DNA of 61,167 nucleotides from Magnetococcales bacterium (GTDB taxonomy: Bacteria; Pseudomonadota; Magnetococcia; Magnetococcales; UBA8363): contig JADGCN010000006.1 in assembly GCA_015228975.1 (NCBI GenBank), positions 1-61,167 on the forward strand, in the 5' to 3' direction. The notes under the pieces are model-generated. The model was not told the origin of the DNA. It searched no databases and saw nothing but the letters and a program-made list of their open reading frames with translations. Below are positions 1-61,167 of the stretch, piece by piece. A program made the translations under genes and the position numbers. Within the stretch, counting starts at the first letter, position 1. Every line of letters begins with the position of its first letter.

Positions 1-397
1 ACCCACCATGCCTAAAAAAACGCAGCCCGATGTACCTGGGAGGTTCCAGGGAAGAGCAAGAAGTAGCTTATCAAAAAAGGCGGTTTGTCCGATTTTCGCT
101 GAACCAGCACAAAGTGTTGGAAGACAGGTTTATCAAGATTGTCCCTCAACCAAAAATGGGATGATTATTTCTTTCCTCAGCCCTTAGACGATCAGACCTG
201 ACCAACCTACCAATCTTGTTCAAAGAGTGGAAGGATGAACATCGTTTTTTGTGGAATCTGGAATTTGCCGAGAACTATAATGTACAATTGGTTACCCACT
301 GGCAAAAGGACCGGAATTACACTTCTGGATGGACGCGAGTTGAATGCGTATCATCCAGGGAACCGGACTCACTCAATTATGATTGGAGGAACAACAC
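1..397. other. Window edge, no convincing gene
   Basis: No confident gene is visible before the YHYH protein. A reading frame open at the window edge runs from base 3 to a TGA at 162-164 and is rich in charged residues (Lys, Arg, Glu, Gln); it could be the last 53 codons of a gene that begins outside the window. A competing 59-codon frame starts at ATG 8 and ends at 187. Neither shows a recognisable motif. Bases 190-380 hold the upstream region of the next gene. Confidence 0.3.
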
Positions 398-1477
398 ATG
401 TCACGTAAGCAGGCTGCAGGGGTACTGTTATTAAGCGCGCTTCTGGGAACGGTTGCTGTTCAAACCGTTGATGCCAAAACACAAATTTCAACATCCACAA
501 CCAACTTGACGATCAATGGCGTGTCCATGGCGGTGTACACCGTGCAAAGCGATGGCACACCCTTCTACGGCACCAATAATGCGGCTGGTTTCCCAACCAG
601 TGGCACCAGTTATCTGCACACCCCGTCAGCACAATCCTACACATTCTACATCCCCGCCGCGCCAACCTTGGCCGGTACCGCCGCTTCGCCTGTTTATACC
701 CCTCTGGGGCTGTCAAACAGCTTGGGCGTTGCCTTCGATGGCGTCCCGTATGACCCCCTGACCAGCAATTGCAACGGTTCCAAGTCAACTTCCAATAGCT
801 GTACTTTCCGCATCGAGGGGCGATTGCAGACGGATACGGCGACTGCCAGCAGTGCCTATGGAACCGGTCGTCTGGGATTTGACGTCCATAATGGCCATTC
901 CCAATCCAATGGATCCTACCATTATCACAGCATTCCCTGTGGCATCTCCACGGGGGGGTCGGCGTTGATCAGTTGCAGCCCGATGGTCAAAAACAATACC
1001 TGGACTGCGTTGCCGAGTACAGCGACTGTCGTCGGCTATGCCCGGGATGGTTTTCCCATTGTGGTACAGAACGGCGTTACGGCCAACTATGCCGTGGTAT
1101 CTGCCGCTGCTTCCGGTCGGCCTTCCACCAACCCCGTCGATTCCACCAACCAACTGGGCAACTGGTCCGCAGACATGATGACCCTCCTGGCTTCGGGTAG
1201 CACCACCTTTACCCAGGCCAATCTGCCCGCCAACAAAACGTTTGGTGATTTCGTCTACAAAGGCCCGAGTACGTTGGGAACTTCTTCCACCGCCCTGGGT
1301 TTGTGCAACGAAGCCCCCAACACCAACCCCAACATAAAAACATTGGCAGGGGTTCAGGCTGCTTATGTCTACTATCTGACACCCAACTTTCCCATGGTTC
1401 CCAGGTGTTTGATTGGCGTAACCGATGCCGCAACAGCCACGACTCAGGGATTTTACCATGCGGGTAGCTACGATTGA
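398..1477 (+). CDS. Secreted YHYH-domain protein
   Basis: This encodes an exported protein of about 359 residues with an N-terminal signal peptide (basic MSRKQ, hydrophobic stretch to about residue 22, then VDAKT). The name-giving motif YHYH sits at residues 174-177, preceded by a His/Asn-rich stretch (DVHNGHSQSNG). The downstream segment GYARDGFPIVV matches the usual second conserved block of YHYH-domain proteins. The family has no firmly established biochemical function; a surface or periplasmic role is inferred from the signal peptide. I chose ATG 398 rather than an in-frame TTG at 383 because GGAGGA at 385-390 sits 7 bases before it. The gene stands alone and is followed by a good terminator. 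Paired cysteines (LTSNCNG..NSCTF) suggest a disulphide. Confidence 0.8.
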   Translation: MSRKQAAGVLLLSALLGTVAVQTVDAKTQISTSTTNLTINGVSMAVYTVQSDGTPFYGTNNAAGFPTSGTSYLHTPSAQSYTFYIPAAPTLAGTAASPVYTPLGLSNSLGVAFDGVPYDPLTSNCNGSKSTSNSCTFRIEGRLQTDTATASSAYGTGRLGFDVHNGHSQSNGSYHYHSIPCGISTGGSALISCSPMVKNNTWTALPSTATVVGYARDGFPIVVQNGVTANYAVVSAAASGRPSTNPVDSTNQLGNWSADMMTLLASGSTTFTQANLPANKTFGDFVYKGPSTLGTSSTALGLCNEAPNTNPNIKTLAGVQAAYVYYLTPNFPMVPRCLIGVTDAATATTQGFYHAGSYD

Positions 1478-1507
1478 TCGTTAGTTGACCCGAATCACAC
1501 ATAGTAA

Positions 1508-1552
1508 GGGCTGCCACAGGGGTTGCACATCCCTGGGGCAGCCTTTCTTTCA
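1508..1552 (+). terminator. Rho-independent terminator after the YHYH gene
   Basis: GGCTGCC (1509-1515) pairs with GGCAGCC (1537-1543), and CAGGG (1517-1521) extends the stem with CCCTG (1531-1535). The stem is followed by TTTCTTTC. It lies 31 bases after the YHYH stop codon and just beyond the 3' end of the opposing M23 gene. Confidence 0.75.
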
Positions 1553-1560
1553 TTAATTTT

Positions 1561-2418
1561 TCATGGAATGGGGGCGTTATTTTCCACCCCGGGCAAGCGG
1601 AGGGGATCAACCCGTTGACCGCGCACCAGGGTGCCCCAGTGCAGATGGGGACCGGTAGAACGTCCCGTGGTACCAACGTAGCCAATGGTTTGCCCCTGGG
1701 TGACCCAATCGCCCTCGGCAACCAGCATTTGGTCCAGGTGGGCGTAAAGGGAAACGACTCCGTGGCCATGGTGCAGTACCAACGTGTTGCCGGTCAGTAC
1801 ATAGTTTGCCCCGGCCAGGGCAACCAAACCCGCAGCCGTAGCCTGGACCAATGTCCCTTTGGGGGCCGCAATATCAACACCATTGTGGGGATTTTTGGGT
1901 TTGCCGTTCAGGATGCGCCGGCTGCCGAATACCCCGGAAAACCGTCCTGTAACGGGTTGCCGAAAACCATTCTGAAAACCAACCTGGCCATCTCGCAAAC
2001 GGTAGACAGCTTTGATGGATTCGGTCTCGCGCTGGATCCGTTCTTCGAGCGCCTTGTTGGGGGGGGTCACCTTGCCTTCCGGCAAACTGATCCGTTCTTC
2101 TTGATAATTCCTTTTGGCTATTGCCATTTCTTTACGCAAGGTCTCCCGACGACCATCTGGATTTGCCAAGGTGACATCGATGGTGACGAGTCCGGGGGGC
2201 GCTTCCATATCCAGGCCGATCACTGCCAACCCGTCCGGGGTGATGGGAAACGGGGAGGCGTTGAGCTTGCCGCTCGCTTTGGCTCCGGGGGACAAGCCGA
2301 TCACACGCAGAAGGACAGCCGTTCCCTGATCAAGGGGACCGGATAATTCCAGGGTGGCCGCTCCTGCTTGAGTTGAAAAAAAATACAGAAATAACAGGAA
2401 TATTCCGGAACGGATCAT
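1561..2418 (-). CDS. M23 family metallopeptidase (LytM/NlpD-like)
   Basis: A 285-residue exported peptidase, probably a peptidoglycan endopeptidase or an amidase activator in the periplasm. Residues 1-20 form a signal peptide ending TQAGA. A beta-rich N-terminal region (about 22-100) is followed by the LytM/M23 domain (about 150-275). All family metal and catalytic positions are visible: H178 and D182 in HNGVD, H227 in YAHLDQ, and H258/H260 in GPHLHW, so it should be active. Its start codon overlaps the stop of xseA by four bases (ATGA), so the two are translationally coupled. The same xseA-peptidase neighbourhood is common, but the two proteins have no known joint task. Confidence 0.9.
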   Translation of the reverse strand: MIRSGIFLLFLYFFSTQAGAATLELSGPLDQGTAVLLRVIGLSPGAKASGKLNASPFPITPDGLAVIGLDMEAPPGLVTIDVTLANPDGRRETLRKEMAIAKRNYQEERISLPEGKVTPPNKALEERIQRETESIKAVYRLRDGQVGFQNGFRQPVTGRFSGVFGSRRILNGKPKNPHNGVDIAAPKGTLVQATAAGLVALAGANYVLTGNTLVLHHGHGVVSLYAHLDQMLVAEGDWVTQGQTIGYVGTTGRSTGPHLHWGTLVRGQRVDPLRLPGVENNAPIP

Positions 2419-3761
2419 GATGGTTTCCTGACTTGTTGCACAGTGGCATCGAATTCGGCGTCAACCAGGTGAATGGTGACAATATCTCCCGGTTTGACGG
2501 TTTTACCACTTTTTTGCAAGGTGCCGCGTTTGTTGTAAACGAGGGCATATCCCCGATCGAGGACCGCCTTGGGGGAGACCCCGTGCAGACGGGCTATCAA
2601 AGCCGCCAATTGGTCCGCTTGCCGCAGAAAATAGACACGCATGACCTGTGACAGCCGCTGTTGATCCTGTTGTAAGCGGGTTTGTTGCATCGGAAGCGTC
2701 CGCGACGGCCATTGTACCAAGCGCTGTTGCAGGTTGGCCATTTCTGGTACACGTCGTTGGAAGGCTTGCAAGGTGGTGTTGTTGAGGCGCTCGGTCAATT
2801 CATCAATACGAAAACGTTGGCTGTCGATTTGCCGGCGGGGATGCGTCAAACGCCCCTTGGTTTGGCTTAACCGGTGCTGATGATGTACCAGGAGAGCGGA
2901 AAAACCGCGAACCAAATTTTGTCGCGCTTGCCACAATCGTTGTTGCAGGTGGTCAAGTTCCGGCATCACCATTTGCGCGGCGGCGGATGGGGTTGGGGCA
3001 CGGACATCGGCGGCCAGATCGACAAGCGTTGTATCGACTTCGTGACCAACCGCACTGATGATGGGAATGGGGCTGGCGGCGATGGCCCGAACGATGCGCT
3101 CGTCGTTGAATACGGCCAAATCATCGGTGGAACCGCCGCCGCGACCACAAATGATCACCTCGGGACGTCCATCCGCCACCAGTTGTTGCAGGGCGGAAAC
3201 GATCTCCTGGGCGGCTTGATCCCCCTGGACCCGGGCGTGGGCGACGAGCAGATGATAGCCCACACGACGATCATCAAGAACCCGGATGACATCTTGCAGG
3301 GCGGCTCCAGTCCTGGAGGTGACGATACCAATAACAGCGGGAAAATAGGGGAGAAGTCGTTTGCGTTCGGGGTCGAACAATCCTTCACGACTCAGTTGGG
3401 CGTGGAGTTTCAGCAAACGCTCACGGGCATCGCCCGCCCCATCGTCCTGCATCCCTTCGACAATCAGTTGGTATTCACCCCGAGGCGTGTAAACGGCGAT
3501 CCGTCCGGTGATGATGACGGATTGTCCAATTTTGGGCTGCGTATTCAATCGCTTGCGGTTGCCTTTCCAAATGACGCAACGAATGCGCGACTGACCATCG
3601 ATCAGGGCAAAATAAACATGTCCCGATGCCGGTTGGGCCAGATCCGACAATTCCCCCCGGACTCGAACGTAGGCAAAGCGATTTTCAAGCAAGTCGCGGA
3701 TTGCTTCGTTGAGTCCGGTGACGGACAAAATATCATTCCAATGGGGTTCCGAAATTTCCAT
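2415..3761 (-). CDS. xseA: Exodeoxyribonuclease VII large subunit
   Basis: XseA, with the small subunit XseB (not in this window), degrades single-stranded DNA from both ends into oligonucleotides in repair and recombination. The 448-residue length matches the family. An N-terminal OB fold (about 10-105, containing GELSDLAQPASGHVYF) is followed by the catalytic domain with GIVTSRTGAALQDV, CGRGGGSTDDLAVFNDE and SAVGHEVDTTLVDLAADVRAPTPS. A long coiled-coil segment rich in Gln and Leu (about 265-380) precedes a small C-terminal beta domain ending in DAEFDATVQQV. It is the first gene of a two-gene unit with the M23 peptidase. Confidence 0.96.
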   Translation of the reverse strand: MEISEPHWNDILSVTGLNEAIRDLLENRFAYVRVRGELSDLAQPASGHVYFALIDGQSRIRCVIWKGNRKRLNTQPKIGQSVIITGRIAVYTPRGEYQLIVEGMQDDGAGDARERLLKLHAQLSREGLFDPERKRLLPYFPAVIGIVTSRTGAALQDVIRVLDDRRVGYHLLVAHARVQGDQAAQEIVSALQQLVADGRPEVIICGRGGGSTDDLAVFNDERIVRAIAASPIPIISAVGHEVDTTLVDLAADVRAPTPSAAAQMVMPELDHLQQRLWQARQNLVRGFSALLVHHQHRLSQTKGRLTHPRRQIDSQRFRIDELTERLNNTTLQAFQRRVPEMANLQQRLVQWPSRTLPMQQTRLQQDQQRLSQVMRVYFLRQADQLAALIARLHGVSPKAVLDRGYALVYNKRGTLQKSGKTVKPGDIVTIHLVDAEFDATVQQVRKPS

Positions 3762-3800
3762 TAATTTTTTTTGTCATCTTTTTGAAAATGTTAAAATATT

Positions 3801-3830
3801 AAGACGAGCGTTCCGATCCTTCCTCGTCTT
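3801..3830 (-). terminator. Hairpin after amrS, possible terminator
   Basis: AAGACGAG (3801-3808) and CTCGTCTT (3823-3830) form a perfect 8-bp stem. Read on the minus strand the stem is followed by an A/T-rich, interrupted U tract. It lies between the end of amrS and the start of xseA, so it could end amrS transcripts. Confidence 0.5.
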
Positions 3831-3905
3831 GTTGCCATTTTCCGGGCGGTGCGGGGACCGAACGATACGGGTCATGTATCTATTGGCACCCCAAGGAAAC
3901 ACCTT

Positions 3906-4967
3906 TCATCGGGATACTTGCAAGGGGAGACGTTTGGATCCCCAGGTTCCGGGTTTGGCTTCCAGGACACCACCACAGGGTGTTTGGCAAAAACGGCACC
4001 GGCCTTGTTCATCAAGATTCCATTGGCCCAGGGTGTAACCGGAGCGTTCGATTAACAATTGGTCGCATTCATGACACCAGGTGCTTCCCCACTGACGGTC
4101 AACAATATTCCCGGCATATACATAATGAATCCCATTGTTTTTGGCAATCTGACATGCGTTAATCAGGGATGTCATGGGCGTTGGGGGAATGGATCGCATT
4201 TTCCAATCGGGGTGGAATGCGGAAAAGTGGATGGGGATGCCGGGTCCCAGGTGTTCGACAACCCATTGGGTGAGTTGTTGGAGTTCACTGGTGGAATCGT
4301 TGACGCCGGGGATCAGGAGGGTCGTGAGTTCCAGCCACACCTTGGTTTCTTTAGCAACGTATTCGATGATGTCGAGAACGGGTTGCAGGTGACCGCCGCA
4401 AAGATGGTGGTAGAAGTCGTCGGAGAATGCTTTCAGGTCGATATTGGCGGCGTCCATGTGGGAAAAGAAGAGTTCAGCGGGTTTGGGATTGATATAGCCG
4501 GCGGTAACGGCCACGGATTGGATGCCTTGATCGTGGCATGCTTGGGCGCAATCGATGGCGTATTCCAGGAAAATGACGGGATCGTTGTAGGTATAGGCGA
4601 CGCTACGACTGCCTGAGTGTTTGGCCATGTGGGCGATATCTGCGGGGGAGGCTTGGTTGGCGAGTCGGTCCATGTGGGTGGATTTGGAGATATCCCAATT
4701 TTGGCAAAATTTACAGGTCAGGTTACAGCCGGCGGTGCCAAAGGAGAGGATGGGGGTTCCGGGGAGGAAATGGTTGAGTGGTTTCTTTTCGATGGGATCA
4801 ACGCAAAAGCCGCTGGAACGACCGTAGGTGTCCAGGACCATTTGGTTGTTATGCCGCGAACGGACGAAGCAGACTCCCTTTTGACTTTCTGAAAGTTGAC
4901 AATGCCTTGGACAAAGGTTGCATTGAATACGATCATTTTCCAGTGGGTGCCAGTAGCCGACGTTCAT
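3906..4967 (-). CDS. amrS: AmmeMemoRadiSam-system radical SAM enzyme
   Basis: A 353-residue radical S-adenosylmethionine enzyme of the AmrS/PflA-like family. The [4Fe-4S]-binding CxxxCxxC is at C81-C85-C88 (AGCNLTCKFCQNWD). An N-terminal cysteine cluster (C16, C19, C23, C33) and a C-terminal zinc-ribbon-like CHEC...CRFC..C (last 45 residues) are also typical of this family. In many genomes it is encoded beside AMMECR1 and Memo proteins, which are not in this window. The reaction is not settled, so no substrate can be given. It stands between Kup and xseA on the same strand, separated from each by palindromes. Confidence 0.9.
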   Translation of the reverse strand: MNVGYWHPLENDRIQCNLCPRHCQLSESQKGVCFVRSRHNNQMVLDTYGRSSGFCVDPIEKKPLNHFLPGTPILSFGTAGCNLTCKFCQNWDISKSTHMDRLANQASPADIAHMAKHSGSRSVAYTYNDPVIFLEYAIDCAQACHDQGIQSVAVTAGYINPKPAELFFSHMDAANIDLKAFSDDFYHHLCGGHLQPVLDIIEYVAKETKVWLELTTLLIPGVNDSTSELQQLTQWVVEHLGPGIPIHFSAFHPDWKMRSIPPTPMTSLINACQIAKNNGIHYVYAGNIVDRQWGSTWCHECDQLLIERSGYTLGQWNLDEQGRCRFCQTPCGGVLEAKPGTWGSKRLPLQVSR

Positions 4968-4984
4968 GTTTGCGTTTCTTTATT

Positions 4985-5175
4985 GAGGGGATAGGTTTGG
5001 AAAGGGTCTGGACCCTTTCCAGCAGGGTTTGGGACTTAAGTCCCAAGGTTTTGTTTTTTTCCGCCCCCTTTGATCAGGAAGCATTGTCGCGTTTATTGCG
5101 AAAATGCGTCTGGGGGCGTGTCTTGGCTGTGGGATTCCTTGGTTGGTATTGACCAAGGAACCCCACAGCACTGTT
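4985..5175. repeat. Cluster of intergenic palindromes between kup and amrS
   Basis: Four stem-loops are packed into the gap. GGAAAGGGTC (4999-5008) pairs with GACCCTTTCC (5011-5020). An 18-bp perfect palindrome centred on CTTAAG lies at 5029-5046. GCATTGTCGC (5081-5090) pairs with GCGAAAATGC (5098-5107) with one mismatch and is enclosed by CGCCCCC (5062-5068) and GGGGGCG (5112-5118). Finally an 18-bp stem joins 5126-5143 to 5152-5169 with one mismatch, just after the kup stop codon. The third element recurs at 36.09 kb. The last stem could terminate kup, but no U tract follows it. Confidence 0.75.
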
Positions 5176-5193
5176 GCCAGCATCTTGGGTTTG

Positions 5194-7173
5194 TCAGCTC
5201 AACCTGCCCAGGACAATGCGGGTACCGAGATCCACCACCTGACTGGGAGGCAGGTGAAAAAATCCGGTGGGACTTTCAGCACTACGGAACATATCCAGGA
5301 ACAGTTGCAACCGCCATTGGCTCATGGCCGGGTGCTTGCCCGCTAGGAAAATGGCCTTACCGATGAAAAACCAGGTATCCTGTAAGGACATGGGTTTATT
5401 TTCTTTCAGTACACATTGGGTCAACGCTTTGGGTACGTTCATGACCTCCATGAAGCCATAACGTATGATGACGCGATAAAACTGACCATCCAAGGTATCC
5501 ACCTGGATGCGTTCGGCATCGTTGACATGGGGCAGGGTGTCGGTACGCACGCTGAGAAAAACGATTTGTTCGTAGAGGGATCCGGTGTGGCGCAACAGCT
5601 CGACAAAGGCAGAAGGGGCCACCTGAAAATTTTGCGTCATGAAAACAGCCGTACCTGGCATTTTGTTAAAGGGGGCAGCTTCAAATTGCCGCAAAAAAGG
5701 TTCCAGGGGGATTTCCTGCCTTTGCACCGCTTCCCGCACCAAGGTTTGTCCTTTGCGCCATGTAGACATCATAAAGAACAGAACGGCTCCCAGCGCCAGG
5801 GGGAACCAGCCACCATCGGCAATTTTAAGGATATTGGCACCAAAGAAGCCCAGATCCACGCTCATGAAGATCACCATGAAGAGGATGGCCTTGGGCCAGC
5901 TCCAGGAGAACATTTTTCTGAGGACGATGCCGAATGCCAGGGGGGTGGCGGCGACCATGGTGACGGTCACTGAGATGCCATAGGCGGCTGCCAGATTATT
6001 GGAACTCTTAAAACCGAGTACCAGCATGACCACGGCGACCAGCAGCAACCAGTTGGTGGCGGGGACATAAATTTGTCCGAATTCGGTGGAGGAGGTATGG
6101 ACCACTCGCAGGCGGGGTAGGTAACCCAGTTGCATGGCTTGGCGGGTAGCGGAATAAGCCCCGGAAATAACCGCCTGGGAGGCGATGACGGTTGCGGAGG
6201 TGGCCAAAATCACCATGGGTATCAAGGCCCAGGATGGAACGCTGTGATAGAAGGGATTTTTGACGGCGGCAGGGTTGTTCAGGATCAGAGCGCCCTGACC
6301 AAGATAATTCAGGATCAGGGCAGGAAAGACGATAAGAACCCACGACCAGTTGATGGCTTTTTTCCCAAAGTGCCCCATATCGGCGTAGAGTGCCTCGGCA
6401 CCGGTGACTGCCAGAAAAACGGAACCCAAGACCAAAAATGTGTCGCCTGATTGCGCGCCGAAAAAATAGTGAATGCCATAGTATGGGTTGATAGCCAGTA
6501 AAATTTTAGGATAGTTGACAATTTCCTTGATACCGATCAAGGCGATGGCCACAAACCAGATGAAGCAGATCGGACCAAAAAGGCGGCCAATTTTGGCAGT
6601 TCCCTTGCTCTGAAAAAAGAACAACAAGAACAGAACAAGCAACGTCGCAGGTATGATGTAGGGCGTGAAGGCTGGTGTAACGACTTCCAGACCTTCGATG
6701 GCCGAAAGAACCGAGATGGCTGGGGTGATGACACCATCACCGAAAAAAAACGACACACCGATCATGCCGGCGATCATGATCAAACGCTGCATCCGGGGAT
6801 TGTCGGCGGTATATTTTCGGGCCAGCTCCACCAGGACCAGATTACCGCCTTCGCCCTGGTGGCTGGCCTTCATGATAAAGAGCTGGTATTTCAACGTGAG
6901 AACGACCAGCAAAGTCCAAAGGATGAGTGAAATGATGCCGGTTACGTTATCAAAGGTGGGTGGGGGAGCATGTTCACCGCCCAAAGCTTCCTTGACAGCG
7001 TAGAGAGGGCTGGTACCGATATCGCCAAACACAATTCCGACAGCCCCGATCATCAGGGGGAACAGTCGGCTTTTGGAATCACCGGAATCGTTGTTAGGGG
7101 GGGTGTTGGTTTGCGTCATGGGATTGGGCTGGAAAGGGATGGGAGGGAATGTTGCTGAGATTTCTATTCTCAT
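5194..7173 (-). CDS. kup: Kup-type low-affinity potassium transporter
   Basis: An inner-membrane K+/H+ symporter of the Kup/HAK/KT family. The signature GIVFGDIGTSPLYAVKEAL lies close to the N-terminus and is followed by about twelve hydrophobic segments up to about residue 460, then a soluble C-terminal domain of about 180 residues, as in the family (usually 620-660 residues; here 659). Characteristic stretches include GEGGNLVLVELARKY, FFFGDGVITPAISVLSA and AVTGAEALYADMGHFGK. The start is uncertain: ATG 7173 gives the full frame, while ATG 7119 (MTQTNTPPNNDS) is closer to family N-termini; neither has a strong Shine-Dalgarno site. It is a single-gene unit. Confidence 0.95.
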   Translation of the reverse strand: MRIEISATFPPIPFQPNPMTQTNTPPNNDSGDSKSRLFPLMIGAVGIVFGDIGTSPLYAVKEALGGEHAPPPTFDNVTGIISLILWTLLVVLTLKYQLFIMKASHQGEGGNLVLVELARKYTADNPRMQRLIMIAGMIGVSFFFGDGVITPAISVLSAIEGLEVVTPAFTPYIIPATLLVLFLLFFFQSKGTAKIGRLFGPICFIWFVAIALIGIKEIVNYPKILLAINPYYGIHYFFGAQSGDTFLVLGSVFLAVTGAEALYADMGHFGKKAINWSWVLIVFPALILNYLGQGALILNNPAAVKNPFYHSVPSWALIPMVILATSATVIASQAVISGAYSATRQAMQLGYLPRLRVVHTSSTEFGQIYVPATNWLLLVAVVMLVLGFKSSNNLAAAYGISVTVTMVAATPLAFGIVLRKMFSWSWPKAILFMVIFMSVDLGFFGANILKIADGGWFPLALGAVLFFMMSTWRKGQTLVREAVQRQEIPLEPFLRQFEAAPFNKMPGTAVFMTQNFQVAPSAFVELLRHTGSLYEQIVFLSVRTDTLPHVNDAERIQVDTLDGQFYRVIIRYGFMEVMNVPKALTQCVLKENKPMSLQDTWFFIGKAIFLAGKHPAMSQWRLQLFLDMFRSAESPTGFFHLPPSQVVDLGTRIVLGRLS

Positions 7174-7194
7174 CCTGTTGCATGGCTGCCAAAA

Positions 7195-9564
7195 TTATTC
7201 GTAAAACAAATCGATCACCTGTGTCGGCAGTCCAACATCTTTTTTTACTTGGTCTGCCACCCGCAAGGCGGTTTTGCTATCACGATAGTTGACACGCACC
7301 GAATACCATTTTTTGTTCTCCTTGGTCATCACATGGACGTAGGTCTCCAAGCCCTTGCTGGCCATGACGGACGCAAGACGTTCTGCATACTCGCGATTGC
7401 GGAAGGAGCCGGTCTGGACCACGAATAATTGTCCTGCGGACTTCAAATTTTCTTCGCTGATCAATGGAGTCGGTGGCTTCTGCATCGGATCGGCACCGCC
7501 AATGCCGAGCTTGACCGAAGCCGTGCCATCCGCTGTCGGTGATGTGGTTTGGATAGCACTGTGACGCGGTAGCGGCGGGGGATGTCTGTCTTTTTCCGGT
7601 GTTGAAGGAGCCTTGGCCGGCTTTTTGAGCGGCGTTGGCACAGCCATTGCCAACGACTCGCGGCTTTTGACGGACTCTTTGGGTAGCGCCTCGGCAACGG
7701 GTGGTTCCGGAGGTGCTGGTGTGTCTTTACTTCCTTCCATGATAGCCGCCACACTACGACCGATGGGGTCGGGAGTTGGAACAGCTTCGGTAGAGGTTCC
7801 CGCCTTGGTAACGTTCAAGGGGGATGGAACTGGCGGCGATGGTGGCGAAGAATCGGCAGCAGAGACCGGAAGCGGTTCAGGAACCGGAACGTCTTCGGAT
7901 GCCGCGCCAGGCTTGGGGAGGGCAGGCTTCGTCGCCACCGGTGGGGGCGATTCATGGGCTTTGTTGGGGACAGGGACAGGCGTCTTGACTTCGTCGCTGT
8001 CTTCTTCGGGCTCACCAATAGGGAATGAGCGAGGCTCGGTCGTCGTGACCTTATCCTTGGCAACGGGGGAGGGCTGCTTGACGGGAGCTGGCGTTTCTTC
8101 CGCTCGAACATTCTGTGCAGGTGCAACGGGAGGGGGCTGCTTGACGGGAGCTGGCGTTTCTTCCGCTCGAACATTCTGTACAGGTGCAACGGGAGGGGGC
8201 TGCTTGACGGGAGCCGCAGAGGGAAAAGGGTTGGTCACCACCAATTTTTCGGCGGGTATGGTTCCGGAATCGATCTTTTTGGCTGGTGCCGGCTCTGCGG
8301 CATGCTTTTGAGTGTTTCCGGCTTCGGTCTGAGCCGAGGCGTGGGCAGAAGGCGTTTGTTGACCGCCAGAATGTTTTCGATCCCTGGGAACCCAAGGGAC
8401 GGAGTTCGCGTTCGGGTTTTTGGCATCAGGCGGTGCCACGGGACTGTAAAGTACCCGCGATGCCGCAGGTGATGGGGCAGCAGAAGGGGTGGCAGCCGCC
8501 GCCGTTTTATCGGCTCCAGCAGGTTTTTCACCTTCTTTGGGTGTTGCGGCGGGAGGGGGGCCTGTCCGTTTTTGCAGGACTTCCTCAACATCAACCTTTT
8601 CGACAACCTGTTGCACATCCGGTGTTTTTTTTGTCTCGACCGTTTTGGAAAAACGTCCCGAAACGGTGTGAATGCCCCACCAGCCCATCAGAGCAATGAC
8701 GGTGAGCGCCGCCACCCAGGCGGATGCCGGGAACCGTTGCAGGCTTGCCCCATCCGGTTCGCCGTCGATAGCTCGGCAGATCAGTTTACGGCTGATCACT
8801 TTTTGCGGTCGAACTTTGAGGATGGCGGCAACCTGATGCAATATCTGGTTTATTTCTCCAGGGTTACCCTGACTCCGGCTGTAGATTTCCACCCAGGCGA
8901 ACCGGGAGAGGCGATAATGGTCTCCCCAATGTTTGCGCAGTAAAAAGCGACTGTAATCCCACACCTCGCTACGGGTTAGCGGGGTGACCTCACCGGAGCC
9001 AACGGTCAGGCGTCCCAGGGAATGATAGGGGGAAGACGCCAAAAGCGGCGTCAATTCGTAGGAGCCACATAACAAAACCTGAACCGGACGGACATCCTGG
9101 GAGGCAAACCGCAGGATATGTTCCAGCAAGGCGGCATTTTCCGGCGACAGCAAATGGGCCTCGTCCACGGCGACAAGAAGACGCCTGCCAATGTTGACCC
9201 GTTTCTCCAAGGCATCGAGGAGGTCTTCGCTGGTAGGCTGGCTGTCAGGGGATAACGGTTCCCATTCGGGGTCGAGGGCGCGAATCAACAACTCCAGAAA
9301 GCGGGATGTGGTGCATTCCGGCTCGTCGATCAGGGCCATATCGCGATTTTCGGGGAGAATGCCCTGCAAACGGTGGAGAAAAAGACTTTTGCCAGAACCT
9401 GACGCCCCCGTAATGCAAATAACCCCCTCACCCCGGACGATGGAGGAACGCAATACACGCCAGACAGGGGCATGGCTCGGTACCGGAAAGAAAGGTTGCG
9501 AGCGTCTTTGCGGCGTAACCGCAGGCCGCCCGCCAGACAGATCCGGTCTGATTCCCATCTCCAT
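7195..9564 (-). CDS. ExeA-like AAA ATPase fused to a SPOR domain
   Basis: A protein of about 789 residues joining three parts. First comes an AAA+ ATPase of the ExeA/GspA type with Walker A GASGSGKS (about 53-60) and Walker B LLVAVDEAH (about 129-137). One membrane segment follows (about 281-300), then a Pro/Ala/Lys-rich extracytoplasmic linker of about 400 residues. A C-terminal SPOR domain (last 80 residues, from LFVVQTGSFRNREYAERLA) would bind septal, denuded peptidoglycan. This is the DamX layout, and a role linking an envelope machine to the division site is inferred. A longer frame begins at a TTG at 9639, inside a hairpin, so I prefer ATG 9564. The linker contains three tandem 21-residue repeats (see separate entry). 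Confidence 0.88.
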   Translation of the reverse strand: MEMGIRPDLSGGRPAVTPQRRSQPFFPVPSHAPVWRVLRSSIVRGEGVICITGASGSGKSLFLHRLQGILPENRDMALIDEPECTTSRFLELLIRALDPEWEPLSPDSQPTSEDLLDALEKRVNIGRRLLVAVDEAHLLSPENAALLEHILRFASQDVRPVQVLLCGSYELTPLLASSPYHSLGRLTVGSGEVTPLTRSEVWDYSRFLLRKHWGDHYRLSRFAWVEIYSRSQGNPGEINQILHQVAAILKVRPQKVISRKLICRAIDGEPDGASLQRFPASAWVAALTVIALMGWWGIHTVSGRFSKTVETKKTPDVQQVVEKVDVEEVLQKRTGPPPAATPKEGEKPAGADKTAAAATPSAAPSPAASRVLYSPVAPPDAKNPNANSVPWVPRDRKHSGGQQTPSAHASAQTEAGNTQKHAAEPAPAKKIDSGTIPAEKLVVTNPFPSAAPVKQPPPVAPVQNVRAEETPAPVKQPPPVAPAQNVRAEETPAPVKQPSPVAKDKVTTTEPRSFPIGEPEEDSDEVKTPVPVPNKAHESPPPVATKPALPKPGAASEDVPVPEPLPVSAADSSPPSPPVPSPLNVTKAGTSTEAVPTPDPIGRSVAAIMEGSKDTPAPPEPPVAEALPKESVKSRESLAMAVPTPLKKPAKAPSTPEKDRHPPPLPRHSAIQTTSPTADGTASVKLGIGGADPMQKPPTPLISEENLKSAGQLFVVQTGSFRNREYAERLASVMASKGLETYVHVMTKENKKWYSVRVNYRDSKTALRVADQVKKDVGLPTQVIDLFYE
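8063..8215 (-). repeat. 63-bp tandem repeat in the SPOR-protein linker
   Basis: About two and a half copies of a 63-bp unit (successive copies offset by exactly 63 bases, near 8070, 8133 and 8196) encode a 21-residue Pro/Ala-rich repeat containing QNVRAEETPAPVKQ. The copies are nearly identical in DNA, which points to recent duplication by slippage or unequal exchange. The repeat keeps the reading frame and would lengthen or shorten the periplasmic linker. Confidence 0.85.
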
Positions 9565-9634
9565 GGTCAAATCCGTATGATTAAAGGGAGTACTCCCTCC
9601 CGAATACGGCGCACAATAACACGAATTTGACCTT

Positions 9635-9670
9635 CCCAAAACGGTCCACGTTCAAAGAGACCGTTTTGGG
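9635..9670. terminator. Perfect 12-bp stem-loop between two minus-strand genes
   Basis: CCCAAAACGGTC (9635-9646) pairs perfectly with GACCGTTTTGGG (9659-9670) around a 12-base loop. It follows the stop codon of the 9683 gene by 12 bases and precedes the SPOR-domain gene. No U tract follows on either strand, so termination is possible but not certain. Confidence 0.55.
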
Positions 9671-9682
9671 TGTGGACTCTTG

Positions 9683-10057
9683 TCAGGCAGCCGCTTTGGA
9701 ATCAAGGGCGGCAGTATGTTCAGCCATGAGGGTGAGCAGGGCGCTCAACAATGGGGAAACGGGGGGAACCTTGCATTCTTCCCGCTTGATCGCTTCCTGA
9801 AAAAACGCGATGGCGTAGGTGATGTGGCGTCGTGGGGAAGCATTCAGATTGTTCTCCCACTGGGTCAACAGATGCAGCCAACCTTCCACGGTGACATAGC
9901 CCGGCGTTGCGGAGTGGGCCCTGTATTCCCGGACGACCATTCTCAAGGTTTCCATCAGGGTGACGGCACATTCCAACCGTTCCGCCTTGGCTTCCCGGGC
10001 TAATCCTCCCAGGAGTTCAAAAAAAGTTCGCTCAGGGGTGGTACGTTGTGCGGCCAT
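9683..10057 (-). CDS. Unknown 124-residue protein
   Basis: I do not recognise this protein. It is soluble, largely alpha-helical in composition, begins MAAQRTTPERTFFELLGGL and ends in an Ala-rich tail. The middle is rich in Leu, Glu and Arg with a WLHLLTQWENNLN stretch; no metal-binding cluster, membrane segment or nucleotide-binding motif is visible. A good ribosome binding site (AGGAGG, about 11 bases upstream of ATG 10057) supports it as a real gene. It lies 52 bases downstream of another small unknown gene on the same strand, so the pair is probably one transcript. Confidence 0.65.
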   Translation of the reverse strand: MAAQRTTPERTFFELLGGLAREAKAERLECAVTLMETLRMVVREYRAHSATPGYVTVEGWLHLLTQWENNLNASPRRHITYAIAFFQEAIKREECKVPPVSPLLSALLTLMAEHTAALDSKAAA

Positions 10058-10109
10058 GGGACTGAAATTCCTCCTGGTTGGTGGTTGCTGGCCTCGAAAT
10101 GCCTATCAT

Positions 10110-10445
10110 TCAATGAGATGCAGAATCGCCTTTGTTGGCGGCCTCGGAATAAATACGGTACCCTTTGGTGAGCGGCAGTGCCGCTGTTTGGTGCCAATCC
10201 TGGTTTTGCTCCGTATCGGTCGTGGAGGAGACCAGTTGCCAGGTCAGGCCCGGATTGATATTCGGCACCACTTGCGGAAGAGGAGGGCCACTATCCGGGG
10301 TCGCTGCAACCTTGGCCAATGTTTTGTCAAAAGGATCCACCGGGGCCGATTTCTGGACTGCAGGCGTTTGGGTTGCCGTATCGGTTCGGAACATGTTTTT
10401 CAGGCCGTCAGGAAAAATCAAGGCGATGGAACTGGTTTCACTCAT
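10110..10445 (-). CDS. Unknown 111-residue protein
   Basis: I do not recognise this protein. It begins MSETSSIALIFPDGLKNMF, has a Pro/Thr/Ala/Asp-rich, probably disordered middle (PPLPQVVPNINPG) and ends in a polar tail; there is no signal peptide or membrane segment. CGGAG lies eight bases before ATG 10445. It is the first gene of a likely two-gene unit with the 124-residue protein and is divergent from ilvE. Confidence 0.55.
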   Translation of the reverse strand: MSETSSIALIFPDGLKNMFRTDTATQTPAVQKSAPVDPFDKTLAKVAATPDSGPPLPQVVPNINPGLTWQLVSSTTDTEQNQDWHQTAALPLTKGYRIYSEAANKGDSASH

Positions 10446-10795
10446 AAATTTTGCTCCGTTTTTATTGCCCAGTATGCCTGGAAAGCCGGTTTGTCGATCT
10501 GGCGAATGATTCCGGCAAAAGGGTCACTGCAAGACCGATACCAGACGATTTTCTTTGTGCTTCACGTCAACAAGGGCTTCCCCAGCTAATTCCCATGGTG
10601 TTGCTGGTTTGTCTAATGGTAAAACGAAGGAAAGGTAACTCGGGAGGAAACCTTGGAGGATAGGGTCTTTACAATGCGTCAGGAATCCAACACTCCGTTA
10701 ACCCCTCTTTCTACTATCAGAGGGGAGAGGATGGGACGGCTTGCCACCGGCGCAAAAGATCCAACACCATTATCTTTTATTTCGAGGATGACACT
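10446..10795. promoter_or_regulatory. 350-bp divergent region upstream of ilvE
   Basis: This gap separates the minus-strand unknown pair from ilvE and must hold promoters for both. I see no gene in it. One inverted repeat, CCCCTCT...AGAGGGG (about 10704-10727), lies roughly 70 bases before the ilvE start. No T-box, leader peptide rich in branched-chain codons, or poly-U tract is evident, so attenuation is not supported. Confidence 0.35.
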
Positions 10796-11725
10796 GTGAG
10801 CAGCTTCATGCACGACAGAGACGGGAAAATCTGGATGGACGGCGCCCTGGTGGAATGGCGGGAAGCCAAGGTGCACGTCTTGACCCATACCCTGCATTAT
10901 GGGTGTGGGGTTTTCGAGGGGATCCGCTGTTATGCCACCGCCGGTGGACCTGCGATCTTCCGCCTGCCCGAACATATCACCCGCCTGTTCAAATCAGCGC
11001 ACATCATGCGAATGACCATACCCTGGTCTGAAAGCGACATAAGTAACGCCTGCATGGAGGTCCTCAGGGCCAACAAATTGCTATCGGGTTATCTCAGACC
11101 CATCGTCTATTATGGGGCGGAAAGCATGGGGCTCAATCCCGCCGCCTGCAAGGTTCACGCGAGTATTGCCGCCTGGGAGTGGGGGGCGTATCTGGGCGAG
11201 GAGGGGATGGAAAAAGGTATTCGCATCAAAACGTCTTCGTTTACCCGGCATCACCCCAACGTCACCATGACGCGTGCCAAAACTGTCGGCAACTATCCCA
11301 ACTCCATTCTGGCCAAGAGCGAAGCGCTGTCCTGTGGTTTTGACGAAGCCTTGTTGCTGGATACCGAAGGCTACGTGGCCGAAGGATCCGGGGAAAACAT
11401 TTTCATCCTGAAAAAACGCACCCTGATCACACCGCCCCTGGATTCGGCGCTGGCTGGCATTACGCGGGATACTGTCATGACCCTGGCCGGGGAGATGGGA
11501 TACGCGGTCATTCAGGAACGCTTTCCCCGGGATGAGGTGTATTGTGCCGATGAAGCCTTTTTCACCGGTACCGCCGCCGAAATCACCCCCATCCGCGAGC
11601 TGGATGGCCGCAAAATCGGGCCGGGCATTGCCGGGCCGGTCACCAAGGCCATTCAAACCCGGTTCTTTGACGTGGTTCAGGGGCGCGATGATCGTCACAA
11701 AGATTGGTTGACCTACCTGGGATGA
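10796..11725 (+). CDS. ilvE: Branched-chain amino acid aminotransferase
   Basis: A PLP-dependent class IV transaminase, 309 residues, catalysing the last step of Leu, Ile and Val synthesis, and their first breakdown step, with 2-oxoglutarate/glutamate. The PLP lysine is K162 in [11 protein letters not shown]. Other family marks are [17 protein letters not shown] near the N-terminus, EGSGENIFI and [12 protein letters not shown]. The start is GTG 10796; ATG 10808 is an alternative that would remove four residues. It ends only four bases before the start of ettA, so the two are probably co-transcribed although their functions are unrelated. Confidence 0.95.
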
Positions 11726-11729
11726 TGAT

Positions 11730-13409
11730 ATGACCAAGCATACCTACATTTTCACCATGAAGAACGTTACCAAGGTCGTTCCTCCCAAGCGTATCATCCT
11801 GGAGGATATCACCTTGGCCTTTCTGCCCGGGGCCAAGATTGGCGTCCTGGGTCTCAATGGGGCGGGCAAGTCCAGTTTGCTGAAGATCATGGCGGGTATC
11901 GATACCGAGATCAACGGAGAGGCCAGACCGGCGCCTGACATCCGGGTTGGTTTTCTGGCCCAGGAACCTGAACTGGACCCGGCGAAAACTGTGCGCGGTA
12001 ATGTGGAGGAGGGGGTCGGCAAGGTCAAAGAGTTGTTGGATAAGTTTAACGAAGTCAGCATGCGCTTCGGCGAGGTGAGCGACGATAAGGAGATGGACAA
12101 ACTCATCGCCGAGCAGGCGGCGTTGCAAGATGAAATCGACCGCCTGGATGGTTGGGATTTGGACCGCAAGTTGGAAATTGCCGCCGATGCTTTGCGTTTG
12201 CCACCGTGGGATGCCGACATCAACCGGTTGAGCGGGGGTGAGCGACGCCGGGTGGCTTTGTGTCGCCTGTTGTTGTCGGCCCCGGACTTGTTGTTGCTGG
12301 ATGAGCCGACCAACCATCTGGATGCAGAAAGTGTCGCCTGGCTGGAACGTTTTCTCCAGGATTACCCGGGAACGGTGGTGGCGGTAACCCATGATCGATA
12401 CTTTCTCGACAACGTGGCCGGATGGATCTTGGAATTGGACCGGGGACGGGGCATCCCCTGGAAGGGGAATTATTCTTCCTGGCTGGAGCAAAAAGAGGCG
12501 CGTTTGGCCCAGGAGCAGCGCGAAGACGAATCCCGGCAAAAACGGTTGCGCACCGAGTTGGAATGGATTCGTTCCTCGGCCCGGGCGAGACAGGCCAAAA
12601 GCAAGGCACGCTATAAATCGTACGAGTCCATGTTGGCTGAGTCCCGTGAAGCCCGCAACCAGACCACCAGTTTGTTCATTCCTCCGGGACCCCGGTTGGG
12701 GGATGTGGTGTTGACGGCAGAGGGGCTCACCAAGGGGTTCGACGGCAACCTTTTGATTGAAAATCTTTCCTTTATCCTGCCCCGTGGTGCCATCATGGGC
12801 GTTATCGGTGGCAACGGCTCGGGTAAGACGACATTTTTGCGCCTGTTAACCGGGATGGAAAAACCGGATGCCGGGACCATTACCATTGGCGAAACGGTCA
12901 AGTTGTCGCATGTGGATCAAGGTCGCAGCACCCTGGACGGGGAAAAATCGGTTTGGGAGTTGATTTCCGAGGGCAGTGAGACCATCAACCTGGGGGGACG
13001 GGATGTTTCTTCGCGTGCTTTTGTCTCCTGGTTTAACTTTAAAGGTTCCGATCAGCAAAAAAAGGTAAAATTTTTGTCGGGTGGGGAACGCAACCGGGTT
13101 CACTTGGCCGGCGTTGTCAAAAGTGGCGGTAATGTGGTGCTGTTGGACGAACCGACCAACGATTTGGATGTGGAAACGTTGCGCGCCTTGGAAGATGCTA
13201 TCAATGATTTTCCGGGCAGTGCCGTCGTCGTTTCTCATGATCGCTGGTTCTTGGATCGAATCGCCACCCATATTTTGGCTTTCGAGGGTGATTCCAAGGC
13301 GGTGTTTTTTGAAGGCAACTATCAGGATTATGAGGCCTACAAACGTAAAACATTGGGAGCGGAGTCGGTGCAGCCGCATCGGGTTCACTTTAAAAAGTTG
13401 AGCCGTTAA
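11730..13409 (+). CDS. ettA: ABC-F protein EttA, translational throttle
   Basis: A 559-residue ABC-F protein with two nucleotide-binding domains and no membrane part. Walker A sites are GLNGAGKSS (about 42-50) and GGNGSGKTT (about 355-363). The signature motifs LSGGERRRVAL and LSGGERNRVHL are each followed by LLLLDEPTNHLD / VVLLDEPTNDLD. The linker between them contains the arm and KSKARYKSYE region typical of EttA. EttA binds the ribosomal E site and gates entry into elongation according to the ATP/ADP ratio. Length and domain order match the family. Confidence 0.96.
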   Translation: MTKHTYIFTMKNVTKVVPPKRIILEDITLAFLPGAKIGVLGLNGAGKSSLLKIMAGIDTEINGEARPAPDIRVGFLAQEPELDPAKTVRGNVEEGVGKVKELLDKFNEVSMRFGEVSDDKEMDKLIAEQAALQDEIDRLDGWDLDRKLEIAADALRLPPWDADINRLSGGERRRVALCRLLLSAPDLLLLDEPTNHLDAESVAWLERFLQDYPGTVVAVTHDRYFLDNVAGWILELDRGRGIPWKGNYSSWLEQKEARLAQEQREDESRQKRLRTELEWIRSSARARQAKSKARYKSYESMLAESREARNQTTSLFIPPGPRLGDVVLTAEGLTKGFDGNLLIENLSFILPRGAIMGVIGGNGSGKTTFLRLLTGMEKPDAGTITIGETVKLSHVDQGRSTLDGEKSVWELISEGSETINLGGRDVSSRAFVSWFNFKGSDQQKKVKFLSGGERNRVHLAGVVKSGGNVVLLDEPTNDLDVETLRALEDAINDFPGSAVVVSHDRWFLDRIATHILAFEGDSKAVFFEGNYQDYEAYKRKTLGAESVQPHRVHFKKLSR

Positions 13410-13439
13410 ACCGAAACTATCTCGGAATGTGTAGTCATT

Positions 13440-13519
13440 GTCATCCTCGCGAAAGCGGGGATCCAGAGAATTTTTCTACATTCCCTGACTTTTTGGATTC
13501 CCGACTTCGCGGGAATGAC
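13440..13519. repeat. Inverted pair of 27-bp palindromic repeats
   Basis: Two 27-bp units face each other: 13440-13466 (beginning GTCATCCTCGCG) and 13493-13519 (ending CGCGGGAATGAC), 26 bases apart. Each unit is itself a short hairpin around a CGCGAAAGCG-type core. The same unit, in the same inverted-pair arrangement, occurs at 28110-28193. This resembles the small palindromic (REP/MITE-like) elements scattered between genes in many proteobacteria. It could also serve as a terminator after ettA. Confidence 0.85.
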
Positions 13520-13592
13520 GCTAGAAAACTACGTTTCCCGTGTTGGTTGCGGTTTAGAATGTTTTAAATGTAACGTGGGAGATTCTTGACCG

Positions 13593-14504
13593 ATGCCGAG
13601 TCTTCGTGGTCGCTTCTTTCGATGGCTGGTGCAACGCAGTGTCACCAAGGGGAGTACCTATCTCAAACCCCTCCTTGTGCAACGCCAGGAGATGGAAGCC
13701 ACCATGAGCCGGATCAAACCTTCCCGGAAGGTTACGGTGCAGGCGGTTGATTGCTCTGGCGTTCCTGGGGAATGGATCATCCCGAAAACGTGTCTTGGTG
13801 GTAGAACGCTCCTCTATTGCCACGGTGGGGGCTATTACAACGGTTCACTGAAAACGCACCGGGCGTTTGTTGCCAATCTGGCGATCATCCTCAAAGCCAA
13901 GGCGTTGCATTTCGCGTATCGCTTGGCCCCCGAGCATCCTTTTCCCGCTGGGGTGGATGACAGTGTGTCCGTCTATCGCTGGCTTGTGGAGAATACCACC
14001 GGTCCCGGTTCCATAGTGGTCGCGGGGGAGTCGGCTGGGGGGAATCTGGCGTTAACCATCTTATTGCAAGCCCGTACACTTGGTTTGCCCATGCCGGTGT
14101 TGGGGGTACTCCTTTCGCCGCACCTTGATTTTACCTTTTCCGGGGCTGCCATCCAGCAAAACGCCGAGAGCGAAATCCTGTATACCCTGGAAGAATTGCA
14201 GTGGATGCGAGGTCTCTACCTGGGGGACGATAAGGCGACTGACGAAACATGGTGGCGTGACGAACGGGTTTCCCCTTTGTGGGCTGACCTGAGTGGATTA
14301 CCACCGATTCTGGTGCATGCCGACAGCACGGAAATGTTGCGTGATGATGCCGTGGTTCTGGCTGAGCGCATTCGGCTTGCCGGGGGGCGCGTCGAACTCA
14401 AGGTGTGGGATGGTTTGTTCCATGCGTTTCCATTGGTTTCCATGATTCCCGAAGCGAAACAAGCGTTGCGGGAAATAGCCGCCTTTGCTGAAAATTATTG
14501 GTAA
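13593..14504 (+). CDS. Alpha/beta hydrolase, hormone-sensitive lipase type
   Basis: A 303-residue esterase/lipase of the HSL (bacterial family IV) group, probably cytoplasmic, acting on short- to medium-chain esters. The oxyanion motif HGGG is at 77-80 (LLYCHGGGYYNGS). The nucleophile is S147 in GESAGG. The acid is most likely D251 (STEMLRDDA) and the base H277 (GLFHAFP). All catalytic positions are present. No signal peptide is seen. It stands alone, after the palindromic repeat pair and convergent with the SGNH hydrolase gene. The physiological substrate cannot be told from sequence. Confidence 0.9.
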   Translation: MPSLRGRFFRWLVQRSVTKGSTYLKPLLVQRQEMEATMSRIKPSRKVTVQAVDCSGVPGEWIIPKTCLGGRTLLYCHGGGYYNGSLKTHRAFVANLAIILKAKALHFAYRLAPEHPFPAGVDDSVSVYRWLVENTTGPGSIVVAGESAGGNLALTILLQARTLGLPMPVLGVLLSPHLDFTFSGAAIQQNAESEILYTLEELQWMRGLYLGDDKATDETWWRDERVSPLWADLSGLPPILVHADSTEMLRDDAVVLAERIRLAGGRVELKVWDGLFHAFPLVSMIPEAKQALREIAAFAENYW

Positions 14505-14550
14505 ACTGCGGGAAAGGGTATCTCCTGTTCTATTAATACACTCTATCGCT

Positions 14551-15147
14551 TTATTTCGGGTGCATGAACCACCATAGAGGTGAAGTTTCGATAATGCCAG
14601 CTATTTTCTGATATCCTTCGCTCGTTGGATGGGCACCATCGTTGGCTACCACGTCGTTTCGATAGACAAAATCTTGTACCAATGGTCGATAAAGATCGAT
14701 GAACGGGACGTTGAGTTCCTCTGTAACCTTTTCAAAGGATTGGGAAAGAATTGCAATTCTTTGGTTTTGTTTTAAATCGGCAACGGGGGGTGGCCCAACA
14801 AACAACACCTTATAGGATTTGGCCTTGGAGAGGACGTTGTGGATATGGGTCACAGAGTCCTGGAGTGCAACCCGCAACCGTCCTTCCTCCTCCACGGTGT
14901 CGTTGACCCCACACGAAAAAACAATGCGCGCATCACAATCTTCAGGCAGTCGACGGACGCATTCCCGCTCCCAGCGATTCAAGATATCCCGACTGGTATC
15001 CCTGCGGATACCAAGATTATAGCAGGTCAATGGAAAATTACCGATCGCTTGCGCGCAAAGTCGCCCCACCCAGCCCAAGGTACTCCTATCCCCGGTTCCA
15101 TTGACGAAGGAATCCCCGACAAAGCAAATACGGATATCCTGCATCAC
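14551..15147 (-). CDS. SGNH/GDSL-family hydrolase
   Basis: A 198-residue SGNH hydrolase. Block I is FVGDSFVNGTG (nucleophile S13), block II NLGIRRDTS (G46), block III CGVND (N82) and block V NDGAHPTSEGY (D170, H173), so the catalytic Ser, Gly, Asn and His are all present. Such enzymes are esterases or deacylases; nothing here reveals the substrate. No signal peptide is seen, so it is probably cytoplasmic. It overlaps the upstream GNAT gene by four bases (ATGA), so the two are translationally coupled. Confidence 0.88.
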   Translation of the reverse strand: MMQDIRICFVGDSFVNGTGDRSTLGWVGRLCAQAIGNFPLTCYNLGIRRDTSRDILNRWERECVRRLPEDCDARIVFSCGVNDTVEEEGRLRVALQDSVTHIHNVLSKAKSYKVLFVGPPPVADLKQNQRIAILSQSFEKVTEELNVPFIDLYRPLVQDFVYRNDVVANDGAHPTSEGYQKIAGIIETSPLWWFMHPK

Positions 15148-15623
15148 AGAACCACCTTCAGTTTGCGGCCTCCCGTAATGGCAAAACCTTCCCTTTCATA
15201 AAATGCCAGGGTTTTGTCGTACTGCGGAAGAGGCGGCGTGGTGACCTCCAACCGCTTCCAATTCCGTGTCCGTCCAAATGCCTTGGTCTGTTCGATCAGG
15301 GCATGCCCAACCTTTTGACAACGAAAATCCGGGTGAACATAAAGCTCTGGAATCATGCCAAACACACCTCCAGCGTACAACGCGCAACTTTCACAAACGG
15401 ATAGCATCCCCACCGGTTTTCCCTTTTCCTCACAGGCGAGGAAAACGTGATATTTTTCCAGGTTGAGAAAGTCTTCGAGTTGGAGAGTCGCGTCTTCTGT
15501 ATTATAATCGAAAACGTTCACTCCTATGGACTGCATGATCTCCTGAAGCAACGCCCCGACCATATCGACCACTTGGGGTACATCCTCTGGATCGGCCTTG
15601 CGTATTTTTATGTTATGTTTCAT
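15144..15623 (-). CDS. GNAT-family N-acetyltransferase
   Basis: A 159-residue single-domain acetyltransferase (GCN5-related). The acetyl-CoA-binding region corresponds to ELYVHPDFRCQKVGHALIEQTKAF (about 88-111), and the C-terminal TLAFYEREGF matches the usual end of the fold. Its acceptor is unknown. It is the first gene of a two-gene unit with the SGNH hydrolase: an acyl-transferring and an acyl-ester-cleaving enzyme made together, which may act on related molecules (inference). Only 36 bases separate its start from the divergent HIT gene. Confidence 0.88.
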   Translation of the reverse strand: MKHNIKIRKADPEDVPQVVDMVGALLQEIMQSIGVNVFDYNTEDATLQLEDFLNLEKYHVFLACEEKGKPVGMLSVCESCALYAGGVFGMIPELYVHPDFRCQKVGHALIEQTKAFGRTRNWKRLEVTTPPLPQYDKTLAFYEREGFAITGGRKLKVVL

Positions 15624-15659
15624 GAGGCACCTGTCGAAAGCATCGATTGTTTACCGGAT

Positions 15660-16082
15660 ATGATGAAACAAACCGAACTCCACCCACAACTCATGAAAGA
15701 TTGCCTGCCGGTGGTATCGTTGTCCACCTGCGATGTGTTGTTGATGAACGACAGCCACTATCCCTGGCTTATATTGGTGCCTGATCGACCCAATTTGCGT
15801 GACTGGGATGATGTCGCGGAGGCTGATGTTCCTTCGGTCGATGGTGATGTCAGACTGGCTTGTCGCGTTCTGAAAAAAATATTTCAACCTGATAAAATTA
15901 ACGTAGCCGCCTTGGGTAACATGGTCCCGCAACTTCACATCCATGTAATCGCACGATTTCGTTCCGACAAGGCATGGCCCAAACCGGTTTGGGGCGTGCA
16001 TCCCCCTCTCCCTTATGCCGACGGAGATCTTAAGGATCGTTTGACGTTATTGCAAAAAGCTTTCGTCATGCCGCCGGGTTAG
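15660..16082 (+). CDS. HIT-domain nucleotide hydrolase/transferase
   Basis: A protein of about 140 residues in the histidine-triad superfamily. The active-site strand is NMVPQLHIHVIARF, the form found in diadenosine tetraphosphate hydrolase-like bacterial HIT proteins, where the first position of the triad is Gln. An N-terminal block with VLLMNDSHYPWLILVPDR matches the same subgroup. The frame is open further upstream, but I chose ATG 15660 because the preceding part overlaps the divergent GNAT gene and does not resemble the family. The 3' end overlaps the opposing HNH gene by four bases. Confidence 0.85.
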   Translation: MMKQTELHPQLMKDCLPVVSLSTCDVLLMNDSHYPWLILVPDRPNLRDWDDVAEADVPSVDGDVRLACRVLKKIFQPDKINVAALGNMVPQLHIHVIARFRSDKAWPKPVWGVHPPLPYADGDLKDRLTLLQKAFVMPPG

Positions 16083-16375
16083 TCAATTCCCATCTCAGCC
16101 AAAGTGGCCCGCCATTTTTCCGCTGGCATATTTTCTTTCAGTTCGTTGCACGACCGACAACAGGGTACGCAATTGCTTTTGCTTGTCCGTCCCCCTCGGA
16201 TCAAGGGAGTTTTATGATCCATCGTCAATTCTTTGGGTGGAACACGCTTGTGGCAATAGGCACATTGACCGGTACCGATGCGATTCTTCCACCACGCCGA
16301 TTGTTTCAAAAGTTTGGCCTTGCGCCGTTCCACCTCCAAAAATTCAGGATCAGCGGGAAAAAAATCATGGTCCAT
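16079..16375 (-). CDS. Small HNH endonuclease-domain protein
   Basis: A 98-residue protein that is almost entirely an HNH domain: CAYC, then ELTMDHKTPLIRGG (catalytic His in DH), the central Asn in SKSNCVPCC, and CRSCN closing a four-cysteine zinc site. HNH nucleases occur in restriction, mobile elements and housekeeping, and nothing here separates these options. It is convergent with the HIT gene. Its position beside the AT-rich region with the macro/SEFIR gene makes a link to mobile or defence DNA conceivable but unproven. Confidence 0.85.
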   Translation of the reverse strand: MDHDFFPADPEFLEVERRKAKLLKQSAWWKNRIGTGQCAYCHKRVPPKELTMDHKTPLIRGGRTSKSNCVPCCRSCNELKENMPAEKWRATLAEMGID

Positions 16376-16762
16376 GGCAATCAGTTCTCTCTTTCATTTG
16401 TGGGTGAAGCGGAGCGTGACCTATCTTGATCGTCCCAGCTTTCGTGGCATTTTCCCTCAAAAGATGTGGCACCAGTTTCACGGAACCACTTCGTGAGCGC
16501 AAGTTTCATATCTAAAAAATGGTTCCTTGATGAGCGACTTTTGATTGTGGCGTAGTCAAGGATGACAGTTTTTTCTTGTTTTTTCTGTCGTAATAGAATA
16601 AGATTCTCAATAATCGTTAGCGTTTTTATAAATTATTTATTATTTCATATTGTTAGCCTTGGTTATGATTGGAAGGGGGAAACAGACAGGCTTCCCTGGG
16701 TTTATGTGACAGGGTGTCCTCATGGTTTCTTGGTTTGAAAACAGGTTACGGAGCCAATTTAC
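16376..16762. other. AT-rich gap upstream of the macro/SEFIR gene
   Basis: No gene is evident. The stretch from about 16500 to 16670 is much richer in A and T than its surroundings (runs such as ATAAATTATTTATTATTTC), which suggests acquired DNA and provides promoter-like sequence. The ribosome binding site of the next gene (GGAG, 16750-16753) is at its right end. Confidence 0.5.
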
Positions 16763-17728
16763 ATGACACCAATTGTTCAGATAAAGCTTGGAGATCTTTT
16801 CGAGGGCTCGTCGGATATGATTGTACTCCCATGCTCCACTTCTGGGAGTGTTACTCCCTTTGTTAGAAGGAAGCTTGTAAATTATTCATTACCTTATCCA
16901 TCCAGGAACGAACTTGGTAGCGTAGAGATAATCCCATTTATTGGAGGAGAGAATATTGCTCAATTTGTTGCCTTCGCAACATCTGTTAAACAAATGTCTT
17001 CATCCCTGGATGCTATAGAGGAAATTGGCGCTCAACTCGGTCGTTTTACAAAACAAGAACCATCTGTAAGAATGATTGCTGCGCCTTTATTGGGGGCAGG
17101 GGCAGGAGGACTTGAAAGTAGAAATGTGATTCAATCGCTAAAAAATGGTTTTACGCGTTCAGCACATGCAGGCTCTACACTCATTATTCATGTATTGCAT
17201 GAATCGCTATTCGACTCTCTCAGATCCCTTGGAGCGACAGCCCCTATGGCCTCACGACCAAGGGTTTTTATCAGCCATACGCCTGCAAATGATGATGATA
17301 AAGAATGGGTTAAAGAATTAGCAGTCTACTTGAAAGCACGTGGCATCCAAGCCAGATTGGATCTCCTTCACTTGCACAGAGGAATGGATCTGCCGCAGTG
17401 GATGACCAATGAACTTTCTTTGGCTGACAAAGTTATCATTGTATGCAATGAGAAATATAAACAAAGGTCGGAAGGTCGTTTGGGTGGTGTTGGATGGGAG
17501 ACAATGATCATCCAGGGTGATATTTCCAGATTGCAACCAGATAGTACAAAATATCAGGTTGTTGTCAGAACAGAAGAAATAGAAGACGGTCTTCCGATGT
17601 ATCTCCAGGCGAGATATGCCTTTCATGCCCGTCCTTCAGATGGAATGAATCAGTTCAAGGATGAACTTGTCAGCGAACTTCTTGACATATCTAAAGATGA
17701 ATTCGAATCAACTATGTTTGTACTATGA
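16763..17728 (+). CDS. Macro-like domain fused to a SEFIR/TIR-like domain
   Basis: A 321-residue two-domain protein. The N-terminal half (about 1-155) resembles a macro domain: a first strand VQIKLGDLFEGSSDMIVLPC and the loop APLLGAGAGGLESRNVIQSL. Macro domains bind ADP-ribose and related ligands, though the usual Asn-rich first loop is replaced here by CSTSGS. The C-terminal half (about 167-310) starts PRVFISHTPANDDDKEWVKEL and contains IQARLDLLHLHRGMDLP, ADKVIIVCNEKY and GGVGWE, as in SEFIR/TIR_2 domains; the Glu in GGVGWE is a candidate catalytic Glu of bacterial TIR NADases. Such proteins act in abortive antiphage immunity, so that role is inferred. GGAG lies 9 bases before ATG 16763. Base composition is lower in GC than its neighbours. 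Confidence 0.78.
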   Translation: MTPIVQIKLGDLFEGSSDMIVLPCSTSGSVTPFVRRKLVNYSLPYPSRNELGSVEIIPFIGGENIAQFVAFATSVKQMSSSLDAIEEIGAQLGRFTKQEPSVRMIAAPLLGAGAGGLESRNVIQSLKNGFTRSAHAGSTLIIHVLHESLFDSLRSLGATAPMASRPRVFISHTPANDDDKEWVKELAVYLKARGIQARLDLLHLHRGMDLPQWMTNELSLADKVIIVCNEKYKQRSEGRLGGVGWETMIIQGDISRLQPDSTKYQVVVRTEEIEDGLPMYLQARYAFHARPSDGMNQFKDELVSELLDISKDEFESTMFVL

Positions 17729-17795
17729 TATCTTAATGATGGGGCCTGAAATCTTGAGCTGGGTACCCCTTTACCGACACTTACGACCATGCGGT

Positions 17796-17809
17796 ATTCC
17801 GACCGGAAT
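17796..17809. promoter_or_regulatory. Palindrome upstream of the antitoxin gene
   Basis: ATTCCG and CGGAAT, two bases apart, lie about 55 bases before the Phd-type antitoxin start. Antitoxins of this family usually repress their own promoter by binding such a palindrome, so this is a candidate operator. Confidence 0.4.
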
Positions 17810-17863
17810 TATCCTTTATCATGTCAATAAATAACCTACCTTTGTCGGAAAGGAGATCTGGCC

Positions 17864-18127
17864 ATGAAATTGTCCGAGCAGGTGAAACCCATCAGCTATC
17901 TGAAAGCCCATGCCCCCGAAATCATTCGCGGTCTGGCCGAGGGTAACGATCCGATGATCATCACTCTCCATGGTGAGGCCAATGCGGTGTTGCAGGGTAT
18001 TGACACTTATGAAGAAACTCAGGAGACCCTGGCATTCCTGAAACTTTTGGCTATGGGCAACTGGGAAATCAAGCAGGGAGAGGTGATGCCCGCCATGGAG
18101 ATTGTCAACCAATTGCGCAAAGCGTGA
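17864..18127 (+). CDS. Phd/YefM-family antitoxin, apparently orphan
   Basis: An 87-residue protein of the Phd/YefM type. The N-terminal DNA-binding part reads MKLSEQVKPISYLKAHAPEIIRGLAEG, with the conserved MIITLHGEANAVLQGIDTYEE following, and the acidic C-terminal helix would normally neutralise a RelE/ParE or Doc toxin. A strong ribosome binding site, AAGGAG (17850-17855), precedes ATG 17864. The next frame begins like a RelE/ParE toxin but stops after 18 codons, so the antitoxin probably has no functional partner here. It sits between the macro/SEFIR gene and the 3' end of glnE. Confidence 0.88.
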   Translation: MKLSEQVKPISYLKAHAPEIIRGLAEGNDPMIITLHGEANAVLQGIDTYEETQETLAFLKLLAMGNWEIKQGEVMPAMEIVNQLRKA

Positions 18128-18132
18128 CCTTC

Positions 18133-18189
18133 ATGCGTTTTGAAGTGTTACTGACGAGGAAAATAGACGTAACAAATTCAAACTATTAA
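18133..18189 (+). pseudogene. Remnant of a RelE/ParE-type toxin gene
   Basis: Five bases after the antitoxin stop, an 18-codon frame starts MRFEVLLT and ends RKIDVTNSNY before TAA. MRFEVLLT is the characteristic first beta strand of ParE/RelE toxins encoded behind Phd/YefM antitoxins; the rest of the toxin is missing, and glnE ends six bases later on the other strand. I read this as a toxin gene cut off by deletion. The stretch is very short, so this call rests on the start motif plus gene order. Confidence 0.55.
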
Positions 18190-18194
18190 GTAAT

Positions 18195-21100
18195 TTACTG
18201 TCCATTCCAAGCAGGGCGTCCCTTCCAATATTCAGAGACGATCCGGTCCACCCGCTCCATGTGCCGGTGCAGATGGTCAATCAATTCCGCTCCACTTTTA
18301 AGTTGACACAACCTGGCAAGGCGATTTTGCTCCACCTCCTGATTGGGAATGCGATTTTCCGAGCGGTTGTGTAACAGACGCAGGCGATTTTCCACCAGAC
18401 GGTAAAAATCATACGCTTGCTGAAGGGTGATTCCCGTTTGTTCCGGCAACAAACCCGCTTTATCCAAAGCGTGCAAAGCCCGGCCACAATGGTGCTGCAA
18501 AATTATTGGATGTTTGGCACCATGGATTAAAATAAGAGCTTGCACCAAAAATTCAATGTCCACAACACCACCCAGACTTTGTTTCAAGTCGAGGGTACCC
18601 TTGGATGGTTTTTTTTCATTATAGATACGCAGGCGCATGTGTCCGACTTCTTCAAAGACCTGCGAGGGTTCCCGGGAGCGCAATACCACGGCACGCACAA
18701 CCTCTTGAATCCGCCCCCCCAAGACAGCATCCCCCGCTACAAAGCGTGCCCGAATCAAGGCTTGGTGTTCCCACAACCAGGATTCGTGCTGGTGGTAGTG
18801 GATAAAGGATTCCAGAGAGGTCACCAGAGGCCCGGATTGTCCAGAAGGGCGCAGACGCATGTCCAATTCGTAAAGCAGACCGTGACGGGTCAGTGTGGTC
18901 ACATGAGAAATGATCTTTTGTCCCAGTCTGGCGAAAAACATGGCGTTGGAAAGCGCGTTATGACCATCGGTTCCCAACAATTCCCCTTCACCGCCATGGA
19001 TAAATATCAAATCTAAATCCGAGGCATAATTCAACTCCCGCCCCCCAAGTTTTCCCATGGCGAGGATTGCGAAGGGTACCGGTTTTTTAACGCCATCCAG
19101 AACGCATTGCGGTACACCATGCCGACTGGTCAGCTCCGTCATGGCATCCTGCAATATCTGTTGCAGGATCACTTCTGCGAGAATGGAAATGCGTCCCATC
19201 ACTTCGGCACAATCGGCCAAACCAGACAGATCACGTATACCGATGCGCAACATTTCGGTATTTTTATAGATGCGTATGGCATCAAAACTGTCTTCGGTGT
19301 TTTCAATGGTTTCCAGGCGTTTGGCCAAGCTCAGGCCTAAGGCGTTTTTGTCCAGACACCCTTCGATGAAATCGGCACCGACCAACGCATCGAGTAGGTA
19401 GGGATTTTGCACCAAGAAGTGCGATAATAGGGATGATGTGCCAAAGAGACGCAGCAACAACTCCAGCAACGCCCTGTTTTCGTACAACATGGCCAGATAG
19501 CTGACCCGATGTCCCAGACTTTTAAGAAAATCGCCCATGTGGTGCAACGCCAGGTTGGGATCCGGGGCGTTGAGGATACCCTGAAGCAACGTCAAAGCCA
19601 CCCGTCCATACCACAAGCGATCATGTTCCGTCAGGGCGACCCCGCGTGGTCCATCGCGCAAGGTACTCAGACACGACAAAGCCGATTCGGGAGGTGCAAA
19701 ACCACACGATGTCACCAGGGATGCCGTTGCCGGATCTTTCAGATTGCATTGCAAGAGTTGCAACGCCATGCCATCCGCCTGGCCTTCAACTTCGGATTTG
19801 CCTTCAAAGAACAGGCTGTCGTAGATGGTATGAACCTGCCGGGTAATCTGGGCATAACGTTCTTTCAGTTCTGCGGCATTGGTTAATCCCATCCGCTTGG
19901 CCATCTTGGTATACTGTTCGCCGTCTTCCGGCAGCGAGTGGGTTTGCCGTTCCCATTCAATCTGTAGGCGATGTTCCAAGGTTCGCAAAAACAGGTAGGC
20001 CCGTTCCAGTGTTTGTACCGTATCAGGCGTCAACAATCCCAAAGCTGCAAGTTCCTTGAGACTGGTCAAGGTTTCCCGATGACGCAGTTGAGGTTTTTTG
20101 CCCCCGTGTATCAATTGTTGGCTTTGTACAAAAAATTCAATTTCGCGAATCCCGCCGTAGCCCAATTTGCAATTGCGGGTAGTATCGGCGGCGCTGGCGA
20201 TCTTGCGATCAATTTTTTGTTTCATCTGCCGAATGGCGTCGAGCGCGGTGAAATCAAGATAGCGGCGAAAGACAAACGGCTCGATGTTTTTTAAGAATTC
20301 CGCGCCCAGATCCAGGTCGCCGGCAACGGGTCGGGCTTTGATCATTGCCGAGCGTTCCCAGGTCTGCCCCCAGGATTCGTAATAAATTTCCGCTGAGCGT
20401 CGCGACACGGCCAGATCGCCACTTTCCCCCTCGGGGCGCAAGCGTAAATCAAGGCGAAATACGATGCCATCCTCCGTTGGCTGGCTCAACAAACGGATCA
20501 AATCTTGTCCCAATCGGTTATAGTAGCTTTTGATGGCCAGGGATGACGGACCGGTCGTCTGGCCGTGATCGTCGTCGTAGAGGTAGATCAGATCGACATC
20601 GGAGGAAAAGTTGAGTTCCCTGGCCCCCAGTTTGCCCATGCCCAAAATGCAAAAGCGGCAACGTTGCGGCCCCTGGCCCAAATCGATCATGGGGGGACCA
20701 TGGCGCTGGGAGGCCTGATGATCCAACCAACGGTATCCAGCTTCCAGGGAGGCTTGCCCCAGATCAGACAGGGCATGGACCGTCTGCTCCAGGGAGGCGA
20801 GGCCGGTTAAATCATTAAATCCAATGGATAAATAAGCTTTTTGCTTATTTTTTCTCAAGAAAGCTGCCGCATCGTCCCAGGATTGGGTTGCGAGGATGCC
20901 CCGGGTTAATTCTTCAGGGGAGGGTATGGTGGGGGAGCCGGGTGTTGGCGCTTGATCAAGAAATTCAGGCCACCTTTTGATGAGTTGTGCCAGAAACGGG
21001 CTGTTGCCAAGGAGAGTGATCAAGCCCCGGGAATGGTTGCCTGGACGAAGCCATTGCCTTAAGCGTCGATTGGCTTGGTGGTTTGAGAAATCTTGGGGTG

Positions 21101-21230
21101 TATGGTAATAATCCTGGAGCCAATGGATAACCCGTTGTGGTTCTGCTGTCGAAGCGGTCTCCTCTTGCAACGAGGTGACCTGAGTTGCGTGCAGATCCAG
21201 CATTTGAGCCAAATGTTGCCAGACATCCAT
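18195..21230 (-). CDS. glnE: Glutamine synthetase adenylyltransferase/deadenylylase
   Basis: A bifunctional 1011-residue enzyme that adenylylates glutamine synthetase under nitrogen sufficiency and removes AMP under nitrogen limitation, directed by PII proteins. Two nucleotidyltransferase domains are clear: GMGKLGARELNFSSDVDLIYLYDDD (about 205-230) and AMGKLGGRELNYASDLDLIF (about 725-745). Both keep the D-x-D metal residues. Each is followed by a helical domain ending in HRLQ/RLRLLHN-type stretches. Length is close to the family (about 950-1000). It is divergent from the YhdP-like gene. Confidence 0.96.
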   Translation of the reverse strand: MDVWQHLAQMLDLHATQVTSLQEETASTAEPQRVIHWLQDYYHTPQDFSNHQANRRLRQWLRPGNHSRGLITLLGNSPFLAQLIKRWPEFLDQAPTPGSPTIPSPEELTRGILATQSWDDAAAFLRKNKQKAYLSIGFNDLTGLASLEQTVHALSDLGQASLEAGYRWLDHQASQRHGPPMIDLGQGPQRCRFCILGMGKLGARELNFSSDVDLIYLYDDDHGQTTGPSSLAIKSYYNRLGQDLIRLLSQPTEDGIVFRLDLRLRPEGESGDLAVSRRSAEIYYESWGQTWERSAMIKARPVAGDLDLGAEFLKNIEPFVFRRYLDFTALDAIRQMKQKIDRKIASAADTTRNCKLGYGGIREIEFFVQSQQLIHGGKKPQLRHRETLTSLKELAALGLLTPDTVQTLERAYLFLRTLEHRLQIEWERQTHSLPEDGEQYTKMAKRMGLTNAAELKERYAQITRQVHTIYDSLFFEGKSEVEGQADGMALQLLQCNLKDPATASLVTSCGFAPPESALSCLSTLRDGPRGVALTEHDRLWYGRVALTLLQGILNAPDPNLALHHMGDFLKSLGHRVSYLAMLYENRALLELLLRLFGTSSLLSHFLVQNPYLLDALVGADFIEGCLDKNALGLSLAKRLETIENTEDSFDAIRIYKNTEMLRIGIRDLSGLADCAEVMGRISILAEVILQQILQDAMTELTSRHGVPQCVLDGVKKPVPFAILAMGKLGGRELNYASDLDLIFIHGGEGELLGTDGHNALSNAMFFARLGQKIISHVTTLTRHGLLYELDMRLRPSGQSGPLVTSLESFIHYHQHESWLWEHQALIRARFVAGDAVLGGRIQEVVRAVVLRSREPSQVFEEVGHMRLRIYNEKKPSKGTLDLKQSLGGVVDIEFLVQALILIHGAKHPIILQHHCGRALHALDKAGLLPEQTGITLQQAYDFYRLVENRLRLLHNRSENRIPNQEVEQNRLARLCQLKSGAELIDHLHRHMERVDRIVSEYWKGRPAWNGQ

Positions 21231-21371
21231 GGGTTTTATGTACCTTATAGGAAAAGAGTGACCGCTTGGCTTAAGATTATCCCTGGCGGGGCGCCGAAAT
21301 GCCAGCGTTAAAACGAACCGATTTCACCAGGGTAGTGCGGTCCATCTTACAGGTCACCAGGGTATTTCCCC
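21231..21371. promoter_or_regulatory. Divergent promoter region, glnE / yhdP-like
   Basis: A 141-bp gap between divergent starts must carry promoters for both glnE and the YhdP-like operon. No clear operator palindrome or sigma-54 site is visible. Confidence 0.3.
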
Positions 21372-24300
21372 ATGTCCCAGCAGACAGACCCTTCTCAGAG
21401 TTCGCAGGCGCCACCGGCCCCAAAGCCTGGGAAGAAGCGTTTGTGGTCACGGGTATTCCGCTGGCTGGTTATTGTGTTCGTTCTTGTTCTATCCCTGCCG
21501 GTACTGGGGCTGTTTTGGCTGGTTTGGTTTCCCCCCAACCTGGCACCCCATATTCCGACGGTTTCCCATTATTTGATGGAGCAGACGGGGCTGCATTTTC
21601 ATCTGGAGGAATTGATTTTTTACCCAGGGCTTTCGTTAATTTTAGAAGGAAAAAATATTCGGGTCTCCACCCCTGAGCAGGATGATACCGTTTTGCAAGC
21701 CGAAGCGGTGCAATTGCGTTTTTCCCCGCAACAATGGCTGAAAGGTTGGCCAGCCTTGAGTGTTGTCCTGGATGGCCCCGCTTTGTTGGTGCGGCGCGAT
21801 CGAGACGGGAAGTTGTATTTAGGGGAACATCCGCTGGAATGGTTGTTGGAACGCCGTTCCCAAACACAATCGAAAACTTCCCGCCATTTTTTGCCGGTGC
21901 AGCATGTCGCCATAAGCCAGGCATCGGTCACCTGGGTTGATGAGGGGACCGACATTCCGGCGGAACAGCGGCGACCGATGCGCATGGACAACGTCCAATT
22001 ATCCCTGTTTTTTGAGCCCGAGAAGGTGGTGCGCTTACGCCTGGAAGGTTCCCTGGACGGTGCCGGGGATGTGCATCTGATCGCCCTGGCTAATCGAGAA
22101 GGGACCTGGTCGGGCAAGGTGACAATGTCCGCCCTGACCTTGCCAGCGCTCAGTCCCTACGTGGGAACGGCTCCCCCCCTGGGTCATTTCACCGCCCCGA
22201 TCGCATTGGACATGGTTTATCATTGGTATGTCGGCAAAGAAAGATTTCACGCCCGATGGCGTCTGAAGACAGGGGCGAGCAATCTGGAATTACCCGATCT
22301 GTTTCGTTGGCCATTACCCATCAAGGAGTTGAGCGCCCAAGGTTCCCTCCTTAAGGATCGTACATTATGGGACATTCGGGTTGACCGGTTTCAAGTACAC
22401 AATGTGGATGGTCGTGGGGAAGGTTCCCTGAAATTGACGGGACTGGGGGGGGAGAGACCGGCCATGGATTTACACGCCACGGCCAAAGGGGTGCCCACTG
22501 ACCGGGCCAAAGTCTATTATCCGGCGCATATCATGAGTCCTGGTCTGGTTAAATGGCTCGAAACCGCGTTGCATGGCGGTCACGTGGAATCGGCCAAGGT
22601 GCGCATCAAAGGCCCCATCGCCGACATACCGTTTGCCATTCCTCCGGGCAAAAAGGAACCGGAAACATTATTTACCATTGAAGGTGATGTGCGTGGGATC
22701 GGCTTGACCTATTTTCCCGGAATGCCGGATCTGACACAGGCGCACGCCAAGGTGGCGGTAGATCGCCTGGGAATCACCATCAAGGTTTCCCAGGGGGTGT
22801 TTGGCAAAAGCACCGGGGTTCTTGGCCATGTGGCTATCGCCGACATGGTTCACGATCCCATGGTCGCGGTGGAATCCCACATTCCCAAGGCGGATCTTGA
22901 CTGGGTTTGGAAAGAGGTGGTGGCCAGTCGTGCCGTGCAATGGGACAAAGGGGCCGGGTTACAGGGGAGTCGGATCAACGGTCAGGGGAACGTCCATTTA
23001 AGTTTGTTATTGCCGTTGCAGGATATCAAGAATACCTGGTTCGCCGGTTCCTTGAACTTTGACCAAGTGCGTTTGCATCCCCCTTTTTTGGATACTCCGG
23101 TGGAACAGGGCAAAGGTCGCCTGGATATTGATCCGTACAGAATTACCCTGGCGCTGGATTCGGGGATGATGAACAACAAATCCATGACCCTGACCACCGA
23201 AGCCAAACAGTATCGTGATGCAAAAAAATCCAGCCTTCAAGGACGATTGACCACTTCCATGAAAGAGGAGGAGTTGCGATCCTGGTTTGCCCCGCTTTTG
23301 GGTGAGGAGGGATCGCTTCAGGGGGATGTGGGTTGGTCGCTGGATTTTAAACGTCAAGGGGGCGTTGAGAAATGGAACATCTCCTCAAAATTTCAGGCCG
23401 ATTCCCTTGATATCCAAGGGGGATTGGGCTGGCGCAAAGCCAAGGGGCAACCCGGTGTGGTTACGCTGGAGGGGAAAAGCGATTGGCATGGGGACTTGGA
23501 CATTGCAACGATGCAGGTGGAGTTGGGCAATCTTTCCTGTGCGGGAGGGGGGAAATGGCAATTGCGACGTGGCGATGGCACGATTCATCTCACACGCTTT
23601 CGCCTGGACGACAATCGGGGCACGCTCAACATATCCCATTATCCCAAACGTGCCGGCGAACCTGATAATTGGCAGGTCGATGGACGGCTTAACCATTTAA
23701 ACTTGGCCCCTTTCTTTACCAAAGATGATCCCGATTCCCCCGGGACGCTTCCAGTCAAAAAATCAGAGACGCCCTGGCCCAAGGTTGCGATTGGTTTGCA
23801 GGCGGCCAAGTTTAATATGGCCAATCAGGTTCAGGGGGAACAATTGGACACCCGGATAACCCTCGACAATAAGCACATCATTTTGCACTCCTTGAAAGGG
23901 TTATTGAACAACTCGGAGCAATTCGTGAAGGGAGAGCTTCATTGGCCGGTCAAGTTGGGGTCGGGACCTTACCGTGGCAACCTCCACCTGCAAAGCAAAG
24001 ATGCAGGTTTACTCTTTCGCGGCATGGATTTTCAGGAGAGCTTCATGCATGGGGGGCAAGGTACGGTGGATGTATCATTGGATGGATTCTTGCCACCCGG
24101 GGCCAAGTTGAAACATAATTTGACCGGTAATGCCAAGCTCAAGTTGCAATCTGGAACTGTCAACCGTCTGGGTGTTTTGTCGCAGATTTTGGGATTGTTT
24201 TCCATCACGGAATTACCCAACCTGGTGGTCATGGATCGACCCGACTTGACTGCGGCTGGTTATCACTATGACCAGATCACAGGCCGGGTAACACTGAAAA

Positions 24301-24665
24301 GAAGCGTTGCCAATCTGGACGAATTGCTTCTGGAGGGACCGTCCATGAAAATGGTATTGTCGGGATCGGTTGATTTTCCCAGGAAGCGGTTGCACCTGTT
24401 GCTTGGCATCCGCCCGATTCAAACCTTGGATAAACTGGTCAGTTCCGTTCCATTGTTAGGCACCCTGGTTGCCGGGGATCGCAAGGCGCTGGTGGAAACA
24501 CTGTTTGACATCGGGGGAACCATGGACGAACCCAAGGTTACTATTCGCCCGGTAGCGAGTATTGTTCCCGGTTTGGTGCGGGATTTGCTGGTAACACCGG
24601 ACCCCCCCCCCGAAAATGCTGAAGGGGAAGGGAAAAAGACAGGAAGGGGGAAAGCACAACCATGA
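21372..24665 (+). CDS. YhdP/AsmA-family envelope protein
   Basis: A 1097-residue AsmA-like protein. A Pro/Gln-rich cytoplasmic N-terminus (1-25) is followed by one membrane helix (about 30-58, [22 protein letters not shown]) and a very long periplasmic beta-rich region. This includes a DUF3971-like middle and an AsmA-type C-terminal part (about 850-1070, with [12 protein letters not shown] and [14 protein letters not shown]). YhdP-type proteins are thought to form bridges carrying phospholipid from inner to outer membrane. Length is somewhat below E. coli YhdP (about 1270). The stop overlaps the pdxJ start by four bases, heading a four-gene overlapping run. Confidence 0.88.
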
Positions 24666-25399
24666 TAAAACTCGGGGTTAATTGCGACCATGTCGCCACC
24701 TTGCGCCAGGCGCGTGGGGAACGATATCCAGACCCGGTTGCCTGGGCGCTGGAGGCGGAACGTGCCGGGGCCGATTCGATCACCGTGCATCTGCGTGAAG
24801 ATCGTCGGCATATCCAGGAACACGATGTCATCGCCCTGTTGGCAAGGGCGCAAACCCGAATCAACCTGGAAATGGCGGTCACCCCGGCCATGGTGGCCTG
24901 GGCTTTGGCCCATCCTCCAGCCGATTGTTGTCTGGTACCGGAAAAGCGCGAGGAAATAACGACCGAAGGGGGATTGGACGTTTGTGGTCTGCAAACCAGG
25001 CTCAATGAGGTGGTTCCCGTTTTGCTGCAGGCTGGTATTGAAGTGTCCTTGTTCATTGATCCTGAGGAACAACAGATTCGGGCAGCCGCAATGACTGGAG
25101 CGCGGGTGGTTGAATTGCACACCGGTCGTTATGCTGAAGCCAAAGGAACAGAAAGCCAACTCCGGGAACGGGTTGCATTGCAAGAGGCTGCGCAACTGGC
25201 TCACGGTTTGGGATTGCGGGTCCACGCCGGGCATGGCCTGCATTACCACAATGTTGTCGATGTTGCAGCCATTGCCCCGATCGGCGAATTGAATATCGGC
25301 CATGCCATCGTCTCCCGAGCCGTCTTTACGGGCGTATTCGAGGCCGTTGGGACCATGAAGAATCTTATGGTTACCGGTTTCAGGAATCGCGCTGCATGA
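24662..25399 (+). CDS. pdxJ: Pyridoxine 5'-phosphate synthase
   Basis: A 245-residue TIM-barrel enzyme that condenses 1-deoxy-D-xylulose 5-phosphate with 3-amino-2-oxopropyl phosphate to form pyridoxine 5'-phosphate in vitamin B6 synthesis. Diagnostic stretches: [16 protein letters not shown] at the N-terminus, [45 protein letters not shown] and [12 protein letters not shown]. Overlaps its neighbours on both sides by four bases (ATGA). The pdxJ-acpS order is widely conserved in proteobacteria. Confidence 0.97.
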
Positions 25400-25794
25400 T
25401 CGTCGGCGTCGGTAGCGATATCGTCAAAATGGCGCGATTGGCCCAAAGCGTCGAACGTTTTGGTGAGCGTTTCCTGCAAAAAATTTTTACGGCGGATGAG
25501 ATTCAATCGTGTTCTACCAAGGCCAACGTCATAGCCTGTCTGGCCAAGCGTTTCGCCGCCAAAGAAGCCTTTGTCAAGGCCTTGGGGACTGGCATGACTC
25601 AGGGAATATGGTTTACCGATATTCAGGTGATTCATGACCCCTGGGGGCGTCCAGGATTACTCTGTTCCGGTGGCGCTGAACAACGTCTGGCCACCCTGGG
25701 TAACGTTTCCGTCCATCTCAGTTTGAGCGATGAGGCGGAGTACGCCGTTGCCTTCGTTATCATTGAAACTACAAACCAAGTGAGTTCACGATGA
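25396..25794 (+). CDS. acpS: Holo-[acyl-carrier-protein] synthase
   Basis: A 132-residue phosphopantetheinyl transferase that loads 4'-phosphopantetheine from CoA onto the acyl carrier protein. The two family signatures are present: [16 protein letters not shown] at the N-terminus (Mg-binding Asp) and [19 protein letters not shown] (Glu of the active site). Length is typical. Overlaps pdxJ and the following ATPase gene by four bases each, so translation is coupled through the run. Confidence 0.96.
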
Positions 25795-28076
25795 ACCAGA
25801 TCGCGCCAGACCCGCAGATCCTCGAACTGATCAACAGTTTGTCCAAGAGCCGAAAAGATCTTCTCAATCTGATCATGAAGAGCCTCAATTCCGCGCCAAC
25901 ATTTGCCGATGTGTTGCCCGAACTTGAAAACAACATGCTGAAATTTTTAGATGCCCAACGGTTGACAGTCTATCAAAACGCACGGGATGGTCAGGAGATT
26001 ATCGCCAAATATAAAACCGGGCAGGAATTGTTTGAAATACGTCTGCCTCTGTCCGCCAATTCCATCGCCGGCTATGTTGCAGTCAGCGGAACTCCGATAC
26101 GCCTCGACAACGTCTATGATGCTGAATCGTTACGTACCATTCATAAAACTTTGACTTTCAACAGTCAGTTTGACAAACGTTCCGGTTTTCATTCCCGGTC
26201 CATGATGGTGGTTCCCATCAAAAATACCGCCCCATTGCTGGGGGTGTTGCAGGTGATCAACAAGGTCAATGGCGAAGCGTTTTCCGATGACGATATGAAA
26301 ATGGCGATCCATTTGGCTAGCCTCCTTGGGAAGAAATTTCACGAAGAGTTCGAGGCCACAGATAGTCCTTATGATCTTCTAATTAAACGGGGACTCATCA
26401 CAAAAGAGGAAATTGAGGAGTTTCAAAAACGCACAAAAAAAGAAAAAGTAACCATGAGTTCCCTGTTGGCGCAGGAAAAGAAAATTCCCCAGGAACAGAT
26501 CGCCGCCTCTCTGGCCAGCTATTACCAGGTGCCATTCATGCGTTACGATCCCAATATCACTTTGCCGAAACATTTATTAAAAAATTTGAACATGTCTTAC
26601 TTGCGGCGGCAATTGTGGGTACCGCTGGCGGGGGAATTGAATGAAGAATTATTGGTATTAATTGATGATCCCTCTGACTTTGCCCGGCAAATGGAGATTC
26701 AACGGGCCTTACCAGCCAAAAAATACATCTTTCGCGTCGGGTTTGCCGAAGACATTCTGCAATATTTGGGTGGTGGTGGCGTCTCCTCCTTTTTGCATGG
26801 ACTGGCGGGAAAATTGGAATCGGAAGATGTGGAGGAGGGGGACCGGTTGGAAGATGGGGTGGATGCCGGGGAAATAAACGAAAATGAAAGTACCGTCATC
26901 CAACTGGTCAACCGTTTGATCATCGACGCATCCCGCGCCGGAGCTTCCGATATTCACGTCGAACCCGGAAAGGGGAAATCGCCCTCGGCGGTGCGTCTGC
27001 GCATCGATGGCATTTGCCGGCAAGCCCTGGAAATCCCCTCGACCCACATCAAGGCGGTGTTGTCTCGTATCAAGATCATGGCCCGCCTGGATATTGCCGA
27101 ACGGCGCAAACCCCAGGACGGCAAAATCATGGTCAAAGTCAACAACAAACCCTTGGAGTTGCGGGTCGCCACCATCCCCACGGTCATGGGGGAAAGCGCT
27201 GTCATGCGCGTGTTGGCCTCGGGGAGCGGGGTGTCGTTTGACAATTTGAATCTTTCCGAAAGAAATTATCGTGAGTTAGACCGCTTGATGTTGACGCCCC
27301 AGGGAATATTATTGGTCGTTGGACCGACGGGATCGGGAAAAACGACCACGTTGCACTCGGTGATTGGCCGGATCAACACCCCGGAGCGCAAAATATGGAC
27401 GGCGGAAGATCCGGTGGAAATTACCCAACCGGGTTTGCAGCAGGTGCAGATTGATCACAAAATCGGTTTTAATTTTGCCGCAGCATTGCGGGCCTTCTTG
27501 CGGGCCGATCCCGATGTTATTTTGATTGGGGAAATGCGCGACCAGGAGACCGCCCATAGTGGTATCGAGGCCTCGTTGACGGGACACTTGGTTTTTTCGA
27601 CATTGCACACCAACTCAGCACCGGAGACGGTGATCCGTTTGTTGGATTTGGGGTTGGATCCTCTCAATTTTGCCGATGCCTTGTTGGGAATTTTGGCGCA
27701 ACGCCTGGTAAGAACCTTATGCCCAGCGTGCAAGCAGGGGTATAAGCCGCAGGAACCGGAGTGGGATCGCTTGCGACGGTTGTATGGTGAGCAATACTGG
27801 GATGAGTTGGGTCGCAAACGTGAGGAGACCACCCTGTTCCAGGCGAATGGTTGTGGGAAATGCAGCAAGACGGGCTTCAAAGGGCGTACGGGTATTCATG
27901 AATTGTTGGTTAATTCCAAACGGGTGACGGAAAGAATTGCCAACCGGGGGACGGCGGAGGAAATACGCAAGATAGGTATGGAGGAGGGGATGCGTACCTT
28001 GATTCAGGATGGGGTGATGAAAGTTTTGAAGGGGCAGATTGATCTTTCTCAACTGTTCCGGGTGGCTGTGGAATAA
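25791..28076 (+). CDS. GspE/PilB-type secretion ATPase with N-terminal GAF domain
   Basis: A 761-residue hexameric AAA+ ATPase of the type II secretion/type IV pilus assembly family with an added N-terminal GAF domain. The GAF part spans about 35-185 (FHSRSMMVVPIKN, LLGVLQVINKVNGEAFSDDD). A GspE N-domain follows (about 190-330), then the motor: Walker A GPTGSGKT at 511-518, Walker B DVILIGEMRDQETA, and a zinc module CPAC...CGKC near the C-terminus. Motor residues look intact, so it should hydrolyse ATP. No other pilus or secretion gene is nearby; it follows acpS with a four-base overlap. A cyclic-nucleotide or small-ligand input through GAF is inferred. Confidence 0.92.
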   Translation: MNQIAPDPQILELINSLSKSRKDLLNLIMKSLNSAPTFADVLPELENNMLKFLDAQRLTVYQNARDGQEIIAKYKTGQELFEIRLPLSANSIAGYVAVSGTPIRLDNVYDAESLRTIHKTLTFNSQFDKRSGFHSRSMMVVPIKNTAPLLGVLQVINKVNGEAFSDDDMKMAIHLASLLGKKFHEEFEATDSPYDLLIKRGLITKEEIEEFQKRTKKEKVTMSSLLAQEKKIPQEQIAASLASYYQVPFMRYDPNITLPKHLLKNLNMSYLRRQLWVPLAGELNEELLVLIDDPSDFARQMEIQRALPAKKYIFRVGFAEDILQYLGGGGVSSFLHGLAGKLESEDVEEGDRLEDGVDAGEINENESTVIQLVNRLIIDASRAGASDIHVEPGKGKSPSAVRLRIDGICRQALEIPSTHIKAVLSRIKIMARLDIAERRKPQDGKIMVKVNNKPLELRVATIPTVMGESAVMRVLASGSGVSFDNLNLSERNYRELDRLMLTPQGILLVVGPTGSGKTTTLHSVIGRINTPERKIWTAEDPVEITQPGLQQVQIDHKIGFNFAAALRAFLRADPDVILIGEMRDQETAHSGIEASLTGHLVFSTLHTNSAPETVIRLLDLGLDPLNFADALLGILAQRLVRTLCPACKQGYKPQEPEWDRLRRLYGEQYWDELGRKREETTLFQANGCGKCSKTGFKGRTGIHELLVNSKRVTERIANRGTAEEIRKIGMEEGMRTLIQDGVMKVLKGQIDLSQLFRVAVE

Positions 28077-28109
28077 GTAGCTCTACTTCGTCATATTGGA
28101 ACACGCTTT

Positions 28110-28193
28110 CTGGATTCCCGCTTTCGCGGGAATGACGAAGCAGAAAATCCGTTGAAAAAGTCATCTGTCATTCCCGCGATAGCGGGAATCCAG
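28110..28193. repeat. Second inverted pair of the 27-bp palindromic repeat
   Basis: Units at 28110-28136 and 28167-28193 are reverse complements of each other at 26 of 27 positions, 30 bases apart, and match the pair at 13440-13519. Each unit has a CCCGC...GCGGG hairpin flanked by CTGGATT and GAATGAC. The element lies just after the secretion ATPase stop and before hicA. Confidence 0.88.
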
Positions 28194-28252
28194 GGGACAC
28201 AAGTTCCGAACTCCAAATGTGACAAAGTAGAAGTAGGAAAATTATTGAGAAA

Positions 28253-28528
28253 ATGGTTCCAGATACGGTATCATCCAAGCATGACGACAGTGATAAAGTC
28301 ATCCGCAAGATGCAGAATAGTCCCAGGGATTGGCGGATTGAAGATATCCAGGCCATTGCCCATCGGTATGGCATGACCATCAGAAATCCTCGTGGCAGCC
28401 ACGTGATCGTGTCCCATCCGAACGTAACGGAGGTGTTGAGCATCCCGGCACACAAACCTGTGAAGCCGATCTATATCCGAAAACTACTAGAGATGATTGA
28501 TATTTTGGAGGACAGTAGCGATGATTGA
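28253..28528 (+). CDS. hicA: HicA-type mRNA interferase toxin
   Basis: A 91-residue protein whose C-terminal 60 residues form a HicA fold (double-stranded-RNA-binding-like). The catalytic His lies in RGSHVIVSHP, and IPAHKPVKPIYIRKLLEMI is the usual closing stretch. It would cleave mRNA in a ribosome-independent way when freed from HicB. The N-terminal extension (DKVIRKMQNSPRDWRIEDI) resembles that of the other HicA in this window (53119-52892). The start is ATG 28253; ATG 28310 would give a core-only protein. It overlaps hicB by eight bases, the normal toxin-first order of hicAB. Confidence 0.85.
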   Translation: MVPDTVSSKHDDSDKVIRKMQNSPRDWRIEDIQAIAHRYGMTIRNPRGSHVIVSHPNVTEVLSIPAHKPVKPIYIRKLLEMIDILEDSSDD

Positions 28529-28877
28529 GATTGATTATCCCTTCACTATCCGTCCCCTGAACGCGGACGAAGGGGGTGGTTATTTGATTGAGTTTCCCGA
28601 TCTGCCCGGTTGCATGTCCGATGGTGAAACTCTTGAAGAGGCCATCGCCAATGGCAAAGAGGCTATGCTCTCCTGGATAGAGGTAGCTCGGGAGCAGGGA
28701 CGGAATATTCCCGAACCCCACAGTGCGGGCAAGTTTAGTGGGCAGTGGCGCATGCGTGTTCCCAAGAGCCTTCATGCGGATTTGGCCCGTCGGGCTCAAT
28801 TGGAAGGCGTCAGACTGAACACACTGGCTGTTACACTGATTGCAGAAGGATTGGGGCGGTTGCACATGGCGGGTTGA
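28521..28877 (+). CDS. hicB: HicB-type antitoxin
   Basis: A 118-residue antitoxin, starting at MIEIDYPFTIRPL. The N-terminal HicB domain has the typical YLIEFPDLPGCMSDGETLEEAIANGKEAM. The C-terminal part FSGQWRMRVPKSLHADLARRAQLEGVRLNTLAV is a ribbon-helix-helix-like DNA-binding segment for autoregulation. Complete by comparison with the family, unlike the second HicB in this window. I chose ATG 28521 over an upstream in-frame codon because that one lies inside hicA. Confidence 0.88.
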   Translation: MIEIDYPFTIRPLNADEGGGYLIEFPDLPGCMSDGETLEEAIANGKEAMLSWIEVAREQGRNIPEPHSAGKFSGQWRMRVPKSLHADLARRAQLEGVRLNTLAVTLIAEGLGRLHMAG

Positions 28878-28890
28878 TCCATGGAAAGTA

Positions 28891-30255
28891 CTAAAGATTG
28901 TAGTCTTTCATCCGTTTCCACAATGTGGTACGCGACATGCCCAACTTTTTGGCGACGATTGTTTTGTTTCCACGCGCCTCCCGCAACGCCGAGACAATCT
29001 GTTCTTTTTCCAAAGCATCATCAGGCGCACGATAATAACGTACCGCATCTGTTGCAACAATTGCCATTGCATGGTGTCTCGGTTGGCCCCGCTCAGGGAG
29101 TGCCGTGGAATTCAGGATCCTTGGTTGAAAATGTTGCGGCAATAATAAATCTCCCGTTGTGTGTACCAGGGCATTTTCCAAAACATTGGCAAGTTCCCGG
29201 ACATTTCCCGGCCAGGGATAGGCATCCAATAATGTCATAGCTTCATCGGAAACACGAATATCACGCCGTCTATCACGTAAGGCCATTTTCCCCAGCATCG
29301 CATGGACCAGCAACGGAATATCCCCATGACGTTCCCGCAAGGGAGGCACGTGAATTGGCAAAACACTCAACCGATAATACAGATCTTCGCGGAACGTCCC
29401 CTCCCGAACCATGCCAGCCAAGTCCCGATGGGTGGCGGCGATCACTCGGACATCCACCTTTCTGAGCCGGTTTTCCCCCAGCCGTGCCACCTCTTTTTCC
29501 TGCAATACCCGCAATAATTTGACTTGGGACAATAACGAAATCTCACCGATCTCATCTAAAAAAATGCTGCCCCCGTGAGCCTCCTCAAAGCGTCCGATAC
29601 GATCGGTCTGCGCCCCGGTAAAGGCTCCCTTTTTGTAGCCGAACAATTCGGATTCCAGCAGTGTTTCGGGAAACGAGGCGCAATGCACCCGAACGTACGG
29701 ACCATTGATGCGAGAGGAGTTATCGTGCAGGGCTTTGGCGACCAACTCCTTGCCTGTCCCACTCTCCCCCAAAATCAGCGCCGTAGCTTGGCTGATGGCC
29801 GCTTGCAGAATGAATTGAAACAATTCTCGCATTGCCGGACTACGGCCAATCATGCCGCCAAAGCGTAGCCGTTCCCTGGTTTCCTCCTCCAGTAAAATTT
29901 CCCGGGTGCGGTCGCGCAGGATGATGGCATAACGGGCCGCTCTGTCTTGTTCGGGCAAGAGTACCGACCACATGCTGAGGATGATTCGCGTGCCATCCTT
30001 ACGGTTCAAGGCCAGATTGACCGTGCGGGTTTTTTGCGATGCCGTCGGAATCAGCGCACAATCGTGCCGTGCAATGCAGGCCTGGGCACATTGGAAGCCT
30101 TCAAACAGACTGGGACACAGTTCTCCGAGGACTGCCGCACTTTCTTTGTCAAACATGTGTGACGCGGCCCGATTGATGGCTATGATGCAGCGCCGTCTGT
30201 CCAGAAAAATCACCCCTTCTTCCAAACCGTCGAGAAAAGGACGCAAAAATTCCAT
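28891..30255 (-). CDS. Sigma-54-dependent activator with PAS sensor, next to nor genes
   Basis: A 454-residue enhancer-binding protein. An N-terminal PAS domain (about 1-120) carries a cysteine cluster C47, C56, C60, C66. The AAA+ domain (about 135-370) has Walker A GESGTGKE, the sigma-54 contact loop GAFTGA and Walker B GGSIFLDEIGE. A Fis-type helix-turn-helix closes the protein (GNKTIVAKKLGMSRTTLWKRM). It is transcribed away from norCBQD, and the shared intergenic region has a sigma-54 promoter in front of norC, so it is very likely the nor activator. Classical NorR senses NO with a GAF-domain iron; here a PAS with cysteines takes that place, so an Fe-S or thiol-based NO/redox sensor is inferred. 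Confidence 0.88.
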   Translation of the reverse strand: MEFLRPFLDGLEEGVIFLDRRRCIIAINRAASHMFDKESAAVLGELCPSLFEGFQCAQACIARHDCALIPTASQKTRTVNLALNRKDGTRIILSMWSVLLPEQDRAARYAIILRDRTREILLEEETRERLRFGGMIGRSPAMRELFQFILQAAISQATALILGESGTGKELVAKALHDNSSRINGPYVRVHCASFPETLLESELFGYKKGAFTGAQTDRIGRFEEAHGGSIFLDEIGEISLLSQVKLLRVLQEKEVARLGENRLRKVDVRVIAATHRDLAGMVREGTFREDLYYRLSVLPIHVPPLRERHGDIPLLVHAMLGKMALRDRRRDIRVSDEAMTLLDAYPWPGNVRELANVLENALVHTTGDLLLPQHFQPRILNSTALPERGQPRHHAMAIVATDAVRYYRAPDDALEKEQIVSALREARGNKTIVAKKLGMSRTTLWKRMKDYNL

Positions 30256-30277
30256 GTCACAACCTGTCCGGGTGATT

Positions 30278-30322
30278 GTTCACAAAGGATAAGTGAACAG
30301 TTAACTTAACAGTCAAGTTAAC
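30278..30322. promoter_or_regulatory. Candidate enhancer sites for the sigma-54 activator
   Basis: Two adjacent GT-N7-AC motifs, GTTAACTTAAC (30300-30310) and GTCAAGTTAAC (30312-30322), together make a near-perfect 23-bp palindrome centred at 30311. A second palindrome, GTTCAC-N9-GTGAAC, lies at 30278-30298. GT-N7-AC is the core recognised by NorR-type activators. They lie about 60-100 bases upstream of the sigma-54 promoter, the usual distance for an enhancer. Confidence 0.6.
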
Positions 30323-30351
30323 ACGAAGACTTGTCCACATACCATCTTTTT

Positions 30352-30365
30352 TTTATCGATATCAA
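30352..30365. promoter_or_regulatory. FNR/DNR-like box upstream of norC
   Basis: TTTAT-CGAT-ATCAA matches the FNR/CRP-type consensus TTGAT-N4-ATCAA in nine of ten positions. It lies between the presumed enhancer sites and the sigma-54 promoter of norC, so an oxygen- or NO-responsive Crp/Fnr regulator may add a second layer of control. Confidence 0.5.
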
Positions 30366-30378
30366 TAAAATAAGTGTA

Positions 30379-30394
30379 TGGCGTCACCTTTGCT
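30379..30394 (+). promoter_or_regulatory. Sigma-54 promoter of the nor operon
   Basis: TGGCGTCACCTTTGCT has the invariant GG and GC at the required spacing and matches TGGC...TTGCT of the -24/-12 consensus. Transcription would start near 30405, about 85 bases before norC. A sigma-54 activator is encoded divergently. Confidence 0.7.
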
Positions 30395-30490
30395 CTAGAT
30401 CCCGGGTAGTGGATAGGGATGGAAGGGTGTTCCAGGGACGGATTTCCATTCCGATGCCGTTTTATCAGAGGCATAAGGAGGCAAGGAAAC

Positions 30491-32327
<1,837 letters not shown>

Positions 32328-32402
32328 TGGCGTCAGGGGGGGGCAAGCCCTGTTCTTCGGTTGGCTCCCCCCTGGTTTCTTTTGGCTCGGACGGATAGTG
32401 CC

Positions 32403-33212
32403 ATGGATAGAAAATCTTCCAGTGTCATCCATCAGGATGCCCCCTATTATCAACCGTTTGGCAATGAAATTGCCCTGTTTGAATATGCCTACCACAAGCA
32501 ACTGCCTCTCCTCATCAAAGGGCCAACGGGCTGTGGAAAAACCCGATTTGTGGCACACATGGCCCATCGGCTGCGGCGTCCCCTTTTTACCGTGGCGTGC
32601 CATGACGACCTGACCTCAGCCGACTTGGTGGGACGGCATCTTATTGGCGATGGGGCCACCTATTGGCATGACGGTCCTCTGACCCAGGCGGTACGCCAGG
32701 GAGGTATCTGTTATCTGGATGAGGTGGTGGAGGCCCGCAAGGATACTACCGTCACGTTGCATCCCCTGGCCGATCATCGACGCATTTTACCCATCGAACG
32801 TACCGGAGAGGAGTTGCGCGCCCCCCCCGAATTCATGTTGGTGGTGTCCTACAATCCCGGTTACCAAAATGTGATGAAAGGGCTTAAGCCGAGTACCAGA
32901 CAACGTTTTATCGCTGTCAATTTTACCCTGCCGACACCGGAGCTGGAGCTGAAAATCATCCTTGCGGAAAGTGGTGTCGCACCCGTCATGGCGGGGCGTC
33001 TGGTCAATCTGGGCAACGCATTGCGGGCGTTGAAAAACCACGATTTGGAAGAGGCTGTCAGCACGCGCCTGCTGGTTTATGCCGCCCGACTGATCCAGGG
33101 TGGTTTTGCACCCATCGAAGCCTGCCGTGCCGCCCTGGCCGAACCTTTGAGCGATGATCCCGAAACCGTGGACGCCTTGGTGGAGGTTATCCGTGCCACT
33201 TTTGGTCAATGA
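32403..33212 (+). CDS. norQ: NorQ, MoxR-type AAA+ maturation ATPase
   Basis: A 269-residue AAA+ ATPase of the CbbQ/NorQ group that works with NorD to activate cNor, probably by inserting the non-haem iron. Walker A is GPTGCGKTRFVAH, Walker B GGICYLDEVVEARKD; the CHDDLTSADLVGR and SYNPGYQNVMKGLKPSTRQRF stretches are NorQ-specific. I chose ATG 32403 because residues before it (from 32361) do not match the family. Its 3' end overlaps the next gene by 20 bases. Confidence 0.94.
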   Translation: MDRKSSSVIHQDAPYYQPFGNEIALFEYAYHKQLPLLIKGPTGCGKTRFVAHMAHRLRRPLFTVACHDDLTSADLVGRHLIGDGATYWHDGPLTQAVRQGGICYLDEVVEARKDTTVTLHPLADHRRILPIERTGEELRAPPEFMLVVSYNPGYQNVMKGLKPSTRQRFIAVNFTLPTPELELKIILAESGVAPVMAGRLVNLGNALRALKNHDLEEAVSTRLLVYAARLIQGGFAPIEACRAALAEPLSDDPETVDALVEVIRATFGQ

Positions 33213-34251
33213 TGATCATTGGGGGGATGCTCGTTTGCAATGGGGACGCTTGCTGACCCGGAGTGTTTTTTTCCTGCTGTTTTTGCTGGCGCCGGCGTTG
33301 GATATTTTTCGACTGGATTTGACCGCCGGAGGGTTTATCCTTTTTGGCCAGCAACTCTCCCTGGGTCTTTCCGGTCTTCCCCGGGATCCTCTGGCCCTCG
33401 GTTGGTCCATTTTGACCCATGCCATCCTGCCGGTGCTGGGTGTGATCGGCGTTGTCGTCGTGATCGTATGGCGCTTCGGACGCCTCTATTGTGGCTGGTT
33501 CTGCCCCCATTTTTCGGTGGTGGAGTGGATCAATGGGCACATGGTCCGGGCACGCGGCCAACCAACGCTTTGGGAACCCGCTTCCGCCTCGGGTGGTCTG
33601 TGGTCCTGGATTGTGGTGGTGGCCTCGTCGCTGATCATGGCTTTTGTCTGGTCGGTATCCCTTCTCACCTATCTCCTGCCGCCAGAAGAAATTTTTTATA
33701 ATCTTTCCACATTCAGCCCAACGTCGAACCAGGCACGTTTCATCGGCGTTGGCACACTCTTGTTATTTATTGATTTTTTTTTGGCCCGCCATCTTTTTTG
33801 TCGTTTCGGATGCGCCGTGGGCCTGTTTCAAAGCCTGATCTGGATGGCCAATCGGGCCGCCTTGACCCCCTTTTTTTCCCGGGAACGGGCTGGTATTTGC
33901 CAGGGCTGTCCCCAATCCTGCGACACGGTCTGCCCCATGCGCCTGAAGCCACGTCGCGGAAAAAATGCCATTGCCACCTGTACCCAGTGTGGACTATGCC
34001 TGCAAGCCTGCCAGCGGGAACGGGGGCATTATCCCGAGGGGCCTCCCCTGCGCTGGCGGCAAGGTGATCCAATCGCCAGACAATCGGGGGGATATACCAC
34101 ACTTCCCGAATCTATCGCCGGAAAGCATACGATCAAGAGGACACCATGGAAGAATATTTCGGAAAACTCTGGCACCGACTCATCTCCCAAGCCTCCTCCC
34201 ATCGCTATCCAACCGCCAGGGTCACTTTGGAAGAGGTGGCCACGACCGTAG
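33193..34251 (+). CDS. Membrane 4Fe-4S polyferredoxin (NapH/CcoG/NosR-like)
   Basis: An inner-membrane iron-sulphur protein of about 352 residues with about four membrane helices. The membrane part carries GRLYCGWFCPHF and CRFGCAVGLFQ, and two cytoplasmic 4Fe-4S clusters follow: CQGCPQSCDTVCP and CTQCGLCLQAC. Relatives (NapH, CcoG, NosR C-terminus) move electrons across or along the membrane or help assemble copper/haem enzymes. GTG 33193 with GGAGG six bases upstream is the best start, inside the end of norQ. The tail after the second cluster is low-complexity and overlaps norD by 106 bases, which is unusual. Its place inside the nor operon suggests electron supply or maturation of cNor (inference). 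Confidence 0.85.
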   Translation: MPLLVNDDHWGDARLQWGRLLTRSVFFLLFLLAPALDIFRLDLTAGGFILFGQQLSLGLSGLPRDPLALGWSILTHAILPVLGVIGVVVVIVWRFGRLYCGWFCPHFSVVEWINGHMVRARGQPTLWEPASASGGLWSWIVVVASSLIMAFVWSVSLLTYLLPPEEIFYNLSTFSPTSNQARFIGVGTLLLFIDFFLARHLFCRFGCAVGLFQSLIWMANRAALTPFFSRERAGICQGCPQSCDTVCPMRLKPRRGKNAIATCTQCGLCLQACQRERGHYPEGPPLRWRQGDPIARQSGGYTTLPESIAGKHTIKRTPWKNISENSGTDSSPKPPPIAIQPPGSLWKRWPRP

Positions 34252-35987
34252 GTATTCTGTTCCGCGCCATGGGCGGGGGTGTTGGATTGCGTGTGGAGGC
34301 GGTTCCCGATTGCCGTCATGATGCGCCTCGGGATTGGTGGCAACGCCTGGCGGGCAACGGGAGCAAAACCCCCTGGGCTTGGTGCGATGAACAATCGCTA
34401 CGGCTACCCGCAGTTTTGGACGTTTTTCCGCAAACGTCCTTGAACCGTGATTTGTATCTGTGGTTGGCCGCCCTGGCCGCCCAGAATACGGGAAACTCCC
34501 GAGCAGCAGAGTGGTTCCAACGCAATCAAAACGCTACTTGGCGCTTGTTGGAGGCTTTTCCCGGTTTGCGACCCTGTTATGTGCGCCTGGTGGCGGCGCA
34601 CCTGGTGCAACGACCCGACCCGGCGACACTTCCCCCGGAGCGGGCGCAACGGGAGCGGGCCATACGGGCCGCTTTGCATCGTCCGGAAGAGGCGCACCCC
34701 TGGCCACCCGGAAAGGTGTCACCCTGGCCAGTACCCTTGTGGCTGCATCCTGCCCCACCCATGTCAACAGGGCCATCCCAACAACCCATGGCGGATTCCC
34801 CGGAAGCGATCGGGGATTCGTCTCCCTCGATGCCTACGGAGAAAAAAAAACGGTCGGCGCACTACGTCGAACCACCCCGGAAAAAGGATGGTTTGCTGCT
34901 GCATCGCTTTGAATCCCTCTTCAGTTGGACCGATTTTATCCCGGTGGACCGCTCCAGCGACGAAGAAGAGGATTTGGAAGAGGCGGCACGAAATGCCGAT
35001 GATTTGGATCGTTTGAGTCTGGTTCGGGATCAGGCACCCATTGCCAAACGGATACGTTTTGATCTGGATCTGCCGTCCGAAATGCAGGATGACCTGCCCC
35101 TGGGGCCGGGAATCCTCCTTCCCGAATGGGATTATCGCAAGGAAAAATGGCTTCCTGACTATTGTAACCTGATCCCAATGGTTGCGCGTCATGCGGGACA
35201 GTGCGAATTACCGGAATCCTTGCGCCGGTCCGCGCAACAGTTGCGGGGACAGTTTGGCTCGTTAAAATTTTCCAGCCATTGGCTGAAGCGGCAGCGGGGA
35301 GGTTCCGAGATCGATCTGGATGCCTATCTGGATCACCAAAGTGCTTGCCGTGCCGGGCGGGTGCCTGTCGAGGATCGTCTTTACCGGGATTTGCGACTGA
35401 ATGATCGGGATCTGGCGTGTCTGTTGTTGGCCGATCTTTCCCTTTCCACCGATACCTGGATCAGCGATCATCTGCGCACGATTGATGTGATACGTGACGC
35501 GCTTTTCCTGTTTTCCGAAGCCCTGTCGGCTTCTCGCGACCGGTTTGCCCTCTATGGCTTTTCTTCGCGGCGCCGGGAGCATATTCGTTTTCACGAAATC
35601 AAATCGTTCCATGATCCCTACGATGCCCGCATCCGGGGGCGTATACAGGCGATTCGCCCCGGGTTTTATACCCGCATGGGGGCTGCCATTCGTTATGCGG
35701 GTACTTTGTTGTCACGGCAGCCGGCCAGTAAACGGTTGCTTTTGCTGCTGACCGATGGCAAACCAAACGATATTGACCACTATGAGGGGCGCTACGGCAT
35801 CGAAGATACCCGCATGGCGCTATTGGAATTGAAACAATGGGGCATTCAACCTTTTTGCGTGACCATTGATCGCGAGGCGGGGGCCTACTCGACACATGTG
35901 TTTGGACCCGGTGGGTTCGCCCTGATCAAACAAGCCTCGGCGCTCCCGCGTCAATTGCCGCTGCTGTATCATCGGCTGACCAGTTAG
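34146..35987 (+). CDS. norD: NorD, VWA-domain cNor activation protein
   Basis: A 613-residue cytoplasmic protein with a C-terminal von Willebrand factor A domain (about 415-610). The MIDAS metal site is intact: DLSLS, the distal Thr in the GFYTRMGAAIRYA region, and LTDGKPND. The N-terminal part is helical and varied, as usual for NorD, with an acidic stretch (SSDEEEDLEEAARNADD). It pairs with the NorQ ATPase. ATG 34146 is the only start giving a full N-terminus and lies inside the polyferredoxin frame. A terminator follows at 36050. Confidence 0.93.
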   Translation: MEEYFGKLWHRLISQASSHRYPTARVTLEEVATTVGILFRAMGGGVGLRVEAVPDCRHDAPRDWWQRLAGNGSKTPWAWCDEQSLRLPAVLDVFPQTSLNRDLYLWLAALAAQNTGNSRAAEWFQRNQNATWRLLEAFPGLRPCYVRLVAAHLVQRPDPATLPPERAQRERAIRAALHRPEEAHPWPPGKVSPWPVPLWLHPAPPMSTGPSQQPMADSPEAIGDSSPSMPTEKKKRSAHYVEPPRKKDGLLLHRFESLFSWTDFIPVDRSSDEEEDLEEAARNADDLDRLSLVRDQAPIAKRIRFDLDLPSEMQDDLPLGPGILLPEWDYRKEKWLPDYCNLIPMVARHAGQCELPESLRRSAQQLRGQFGSLKFSSHWLKRQRGGSEIDLDAYLDHQSACRAGRVPVEDRLYRDLRLNDRDLACLLLADLSLSTDTWISDHLRTIDVIRDALFLFSEALSASRDRFALYGFSSRRREHIRFHEIKSFHDPYDARIRGRIQAIRPGFYTRMGAAIRYAGTLLSRQPASKRLLLLLTDGKPNDIDHYEGRYGIEDTRMALLELKQWGIQPFCVTIDREAGAYSTHVFGPGGFALIKQASALPRQLPLLYHRLTS

Positions 35988-36049
35988 TTCTATATTGTCC
36001 CATTCGTGCTTCTTGGTTGACTGAAAAAATATTAAAAGAAAAAAGGGGA

Positions 36050-36086
36050 CTGGGGGATTGCCCCCAGGGTTTTGATTTTGCTTTTC
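36050..36086 (+). terminator. Terminator of the nor operon
   Basis: CTGGGGG (36050-36056) pairs with CCCCCAG (36061-36067) around a four-base loop and is followed by GGTTTTGATTTTGCTTTT. It lies 63 bases after norD. Confidence 0.75.
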
Positions 36087-36087
36087 T

Positions 36088-36188
36088 CGCCCCCCTTTAC
36101 ACGAAGCATTTTCGCGTTTTTTTGCGAAAATGCGCCCGGGGGCGCGCCTTATCGTGATCGCTTTCGCGTTTTTTGCGAAAGGGATCAC
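36088..36188. repeat. CGCCCCC hairpin element plus second strong hairpin
   Basis: GCATTTTCGC (36106-36115) pairs with GCGAAAATGC (36124-36133) and is enclosed by CGCCCCC (from 36088) and GGGGGCG (36138-36144). The same layered element occurs at 5062-5118 in the kup/amrS gap. A second hairpin follows: GTGATC and CTTTCGC (36154-36167) with GCGAAAG and GATCAC (36175-36188). Read on the minus strand it follows the TPR gene and may terminate it. Confidence 0.75.
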
Positions 36189-36216
36189 ACTTCATGCTGG
36201 GTTCACGAAATAATGA

Positions 36217-38127
36217 TCACGGCTTTTGATTGAACCGACACTCCTTGGCAAACCATGCCATCACCTGCTGAAACTCGGTTACCTTCCAACCTTTGTTAAT
36301 GAACCTTTGACAATCCATCATTAGTATTGTTTCAAGTTGCGATTCATTTTGGGCTAGAGAGACCGCTTCCCGATACAGCGTGTATGCCGTTTTTTCATCC
36401 CCTTGCAAAAGATGGGCATGGCCAAGATCGACCGTCCAATCCCACATTTCTGGAGCAAGTTCGTGTGCCTTGCGTGTGTTTTTCTGTCCCTCGGCAAATT
36501 TTCCTTGCTGGAGGAGGATTCTGCCAATCTTCCCATAGGGAATACTCAGATGGAATGAAAATGGCTTTTGGTTGGGAAATGGATTGAACACTTGTTCGAT
36601 AATGGCAATTTCCTGTTGATAATTGTGAATAGCCCTATCGAGATCCCCCTTTATCATCAATACATTGCCTATCTTGTGATGACTCACCGCAAGATCGCGT
36701 TGCCACTCGGTGTTCGTTGGATCCAGATCGGCAAGACGCTTACAAATCGCCATAGCTTCAAGATAGGAAGCCAGAGCCTTATCGGGATCATCTTTTTTCA
36801 ACAATACTTCGCCTATCTTGTTATGGCTCACCGAAAGGTCGCGCTGCCACTCGGTGTTCGTTGGATCCAGCTCAGCCAAACGCTTACTAATCACCATAGC
36901 TTCATGATAGGAAGCCAGAGCCCCATCGGGATCATCTTTTTTCAACAATACATCGCCTATCTTGTTATGGCTCACCGCAAGATCGCGCTGCCACTCGGTG
37001 TTCTTTGGATCCAGCTCAGTCAAACGCTTACGAATCGCCATAGCTTCATGATAGGAAGCCAGAACCCCATCGAGATCATCTTTTTTCAACAATACATCGC
37101 CTATCTTTTCATGACTCACCGAAAGATCGCGCTGCCACTCGGTGTTCGTTGGATCCAGATCGGCAAGACGCTTACAAATCTCCATAGCTTCAAAATAGGA
37201 CGCCATAGCTAAAGACAGATCACTCTTTTGCAAAAATACGTCGGCTATCCTTTCATGGCTCACCGAAAGATCGCGCTGCCACTCGGTGTTCTTTGGATCC
37301 AGCTCGGCAAGACGCTTACAAATCTCCATAGCTTCAAGATAGGACGCCATAGCTAAAGACAGATCACCCTTTTTCTTAAGTACGTCGGCTATCTTGTTAT
37401 GACTCACCGAAAGATCGCGCTGCCACTCGGTATTCTTTGGATCCAGCCCGATCAAACGCTCCATCATTTTCTTCGCATCTTGATAGGCCGCCATAGCACC
37501 AGGCAGATCACCCTGACGCACACACACGTCGCCTATCCTAAGATGGTTCATCGCAATATTGCGCATCGAACCGGCGTTCGTTGCCGAAAGCTCGGACTTG
37601 GGTACCACACCTCCCTTGCGACCCAAACCAAAGCCAACGCGATAAAGATCGGGCATGTCGATTCGACCGTCTTGGCGGATCACAAAAATTCCTAGCAACT
37701 CCAAATCCTTGCGAACACCGTTCCAGCTCTCGACATGTTGCGGCGGCAAGTTTCCCGATAAAAAAGATTTTGGCCCATTAGGAAATGTATCTTCCCAAGC
37801 ATCATTGATTTCATGATAATCACAAGGGACGTTTTTTCCTCGGAGTGCAGCCATAACGCCTGGCACCCAAGGATCGTCTTCCGCCACTTGGTTAACGCGG
37901 ATTTGGGAAGCCTTCTGGATACCACGTTTGAGACTTTCATAATGCAGTGCCAACGGATAATCGGCGTAGTTCGCCATGCTGTCCTCGGCAGCACTGGAGA
38001 TAGCCGCAAGAAAAGAACGTGGAGAAGTCTGACCATGACCATCCGCCAGATGGCTGACACTCCACACATAGGGGACACCACGACGGGCATCTTTGCCCAT
38101 CTTATTTCCGGCAAGAGCCTCAAACAA
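36217..38127 (-). CDS. TPR-repeat half of a frameshifted NTPase-TPR protein
   Basis: About 636 residues. The first part (LFEALAGNKMGKDARRG... to about 170) is not recognised; it continues the NTPase domain encoded just upstream in another frame. Residues about 190-500 are six to seven tandem 48-residue repeats built on the pattern LDPKNTEWQRDLSVSHNKIGDVL, a TPR-like helical repeat, and a divergent helical tail follows. No proper start codon with a ribosome site exists: the frame is cut off upstream by a TGA near 38173. A one-base shift between about 38150 and 38170 joins it to the NTPase frame, giving one protein of about 920-930 residues. Downstream partner of a KGGVGR ATPase. Confidence 0.8.
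   Translation of the reverse strand: MFEALAGNKMGKDARRGVPYVWSVSHLADGHGQTSPRSFLAAISSAAEDSMANYADYPLALHYESLKRGIQKASQIRVNQVAEDDPWVPGVMAALRGKNVPCDYHEINDAWEDTFPNGPKSFLSGNLPPQHVESWNGVRKDLELLGIFVIRQDGRIDMPDLYRVGFGLGRKGGVVPKSELSATNAGSMRNIAMNHLRIGDVCVRQGDLPGAMAAYQDAKKMMERLIGLDPKNTEWQRDLSVSHNKIADVLKKKGDLSLAMASYLEAMEICKRLAELDPKNTEWQRDLSVSHERIADVFLQKSDLSLAMASYFEAMEICKRLADLDPTNTEWQRDLSVSHEKIGDVLLKKDDLDGVLASYHEAMAIRKRLTELDPKNTEWQRDLAVSHNKIGDVLLKKDDPDGALASYHEAMVISKRLAELDPTNTEWQRDLSVSHNKIGEVLLKKDDPDKALASYLEAMAICKRLADLDPTNTEWQRDLAVSHHKIGNVLMIKGDLDRAIHNYQQEIAIIEQVFNPFPNQKPFSFHLSIPYGKIGRILLQQGKFAEGQKNTRKAHELAPEMWDWTVDLGHAHLLQGDEKTAYTLYREAVSLAQNESQLETILMMDCQRFINKGWKVTEFQQVMAWFAKECRFNQKP
36645..37530 (-). repeat. 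144-bp tandem repeats encoding TPR-like units
   Basis: A block beginning TGCCACTCGG recurs at 36701, 36845, 36989, 37133, 37277 and 37421, exactly 144 bases apart each time. Neighbouring units are nearly identical in DNA, so the array is recently expanded or kept alike by recombination. Copy number may vary between strains. Confidence 0.92.
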
Positions 38128-38993
38128 ATGGCGCTGGTAAAGCGACTCTGACCAACCGAACGCAATAATGCCTCACGGGGGGGGAGAATGGACGTCACCA
38201 TGGCACGCAGGCACTCCCCATGGCCATCGTTTGCATTGATGAGGCGCTGCCACAACATGGCGTGTAAATCATGCCGTTCCCAGGTCAACCCGGCCTGGGT
38301 AGCCAAAATCTTTGACGCATCAACGAACGAAGTAACCGACTCATCCTTTTGATCGGGACGCAGAAAAATTTTGGCACTTAGTCGGGAAAAATCACGCAAC
38401 CACAAGGCTACTTGCAGCAAGTCACGAATGATACGTTTCATCGTGAACCAGTCTTGACTTGTGCGATCCAGTGCATCGAAAAGGAGGAGACCAAACTGAT
38501 TTGTGTTGGCAAGCTTTGTATTGGCAGTCTCGGCAATGGTTGCAACTGGTTCAGGATTTTGCACCACCCACTGCACTGTTGCGTCCCAAGAGTCTGTTGG
38601 AACCTGTTTTTCAATCAAACCTGCCAACCAACGCACGATCACGGCACGCCAAACGTCATGGGGTTGGTGATGGCCAAGCAGAGTCTTGAAAGTTCCCCGG
38701 TCGGGATAGGCGTTGATGTTCGGTTTGGCAGAATAACCGATACGAATGGTTGTGTGTGTCAATTCGGGTACAGACACCCCGATCTGCTGGCGCAGTGCGT
38801 CATCGCTTAAAGCTGCCGTCCAGAACGACTTGCCGACGCCGCGTGCGCCCACCACAAGCACAGCCTCACGGGCAAGTGCCTTGCGATGCATAGGGGGAAT
38901 GCAGAGCGTGCCAGGGCGTGGGATATCGCCCGTGTTGTCCAACTCAAACGGTGCCGCAAGAATGGCCTGGCGAATATCTTGCGCATTCGTCAT
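37692..38993 (-). CDS. P-loop NTPase half of a frameshifted NTPase-TPR protein
   Basis: Only the first 280 or so residues are natural. MTNAQDIRQAILAAPFELD leads to a P-loop VVGARGVGKSFWTAAL (about 47-62) and a candidate Walker B LLLFDALDRT (about 173-182), an arrangement of STAND/AAA-like NTPases. After LPPREALLRS (near base 38160) the frame becomes Trp/Cys/Arg-rich nonsense, while the natural continuation is found in the overlapping frame that leads into the TPR repeats. This is a one-base deletion, or a sequencing error. The gene overlaps the upstream ParA-like gene by four bases (ATGA), so the proteins are made together. Confidence 0.78.
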   Translation of the reverse strand: MTNAQDIRQAILAAPFELDNTGDIPRPGTLCIPPMHRKALAREAVLVVGARGVGKSFWTAALSDDALRQQIGVSVPELTHTTIRIGYSAKPNINAYPDRGTFKTLLGHHQPHDVWRAVIVRWLAGLIEKQVPTDSWDATVQWVVQNPEPVATIAETANTKLANTNQFGLLLFDALDRTSQDWFTMKRIIRDLLQVALWLRDFSRLSAKIFLRPDQKDESVTSFVDASKILATQAGLTWERHDLHAMLWQRLINANDGHGECLRAMVTSILPPREALLRSVGQSRFTSAICLRLLPEIRWAKMPVVVSPMCGVSAIWRMVMVRLLHVLFLRLSPVLPRTAWRTTPIIRWHCIMKVSNVVSRRLPKSALTKWRKTILGCQALWLHSEEKTSLVIIMKSMMLGKIHFLMGQNLFYRETCRRNMSRAGTVFARIWSC

Positions 38994-40282
38994 GTCTGGT
39001 TCTCCCGTTCCAGGACGTTCTTCAGAAAACCAAGCAGCTTTCCATAAACCAGCTCCACTTCGTCCTCATCCAATTGCTGCATACGCTGCTGTAAGTTCAA
39101 CAAACCAAACCAGCCCCGGTTCCAGCGGATCGGCAACGGTGCGTGCGGGGCGGTATCGTCGTCTTCTTCATAGTTCCAACCGCTGACAGCACCCAGCGAG
39201 ACATTATCGTAAATATCCGCGAATAATAGGTAGGAACTGGTGCAAATTGCTGCAATGTATTCAGGTCTGCGTTCGTCATCCGGTACGAGTCCGGCAACCA
39301 ACTGCAAGCGAGTTCGCATCTCCGTGATGACACCGAGTTGTTGCCAATACGAAAACAAGGTACGATAACCCGTCCAGGTTTGCTGGCCCTGAATGGCAAA
39401 CATCAAGATTGTGTCAGCACCCAAATGGGTCACGCAGGTGGCGGCCACTTCGTCAATGCCGGCGCGAGAATCGATCAGGATGACATCTGGTTTAATATCC
39501 GATTCAAGCTGATCGATCAAACGTTTCAGGCGCTTTGACCAAGCTTCGGGAGGCTTCCGAAGTGTGGTCTTCGGCATCCACACCCGACCCAGCTTGGAGA
39601 CATAATCACCAGGTTCTTTACCGTGTGCCGGTACGAAATTAATTTGGCCATCAGTCGGTAAATCGCTCATCGCAATGAGATCCTTCAACACCGCATCCCC
39701 GTTGTCAACCAAGTCTTCCACCAACCAGTCGGTGATGCCGTACTTGGGTTGCCGTTCAGGAGACAACAAGGAGCTTGAAAGTCCCGGCGATTCCAAATCC
39801 AGATCCAACACCAGCACCCGCTTTCCCTGCTTGGCCAACGCCCAGGTACAGGCTGCCAAAGCGGTTGAGCGTCCCACACCACCTTTGATGGAAAAAAATA
39901 CAATGCGCGGGGCTCCAGTGGAAACCTCGGCAATGGTCTCCCATCGCGATTCGCTTGCCAAACGATCAATGACCCTGACGTTCTCGAACCCCGGTAAAAC
40001 AAAACCCACAATCCCTTGGGTTGCATCTTCGGGCTCGTACTCAGACAGGATGCCTGTAGCAACCGGATAAGCGTGGGGTGCGATACGTTTCGCCAGGGCG
40101 CTGTAAAGATCCTCGATTTGTTTGTATCGTGCATCGTTGGCGGCATCTTTCTCCGACACGATGAAGCGTACCCGTCCGTTAAGGTCGCGGTTGATCAGCA
40201 ACCACTCCAATGTATCGACCATGTTATGATGCTCTTCCAGTATTTCGATGGCGTTGGACACGATTTCGTCAAAGGTACTCAT
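38990..40282 (-). CDS. ParA/MinD-like ATPase with KGGVGR P-loop
   Basis: A 430-residue SIMIBI-class ATPase. An N-terminal helical domain (about 1-120) of unknown function precedes the ATPase core: deviant Walker A FSIKGGVGRSTALAA (about 130-144), VLVLDLDLESPGLSS and DVILIDSRAGIDEVAA. The usual GKT/S of ParA proteins is replaced by GRST. Such KGGVGR variants are encoded beside NTPase and TPR proteins in several bacteria and are thought to belong to conflict/defence systems rather than to plasmid partition; I infer that here from gene order. It overlaps the small upstream gene and the downstream NTPase gene by four bases each. Confidence 0.82.
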   Translation of the reverse strand: MSTFDEIVSNAIEILEEHHNMVDTLEWLLINRDLNGRVRFIVSEKDAANDARYKQIEDLYSALAKRIAPHAYPVATGILSEYEPEDATQGIVGFVLPGFENVRVIDRLASESRWETIAEVSTGAPRIVFFSIKGGVGRSTALAACTWALAKQGKRVLVLDLDLESPGLSSSLLSPERQPKYGITDWLVEDLVDNGDAVLKDLIAMSDLPTDGQINFVPAHGKEPGDYVSKLGRVWMPKTTLRKPPEAWSKRLKRLIDQLESDIKPDVILIDSRAGIDEVAATCVTHLGADTILMFAIQGQQTWTGYRTLFSYWQQLGVITEMRTRLQLVAGLVPDDERRPEYIAAICTSSYLLFADIYDNVSLGAVSGWNYEEDDDTAPHAPLPIRWNRGWFGLLNLQQRMQQLDEDEVELVYGKLLGFLKNVLERENQT

Positions 40283-40581
40283 ATCAGCCCATCCATCTTA
40301 GCTTTCTTGATCAGTGCGGTAACCATCTGCACACCTTTTTGATGGGATTCGGTCCGATGTTGCTTGAATTCGGATTGATGGGCATAGCGGTCGGAAACAT
40401 TCCAATCTTTGAACGGATTCCCGGGAGACAACGCATATCCCGCTCCCTGAGGATGACTACAGCGATAACTCTCGAAGCGTGGCCAGATACCATTAGCATG
40501 CTTCTTGTCCCTATTATCCATCGGGCTTCCCGACGACGGGTATGCAACCCTTCCTGAGAAGGGGAGGGGTATCCATGACAA
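40279..40581 (-). CDS. Small unknown protein heading the KGGVGR operon
   Basis: Up to 100 residues; not recognised. The C-terminal two thirds look natural (NPFKDWNVSDRYAHQSEF, KGVQMVTALIKKAKMDGLI), with a Trp..AspArgTyr motif and a helical tail. The N-terminus (MSWIPLPFSGRV...) is doubtful: the true start may be an ATG near 40522 (MDNRDKKHANGIW). Its stop overlaps the ATPase start by four bases, which supports it as a real first gene of the operon. It may be an adaptor or effector partner of the ATPase. Confidence 0.55.
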   Translation of the reverse strand: MSWIPLPFSGRVAYPSSGSPMDNRDKKHANGIWPRFESYRCSHPQGAGYALSPGNPFKDWNVSDRYAHQSEFKQHRTESHQKGVQMVTALIKKAKMDGLI

Positions 40582-40678
40582 CGATCACGTTCGATACCTA
40601 TTCCGCCGTCACAGTTGATCATCGCCATCCGCAAAATGTTCCCTTCGCATGGATCGAGAAAAACACCATGTATATTTC

Positions 40679-40863
40679 GTGTCCATTGTGTCCATTTGTC
40701 CATTTGTGATGTAACATATTGTTTTTTAACTGTTTCTTTGGTAAGTATTCGGAATCACACTCCGTGTCCATTTGTGTCCATTTGTCCATTTGTGATGTAA
40801 CATATTGTTTTTAAATATTTTTCTGTACGTATTCGGAATCACTCCTCGTGTCCATTTGGGTGG
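40679..40863. repeat. Direct repeats of 84-85 bp upstream of the KGGVGR operon
   Basis: Two units start at 40679 and 40764, and a third begins at 40848. Each opens with several GTGTCCATT blocks, then TTTGTGATGTAACATATTG, a T-rich stretch and GTATTCGGAATCAC. The GTGTCCA blocks are the reverse complement of the TGGACAC blocks in the adjacent minisatellite, so the whole region can fold into large hairpins. It lies in the promoter-side gap of the minus-strand KGGVGR operon and downstream of metG. Confidence 0.88.
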
Positions 40864-40866
40864 GAT

Positions 40867-41020
40867 TGGACACAATGGACACAATGGACACAATGGACAC
40901 AATGGACAACTGGACACAATGGACAACTGGACACAATGGACAACTGGACACAATGGACAACTGGACACAATGGACACAATGGGCACAATGGGTACAATGG
41001 ACAACTGGACACAATGGACA
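40867..41020. repeat. 9/17-bp minisatellite (TGGACACAA / TGGACAACT)
   Basis: About 154 bases made only of the 9-mer TGGACACAA and the related TGGACAACT, often alternating, with a few variants (TGGGCACAA, TGGGTACAA). All six frames stay open across much of it, so it creates long artificial ORFs rich in WTQWT or CPVVHCVQLS. It is not a CRISPR array, since there are no unique spacers. Confidence 0.93.
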
Positions 41021-41226
41021 TCATTTTGACAGTATTCACACACACACTTTTTTTTTTATATAGTGGGGAGGACTGGGTCTCCTCCCCCAGGACGGATGGT
41101 GTGGGCTGGCGAGTTCATACTTTCTGGCATCACAAGCCAGATTGAAAGGCGTTCAGGCCGCTAAACGAGAACGCCATATGAAAACAATCTGTCATATCCA
41201 ATAGGATTATACAATTTTAGACAAGA
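41021..41226. other. Gap between minisatellite and the metG 3' end
   Basis: No gene is seen. It has a run of T (41048-41058) and a hairpin GGGGAGGA (41066-41073) with TCCTCCCC (41081-41088). On the metG strand that stem is followed by A residues, so it is not a standard intrinsic terminator. Confidence 0.4.
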
Positions 41227-43251
41227 TCATTGAATACGCATACCGGGTTGTGCCCCGGGATCGGGGGAGAGCAGGGCAGGGGCACCGGAACCATCGCTCG
41301 CCGCCAGGATCATCCCTTCGGAGACGCCAAACTTCATTTTTCGCGGTTGCAGGTTGGCCACCAGCACCACCAAACGACCGGGCAAACTTTCAGGGGTATA
41401 GGCGGCGCGAATCCCCGCCAGCACGGTACGTTTTCCCAAAGCACCGACATCCAAAATCAACCGCAATAATTTATCGGCACCTTCCACGGTTTCGGCGTGG
41501 GTGACCTTGGCGACCCGAAGATCAACGGTCATCAATGTGTCCAGGGTGATTTCCCTGGGGGATGTTTTGCCATCGGGAGAACCAAGCGCAACAGGAGGCG
41601 GGGGAGGGGAGGGGATGGTTTCCCGGGAATCTTCGAGCATCGCGTCAACCTTTTTGGGATCGACCCGTTGCATCAAGGCGCTGAACGGCTGGATGGTAAT
41701 GCCGACCAACGGTTCCAGCACTTCGGGCCAGTTCATGTCGTTCAGATTGAGAAAAACGCGGGTTTTTTCCGCCATGACGGGGAGGACGGGATTAAGCTGA
41801 ATCATGAGCAACCAGAAAAGATTCAAAGCAACAGTACAAGTGTCCTGTAATTCTTCGAGGCGTTTTTCCTTGGCCAGGATCCAGGGTGCCCGTTCTTCGA
41901 CAAAGCGGTTGGCTTTGTCGGCCAGGGCCATGATGGCACGCATTGCCTTGGCATATTCCCGGTCCTGATAATGGAGGGCGATGGTTCTGGCTTCCGTTAA
42001 GAAAAGTTGGAACAAGCCCTGGTCATCGGGATAACGATTGGAAAGCGTGCCGTTGAACTGTTTGTGGATGAAGCCGGCGGTGCGGGAGGCCAGGTTGACA
42101 CACTTGCCGACGAGGTCCGAATTGACCCGTTGGATGAAATCGTCAAGGTTTAGATCAATGTCATCGACCCCTTTGGTCAACTTGGCGGCATAATAATAGC
42201 GCAAATATTCACAATCGAGATGTTTGAGATAGCTCCTGGCGGTGATAAAGGTTCCCCGGGACTTGGACATTTTTTGGCCGTTGACGGTCAGGAAACCATG
42301 GGCGAAGACGCCGGTGGGGGTTCGGAAACCGGCACCTTTCAGCATGGCGGGCCAGAAGAGGGTATGGAAATAAAGGATGTCTTTACCGATGAAATGGTAG
42401 ATTTCCGCTTGATCGGGCTGCCGCCAATAGCGGTCGAAATCGATACCGCGGAGATTAAAATAGCTCAACGAGGCCGCCATGTAGCCGATGGGGGCATCGA
42501 GCCAGACGTAGAAGAATTTCCCCGGGGCGTCAGGGATTTCAAAGCCGAAATAAGGGCCATCGCGTGAAATATCCCATGCTTTCAAACCTGCTTCAAACCA
42601 TTCGGCCAACTTGTTGGCCATGGAAACCTGCAAGGCGCCGGATCGGGTCCATTCTTTGAGGAAGGCCTCAAAATTGCCCAAATTAAAGAAATAATGTTCC
42701 GACTCCCTTTGTTCGGGAGCCGTACCGCACAGGGCGCAACGGGGATGTTTGAGGTCGAGTGGGGAATAGGTGGCGGAACAGGATTCGCAGGCATCGCCGT
42801 ACTGGTCGGGGGTACCACAGGAGGGACACTGGCCACGAATGAACCGGTCTGGGAGAAACATGCCATCGTTGGGACAATAGGCTTGCATGACCGATTCGGT
42901 GAAGATATGTCCCGCCTGGCGATTGGCCAGGTAGACCTGTTCGCTTAACAGGCGGTTTTCCTCGGAGTTGGTGGAATGGTAATGGTCGAAACCAATCTGG
43001 AAATCATGAAAGTCAGTTTTATGTTCAACGTGCATCCGGGCGACCAATTCTTCCGGGGAGATGCCTTCGTTGCGAGCGCGAATCATGATGGGGGTGCCAT
43101 GGGTATCGTCGGCGCAAAAATAGAGGCATTGGCGCCCACGAACTTTATGAAAACGGACCCAGATATCGGTTTGAATGTATTCCACCAGATGGCCCAGGTG
43201 GATGGAACCGTTGGCATAAGGCAAGGCACTGGTGACCAGGATGGGACGCAT
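41227..43251 (-). CDS. metG: Methionyl-tRNA synthetase
   Basis: A 674-residue class I aminoacyl-tRNA synthetase. The HIGH-type motif is [13 protein letters not shown] at the N-terminus and [10 protein letters not shown] lies mid-protein. A connective-peptide zinc domain has two knuckle pairs (CPSCGTP..CESC and CALCG). The C-terminal 100 residues are an Arc1p/EMAP-type tRNA-binding OB domain ([20 protein letters not shown]), giving the long dimeric form as in E. coli. It is transcribed away from the dif-like hairpin and the HD-GYP gene. Confidence 0.97.
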
Positions 43252-43318
43252 GGGATGAACGCTTTCGCTTGAGGGTTACCAAAAAGGAGTCTTTCATGGT
43301 AATCGGATCAACGGTTTA

Positions 43319-43333
43319 CGGCAAGACTTGCCG
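43319..43333. repeat. Short palindrome beside the dif-like pair
   Basis: CGGCAAG-A-CTTGCCG is a perfect 7-bp inverted repeat 11 bases left of the dif-like pair. It could be a protein-binding site or part of a larger folded structure. Confidence 0.5.
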
Positions 43334-43344
43334 CAACAAACGCG

Positions 43345-43372
43345 ATTTAACATAACGTCGTTTATGCGACCT
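43345..43372 (-). other. dif-like Xer recombination site, inverted copy
   Basis: Read on the minus strand: XerC arm AGGTCGCATAA, spacer ACGACG, XerD arm TTATGTTAAAT. The XerD arm is identical to the E. coli dif arm; the XerC arm shares the CGCATAA core. The spacer differs from that of the partner site, so the pair folds with a mismatched centre. Confidence 0.65.
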
Positions 43373-43403
43373 GAAGGTACCCTGAGGCCTTTGCGGCCCA
43401 GTT

Positions 43404-43431
43404 GAGTCGCATAAGATGTATTATGTTAAAT
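43404..43431 (+). other. dif-like Xer recombination site, direct copy
   Basis: XerC arm GAGTCGCATAA, spacer GATGTA and XerD arm TTATGTTAAAT. Against E. coli dif (GGTGCGCATAA, TGTATA, TTATGTTAAAT) the XerD arm matches 11 of 11 and the XerC arm 8 of 11. It lies 31 bases from an inverted copy, and together they form a hairpin with 27-base arms (43344-43370 with 43406-43432). Confidence 0.72.
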
Positions 43432-43433
43432 CA

Positions 43434-43737
43434 TGGCTGCAACGAAATAGAAACCATTGAACATGGTTATTGAAAATGTTACATTTTGACACATCAGTTA
43501 ACCTGTGGTTGCAACCATCCGATAAGGAGTTCCAAGAGGGAAATCGGATGCGACGCATCAAGTTTCTGTCTTGACGAAGAATGTTCGGAATTTAAGGCGC
43601 GGTTTGCTAAGGAGTGCGCGTGACGGTCTTTGAGACATACACATTCTAATAGTGAAATATCCGGCAAAATCGTTTACCATGTCGGCCTATATGGCTGTTT
43701 GTCTTTTTTCCTCGACCGGATAAATTCAGGAAACGCT
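43434..43737 (+). promoter_or_regulatory. Upstream region of the HD-GYP gene
   Basis: About 300 bases without a gene. It contains a perfect 12-bp palindrome TGGTTGCAACCA (43506-43517), a candidate operator, and an AT-rich stretch around 43460-43485. AGGA lies shortly before the HD-GYP start. Confidence 0.35.
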
Positions 43738-45489
43738 ATGGGTACGGACGACCGAACAACAAACCAATTGACACCCCGCGATGCTGGTTGTAATGCTGGT
43801 TGTAATGCTGGCCGTAATGCTGGCTGTGACGCACCCTCGCAACCGCATGCGTTACCAGTTGATCTGGAGGATGTCAGCAATCTCCTGGCCCGGGTTGATA
43901 AGCTCAACCAGTTGGGTATTGCCCTGTCTTCCGAACATGATACCAAAAAATTATTGGAAAATATTTTACTTGGTGCCAAAGATTTAACCAATGCCGATGC
44001 CGGCACCATGTATACCAAAACCGAAGAAAATTCTTTGAAATTTCAGATTATTCGCACCGATTCCCTGAAAATTGCCATGGGGGGGACAACCGGCGTGGAT
44101 ATCCCCTTCCCTCCCCTGCCCCTCTACAAAAGTGATGGCGAACCCAATTTGCAAATGATTGCCGCAGCGGCGGCACTCCAGGATATCACCATCAACATTC
44201 CGGATGCCTACGAGGCGGAAGGCTTTGATTTTACAGGGACAAAAAAGTTTGACCAGATGACCGGCTACCGTTCGAAATCGTTCTTGACGGTACCCTTGAA
44301 AAACCATGAACGCGAAATCATCGGTGTTTTGCAACTCATCAACGCCAAGGATTTCCAAACTGGGGAGATTCGACCGTTTTCCATCAGAGACCAACAGTTG
44401 GCCGAATCATTGGCCTCGCAGGCGGCCATTTCCATGACCAACCAGCGGTTGATCGAAGATTTGAAAAAATTGTTTGAATCCTTCATTAAAACCATCGCCA
44501 ACGCCATCGACGACAAATCCCCCTATACGGGCGGCCATTGTGAACGGGTGCCGGTATTGTCGGAAATGTTGGCCCGTGCGGCGGCTCGTTCTGATATCGG
44601 GGAACTCAAGGATTACCATCCCAGCGAAGATGATCTCTATGAATTGCGTATCGCCGCGTGGATGCACGATTGCGGCAAGGTGGTCACCCCGGAATATGTC
44701 GTGGATAAAGCAACCAAGTTACAAACCATTTACGATCGCATACACAGTGTCAATGCCCGCTTTGATGTGTTGAAACGCGATGCCGAAGTGGCGTTTTTGC
44801 GGCAAAAAATCGCCGCCATGGAACAGGGCGATGTGACGCGAATTCCCGAACTCGAAGCGGCCTATCACCAGCAGTTGGCCCAAATCCAGGATGATCAAAA
44901 ATTTGTTCAGACCACCAACATAGGTGGCGAATTCATGACCGCCGACCGCAAAAAACGCATTCAGGAAATCGGGGAGAAAAAGTGGGTCAATTGTGATGGC
45001 GAATTGGTGAATTTTTTGACCGAGGATGAAATAAAAAATCTGTGTATTGCCAAAGGCACATTGACCGATGAAGAGCGGGAAATCATCAACCACCATGTGG
45101 TGGCCACCAAAAACATGTTGAAAAATCTCAATTTCCCAAAACAGTTGAAGCGTGTTCCCGAAATGGCGGGATCGCATCACGAAACGATGAACGGTAAAGG
45201 ATATCCTGAGGGTTTGACCCGGGACCAAATGTCAATTGGGGCGCGTATCATGGCGATTGCCGATGTGTTTGAAGCCTTGACCGCCTCTGATAGACCCTAC
45301 AAACCAGCCAAAACCCTATCAGAGTCCTTGAAAATCCTGGGATTCATGAAAAAAGATCAGCACGTCGATCCCGACCTGTTCCAGGTATTCATCAAAGAGC
45401 AGGTGTATCTGGAGTATGCGCAACAATATTTGGATCCCAAGCAAATCGACGAAATCGTTCCTAAAAAAATTCCAGGTTATGAGCCTTGA
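43738..45489 (+). CDS. GAF/HD-GYP cyclic-di-GMP phosphodiesterase-like protein
   Basis: A 583-residue cytoplasmic protein. A short Cys/Asn/Ala/Gly repeat (GCNAGCNAGRNAGCDA, about 15-30) from a 12-bp DNA repeat precedes a GAF domain (about 55-235; GYRSKSFLTVPLKNHEREIIGVLQLINAKD). Then comes an HD-GYP domain with HD at 310-311 (MHDCGK), HH at 452-453 and GKGYPEGL at 486-493, so the metal and signature residues are kept. Between the HD and the HH helix there is an extra segment of about 110 residues, partly coiled-coil. c-di-GMP breakdown is inferred from the family. The start at ATG 43738 is preceded by AGGA; the upstream open frame is not family-like. Confidence 0.9.
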   Translation: MGTDDRTTNQLTPRDAGCNAGCNAGRNAGCDAPSQPHALPVDLEDVSNLLARVDKLNQLGIALSSEHDTKKLLENILLGAKDLTNADAGTMYTKTEENSLKFQIIRTDSLKIAMGGTTGVDIPFPPLPLYKSDGEPNLQMIAAAAALQDITINIPDAYEAEGFDFTGTKKFDQMTGYRSKSFLTVPLKNHEREIIGVLQLINAKDFQTGEIRPFSIRDQQLAESLASQAAISMTNQRLIEDLKKLFESFIKTIANAIDDKSPYTGGHCERVPVLSEMLARAAARSDIGELKDYHPSEDDLYELRIAAWMHDCGKVVTPEYVVDKATKLQTIYDRIHSVNARFDVLKRDAEVAFLRQKIAAMEQGDVTRIPELEAAYHQQLAQIQDDQKFVQTTNIGGEFMTADRKKRIQEIGEKKWVNCDGELVNFLTEDEIKNLCIAKGTLTDEEREIINHHVVATKNMLKNLNFPKQLKRVPEMAGSHHETMNGKGYPEGLTRDQMSIGARIMAIADVFEALTASDRPYKPAKTLSESLKILGFMKKDQHVDPDLFQVFIKEQVYLEYAQQYLDPKQIDEIVPKKIPGYEP

Positions 45490-45588
45490 GTGTTCCCTGG
45501 AGTGGGCGTTGTCTATCCTTGATCAATCTGAGGATTGTGACATTAAAATCCATGCGATTGGCTGGGATGACTTGGTGAGGGGTGTTCT

Positions 45589-47820
45589 GTGACCCATTGG
45601 CAGATAAGCCGATACCTGGTTCTTACGGGGATGACGCTGCTGTTTTTGATCCACGGATTTGGCATTATCCATCTTCCCCTGCTCGATCGTTTGGAACGGG
45701 CCTTTTACGACTTCAAGGTACGGCAAACCACGCTTGACGTCAGTGATCCCCGCCTCGTTATCGTGGATATTGACGATAAAAGTTTGGCCGCTCTGGGATC
45801 CTGGCCGTGGCCGCGTGATCGCATGGCCAACCTGGTGGATACCTTGTTTGAACATTATCGCATCGGGGTGTTGGGTGTGGACCTGGTATTCTCCGAGATT
45901 GATTCGGCATCCGGACTTGCCCAATTGGAATCCCTGGCCAAAGGCCCCCTGAGTCAAGATCCCTTGTATTTGGCTGAATTGAACAGATTGCGCCCCACCC
46001 TGGACCGGGATCGCATTTTTGCCCAAAGTTTGCGGGAAAGACCTGTGACTTTGGGATTTCGTTTTCGCAAATCATCGTTTTCCGGGTTGGCCGATACCGG
46101 CGTTTTGCCCGCCCCGATCATAACCTTGCGGGAATTGGGTTACGATGATGTCCATTCTGTCAAAGCCTTTGGTTACAACGCCAACATCTCCACCATTCAG
46201 GATGCGGCCACCGGGGCGGGATTTATCGACAACCCGGTGCTGGACCTGGATGGGGTCGTCCGGCGTTTTCCCCTGCTGCAATTGTACAATGGCGCTCTGT
46301 ATCAATCCCTCCCCCTGGGGATTATCCGCACCATTCTGGGAGATCCCAGTTGGTCCGTGGGGGTGCGCCCCGGTGAGGGGCATGGAAACAGAAAGGCCAA
46401 TCTGGAATGGATCGCCTTGGGGCCACATAAAATCTTTGTCGATTCCCAAGGGGCTATCTTAGTCCCTTACCGCGGCAAACAGGGCAGCTTTCCAAGATTT
46501 TCCGCCGTGGACATCCTGGAACGGCTGCCCGACAAAAAAATATTGGATGCCGCTGTCGTGCTGATCGGTTCTTCCAGCGAGGAACAAATGGGCCGACATC
46601 TGCTGACCCCTCTGGCGGAAAGAGTCTCCAGTGTGGAAATAGCCGCCAATATCATCAGCGGCTTGATGGATGGCAATCTGAAAAATATTCCGAGTTTTAC
46701 TCCCTGGCCCGAAGTGATCCTCATGGGACTGCTGGGCACATTCTTGACCCTCGCCTTTCCTTGGATGGTTTGGATTTGGCGTTTGATCGCCGTCATCCTG
46801 CTGTCCCTGCTGCTGATAGTGATCAATATTTATCTTTGGCAATATTGGGATCTCCAACTGCCTTGGACAACGATGACTGTGTTGATGCTTGTATTGTTGC
46901 TGGGCGATCTGACTTTTGAACAGTTTGGCGTAACCCGCAAACGTAACCTGCTGGTGGCCCGTTATGGCAGACATTTGCCACTTCAGGTGCTTGACACCGT
47001 GATACGGGCGGACCATACCCTGCTTTCCGAAGGGGAACAAAGGGAAATGACCGTCATCATGTCGGCGGTACCCAACTTTGGCCAAATCGCCAAAAAAATT
47101 CATCCTCACGATTTGGCGAACTGGATGCAAACTTTCCTGAATCCGTTAACGGAAGTTATCCAACAGCATCGGGGTACCTTGGATCATTATCACAGGGAAT
47201 CATTGGTCGCTTTTTGGGGCGCCCCCGTGGCGGATCCCAGGCATGGACGGAATGCCATGACGGCTGTTGTGGAGATGGTTTCCCGCTTGAACAAGCTGGA
47301 AGATGAATTACAAATACGCGGCTGGCCGCGAATTCGCTGTCATTTCGCCATTCAAACCGGGGTGATGACGTGTCATGTGGTTGGTTCCGATTTTCGTAAA
47401 GAGTTGACCGTGTTGGGTGAGCCAGCCCAGCAGGTGCAATGGCTTGCCTCTCTGGCACCCTACTATGATGTACCCATTATTGTCGGAGAGCAGACGCGTT
47501 TGTTGGATGCGGACCGGGTGTTTCGGGAATTGGACCGCATCCTCCCGGAGGGCGGGGAAACCGCAATAACCATTTATGAACCGGTAGGCTTGCGGCAAGA
47601 TGTGAGTACGGAAATGTTGTCCCGGATTGAAACGTTCCACAAGGTGATTAAGCAATTTCGCCAAAAGGAATGGGACTTGGCGGAGGAAGGTTTGAAAAAT
47701 TTAGTAAAAATGGATCCGGGTGATCGGTTGTATGAGATTTATCTGTCCAGGATTCGCCGGTTCAGAAAAACCCCACCCCCGACTCACTGGAATGGGGTGT
47801 GTCGTCCGCCCGTGGGATGA
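45589..47820 (+). CDS. CHASE2 sensor with degenerate adenylate cyclase domain
   Basis: A 743-residue membrane protein. An N-terminal helix (about 8-28), a periplasmic CHASE2 sensor domain (about 30-370; VIVDIDDKSLAALGSWPWPR, GVDLVFSE), three closely spaced helices (about 375-450) and a class III nucleotide cyclase-like domain (about 480-680). The usual metal-binding Asp in the first strand is A493 (VIMSAVPNF), the second is E537 in DHYHRESLVAFWGAP instead of GD, and the later Asn of the VN..aR helix is Gln. Catalysis is therefore doubtful; a regulatory or scaffold role is inferred. GTG 45589 follows GAGGGG. It lies 99 bases after the HD-GYP gene and may share its transcript. Confidence 0.88.
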   Translation: MTHWQISRYLVLTGMTLLFLIHGFGIIHLPLLDRLERAFYDFKVRQTTLDVSDPRLVIVDIDDKSLAALGSWPWPRDRMANLVDTLFEHYRIGVLGVDLVFSEIDSASGLAQLESLAKGPLSQDPLYLAELNRLRPTLDRDRIFAQSLRERPVTLGFRFRKSSFSGLADTGVLPAPIITLRELGYDDVHSVKAFGYNANISTIQDAATGAGFIDNPVLDLDGVVRRFPLLQLYNGALYQSLPLGIIRTILGDPSWSVGVRPGEGHGNRKANLEWIALGPHKIFVDSQGAILVPYRGKQGSFPRFSAVDILERLPDKKILDAAVVLIGSSSEEQMGRHLLTPLAERVSSVEIAANIISGLMDGNLKNIPSFTPWPEVILMGLLGTFLTLAFPWMVWIWRLIAVILLSLLLIVINIYLWQYWDLQLPWTTMTVLMLVLLLGDLTFEQFGVTRKRNLLVARYGRHLPLQVLDTVIRADHTLLSEGEQREMTVIMSAVPNFGQIAKKIHPHDLANWMQTFLNPLTEVIQQHRGTLDHYHRESLVAFWGAPVADPRHGRNAMTAVVEMVSRLNKLEDELQIRGWPRIRCHFAIQTGVMTCHVVGSDFRKELTVLGEPAQQVQWLASLAPYYDVPIIVGEQTRLLDADRVFRELDRILPEGGETAITIYEPVGLRQDVSTEMLSRIETFHKVIKQFRQKEWDLAEEGLKNLVKMDPGDRLYEIYLSRIRRFRKTPPPTHWNGVCRPPVG

Positions 47821-47888
47821 TATAAGGGTCCCTGGGAATCCTCCCTTGCGCCCCCCAGAGAACTCCTTTGCGACTTTAAGCAAGGACT

Positions 47889-48680
47889 ATGACCGCTTTG
47901 CCAGTGACCATTCCTGAAAGTTTCATCGCTGTTTGTCCCATGGATGAACCATCCCGGGAAAAAGCGCGTTATTGGTCCGCACGCTTGGGTGCCCCTCTTG
48001 TCATGCAGCTACAGAATGAGAAACAAACCCCCATTTTGGTCGTTGCCAACAATCGTTTGGAAATCCATGTGGGTCACTCCAAACAAAAGGGGGTGTTCGC
48101 CGAATTCTCCCTGACCAAAGCGCATGCCATCCAACGCCAGGAAGGCAAAAATGGTTTGTTACCCCGAGCCATTGGTTTGCGCAAACATCCCCATGCCACG
48201 GTATGGGATGTTACTGCCGGTTTGGGACAGGATGGTTTCCTCCTGGCCTGTTACGGATGCCGGGTTCACTGGGTGGAGCGTTCCCCCATCGTAGCCGCGC
48301 TGCTGGAAGATGCTTTGGAACGTGGGTTGGCGGATAGCGACACCCGGCCGATCCTGCAGGGTAACGTCACTCTGGACAATGCCGATGCCATCGATTGGCT
48401 GCATGCCCAACGCTCACCTCCCGAGGTCATTTTTCTTGATCCCATGTTTGCCAAGGCCAATGCTTCGGCTTTATCCAAAAAAGAGATGCAGGTATTGCGT
48501 TTGTTGGTTGGGTTGGATGATGATGCGCCGGCACTGTTGGCAGCGGCCTTACGCTGTCATCCCCAGCGTGTTGTCGTCAAACGTCCCCTCAAAGCGCCCC
48601 CCTTGGATGGACGGGCCCCCAGTTTCAATCTCCAGGGGACAACCATCCGCTATGATATTTACCTTGCGGAGATGATGTGA
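47889..48680 (+). CDS. rsmJ: 16S rRNA (guanine-1516-N2) methyltransferase
   Basis: A 263-residue S-adenosylmethionine-dependent methyltransferase of the RsmJ (YhiQ) family that modifies G1516 of 16S rRNA. The SAM-binding motif is VWDVTAGLGQDGFLLACYGC, and the catalytic block IFLDPMFAKANASALSKKEMQ corresponds to the family's DPM-F motif. An N-terminal beta region (LVVANNRLEIHV) is also typical. The stop overlaps the GTG start of hrpA by four bases. Confidence 0.92.
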   Translation: MTALPVTIPESFIAVCPMDEPSREKARYWSARLGAPLVMQLQNEKQTPILVVANNRLEIHVGHSKQKGVFAEFSLTKAHAIQRQEGKNGLLPRAIGLRKHPHATVWDVTAGLGQDGFLLACYGCRVHWVERSPIVAALLEDALERGLADSDTRPILQGNVTLDNADAIDWLHAQRSPPEVIFLDPMFAKANASALSKKEMQVLRLLVGLDDDAPALLAAALRCHPQRVVVKRPLKAPPLDGRAPSFNLQGTTIRYDIYLAEMM

Positions 48681-51600
48681 ACGATTCCCCCCTCCCCGCC
48701 TCCACCCATGCGACTCTTTTTCGCCAGTGGCAAAAAATAATCCGGGAATTGTCGCAACAAATTGACGCCACCCTGGTCAAAGATCGTTATCGTTTGAGGC
48801 GTCGCCTGGCTCATTATCGAAAAGAACGTTTCAAGGAGTCTTTGCCGTTTTCCGCCTTGGAACAACTGGCCAGGAAGGTTGCCGTTGCCCGTCAATGTTA
48901 TGCCGAACGTTTGGAACGGTTTCCGGTGCCGCGCTACACATTGGCTTTGCCCATTGTGGAACAGGGTGAGGAAATCAAACGGTTGATTCATGATCATCAA
49001 GTAATCGTCATTTGTAGTGCCACCGGATCGGGAAAAACGACGCAAATCCCCAAACTTTGCCTGGAACTGAAACGCGGGTCCGCCGGCTTCATCGGCATGA
49101 CCCAACCACGACGTATCGCTGCCCGTTCCCTTGCCACCTTTTTAGCCAATGATCTTGGCTGCAAGGTTGGGGATTGGGTCGGTTACAAAATGCGTTTCGC
49201 CGATCAGGTGCAGAGCCACTCCCTGATCAAGATCATGACCGATGGTCTGCTCCTGGCCGAATTGCAGCACGATCCCCTCCTCCTCCATTATGATACCCTT
49301 ATTGTCGATGAGGCGCACGAACGCAGCCTTAATATTGATTTTCTCCTCGGTCATCTGCAACGCATTCTTCCAAAACGTCCCGATTTAAAGCTGATCATCG
49401 CCTCGGCTACGCTGGATCATGACAAATTTTCCCGTCATTTTGGTGGCGCGCCCGTGTTGTCCATCCCTGGTAAAAGTTATCCCGTAGAGGTGCGTTACCG
49501 TCCCCCACTTCCCGAGGAAAACGAAGAGGCGGAGCTTGATCTGACGACCACGGTATTGCACACCATTCGCCATTTACACCACAGCGGTGCTGCCGGGGAT
49601 GTCCTGGTTTTTCTCCCGGGTGAGGCGGACATTCGCGAGATGTCAGTTTCGTTAAGGAAAATGTTGCAAGCCAGCCATGAAATTCTTCCGGTCCATGCCC
49701 GGCTGGCCTCTCGGGATCAGGATCGCATTTTCACTCCTGGCAGCAAACCACGCATCATCCTGGCAACCAACGTGGCGGAAACTTCTCTGACCGTTCCAGG
49801 GATTTGTCACGTGATAGATCCCGGGCTGGCCAAAATCAAACGCCAGGATGTGCGGGGCAGCATTCAGCGTCTGGTGTTGGAAAAAATTTCGCGGGCCTCC
49901 GCCGACCAACGCAAAGGTCGTTGCGGTCGTACCGCCCCGGGGGTCTGCATCCGCCTCTATTCCGAGGAAGATTACGAGGCGCGACCGGCCTTTACCGACC
50001 CGGAAATTGTGCGCACGTCACTCGCGGCCATCATTCTCGGCATGAAAGCGCAGGGAATTGGTGCCATCGATGAATTTCCTTTCATGGATCCCCCCTCCCA
50101 GGCGGCAGTCCTGGAGGGATGGCGATTGCTCGCTGAACTGCAAGCGGTGGACAGCCACAACCATCTGACATCCCTTGGCAAACAATTGGCCCGATTGCCG
50201 ATCGATCCCCGTTTGGGGCGGATGATTCTTGAGGCCCCTGCGTTGCAATGTCTCGATGAAATTCTCATCATTGCATCCGCCTTGAGCATTCCCGATCCCC
50301 GGGAATGGCCCCTGAATCGATCGACGCAGGCGGAGGAGTTGCATGGCAGGTTTGTCGATAAAAATTCTGATTTTCTGACCCTGCTCAATCTTTGGCAACA
50401 CATTGAAGCACTGCGCCATGCCAGTCGTTCCAAGACCGCCTTCCACAATGCCTTGAAAGGGGAATTGATCGCCGCAAGTCGGGTTCGGGAATGGTGGGAG
50501 ATCTATGCGCAATTGAAAAAAATCACCAAAGAAATGGGGTATCCTTCCGCACCCGCCGCTGAACAGCGCTACGCCCCCATTCATAAAGCCATTTTGGCGG
50601 GCCATGTGGGGATGATCGGTCTGAAAAAGATCAAGAATGAGTATGCCGGGTGTCGCAATACATCGTTTCATATCCATCCAGGATCGGCGCTGTTTAAAAA
50701 ATCACCTACTTGGATTGTCGCCGCCGAGTTGGTGGAAACCAGCCGACTGTACGCCCGGGTATGCGCCCGTGTGGAGCCGGAATGGATCGAAGCCGCAGCG
50801 GGATCGGCCTGCAAACGGGATTACTATGAAGCCAGTTGGGAGAAAAAATCGGGCCAGGTGATGGCTTTGGAAAAGGTGTCCTATTCGGGTCTCCCGCTGA
50901 TCATGAACCGCAAGGTGCCTTTTGGTCCCATTGATCCCAGCGAAGCGCGAAGAATATTTATTCAGGAAGCCCTGGTCGGCAACCGCCTGTCCACCCAGGC
51001 GACGTTTTTGCTCCACAACCAATCCTTGATCCAGGAAATTCGCGACAAAGAACATAAAACCCGCCGTCGCGACCTGTTGATTCAGGAGGCGGAATTGTTT
51101 GCATTGTATGATCGTCTGGTGCCGCCGACCACCTATTGCGCCCGTCATTTCCACAATTGGTATTTTCATGCCGTCAAGCACAATCCCCAACTGTTGCATT
51201 TTGAACGTCATGAGCTGTTGCGCCTGCCTGATCAACCCTCCTTGCAGGAGCAATTTCCGGGGCATCTGACCATCGATGGCCAAACGTTTTCCCTGGAATA
51301 TCATTTTAATCCTGGTGCTGGCGAGGATGGTATCAGCGTTCGCATTCCCCTGGCGGCATTGTCGCAGTGTTCGGCAAGCCGGTTTGAATGGCTGGTTCCC
51401 GGGATGTTGTCCGACAAAGTGACCGCCATGCTCAAAGCGCTCCCCAAGTCGTGGCGCAAGCCTTTGGTCCCGGTACCCGACACCGTTGCTTTGTGTTTAC
51501 AGCATTTGGATCCGGCCCAAGGTGTGCCGCTGACGGTGGCGTTAACCCGAATATTGAAAGAACTTCGTGGCGTCGATATCCCGGCCCGGGTGTGGCACGA

Positions 51601-52624
51601 TATGGAACTGCCGGACCATTGGCTCATGAACTTCATGATCATTGGCGAAGACCCTGGCAAGGTGATCCAGCAGGGTCGCGACCTGGAAAAACTGAAAACT
51701 CAATGGGGTCCCCAGGCGCAAAAAGAGTTCCAAACGCTTTCCAAGGCGGGTTTGGAACAACACGGTTTGACGCGCTGGACTTTTGGTGATCTGCCACAAC
51801 AAATCGAAATCACTACCGAAGCGGGTCTTATCTTTGGCTTTCCCGCATTGGTGGACCGGGGGCAATCGGTCAGTTTGCAGGTATTCGACAATGCTGAACA
51901 AGCCCAATCCATGCAACGTCGGGGATTGATCCGCTTATTGGCGCTCAACTTGCCGCAACAGGTTCGCCAGTTAAAAACGGTATTGCACTTTTCTCCAGGG
52001 GCCATCCTGATGCCTTTGCCCACAGGCGCAAAAAAATCCCTAACCAGCGAAATCATCGATTTTGTTATCGACCGGGTGTTTTTCCACGAGGCGGCGCAAC
52101 CCATTACGACCCGTGACCTGTTTCAGCAACGGTTGCAGGAAGGGCAAAAACATTTGTTTCCTGAAGCCCAACGCATAAAAGCCATTCTGGATGCCATTCA
52201 TACTCATTATCGTACTATTCAACTGCATCTAAAAACCCAAAATGCCAACCCCGGTCTGAAACCCATTCTCCCCGAAATCAAGGAGCAACTGGATCACCTC
52301 ATTTATCCAGACTTTCTTTGGCAAACGCCATTCCTCTGGCTCAAGGAATATCCCCGCTATCTCCAGGCTATCCTGAAACGAATTGAAAGACGAACGTTCG
52401 CCCCGGTCAAAGATGGTGAAAAATCGAGACGTATCAAGGAATTCCATGAGGAATTCCTAAAAATCCAGGCGAACGGCTCCGCTTTGCTGGACCACAATCC
52501 CGAATTGGAACGATTGCGTTGGATGTTGGAAGAGTTCCGGGTCTCTCTGTTCGCTCAGGAGTTGGGTACGGTACTACCGGTGTCGGAAAAGCGGTTGCGG
52601 GAACAAATTAATCTGGTCGTGTAA
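48677..52624 (+). CDS. hrpA: ATP-dependent RNA helicase HrpA
   Basis: A 1315-residue DEAH-box helicase, nearly the length of E. coli HrpA (1300). Motif I is SATGSGKTTQIP, motif II VDEAHERSLN, motif III SAT, motif VI QRKGRCGRTAPG. Helicase-associated and OB-fold regions follow (about 450-750), then the long HrpA-specific C-terminal part. HrpA rescues stalled ribosomes by acting on mRNA. The start is GTG 48677 inside the end of rsmJ; the 3' end overlaps the opposing hicB by 17 bases. Confidence 0.96.
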   Translation: MNDSPLPASTHATLFRQWQKIIRELSQQIDATLVKDRYRLRRRLAHYRKERFKESLPFSALEQLARKVAVARQCYAERLERFPVPRYTLALPIVEQGEEIKRLIHDHQVIVICSATGSGKTTQIPKLCLELKRGSAGFIGMTQPRRIAARSLATFLANDLGCKVGDWVGYKMRFADQVQSHSLIKIMTDGLLLAELQHDPLLLHYDTLIVDEAHERSLNIDFLLGHLQRILPKRPDLKLIIASATLDHDKFSRHFGGAPVLSIPGKSYPVEVRYRPPLPEENEEAELDLTTTVLHTIRHLHHSGAAGDVLVFLPGEADIREMSVSLRKMLQASHEILPVHARLASRDQDRIFTPGSKPRIILATNVAETSLTVPGICHVIDPGLAKIKRQDVRGSIQRLVLEKISRASADQRKGRCGRTAPGVCIRLYSEEDYEARPAFTDPEIVRTSLAAIILGMKAQGIGAIDEFPFMDPPSQAAVLEGWRLLAELQAVDSHNHLTSLGKQLARLPIDPRLGRMILEAPALQCLDEILIIASALSIPDPREWPLNRSTQAEELHGRFVDKNSDFLTLLNLWQHIEALRHASRSKTAFHNALKGELIAASRVREWWEIYAQLKKITKEMGYPSAPAAEQRYAPIHKAILAGHVGMIGLKKIKNEYAGCRNTSFHIHPGSALFKKSPTWIVAAELVETSRLYARVCARVEPEWIEAAAGSACKRDYYEASWEKKSGQVMALEKVSYSGLPLIMNRKVPFGPIDPSEARRIFIQEALVGNRLSTQATFLLHNQSLIQEIRDKEHKTRRRDLLIQEAELFALYDRLVPPTTYCARHFHNWYFHAVKHNPQLLHFERHELLRLPDQPSLQEQFPGHLTIDGQTFSLEYHFNPGAGEDGISVRIPLAALSQCSASRFEWLVPGMLSDKVTAMLKALPKSWRKPLVPVPDTVALCLQHLDPAQGVPLTVALTRILKELRGVDIPARVWHDMELPDHWLMNFMIIGEDPGKVIQQGRDLEKLKTQWGPQAQKEFQTLSKAGLEQHGLTRWTFGDLPQQIEITTEAGLIFGFPALVDRGQSVSLQVFDNAEQAQSMQRRGLIRLLALNLPQQVRQLKTVLHFSPGAILMPLPTGAKKSLTSEIIDFVIDRVFFHEAAQPITTRDLFQQRLQEGQKHLFPEAQRIKAILDAIHTHYRTIQLHLKTQNANPGLKPILPEIKEQLDHLIYPDFLWQTPFLWLKEYPRYLQAILKRIERRTFAPVKDGEKSRRIKEFHEEFLKIQANGSALLDHNPELERLRWMLEEFRVSLFAQELGTVLPVSEKRLREQINLVV

Positions 52625-52895
52625 ATGCGTCTTTGGCAATGGCAATGCGGGCATTCAATTGGCCACTGTATTTTTTTCGACCGGGGGCGATTGGGATTTG
52701 TTCGCCGTTGGCGACAAAGCTTTCCTTGGCAAGGTTCCATGCTATATCAAGTTCTGCAATAGCATTTTCTGGAGAGCTACCAAACGCGGAGATGGTGGGC
52801 ATTTCAACAAGATGGGCTATCCAATCACCATCGGTATCTTCCCAAGTCTCCAAACGGTAGCCGTCAAATCTGTCTGTGTTATTCATCGCCGTCAT
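52608..52895 (-). CDS. hicB: HicB-type antitoxin, C-terminus shortened
   Basis: A protein of 92-95 residues. The HicB domain is present (YRLETWEDTDGDWIAHLVEMPTISAFGSSPENAIAEL), but after YSGQLNARIAIAKD the sequence ends, where HicB proteins normally continue into a DNA-binding helical segment (compare 28521-28877). The end overlaps the 3' end of hrpA. ATG 52895 overlaps the hicA stop by four bases; ATG 52886 has a better-spaced AAAGGA. It may still bind the toxin yet have lost promoter binding. Confidence 0.8.
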   Translation of the reverse strand: MTAMNNTDRFDGYRLETWEDTDGDWIAHLVEMPTISAFGSSPENAIAELDIAWNLAKESFVANGEQIPIAPGRKKYSGQLNARIAIAKDAFTRPD

Positions 52896-53119
52896 TCCTT
52901 TATCAATTTAAGGACTTGTCTGACCTGATACCCTTTAGCCATTCCGTCACGATTTTGAATGGAAACACGTTGCCCTTTGGGTGCGATAAAAATCATGTGG
53001 CTTCCAGATTGCCGATCAAATTGGAAACCGAGGCTGGCGAGCAAAGACTCGAAGTCGCGGAACGATATTCCGTCAGGATTTCGTTTTGCCAAGGCCAGAA
53101 TCTTATCAATCTTCTTCAT
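52892..53119 (-). CDS. hicA: HicA-type mRNA interferase toxin
   Basis: A 75-residue HicA toxin. The helix MKKIDKILALAKRNPDGISFRDFESLLASLGF leads to the catalytic-His strand RQSGSHMIFIAP and closing helix YQVRQVLKLI. All core parts are present. It is the first gene of a hicAB pair on the minus strand, convergent with hrpA and divergent from the giant adhesin gene 168 bases away. It is related to the HicA at 28253-28528 through the same N-terminal extension. Confidence 0.85.
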   Translation of the reverse strand: MKKIDKILALAKRNPDGISFRDFESLLASLGFQFDRQSGSHMIFIAPKGQRVSIQNRDGMAKGYQVRQVLKLIKE

Positions 53120-53287
53120 ACTGGTACTATAAACCAGCCGGAGTTAAGATGAAAGTTCTGAACGGCAAAAGAGGCCTCTCACAAGGCGCATGGACATAAT
53201 TTTCTTCCATGGTATCCATATCTCGTGTGATAATGGCGCGAAGATGGTCAGTGGATTACCCTTTTTATTGCTGCTGGGGAATAGCTT

Positions 53288-56200
53288 ATGGCCAAGTACT
53301 GGTTGGAAAATGTTTTTGGTTGGTTTTTTCCGCCAGACTCCAAGGTGCGGTCGCAAGCACAACAACGCGCCGCTGCATTTTCCCAGTTTCTCCCTCTGGA
53401 ACAGCGCTTGATGTTTGAAGGGGTGGGACTTTTATCCCATCCTGACGAGGTTTCGGGTCGCCACGATCCTGATGTGACCCACGATCATGGCGATCCACTG
53501 CACCATGCCCCTGATCCGCACCACGACATCGTGGACAATCTGGCGCAAGCGTTGGGTGATCCGCGTCCCCTTCCCGGAACCAACCCGCAACGGACGATCT
53601 TGTTTGTTGATTCCCGGGTGCCCGACCTGAAACATTTTTTAAAAGAAGCCTCCCCCAACCTGCAAGTCGTGGTTTTGGATGCCCAACAGGATGGGGTGCA
53701 ACACATGGCCACCATCCTGGACAAGCTTAACACCCATTTTGATGCCATCCAAATCGTATCTCACCTCAACAAGGATCACGTTGAGATCGGTGGTACCACC
53801 CTGTCGGATAAAACCATCGACACCTATCAAAAAGAGTTACAAAGCTGGGGTAAATCCCTTAACAATGGTGGCAGCATTCAAATCTATGATGCTGGGAGCG
53901 ATACCAAAATACCGACGTTTATCGACAAATTGGCGAAAAGTGCCGGTGTCGAGGTCGTCGTCTCCCCCTATGCCCGGGTCGATCTCGCCAACACTGGTAT
54001 TACCACCAGTGCGAATCGGGAATTGGTGGTGATCGATCCCACGGTTACTGATATCCCCACCTTGATTGGTGACCTCACCCGCCAAGCGGAAGTATTGCTG
54101 CTGGATCCCAACCGGGATGGGTTTTCTCAAATCGCCGCTTTCATGACCGAACATACGGGGGAGTTTTCAGCGCTTCATGTGGTTTCCCATGGTTCGGAAG
54201 GTTCCATCAAGCTGGGTTCCGCAATTCTTGATAACAGCACGTTTGACTCCCGGAAAAACGTCCTCAAAGAATGGTCACTGGGTTTAACGGCCCATGCGGA
54301 TCTGTTGCTTTATGGATGTGATGTGGCACAGGGGACGGTGGGCAAGGAGTTTGTCGCCCGCTTGGCCGAAGCCACCAAGACCCATGTCGCCGCCTCGGAT
54401 GACCGTACGGGTGCTGCTGCCAAAGGAGGGGATTGGATCCTCGAAGATCATGTGGGTTCGGTGGTGACTCCCGCGATCATCAATGCCACTTCCGGGCAGA
54501 ATTATCATGATCTCCTGAATTCCATTACTGTTACCAGTTTGGCCGATAATACAACCGCCGATGGTATGGTCACTCTACGGGAGGCAATCACAGCCGCAAA
54601 TACCGATGCATCGGTAGACGGATCAGCAGCTGGGAGCGGGGCGGATATCATTGACCTGAGCGCATTCGGCGGGCAAACGATTAATCTTGCCTCCAACCTT
54701 AGCATATCAGGCGATACCACGATCAACGGACCATCGACCGGATCCACTGTTATCATTAATGGCGATACAAATGGTGATCATATTCCAGACATCACAATAA
54801 GTGGCAGCGCAACAAATCGCGTATTATCAACGACAAATAATATTACTCTACAAGGATTAATAATCACTGGAGGCAACGTCAATGGGAATGGTGCCGGTAT
54901 TTCAAATTTAGGCACTTTGACGATTATATATTCGACTGTTACCAACAATCACATCTATACCACAACAGCCGGAGGTGGTGCAGGAATTTACAACGCAGGA
55001 ACACTGGATGTTTGGTACAGCACGGTATCATCTAATGATGGCGCGGCTATCGGCGGTGGTATTGATAACGCTGGCACGCTAGGTGTTCATTGGTCTACTA
55101 TAGATGGCAATAGTGCGAATCTTGGTGGCGGTGCTGGTGGTGGTGGTATATATACATCTACTACACAGGCTACGGTAATAGATCATAACAGTATCATTAA
55201 TAACCACGCCGGCACCAGTGGTAGTAACAGGGGCGGTGGTATACGCATCAATAACTCAACAGGTATCACGACAATTACGGATACAACCATAAGTGGCAAT
55301 GAAGCGGCTGCTACCGGTGGCGGCATCCACGTAACGAGTTCTGCGGTAACTATTACTAATTGTGTAATAACTAATAATTATGTGTATAGTGCTAATACTA
55401 ATGCTGGCGGCATACATACAAATGCTAATGCATCGTCGATAACCATGAACAACACGATTGTGGACGGCAATTATGCCGCTGCAGATACAGCTATCCATTC
55501 AGATATAAGAGGAAATAATTTAAATATATATGTTAATACGTCATCCAATAATTTTATCGGAGACAGTTCTGGTTTTACTTCTGGTCTTACAACGCCAAGC
55601 AATACCATTGGATCTTATGGTACTTCGGGCCTGACGCTTGTTTCCGGATCCTCTCCGGAATACTACACAACAAGTACTAATGTCCAAGGCAATTTTACCG
55701 GTGTGAATCCATTTATTACCAGCGATGGCGGTTTGGCAACTGCCTCAAAATCGATAGCGGAAAACAGCGCAACGGTGACTACAGTAGCGACAGTCAATGC
55801 CGACGTCAACACAACGGCGACTTACAGTATTTTTGGGGGAGCTGACGCCGGGAAATTTACGATTAGCGGTGCAGGTGTATTGTCGTTCGTTACTGCCCCC
55901 AATTTTGAAGTTCCCACAGACGTCGGGGCAGACAATGTATATAACGTAACGGTCAAAGCAACGGATGGTGTGGTGACAGCAACCCAGTCGATTGCCGTAA
56001 CGGTCACCAATGTGCATGATTCCCCTATCATGCTCGGTAATGCTACTCTGGCTGCGGTGTTGGAGGATACGGCTGCTCCCGCTGGTAACACGATCAGCGC
56101 CTTGTTTGCCGGTCTTGTGACTACCGAAGATGCCGGTGCTTCCCTGACTGGCGGCGCTATCGTTGGCAATAATGCCAATTCTGTAACCCAAGGGAGTTGG

Positions 56201-59200
56201 CAATATTCATCAGATGGAACGCACTGGTTTAATATTGGTAACGTCGCTGATAATGCAACGGCTTTGGCTATTAGTACTGGAAGTTTGGTGCGTTTTGTAC
56301 CTGTTGCCAATTATAATGGCACTCCTACGGGGTTGACCATTCGCGCATTGGATAACACCTATGCTGCCGGTTATTCCACTACGAATGCCGGAGAGAATCG
56401 TGTTACAGTAGATACGACAACCAATGGCGGAACTACAGCCATTAGTGCAACCACAAAAACCATCGACACATCCATCACATCGGTCAACGATGCACCGGTT
56501 TTGACTGCTGCCAGCCCAACCTTGACGACGATCACCGAGGATCAAACGACCAACGCTGGCCAAAGTGTCGCCTCTTTTCTCGGTGCTTCGATTACCGATG
56601 TGGACAGCGGTGCGGTTCAGGGGATTGCCATCACCGGTTTAAACGCCAGCAACGGTACGTGGCAATATGATACCGGCGGTGGTTGGACGAATATGGGTGT
56701 GGTGACCAATACATCCGCTTTGTTGTTGCAGAGCAGCGACAGCATCCGTTTTGTTCCAGATGGCAATAATGCCGACAGCGCCACTGTGACCTATCGGGCC
56801 TGGGATCAGACTTCGGGCAGCGCTGGCAACAAGGTCGATGCGTCTACCAACACGGGCGCAACAACGGCTTTCAGTACAGCGACCGATACGGCGACCATTA
56901 CCGTGACCGCCGTCAACGATGCCCCGGTTCTGACCGCTGCCAATCCAACCTTGACGACGATCACCGAGGATCAAACGACCAACGCTGGCCAAACCGTCGC
57001 CTCTTTTCTCGGCGCATCGGTTACCGATGTGGATAGCGGTGCGGTTCAGGGGATTGCCATCACCGGTTTAAACGCCAGCAATGGTACGTGGCAGTATGAT
57101 ACCGGCGGTGGTTGGATAAACATGGGCGCGGTTACCAACACGTCCGCCTTGTTGTTGCGCAGTACCGATAGCATCCGTTTTGTTCCAGATGGCCAAAATG
57201 CCGACAGCGCCACAGTGACCTATCGGGCCTGGGATCAGACTTCGGGCAGCGCTGGCAATAAGGTCGATGCATCCACCAGCACGGGTGCAACAACGGCTTT
57301 CAGTACAGCGACCGATACGGCGACCATCACCGTGACCGCCGTCAACGATGCCCCGGTACTGACTGGTAATGCCACCCTGGCCTCGATTAACGCCGGCATG
57401 GCTGCTCCTGGTGGTGCAAGCCTCAGTACGTTGTTCAACAGTGCCGTTGTCAATTTATATTCGGACGTCGATCTGGGTTCATCCTTTGCGGGCTTGGCCA
57501 TTGTCGACAATTCCGCCAATGCCACCACGGAAGGGGTATGGCAATATACTTCAGACGGGATCCACTGGGCTGATGTCGGCAGTGTGGCGGATGGTGCCAC
57601 AGCCCTGGCCCTTTCCCCCGCGACACATGTCCGATTTCTCCCGGTTCTCTCCTTCAATGGTGTGCCCACCCCTTTGTCGGTACGCGGGTTGGATAACACC
57701 TACATGGGTGGATATTCCACGACTAACGCCGGCGAATCGCGGGTGACAGTGGATACCTCCACCCATGGCGGCAGTAGTGCGATTGCCACTACGCCTGTAA
57801 CTTTGGGAACGTTTATCAATCCTCCCAATAACACCCCCAGTCTGACGGGTGATGCCACACTCAGCGCATTCAACGAAGATACCGCACCGACAACGGCAAC
57901 CGTGACTTCCTTGTTCTCCAATCAATTTTCCGACATTGACCCGGGTTCTTCCCTGGGTGGGGTTGCCATTGTCGCGAATACCGCCAATGCCGTTACCCAG
58001 GGAGCTTGGCAATATTCCCCGGATGGCGGCGCGAATTGGTATGATGTGGGCAATGTTGGCGACAATGCCAATGCCCTTGCGGTCTCTGCCGCCAGTCTGG
58101 TGCGTTTTTCTTCGGTTGCCCACTATAACGGTACCCCACCAACACTGGACATACGGGGGTTGGATAACACTTATGCCGGGGGATTTTCCACCGCGACCCG
58201 GGTTACGTTGGATACCTCCATACCCGATAGCCGGTCCCCTTATTCAAACAGCATCAACGCCATTCATAGTACCGTTAATGCCGTTAACGATTCCCCGGTC
58301 AATACCCTGCAAGCCGCAACCGCCACCCTCAATGAAGATGCATCCCAAATATTCAATGCGGGCAGCAGTCATTTAATCACGGTGAATGACACGTCTGATA
58401 CTTCGCAAGCGGGTTCGGTGGATGCCCTTTCGACCACCCTCAGCGTGGTTCATGGCCAATTGACGGCAACAGTTGGTGGTGGTGCCATCATCACCGGCAA
58501 CGCATCGGCCAGCGTTACCATCGCCGGCACCGCCGCCCAGGTCAATGCGGCGCTCGATGGCGTGATCTACACCCCAACGGCCAGTTACAATGGTGCGGAC
58601 ACCCTGACTATCGTGACCAACGATTTGGGCAATAGTGGTAGTGGGGGGGCGCTGACCGCTACCAATACCATCGCAATCACGATCAATCCCGTCAACGACC
58701 AGCCGATCAATACCTTACAAGCCGTTGCGGTAAGCCTCAATGAAGATGCGTCCGCAACATTCAATGCCGGAAACGCGAATCTGATCACTGTAAGCGATAT
58801 CACCGATACCGTTTACGCCGGATCGACAGATCATCTCAGTACGGTTGTCAGTGTCACCCATGGCCAGTTGACGGCAACCGTTGTGGGTGGTGGTGCCACC
58901 ATTACCAACAATACCACGGCCAGCGTTACCATTTCGGGAACCGCCGCCCAAGTCAATGCGGCGCTGAATGGTTTGGTATATACCCCGACTACCAACTACA
59001 ACGGTGCCGATACACTGACCATCGCCACCAGCGACCTGGGCAATTCCGGTGTGGGGGGAACTCTTACAGCCACCAATACCATCGCTTTGACCATCAATTC
59101 GGTTAATGATGCCCCCTCGGGTACCAACAACACGGTCACCATTCTGGAGGACGGCTTCCATACTTTTGCGGCTTCTGATTTTGGTTTCACCGATGTCAGC

Positions 59201-61167
59201 GATACCCCATCCAATGCCCTCAATCGCATTAAAATCACCACGCTGCCTGTTTTTGGGGCATTGACCAATAATGGTGTTGCCGTAACCATTGGCAGTTTTA
59301 TTCCGGTGGCCGACATAACCGGCAACAAACTGGTTTTTACTCCGGCACCCAACGACGCTTGGTCAGCCTACACATCCTTTACCTTCAAGGTGGAGGATGA
59401 CGGTGGTACTGCCAACGGAGGGGTCAACCTTGATCCGGTCGCCAAAACCATCACAATCGATGTCACTCCGGTTAACGATGCCCCCAGTTTTTCAGGAAAT
59501 GCCACCTTGGCTTCGGTCGGCGGGGTTGCCATGCCGAGCGGTGCCACGGTCAACGCCCTTTTCCTGGGTTTGTTCGTCGATGTGGATTGGAATTTGTCGT
59601 TTGGTGGTTTGGCGATTGTTGGCAATACCGCCGATTCGGTTAACGAAGGGGCTTGGCAATATTCCTCCGATGGCATCAACTGGTACAACGTTGGCGTGGT
59701 GACAGATACTTCGGCCTTGATGGTGGGAAGAAACAGTTCCGTTCGTTTTGTTCAAGTCTCGGGATACACCGGCACCCCTACCCCACTCACGGTACGGGCC
59801 GTGGATACGACCTACGCCGCCGGATATTCCACAACCAATGCCGGCCAGACGCGGTCCCTCCAGGATGCCAGTGTCAATGGTGGTTCCACCCCCATTGCCG
59901 CCACAACCAATACCTTGGGTACGACCATCTCGGCTACCAATAATGCCCCAAGCATGTTGGGCAATCCTGCATTGGCGCAGATTTCCGAGGACACGTTCAA
60001 TCCTCCGGGGAATACCGTCGCCAACCTGATGACCTCTCTGTTTTCGGATATTGATGCCGGTTCCTCGTTGAAGGGAGTGGCCATTGTCGCCAACGCCAGC
60101 AATGCCCTCACGGCGGGAAGTTGGCAATATTCGTCAAACGGTGGCACCGATTGGTTTGATGTGGGTGTGGTTGCGGATAACGCCAACGCCTTGGCATTGT
60201 CTTCCACGACTCTGTTGCGTTTTGTCCCGGTGGCCAATTTTTCAGGATCAACGGTCAACGTACAAATTCGTCCGCTTGATGACACCTACGCGGGGTCATT
60301 TTCCACCACCAATGGCCTGGAAACCCGGGTGACCGTCGACACCTCCAGTCCGGGTGGTTCTTCAGCCATTGGCCCGGGATTGAATACCCTTACGAACTTT
60401 ATTGCTTCCGTCAACGATGCCCCGGTCAACACATTGCAGGCGGTTACAGCCACCCTGAACGAAGATTCCAGTATTGTTTTTAATGCCGCCAATACCAAGC
60501 TGGTCACGGTGAGTGATGTGATTGACACCTCCCAGGTCGGATCGAATGATTTCCTTGTAACAGTGGTCAGTGCATCGCATGGAATTATCGGAGCCGTTAC
60601 GGGCGGGGGCAGTACCGTCACCACGAACTGGACGGGCAGTGTCACCATTTTCGGTACGGCAGCTCAGGTGAATGCCGCCCTGAATGCGATGGTTTACATC
60701 CCCAATTCCAACTACAACGGTACCGATACCCTTACCATTACCACCAACGATGTCGGTAACACTGGCGGTGGTGCCCTTGCCGATGTCGATACCATTGCCA
60801 TTACGATAAACGCCGTCAACGATGCCCCGGTCAACACCTTGCAAGCGAACACGGCACTCCTCAACGAGGATGGTACTCAAACCTTCGACGCCGCCCATTT
60901 CAATTTGATTTCGGTGAGTGACGCAACCGACAATTCTCAAGTGGGTGGGGTGGATGACCTTGCCACCGTTGTGAATGTTACCCATGGAACGCTGAGTGTC
61001 ACCACGGGTGGTGGTGCCATCATTACAAATAATACATCTGCTAGCGTCACCATAGCCGGTACCTCAGCCCAGGTGAATGCGGCGTTGGCGGGATTGATCT
61101 ATACCCCGAACGCCGATTATAACGGCACCGACACCCTGACCATTGCCAGCAGTGATTTGGGAAATAC
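53288..61167 (+). CDS. Giant repetitive adhesin with two DUF4347 domains (3' end outside window)
   Basis: At least 2626 residues; no stop within the window. GGGGA precedes ATG 53288 by seven bases. Residues 37-46 (LEQRLMFEGV) match the LEPR-MFDG-type motif at the start of many giant bacterial surface proteins. Two DUF4347 domains follow: about 100-235 (degenerate) and about 240-395, the latter with H301 (HVVSHGSEG) and C344 (LLYGCDVA), a clan CD-like His/Cys pair. Then come a right-handed beta-helix-like region rich in Asn/Gly (about 410-800), a cadherin-like domain (about 815-910), and alternating repeats of about 130-143 residues: SLxG-AIV...WQYSSDG...VRFxPV types and NTLQA-TLNED...AAQVNAAL types. 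It is probably exported by a type I system and used for attachment; the export signal would lie outside the window. Confidence 0.88.
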   Translation, partial: MAKYWLENVFGWFFPPDSKVRSQAQQRAAAFSQFLPLEQRLMFEGVGLLSHPDEVSGRHDPDVTHDHGDPLHHAPDPHHDIVDNLAQALGDPRPLPGTNPQRTILFVDSRVPDLKHFLKEASPNLQVVVLDAQQDGVQHMATILDKLNTHFDAIQIVSHLNKDHVEIGGTTLSDKTIDTYQKELQSWGKSLNNGGSIQIYDAGSDTKIPTFIDKLAKSAGVEVVVSPYARVDLANTGITTSANRELVVIDPTVTDIPTLIGDLTRQAEVLLLDPNRDGFSQIAAFMTEHTGEFSALHVVSHGSEGSIKLGSAILDNSTFDSRKNVLKEWSLGLTAHADLLLYGCDVAQGTVGKEFVARLAEATKTHVAASDDRTGAAAKGGDWILEDHVGSVVTPAIINATSGQNYHDLLNSITVTSLADNTTADGMVTLREAITAANTDASVDGSAAGSGADIIDLSAFGGQTINLASNLSISGDTTINGPSTGSTVIINGDTNGDHIPDITISGSATNRVLSTTNNITLQGLIITGGNVNGNGAGISNLGTLTIIYSTVTNNHIYTTTAGGGAGIYNAGTLDVWYSTVSSNDGAAIGGGIDNAGTLGVHWSTIDGNSANLGGGAGGGGIYTSTTQATVIDHNSIINNHAGTSGSNRGGGIRINNSTGITTITDTTISGNEAAATGGGIHVTSSAVTITNCVITNNYVYSANTNAGGIHTNANASSITMNNTIVDGNYAAADTAIHSDIRGNNLNIYVNTSSNNFIGDSSGFTSGLTTPSNTIGSYGTSGLTLVSGSSPEYYTTSTNVQGNFTGVNPFITSDGGLATASKSIAENSATVTTVATVNADVNTTATYSIFGGADAGKFTISGAGVLSFVTAPNFEVPTDVGADNVYNVTVKATDGVVTATQSIAVTVTNVHDSPIMLGNATLAAVLEDTAAPAGNTISALFAGLVTTEDAGASLTGGAIVGNNANSVTQGSWQYSSDGTHWFNIGNVADNATALAISTGSLVRFVPVANYNGTPTGLTIRALDNTYAAGYSTTNAGENRVTVDTTTNGGTTAISATTKTIDTSITSVNDAPVLTAASPTLTTITEDQTTNAGQSVASFLGASITDVDSGAVQGIAITGLNASNGTWQYDTGGGWTNMGVVTNTSALLLQSSDSIRFVPDGNNADSATVTYRAWDQTSGSAGNKVDASTNTGATTAFSTATDTATITVTAVNDAPVLTAANPTLTTITEDQTTNAGQTVASFLGASVTDVDSGAVQGIAITGLNASNGTWQYDTGGGWINMGAVTNTSALLLRSTDSIRFVPDGQNADSATVTYRAWDQTSGSAGNKVDASTSTGATTAFSTATDTATITVTAVNDAPVLTGNATLASINAGMAAPGGASLSTLFNSAVVNLYSDVDLGSSFAGLAIVDNSANATTEGVWQYTSDGIHWADVGSVADGATALALSPATHVRFLPVLSFNGVPTPLSVRGLDNTYMGGYSTTNAGESRVTVDTSTHGGSSAIATTPVTLGTFINPPNNTPSLTGDATLSAFNEDTAPTTATVTSLFSNQFSDIDPGSSLGGVAIVANTANAVTQGAWQYSPDGGANWYDVGNVGDNANALAVSAASLVRFSSVAHYNGTPPTLDIRGLDNTYAGGFSTATRVTLDTSIPDSRSPYSNSINAIHSTVNAVNDSPVNTLQAATATLNEDASQIFNAGSSHLITVNDTSDTSQAGSVDALSTTLSVVHGQLTATVGGGAIITGNASASVTIAGTAAQVNAALDGVIYTPTASYNGADTLTIVTNDLGNSGSGGALTATNTIAITINPVNDQPINTLQAVAVSLNEDASATFNAGNANLITVSDITDTVYAGSTDHLSTVVSVTHGQLTATVVGGGATITNNTTASVTISGTAAQVNAALNGLVYTPTTNYNGADTLTIATSDLGNSGVGGTLTATNTIALTINSVNDAPSGTNNTVTILEDGFHTFAASDFGFTDVSDTPSNALNRIKITTLPVFGALTNNGVAVTIGSFIPVADITGNKLVFTPAPNDAWSAYTSFTFKVEDDGGTANGGVNLDPVAKTITIDVTPVNDAPSFSGNATLASVGGVAMPSGATVNALFLGLFVDVDWNLSFGGLAIVGNTADSVNEGAWQYSSDGINWYNVGVVTDTSALMVGRNSSVRFVQVSGYTGTPTPLTVRAVDTTYAAGYSTTNAGQTRSLQDASVNGGSTPIAATTNTLGTTISATNNAPSMLGNPALAQISEDTFNPPGNTVANLMTSLFSDIDAGSSLKGVAIVANASNALTAGSWQYSSNGGTDWFDVGVVADNANALALSSTTLLRFVPVANFSGSTVNVQIRPLDDTYAGSFSTTNGLETRVTVDTSSPGGSSAIGPGLNTLTNFIASVNDAPVNTLQAVTATLNEDSSIVFNAANTKLVTVSDVIDTSQVGSNDFLVTVVSASHGIIGAVTGGGSTVTTNWTGSVTIFGTAAQVNAALNAMVYIPNSNYNGTDTLTITTNDVGNTGGGALADVDTIAITINAVNDAPVNTLQANTALLNEDGTQTFDAAHFNLISVSDATDNSQVGGVDDLATVVNVTHGTLSVTTGGGAIITNNTSASVTIAGTSAQVNAALAGLIYTPNADYNGTDTLTIASSDLGN
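56483..57340 (+). repeat. 429-bp tandem duplication inside the adhesin
   Basis: GTCAACGAT recurs at 56483, 56912 and 57341, exactly 429 bases apart, and the two units between are almost identical in DNA (143 residues each, with ITEDQTTNAGQ and NGTWQYDTGGGW). The other repeats of the protein are far more divergent, so this duplication is recent. Confidence 0.9.

Follow-up and report, generated by a model that had tools for sequence, protein, structure and literature searches.

Why should a chromosome keep two dif sites, back to back, when dif is usually single? The window analysed here, the whole 61,167-nucleotide stretch of a contig from a Magnetococcales bacterium, contains two opposed dif sites 31 bp apart, with XerC arms (CGCATAA) facing inward and XerD arms facing outward, instead of the single site per chromosome expected of a chromosomal dif (Table 1). 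When the window was scanned for CGCATAA-N6-TTATGTTAAAT at up to three mismatches, these were the only matches, each with no mismatch at the 18 scanned arm positions (chance expectation, 0.05). All six core bases differ between the two spacers. The GATGTA core of site B also occurs in the dif sites of four genomes of the same order (G017, G018, G025 and G029).

A first-pass annotation of the window had described two inverted dif sites with a common XerD arm and different spacers, and both the coordinates and the pattern scan agree with that description. The search for further Xer sites that it proposed found the exact XerD arm in sites A and B only (assembly of 3.75 Mb in 234 contigs, 75.9% complete). 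Its hairpin, with 27-base arms pairing at 21 positions, was recovered as a 27-nt inverted repeat (43344-43370 and 43406-43432), complementary at 21 of 27 positions (78%). As single-stranded DNA, the region folds with z-scores of -4.86 (plus strand) and -4.12 (minus strand).

Table 1. Features of the twin dif locus (positions of the window).
Feature	Position	Strand	Basis or remark
metG, methionyl-tRNA synthetase, left neighbour	41227-43251	(-)	NCBIfam NF001100, 892.2 bits
Two overlapping KOPS-like GGGNAGGG, toward the pair, nearest on the left	41601-41613	(+)	
dif site A ("second" site)	43345-43372	(-)	sequence and exact pattern match
Site A, XerD arm TTATGTTAAAT	43345-43355	(-)	
Site A, spacer ACGACG	43356-43361	(-)	
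Site A, XerC arm AGGTCGCATAA	43362-43372	(-)	
31-bp inter-site segment	43373-43403		conserved in near relatives only
dif site B (canonical core)	43404-43431	(+)	sequence and exact pattern match
Site B, XerC arm GAGTCGCATAA	43404-43414	(+)	
Site B, spacer GATGTA	43415-43420	(+)	
Site B, XerD arm TTATGTTAAAT	43421-43431	(+)	
GAF/HD-domain gene (called HD-GYP type), right neighbour	43630-45489	(+)	Pfam PF13487 (140 bits), PF01590
Three overlapping KOPS-like GGGNAGGG, toward the pair, nearest on the right	44104-44121	(-)	

Locus, recombination machinery and terminus

The genes around the pair in the window (metG, HD-domain, CHASE2, SAM_MT and HrpA genes) are host genes. We searched 48 genomes of the order and read the dif flanks of 39 of them, comprising 41 loci; the nine left out were G003 and G021, in which the search found no site, and G024, G027, G038, G043, G045, G046 and G047. 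The metG gene adjoins dif at 35 of the 41 loci, and metG and/or the HD-domain gene lies beside dif at 38, the exceptions being G010, G044 (a 4.1-kb contig) and one of the two dif contigs of G012. The first in-frame ATG of the HD-domain gene in the window is at 43738, and its N-terminal part contains a 12-bp tandem repeat (43781-43828, three overlapping 24-nt copies). Farther left, on the minus strand at 36217-40282, a ParA-like ATPase, an AAA-type protein and TPR proteins are encoded in adjoining and overlapping frames. More than 400 bases are common to the AAA and TPR frames, which have the look of a frameshift split.

The machinery that acts on dif was searched for as well. The XerD gene of this genome scores 354.9 bits, above the curated cut-off, and a second Xer gene scores 244 bits with the XerD model and 288.8 bits with the XerC model (cut-off 335.15). 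No gene passes the XerC cut-off in any of the five genomes tested, and this second gene is thus a putative XerC. In two sets of 24 and 21 genomes, every genome has an XerD-family gene (above the curated cut-off in 23 and 17, respectively), and the FtsK gamma domain was found in all seven genomes tested, with a score above the cut-off in this one (90.5 bits).

The KOPS-like motif GGGNAGGG points toward the pair at all 18 of its occurrences in the window, and the reversed motif GGGANGGG, used as a control, points toward it 16 times and away from it twice. Within the window, the polarity is thus a general strand bias of G-rich motifs that is not specific to KOPS; it switches at the pair, between 1.8 kb to its left and 0.7 kb to its right. 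Over eight twin-bearing contigs (G000, G001, G004, G005, G006, G015, G036 and G040), GGGNAGGG points toward the pair 171 times and away 36 times (p = 3e-22 versus 50:50), compared with 148 and 79 times for the reversed motif (Fisher p = 5e-5). KOPS-like motifs also occur in groups of two or three at 0.5-1.8 kb from the pair among twin genomes, on the HD-domain side in five (the window, G001, G004, G005 and G006) and on the metG side in G040.

The GC skew agrees less sharply than the motif polarity and, taken alone, is weak. The fitted change-point lies 2-10 kb from the pair in five of the eight contigs (G006, 2.2 kb; G004, 3.3 kb; G005, 4.5 kb; G015, 6.1 kb; G001, 10.1 kb), 55 kb away in G040, and 10.0 kb away, with no sign change, in G036. 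The skew plot that the annotation had proposed puts the cumulative maximum of the window 4.4 kb from the pair and its fitted change-point 14.5 kb off. A position of the twin at the chromosome terminus is supported by the switch of motif polarity at the pair, by the synteny of the locus throughout the order and by the presence of FtsK-gamma, XerD and XerC-like genes. The annotation had left the terminus status in doubt, a doubt that the strand polarity of G-rich motifs answers, with weaker support from the skew. Its suggestion of a terminus with an inserted partner holds for the terminus, as judged by polarity, synteny and machinery, but the partner does not look inserted: the pair occurs in 17 genomes of the order, amid syntenic host genes, and comparison with relatives for insertions between the arms revealed nothing coded between the sites.

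Distribution of the twin

An opposed pair with outward XerD arms was found in 17 of the 39 order genomes: seven of genus g1 (including this one), G008, four of family f9 and five of genus g17. In one further genome, G041, the pair is split over two contig ends, and in G042 the dif locus is cut at a contig end; the pair disrupts assemblies in the former and possibly in the latter. Six genomes have extra XerD half-sites only, with an inverted extra XerD arm and a degenerate XerC arm in G010, G022 and G025 and with extra XerD arms in direct orientation in G011, G020 and G026. The remaining 14 genomes, including the single-contig G018 (4,719,581 bases), have no second arm. The inner gaps of the twins, measured from 24-mer to 24-mer, range from 38 to 88 bp. 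Every one of the eight twins with a named record is a MAG; an assembly artefact seems unlikely, since inner segments and flanks differ among these separately named records.

Extra XerD arms around dif point outward. The order search looked for single sites on either strand and so gave outward pairs no advantage. Allowing one mismatch, the XerD arms within 250 bp of dif comprise 17 outward arms in the twins, and the six half-site genomes contribute eight outward arms within 135 bp, one of them mismatched; these eight are not independent, as two genomes hold two each. The one inward arm belongs to G018, where it lies 253 bp from the site's start. The background expectation is 0.037 arms per 500 bp, and the 657 kb of flanks hold only two further arms at distances above 400 bp from dif; elsewhere in the genomes there are up to eight (G011 and G026). 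In G026 (C3:14420-14561, L064), the single dif is followed by two XerD arms of the same orientation within 135 bp, and G020 (C77, L073) shows the same arrangement, with one of the two arms mismatched. G012 has two single dif sites with cores TTAACA and GATATA, on C88:31014 and C303:4025, respectively; only the second of these is at the metG locus, and a second replicon or contamination is possible.

Outside the order, we examined the 350 other genomes of a phylum sample of 398 (the remaining 48 being those of the order). No second dif was found within 100 bp in any of the 71 outside genomes with a zero-mismatch match, a search that a mismatched partner would escape, and none of 30 of these loci had an extra exact XerD arm (up to 1.5 kb of flank, two being shortened by a contig end). 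A scan of 84,980 species genomes for exact outward pairs with an inner gap of 33-63, in which records very near the window were possibly omitted, returned nine loci: one in a gammaproteobacterial MAG (Piscirickettsiaceae/Methylophagaceae) and eight in Magnetococcales MAGs, the latter being eight of the 17 twins and not additional ones. In a viral collection, the pair had no match at inner gaps of 33-63 or 64-94.

Among 40 genomes searched at up to one mismatch, G398 included, two have twins: this Methylophagaceae MAG (G398), with cores TGTATA and TTCTTG, and its relative G405, with cores TGTATA and TTGTTG and an XerC arm in which one base deviates. G is the last base of each second core. To the right of the second site, both genomes carry genes without a close match in seven loci from six further relatives, some of those in G405 having matches of 29-36% identity, and an element may lie beside these second sites. 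About 0.3 kb from the second site of G398 begins what, by eye, resembles a Wadjet/Mks operon (L034 4556-7963; C10, right of 108287); its four genes in a row include JetD-like and SMC-like ones and have no match in the relatives compared. At 30 loci of Methylophagaceae relatives, the nearby one-mismatch arms besides the two twins are four outward and three inward, with about 2.1 expected by chance; the outward polarity is not general outside the order. G404 has two dif sites (C11:18483 and C16:129234), and an outward XerD arm with one mismatch lies 83-95 bp from each of them.

Core pattern and history of the second site

Ten of the twins, six of family f1 and four of f9, are asymmetric. Their second cores follow the pattern NNN[AG]CG, with C16 and G17 in all ten, and their canonical cores have T16 and A17 in all ten. 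Comparison of the two cores within each genome shows that positions 13, 16 and 17 never carry the same base (0 of 10), and that position 12 does so in seven genomes, position 14 in one and position 15 in four. Deviations from the arm consensus are few (10 of 180 positions in second sites and 1 of 180 in canonical sites). Between the f1 and f9 genomes, the second-site arms are on average 88% identical, whereas the 30 nt outside and the 30 nt inside are 23% and 26% identical, which is chance. The second site and its core end have therefore been kept while their surroundings turned over. In 16 of the 17 twins, the second site has an inner XerC arm with at most one deviating base. The inner segments are similar at p <= 0.005 in 8 of 136 pairs, six of these pairs lying inside one genus.

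The other seven twins (G002, G008 and the five g17 genomes) have identical cores. In G002 (C110:17220-17306, L043), a 15-nt inverted repeat, TCCAGAGACGAGACC, continues, free of mismatches, outside the two XerD arms; the locus looks as though a recent event had replaced one of its halves by a copy of the other. Given the identical cores and the extent of this repeat, copying between arms also happens, and the seven identical-core twins may reflect copying without selection.

In the XerD tree, families f1 and f9 form a sister pair (97/89). The tree has 36 rows; G025, G026, G018 and G029 were lost by the extraction rule, and G009, G016, G023, G036 and G038 have no XerD above the cut-off. As many of its deep forks are open, one origin followed by losses and several gains both fit.

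In 16 of the non-twins that have a metG or HD-domain neighbour, the XerD arm is directed at metG; in three others, all of family f12 (G018, G025 and G029), it is directed at the HD-domain gene. G025 has a metG-facing XerD half-site beside its opposite-facing dif, as expected if the orientation of dif had switched, as it may have, through a twin stage. The canonical core lies on the metG side in G001, G004, G007 and the four f9 genomes and on the HD-domain side in G000, G005 and G006; these two core orientations in the metG frame would fit inversions. We considered such inversions as a flipping of the inner segment by Xer recombination, for which the inner segments are too diverged to tell; the best hint, 13 of 16 nt inverted between G001 and G006, is absent from the list of pairs at p <= 0.005.

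Possible roles of the twin and comparison with known systems

From the two sites, their terminus position, the conservation of the second site in two families, the outward polarity and the core pattern, all of which are observed, we arrive at a reading to which we give an even chance: a chromosome-dimer-resolution locus built as a maintained twin dif that presents XerD first to FtsK arriving from both replichores. At each site, XerC is predicted to occupy the inner arm and XerD the outer arm, and FtsK would be directed by the KOPS-like motifs that converge on the pair. In E. coli, FtsK reportedly activates XerD only from the XerD side. A single dif offers its XerD end on one side only, and a twin would then be accessible to FtsK from either replichore, with the XerD arm met first and activation possible from both sides. 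With T16A17 facing C16G17 at the XerD exchange point, the cores would be mutually incompatible in this clade; because TA versus CG at the XerD-proximal core end would block exchange between A and B, recombination would occur in like pairs only, each site probably recombining with the identical site of the sister chromosome, to the exclusion of the opposed site beside it.

Against a twin dif stand the 14 order genomes without a second arm. Core incompatibility is not general either, given the identical cores of seven of the 17 twins, in which a crossover between the wrong pair would invert or fuse chromosomes; in seven of the ten asymmetric twins, moreover, both cores begin with the same base. 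The six genomes with nothing but extra XerD arms, which would be unable to recombine, indicate a binding role. A wider claim, namely that back-to-back dif sites, each compatible with itself, incompatible with the other and turning its XerD toward the FtsK of one replichore, would provide bidirectional dimer resolution, would be upheld by selection in Magnetococcales and would have arisen independently in Methylophagaceae, falls below even chances and is put forward tentatively.

The half-site genomes bear on a different role, which we consider possible but doubtful: the second site would be an outward landing pad for XerD or XerCD that stops or unloads SMC or FtsK coming along the replichore it faces and does not recombine. 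XerD acts as a sequence-specific SMC unloader at the terminus, according to excerpts of one report (PMC12322038), and such a pad would accord with the six order genomes that have only outward extra XerD arms near dif, their XerC half degenerate or absent, including the two tandem arms of G026 and G020. Yet the inner XerC arm is intact or nearly so in all but one of the twins, the asymmetric twins keep a C16G17 that a pure XerD pad would not need, and the flanks beyond 400 bp contain just the two further XerD arms mentioned above. The twin might also be a functionless palindrome, an inverted copy that arose by template switching and whose likeness is preserved by copying through the hairpin. 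The mismatch-free G002 repeat, the outer flanks of G032, which resemble each other by eye, and the seven identical cores speak for such an origin, but copying would erase the distinct core end that ten asymmetric twins in two families have kept, and the second-site arms agree with the consensus at 170 of 180 positions amid flanks of chance identity; we regard this explanation as improbable.

The first-pass annotation had also raised a scar of a Xer-using element and a CTX-like folded attP, and both are poorly supported. In CTX-phi, attP likewise consists of two opposed dif-like sites, 90 bp apart (PMC4246890, in excerpts); the present sites can pair on one strand (21 of 27 positions, z -4.86), and the Methylophagaceae DNA beyond the second site, which in one case contains the apparent Wadjet/Mks-like operon, has no close match in the relatives compared. 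That the locus is the scar or attachment site of such an element (CTX-type folded attP, VGJ or TLC type) is nevertheless very improbable: no viral contig has the pair at gaps of 33-94, its neighbours in the window are host genes and not those of a filamentous phage or prophage, and host genes also stand on either side of it throughout the order; extra DNA near dif in G040, G026 and G042 looks host-like by eye. The XerD arms are intact, unlike those of CTX attP as described in the excerpts. CTX-type integration needs core homology next to the XerC arm, and all six core bases of this genome differ, the XerC-adjacent ones included; on the XerC side, seven of the ten asymmetric twins have just the first core base in common between their two sites, and none of the ten shares position 13, 16 or 17. 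With both viral gap ranges empty and host genes as neighbours in the window, a folded phage attachment site was rejected. The locus does not fit an IMEX insertion at dif, whose element is bounded by dif-like sites in direct repeat: here the sites are inverted and 31 bp apart, with no coding sequence in between. Less credible still than a Xer-using element is an RNA hairpin acting as terminator or leader of metG or the HD-domain gene. The fold is strong and lies between divergent genes, but an Rfam search of the region had no match up to E = 1, differences between the arms disrupt would-be pairs in 9 of 17 twins, the distance from the pair to metG ranges from about 0.1 to 2.3 kb among the twins, and the Xer arms are the conserved part. 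An RNA element was set aside on the lack of an Rfam match and of covariation in the arms; the pattern suggests that the hairpin is a by-product of two putative protein-binding sites.

Whatever its role, an opposed pair kept in several families of one order offers a natural experiment on the reason for the usual single dif. It bears on the question of whether FtsK has to come from the XerD side and on the function of the core, and a bidirectional twin, if true, would be an exception to the rule of one tolerated dif per chromosome. In excerpts of two papers (PMC5345009, PMC10331603), opposed dif pairs and dimers with more than two dif sites are regarded as hazardous. Carnoy and Roten (2009) describe a Magnetococcus dif homologue, and the excerpted text of their paper makes no mention of a pair; nor did we find a report of a conserved compact opposed dif pair in the open-access full-text literature, as far as its excerpts extend.

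Compared with known systems, the locus resembles the E. coli-type dif/XerCD/FtsK system in its 28-bp site, consensus XerD arm, 6-bp core and intergenic position at a polarity switch, and in the presence of XerD, XerC-like and FtsK-gamma genes; it differs in having two opposed copies 31 bp apart, the second with a core different from the first. Karaboja et al. (2021, as cited in PMC12322038) reportedly found XerD-dependent SMC unloading in B. subtilis. An extra, here putative, XerD-binding sequence at the terminus is common to both cases, but the extra arms described here lie within about 135 bp of dif and mostly have an XerC arm, and their role with SMC would be hypothetical. With CTX-phi attP1/attP2, the twin shares two opposed dif-like sites able to pair on one strand (PMC4246890, PMC5357621), but it is chromosomal, with no phage found, intact XerD arms and 6-bp cores. 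Excerpts of Val et al. (2008, PMC2533119) describe V. cholerae dif1 and dif2 as sites on different chromosomes whose cores diverge, and give the G at dif1 position 17 a part in tight control by FtsK; G17 is likewise present in the second sites of all ten asymmetric twins, but here the divergent cores are neighbours on one chromosome. In Lactobacillus delbrueckii ssp. bulgaricus, two putative opposed dif sites lie in a 47.5-kb inverted repeat and were expected by the authors to complicate dimer resolution (El Kafsi et al. 2017, PMC5345009, in excerpts); by comparison, the Magnetococcales pair is compact, occurs in several families and, as a rule, repeats only the sites themselves.
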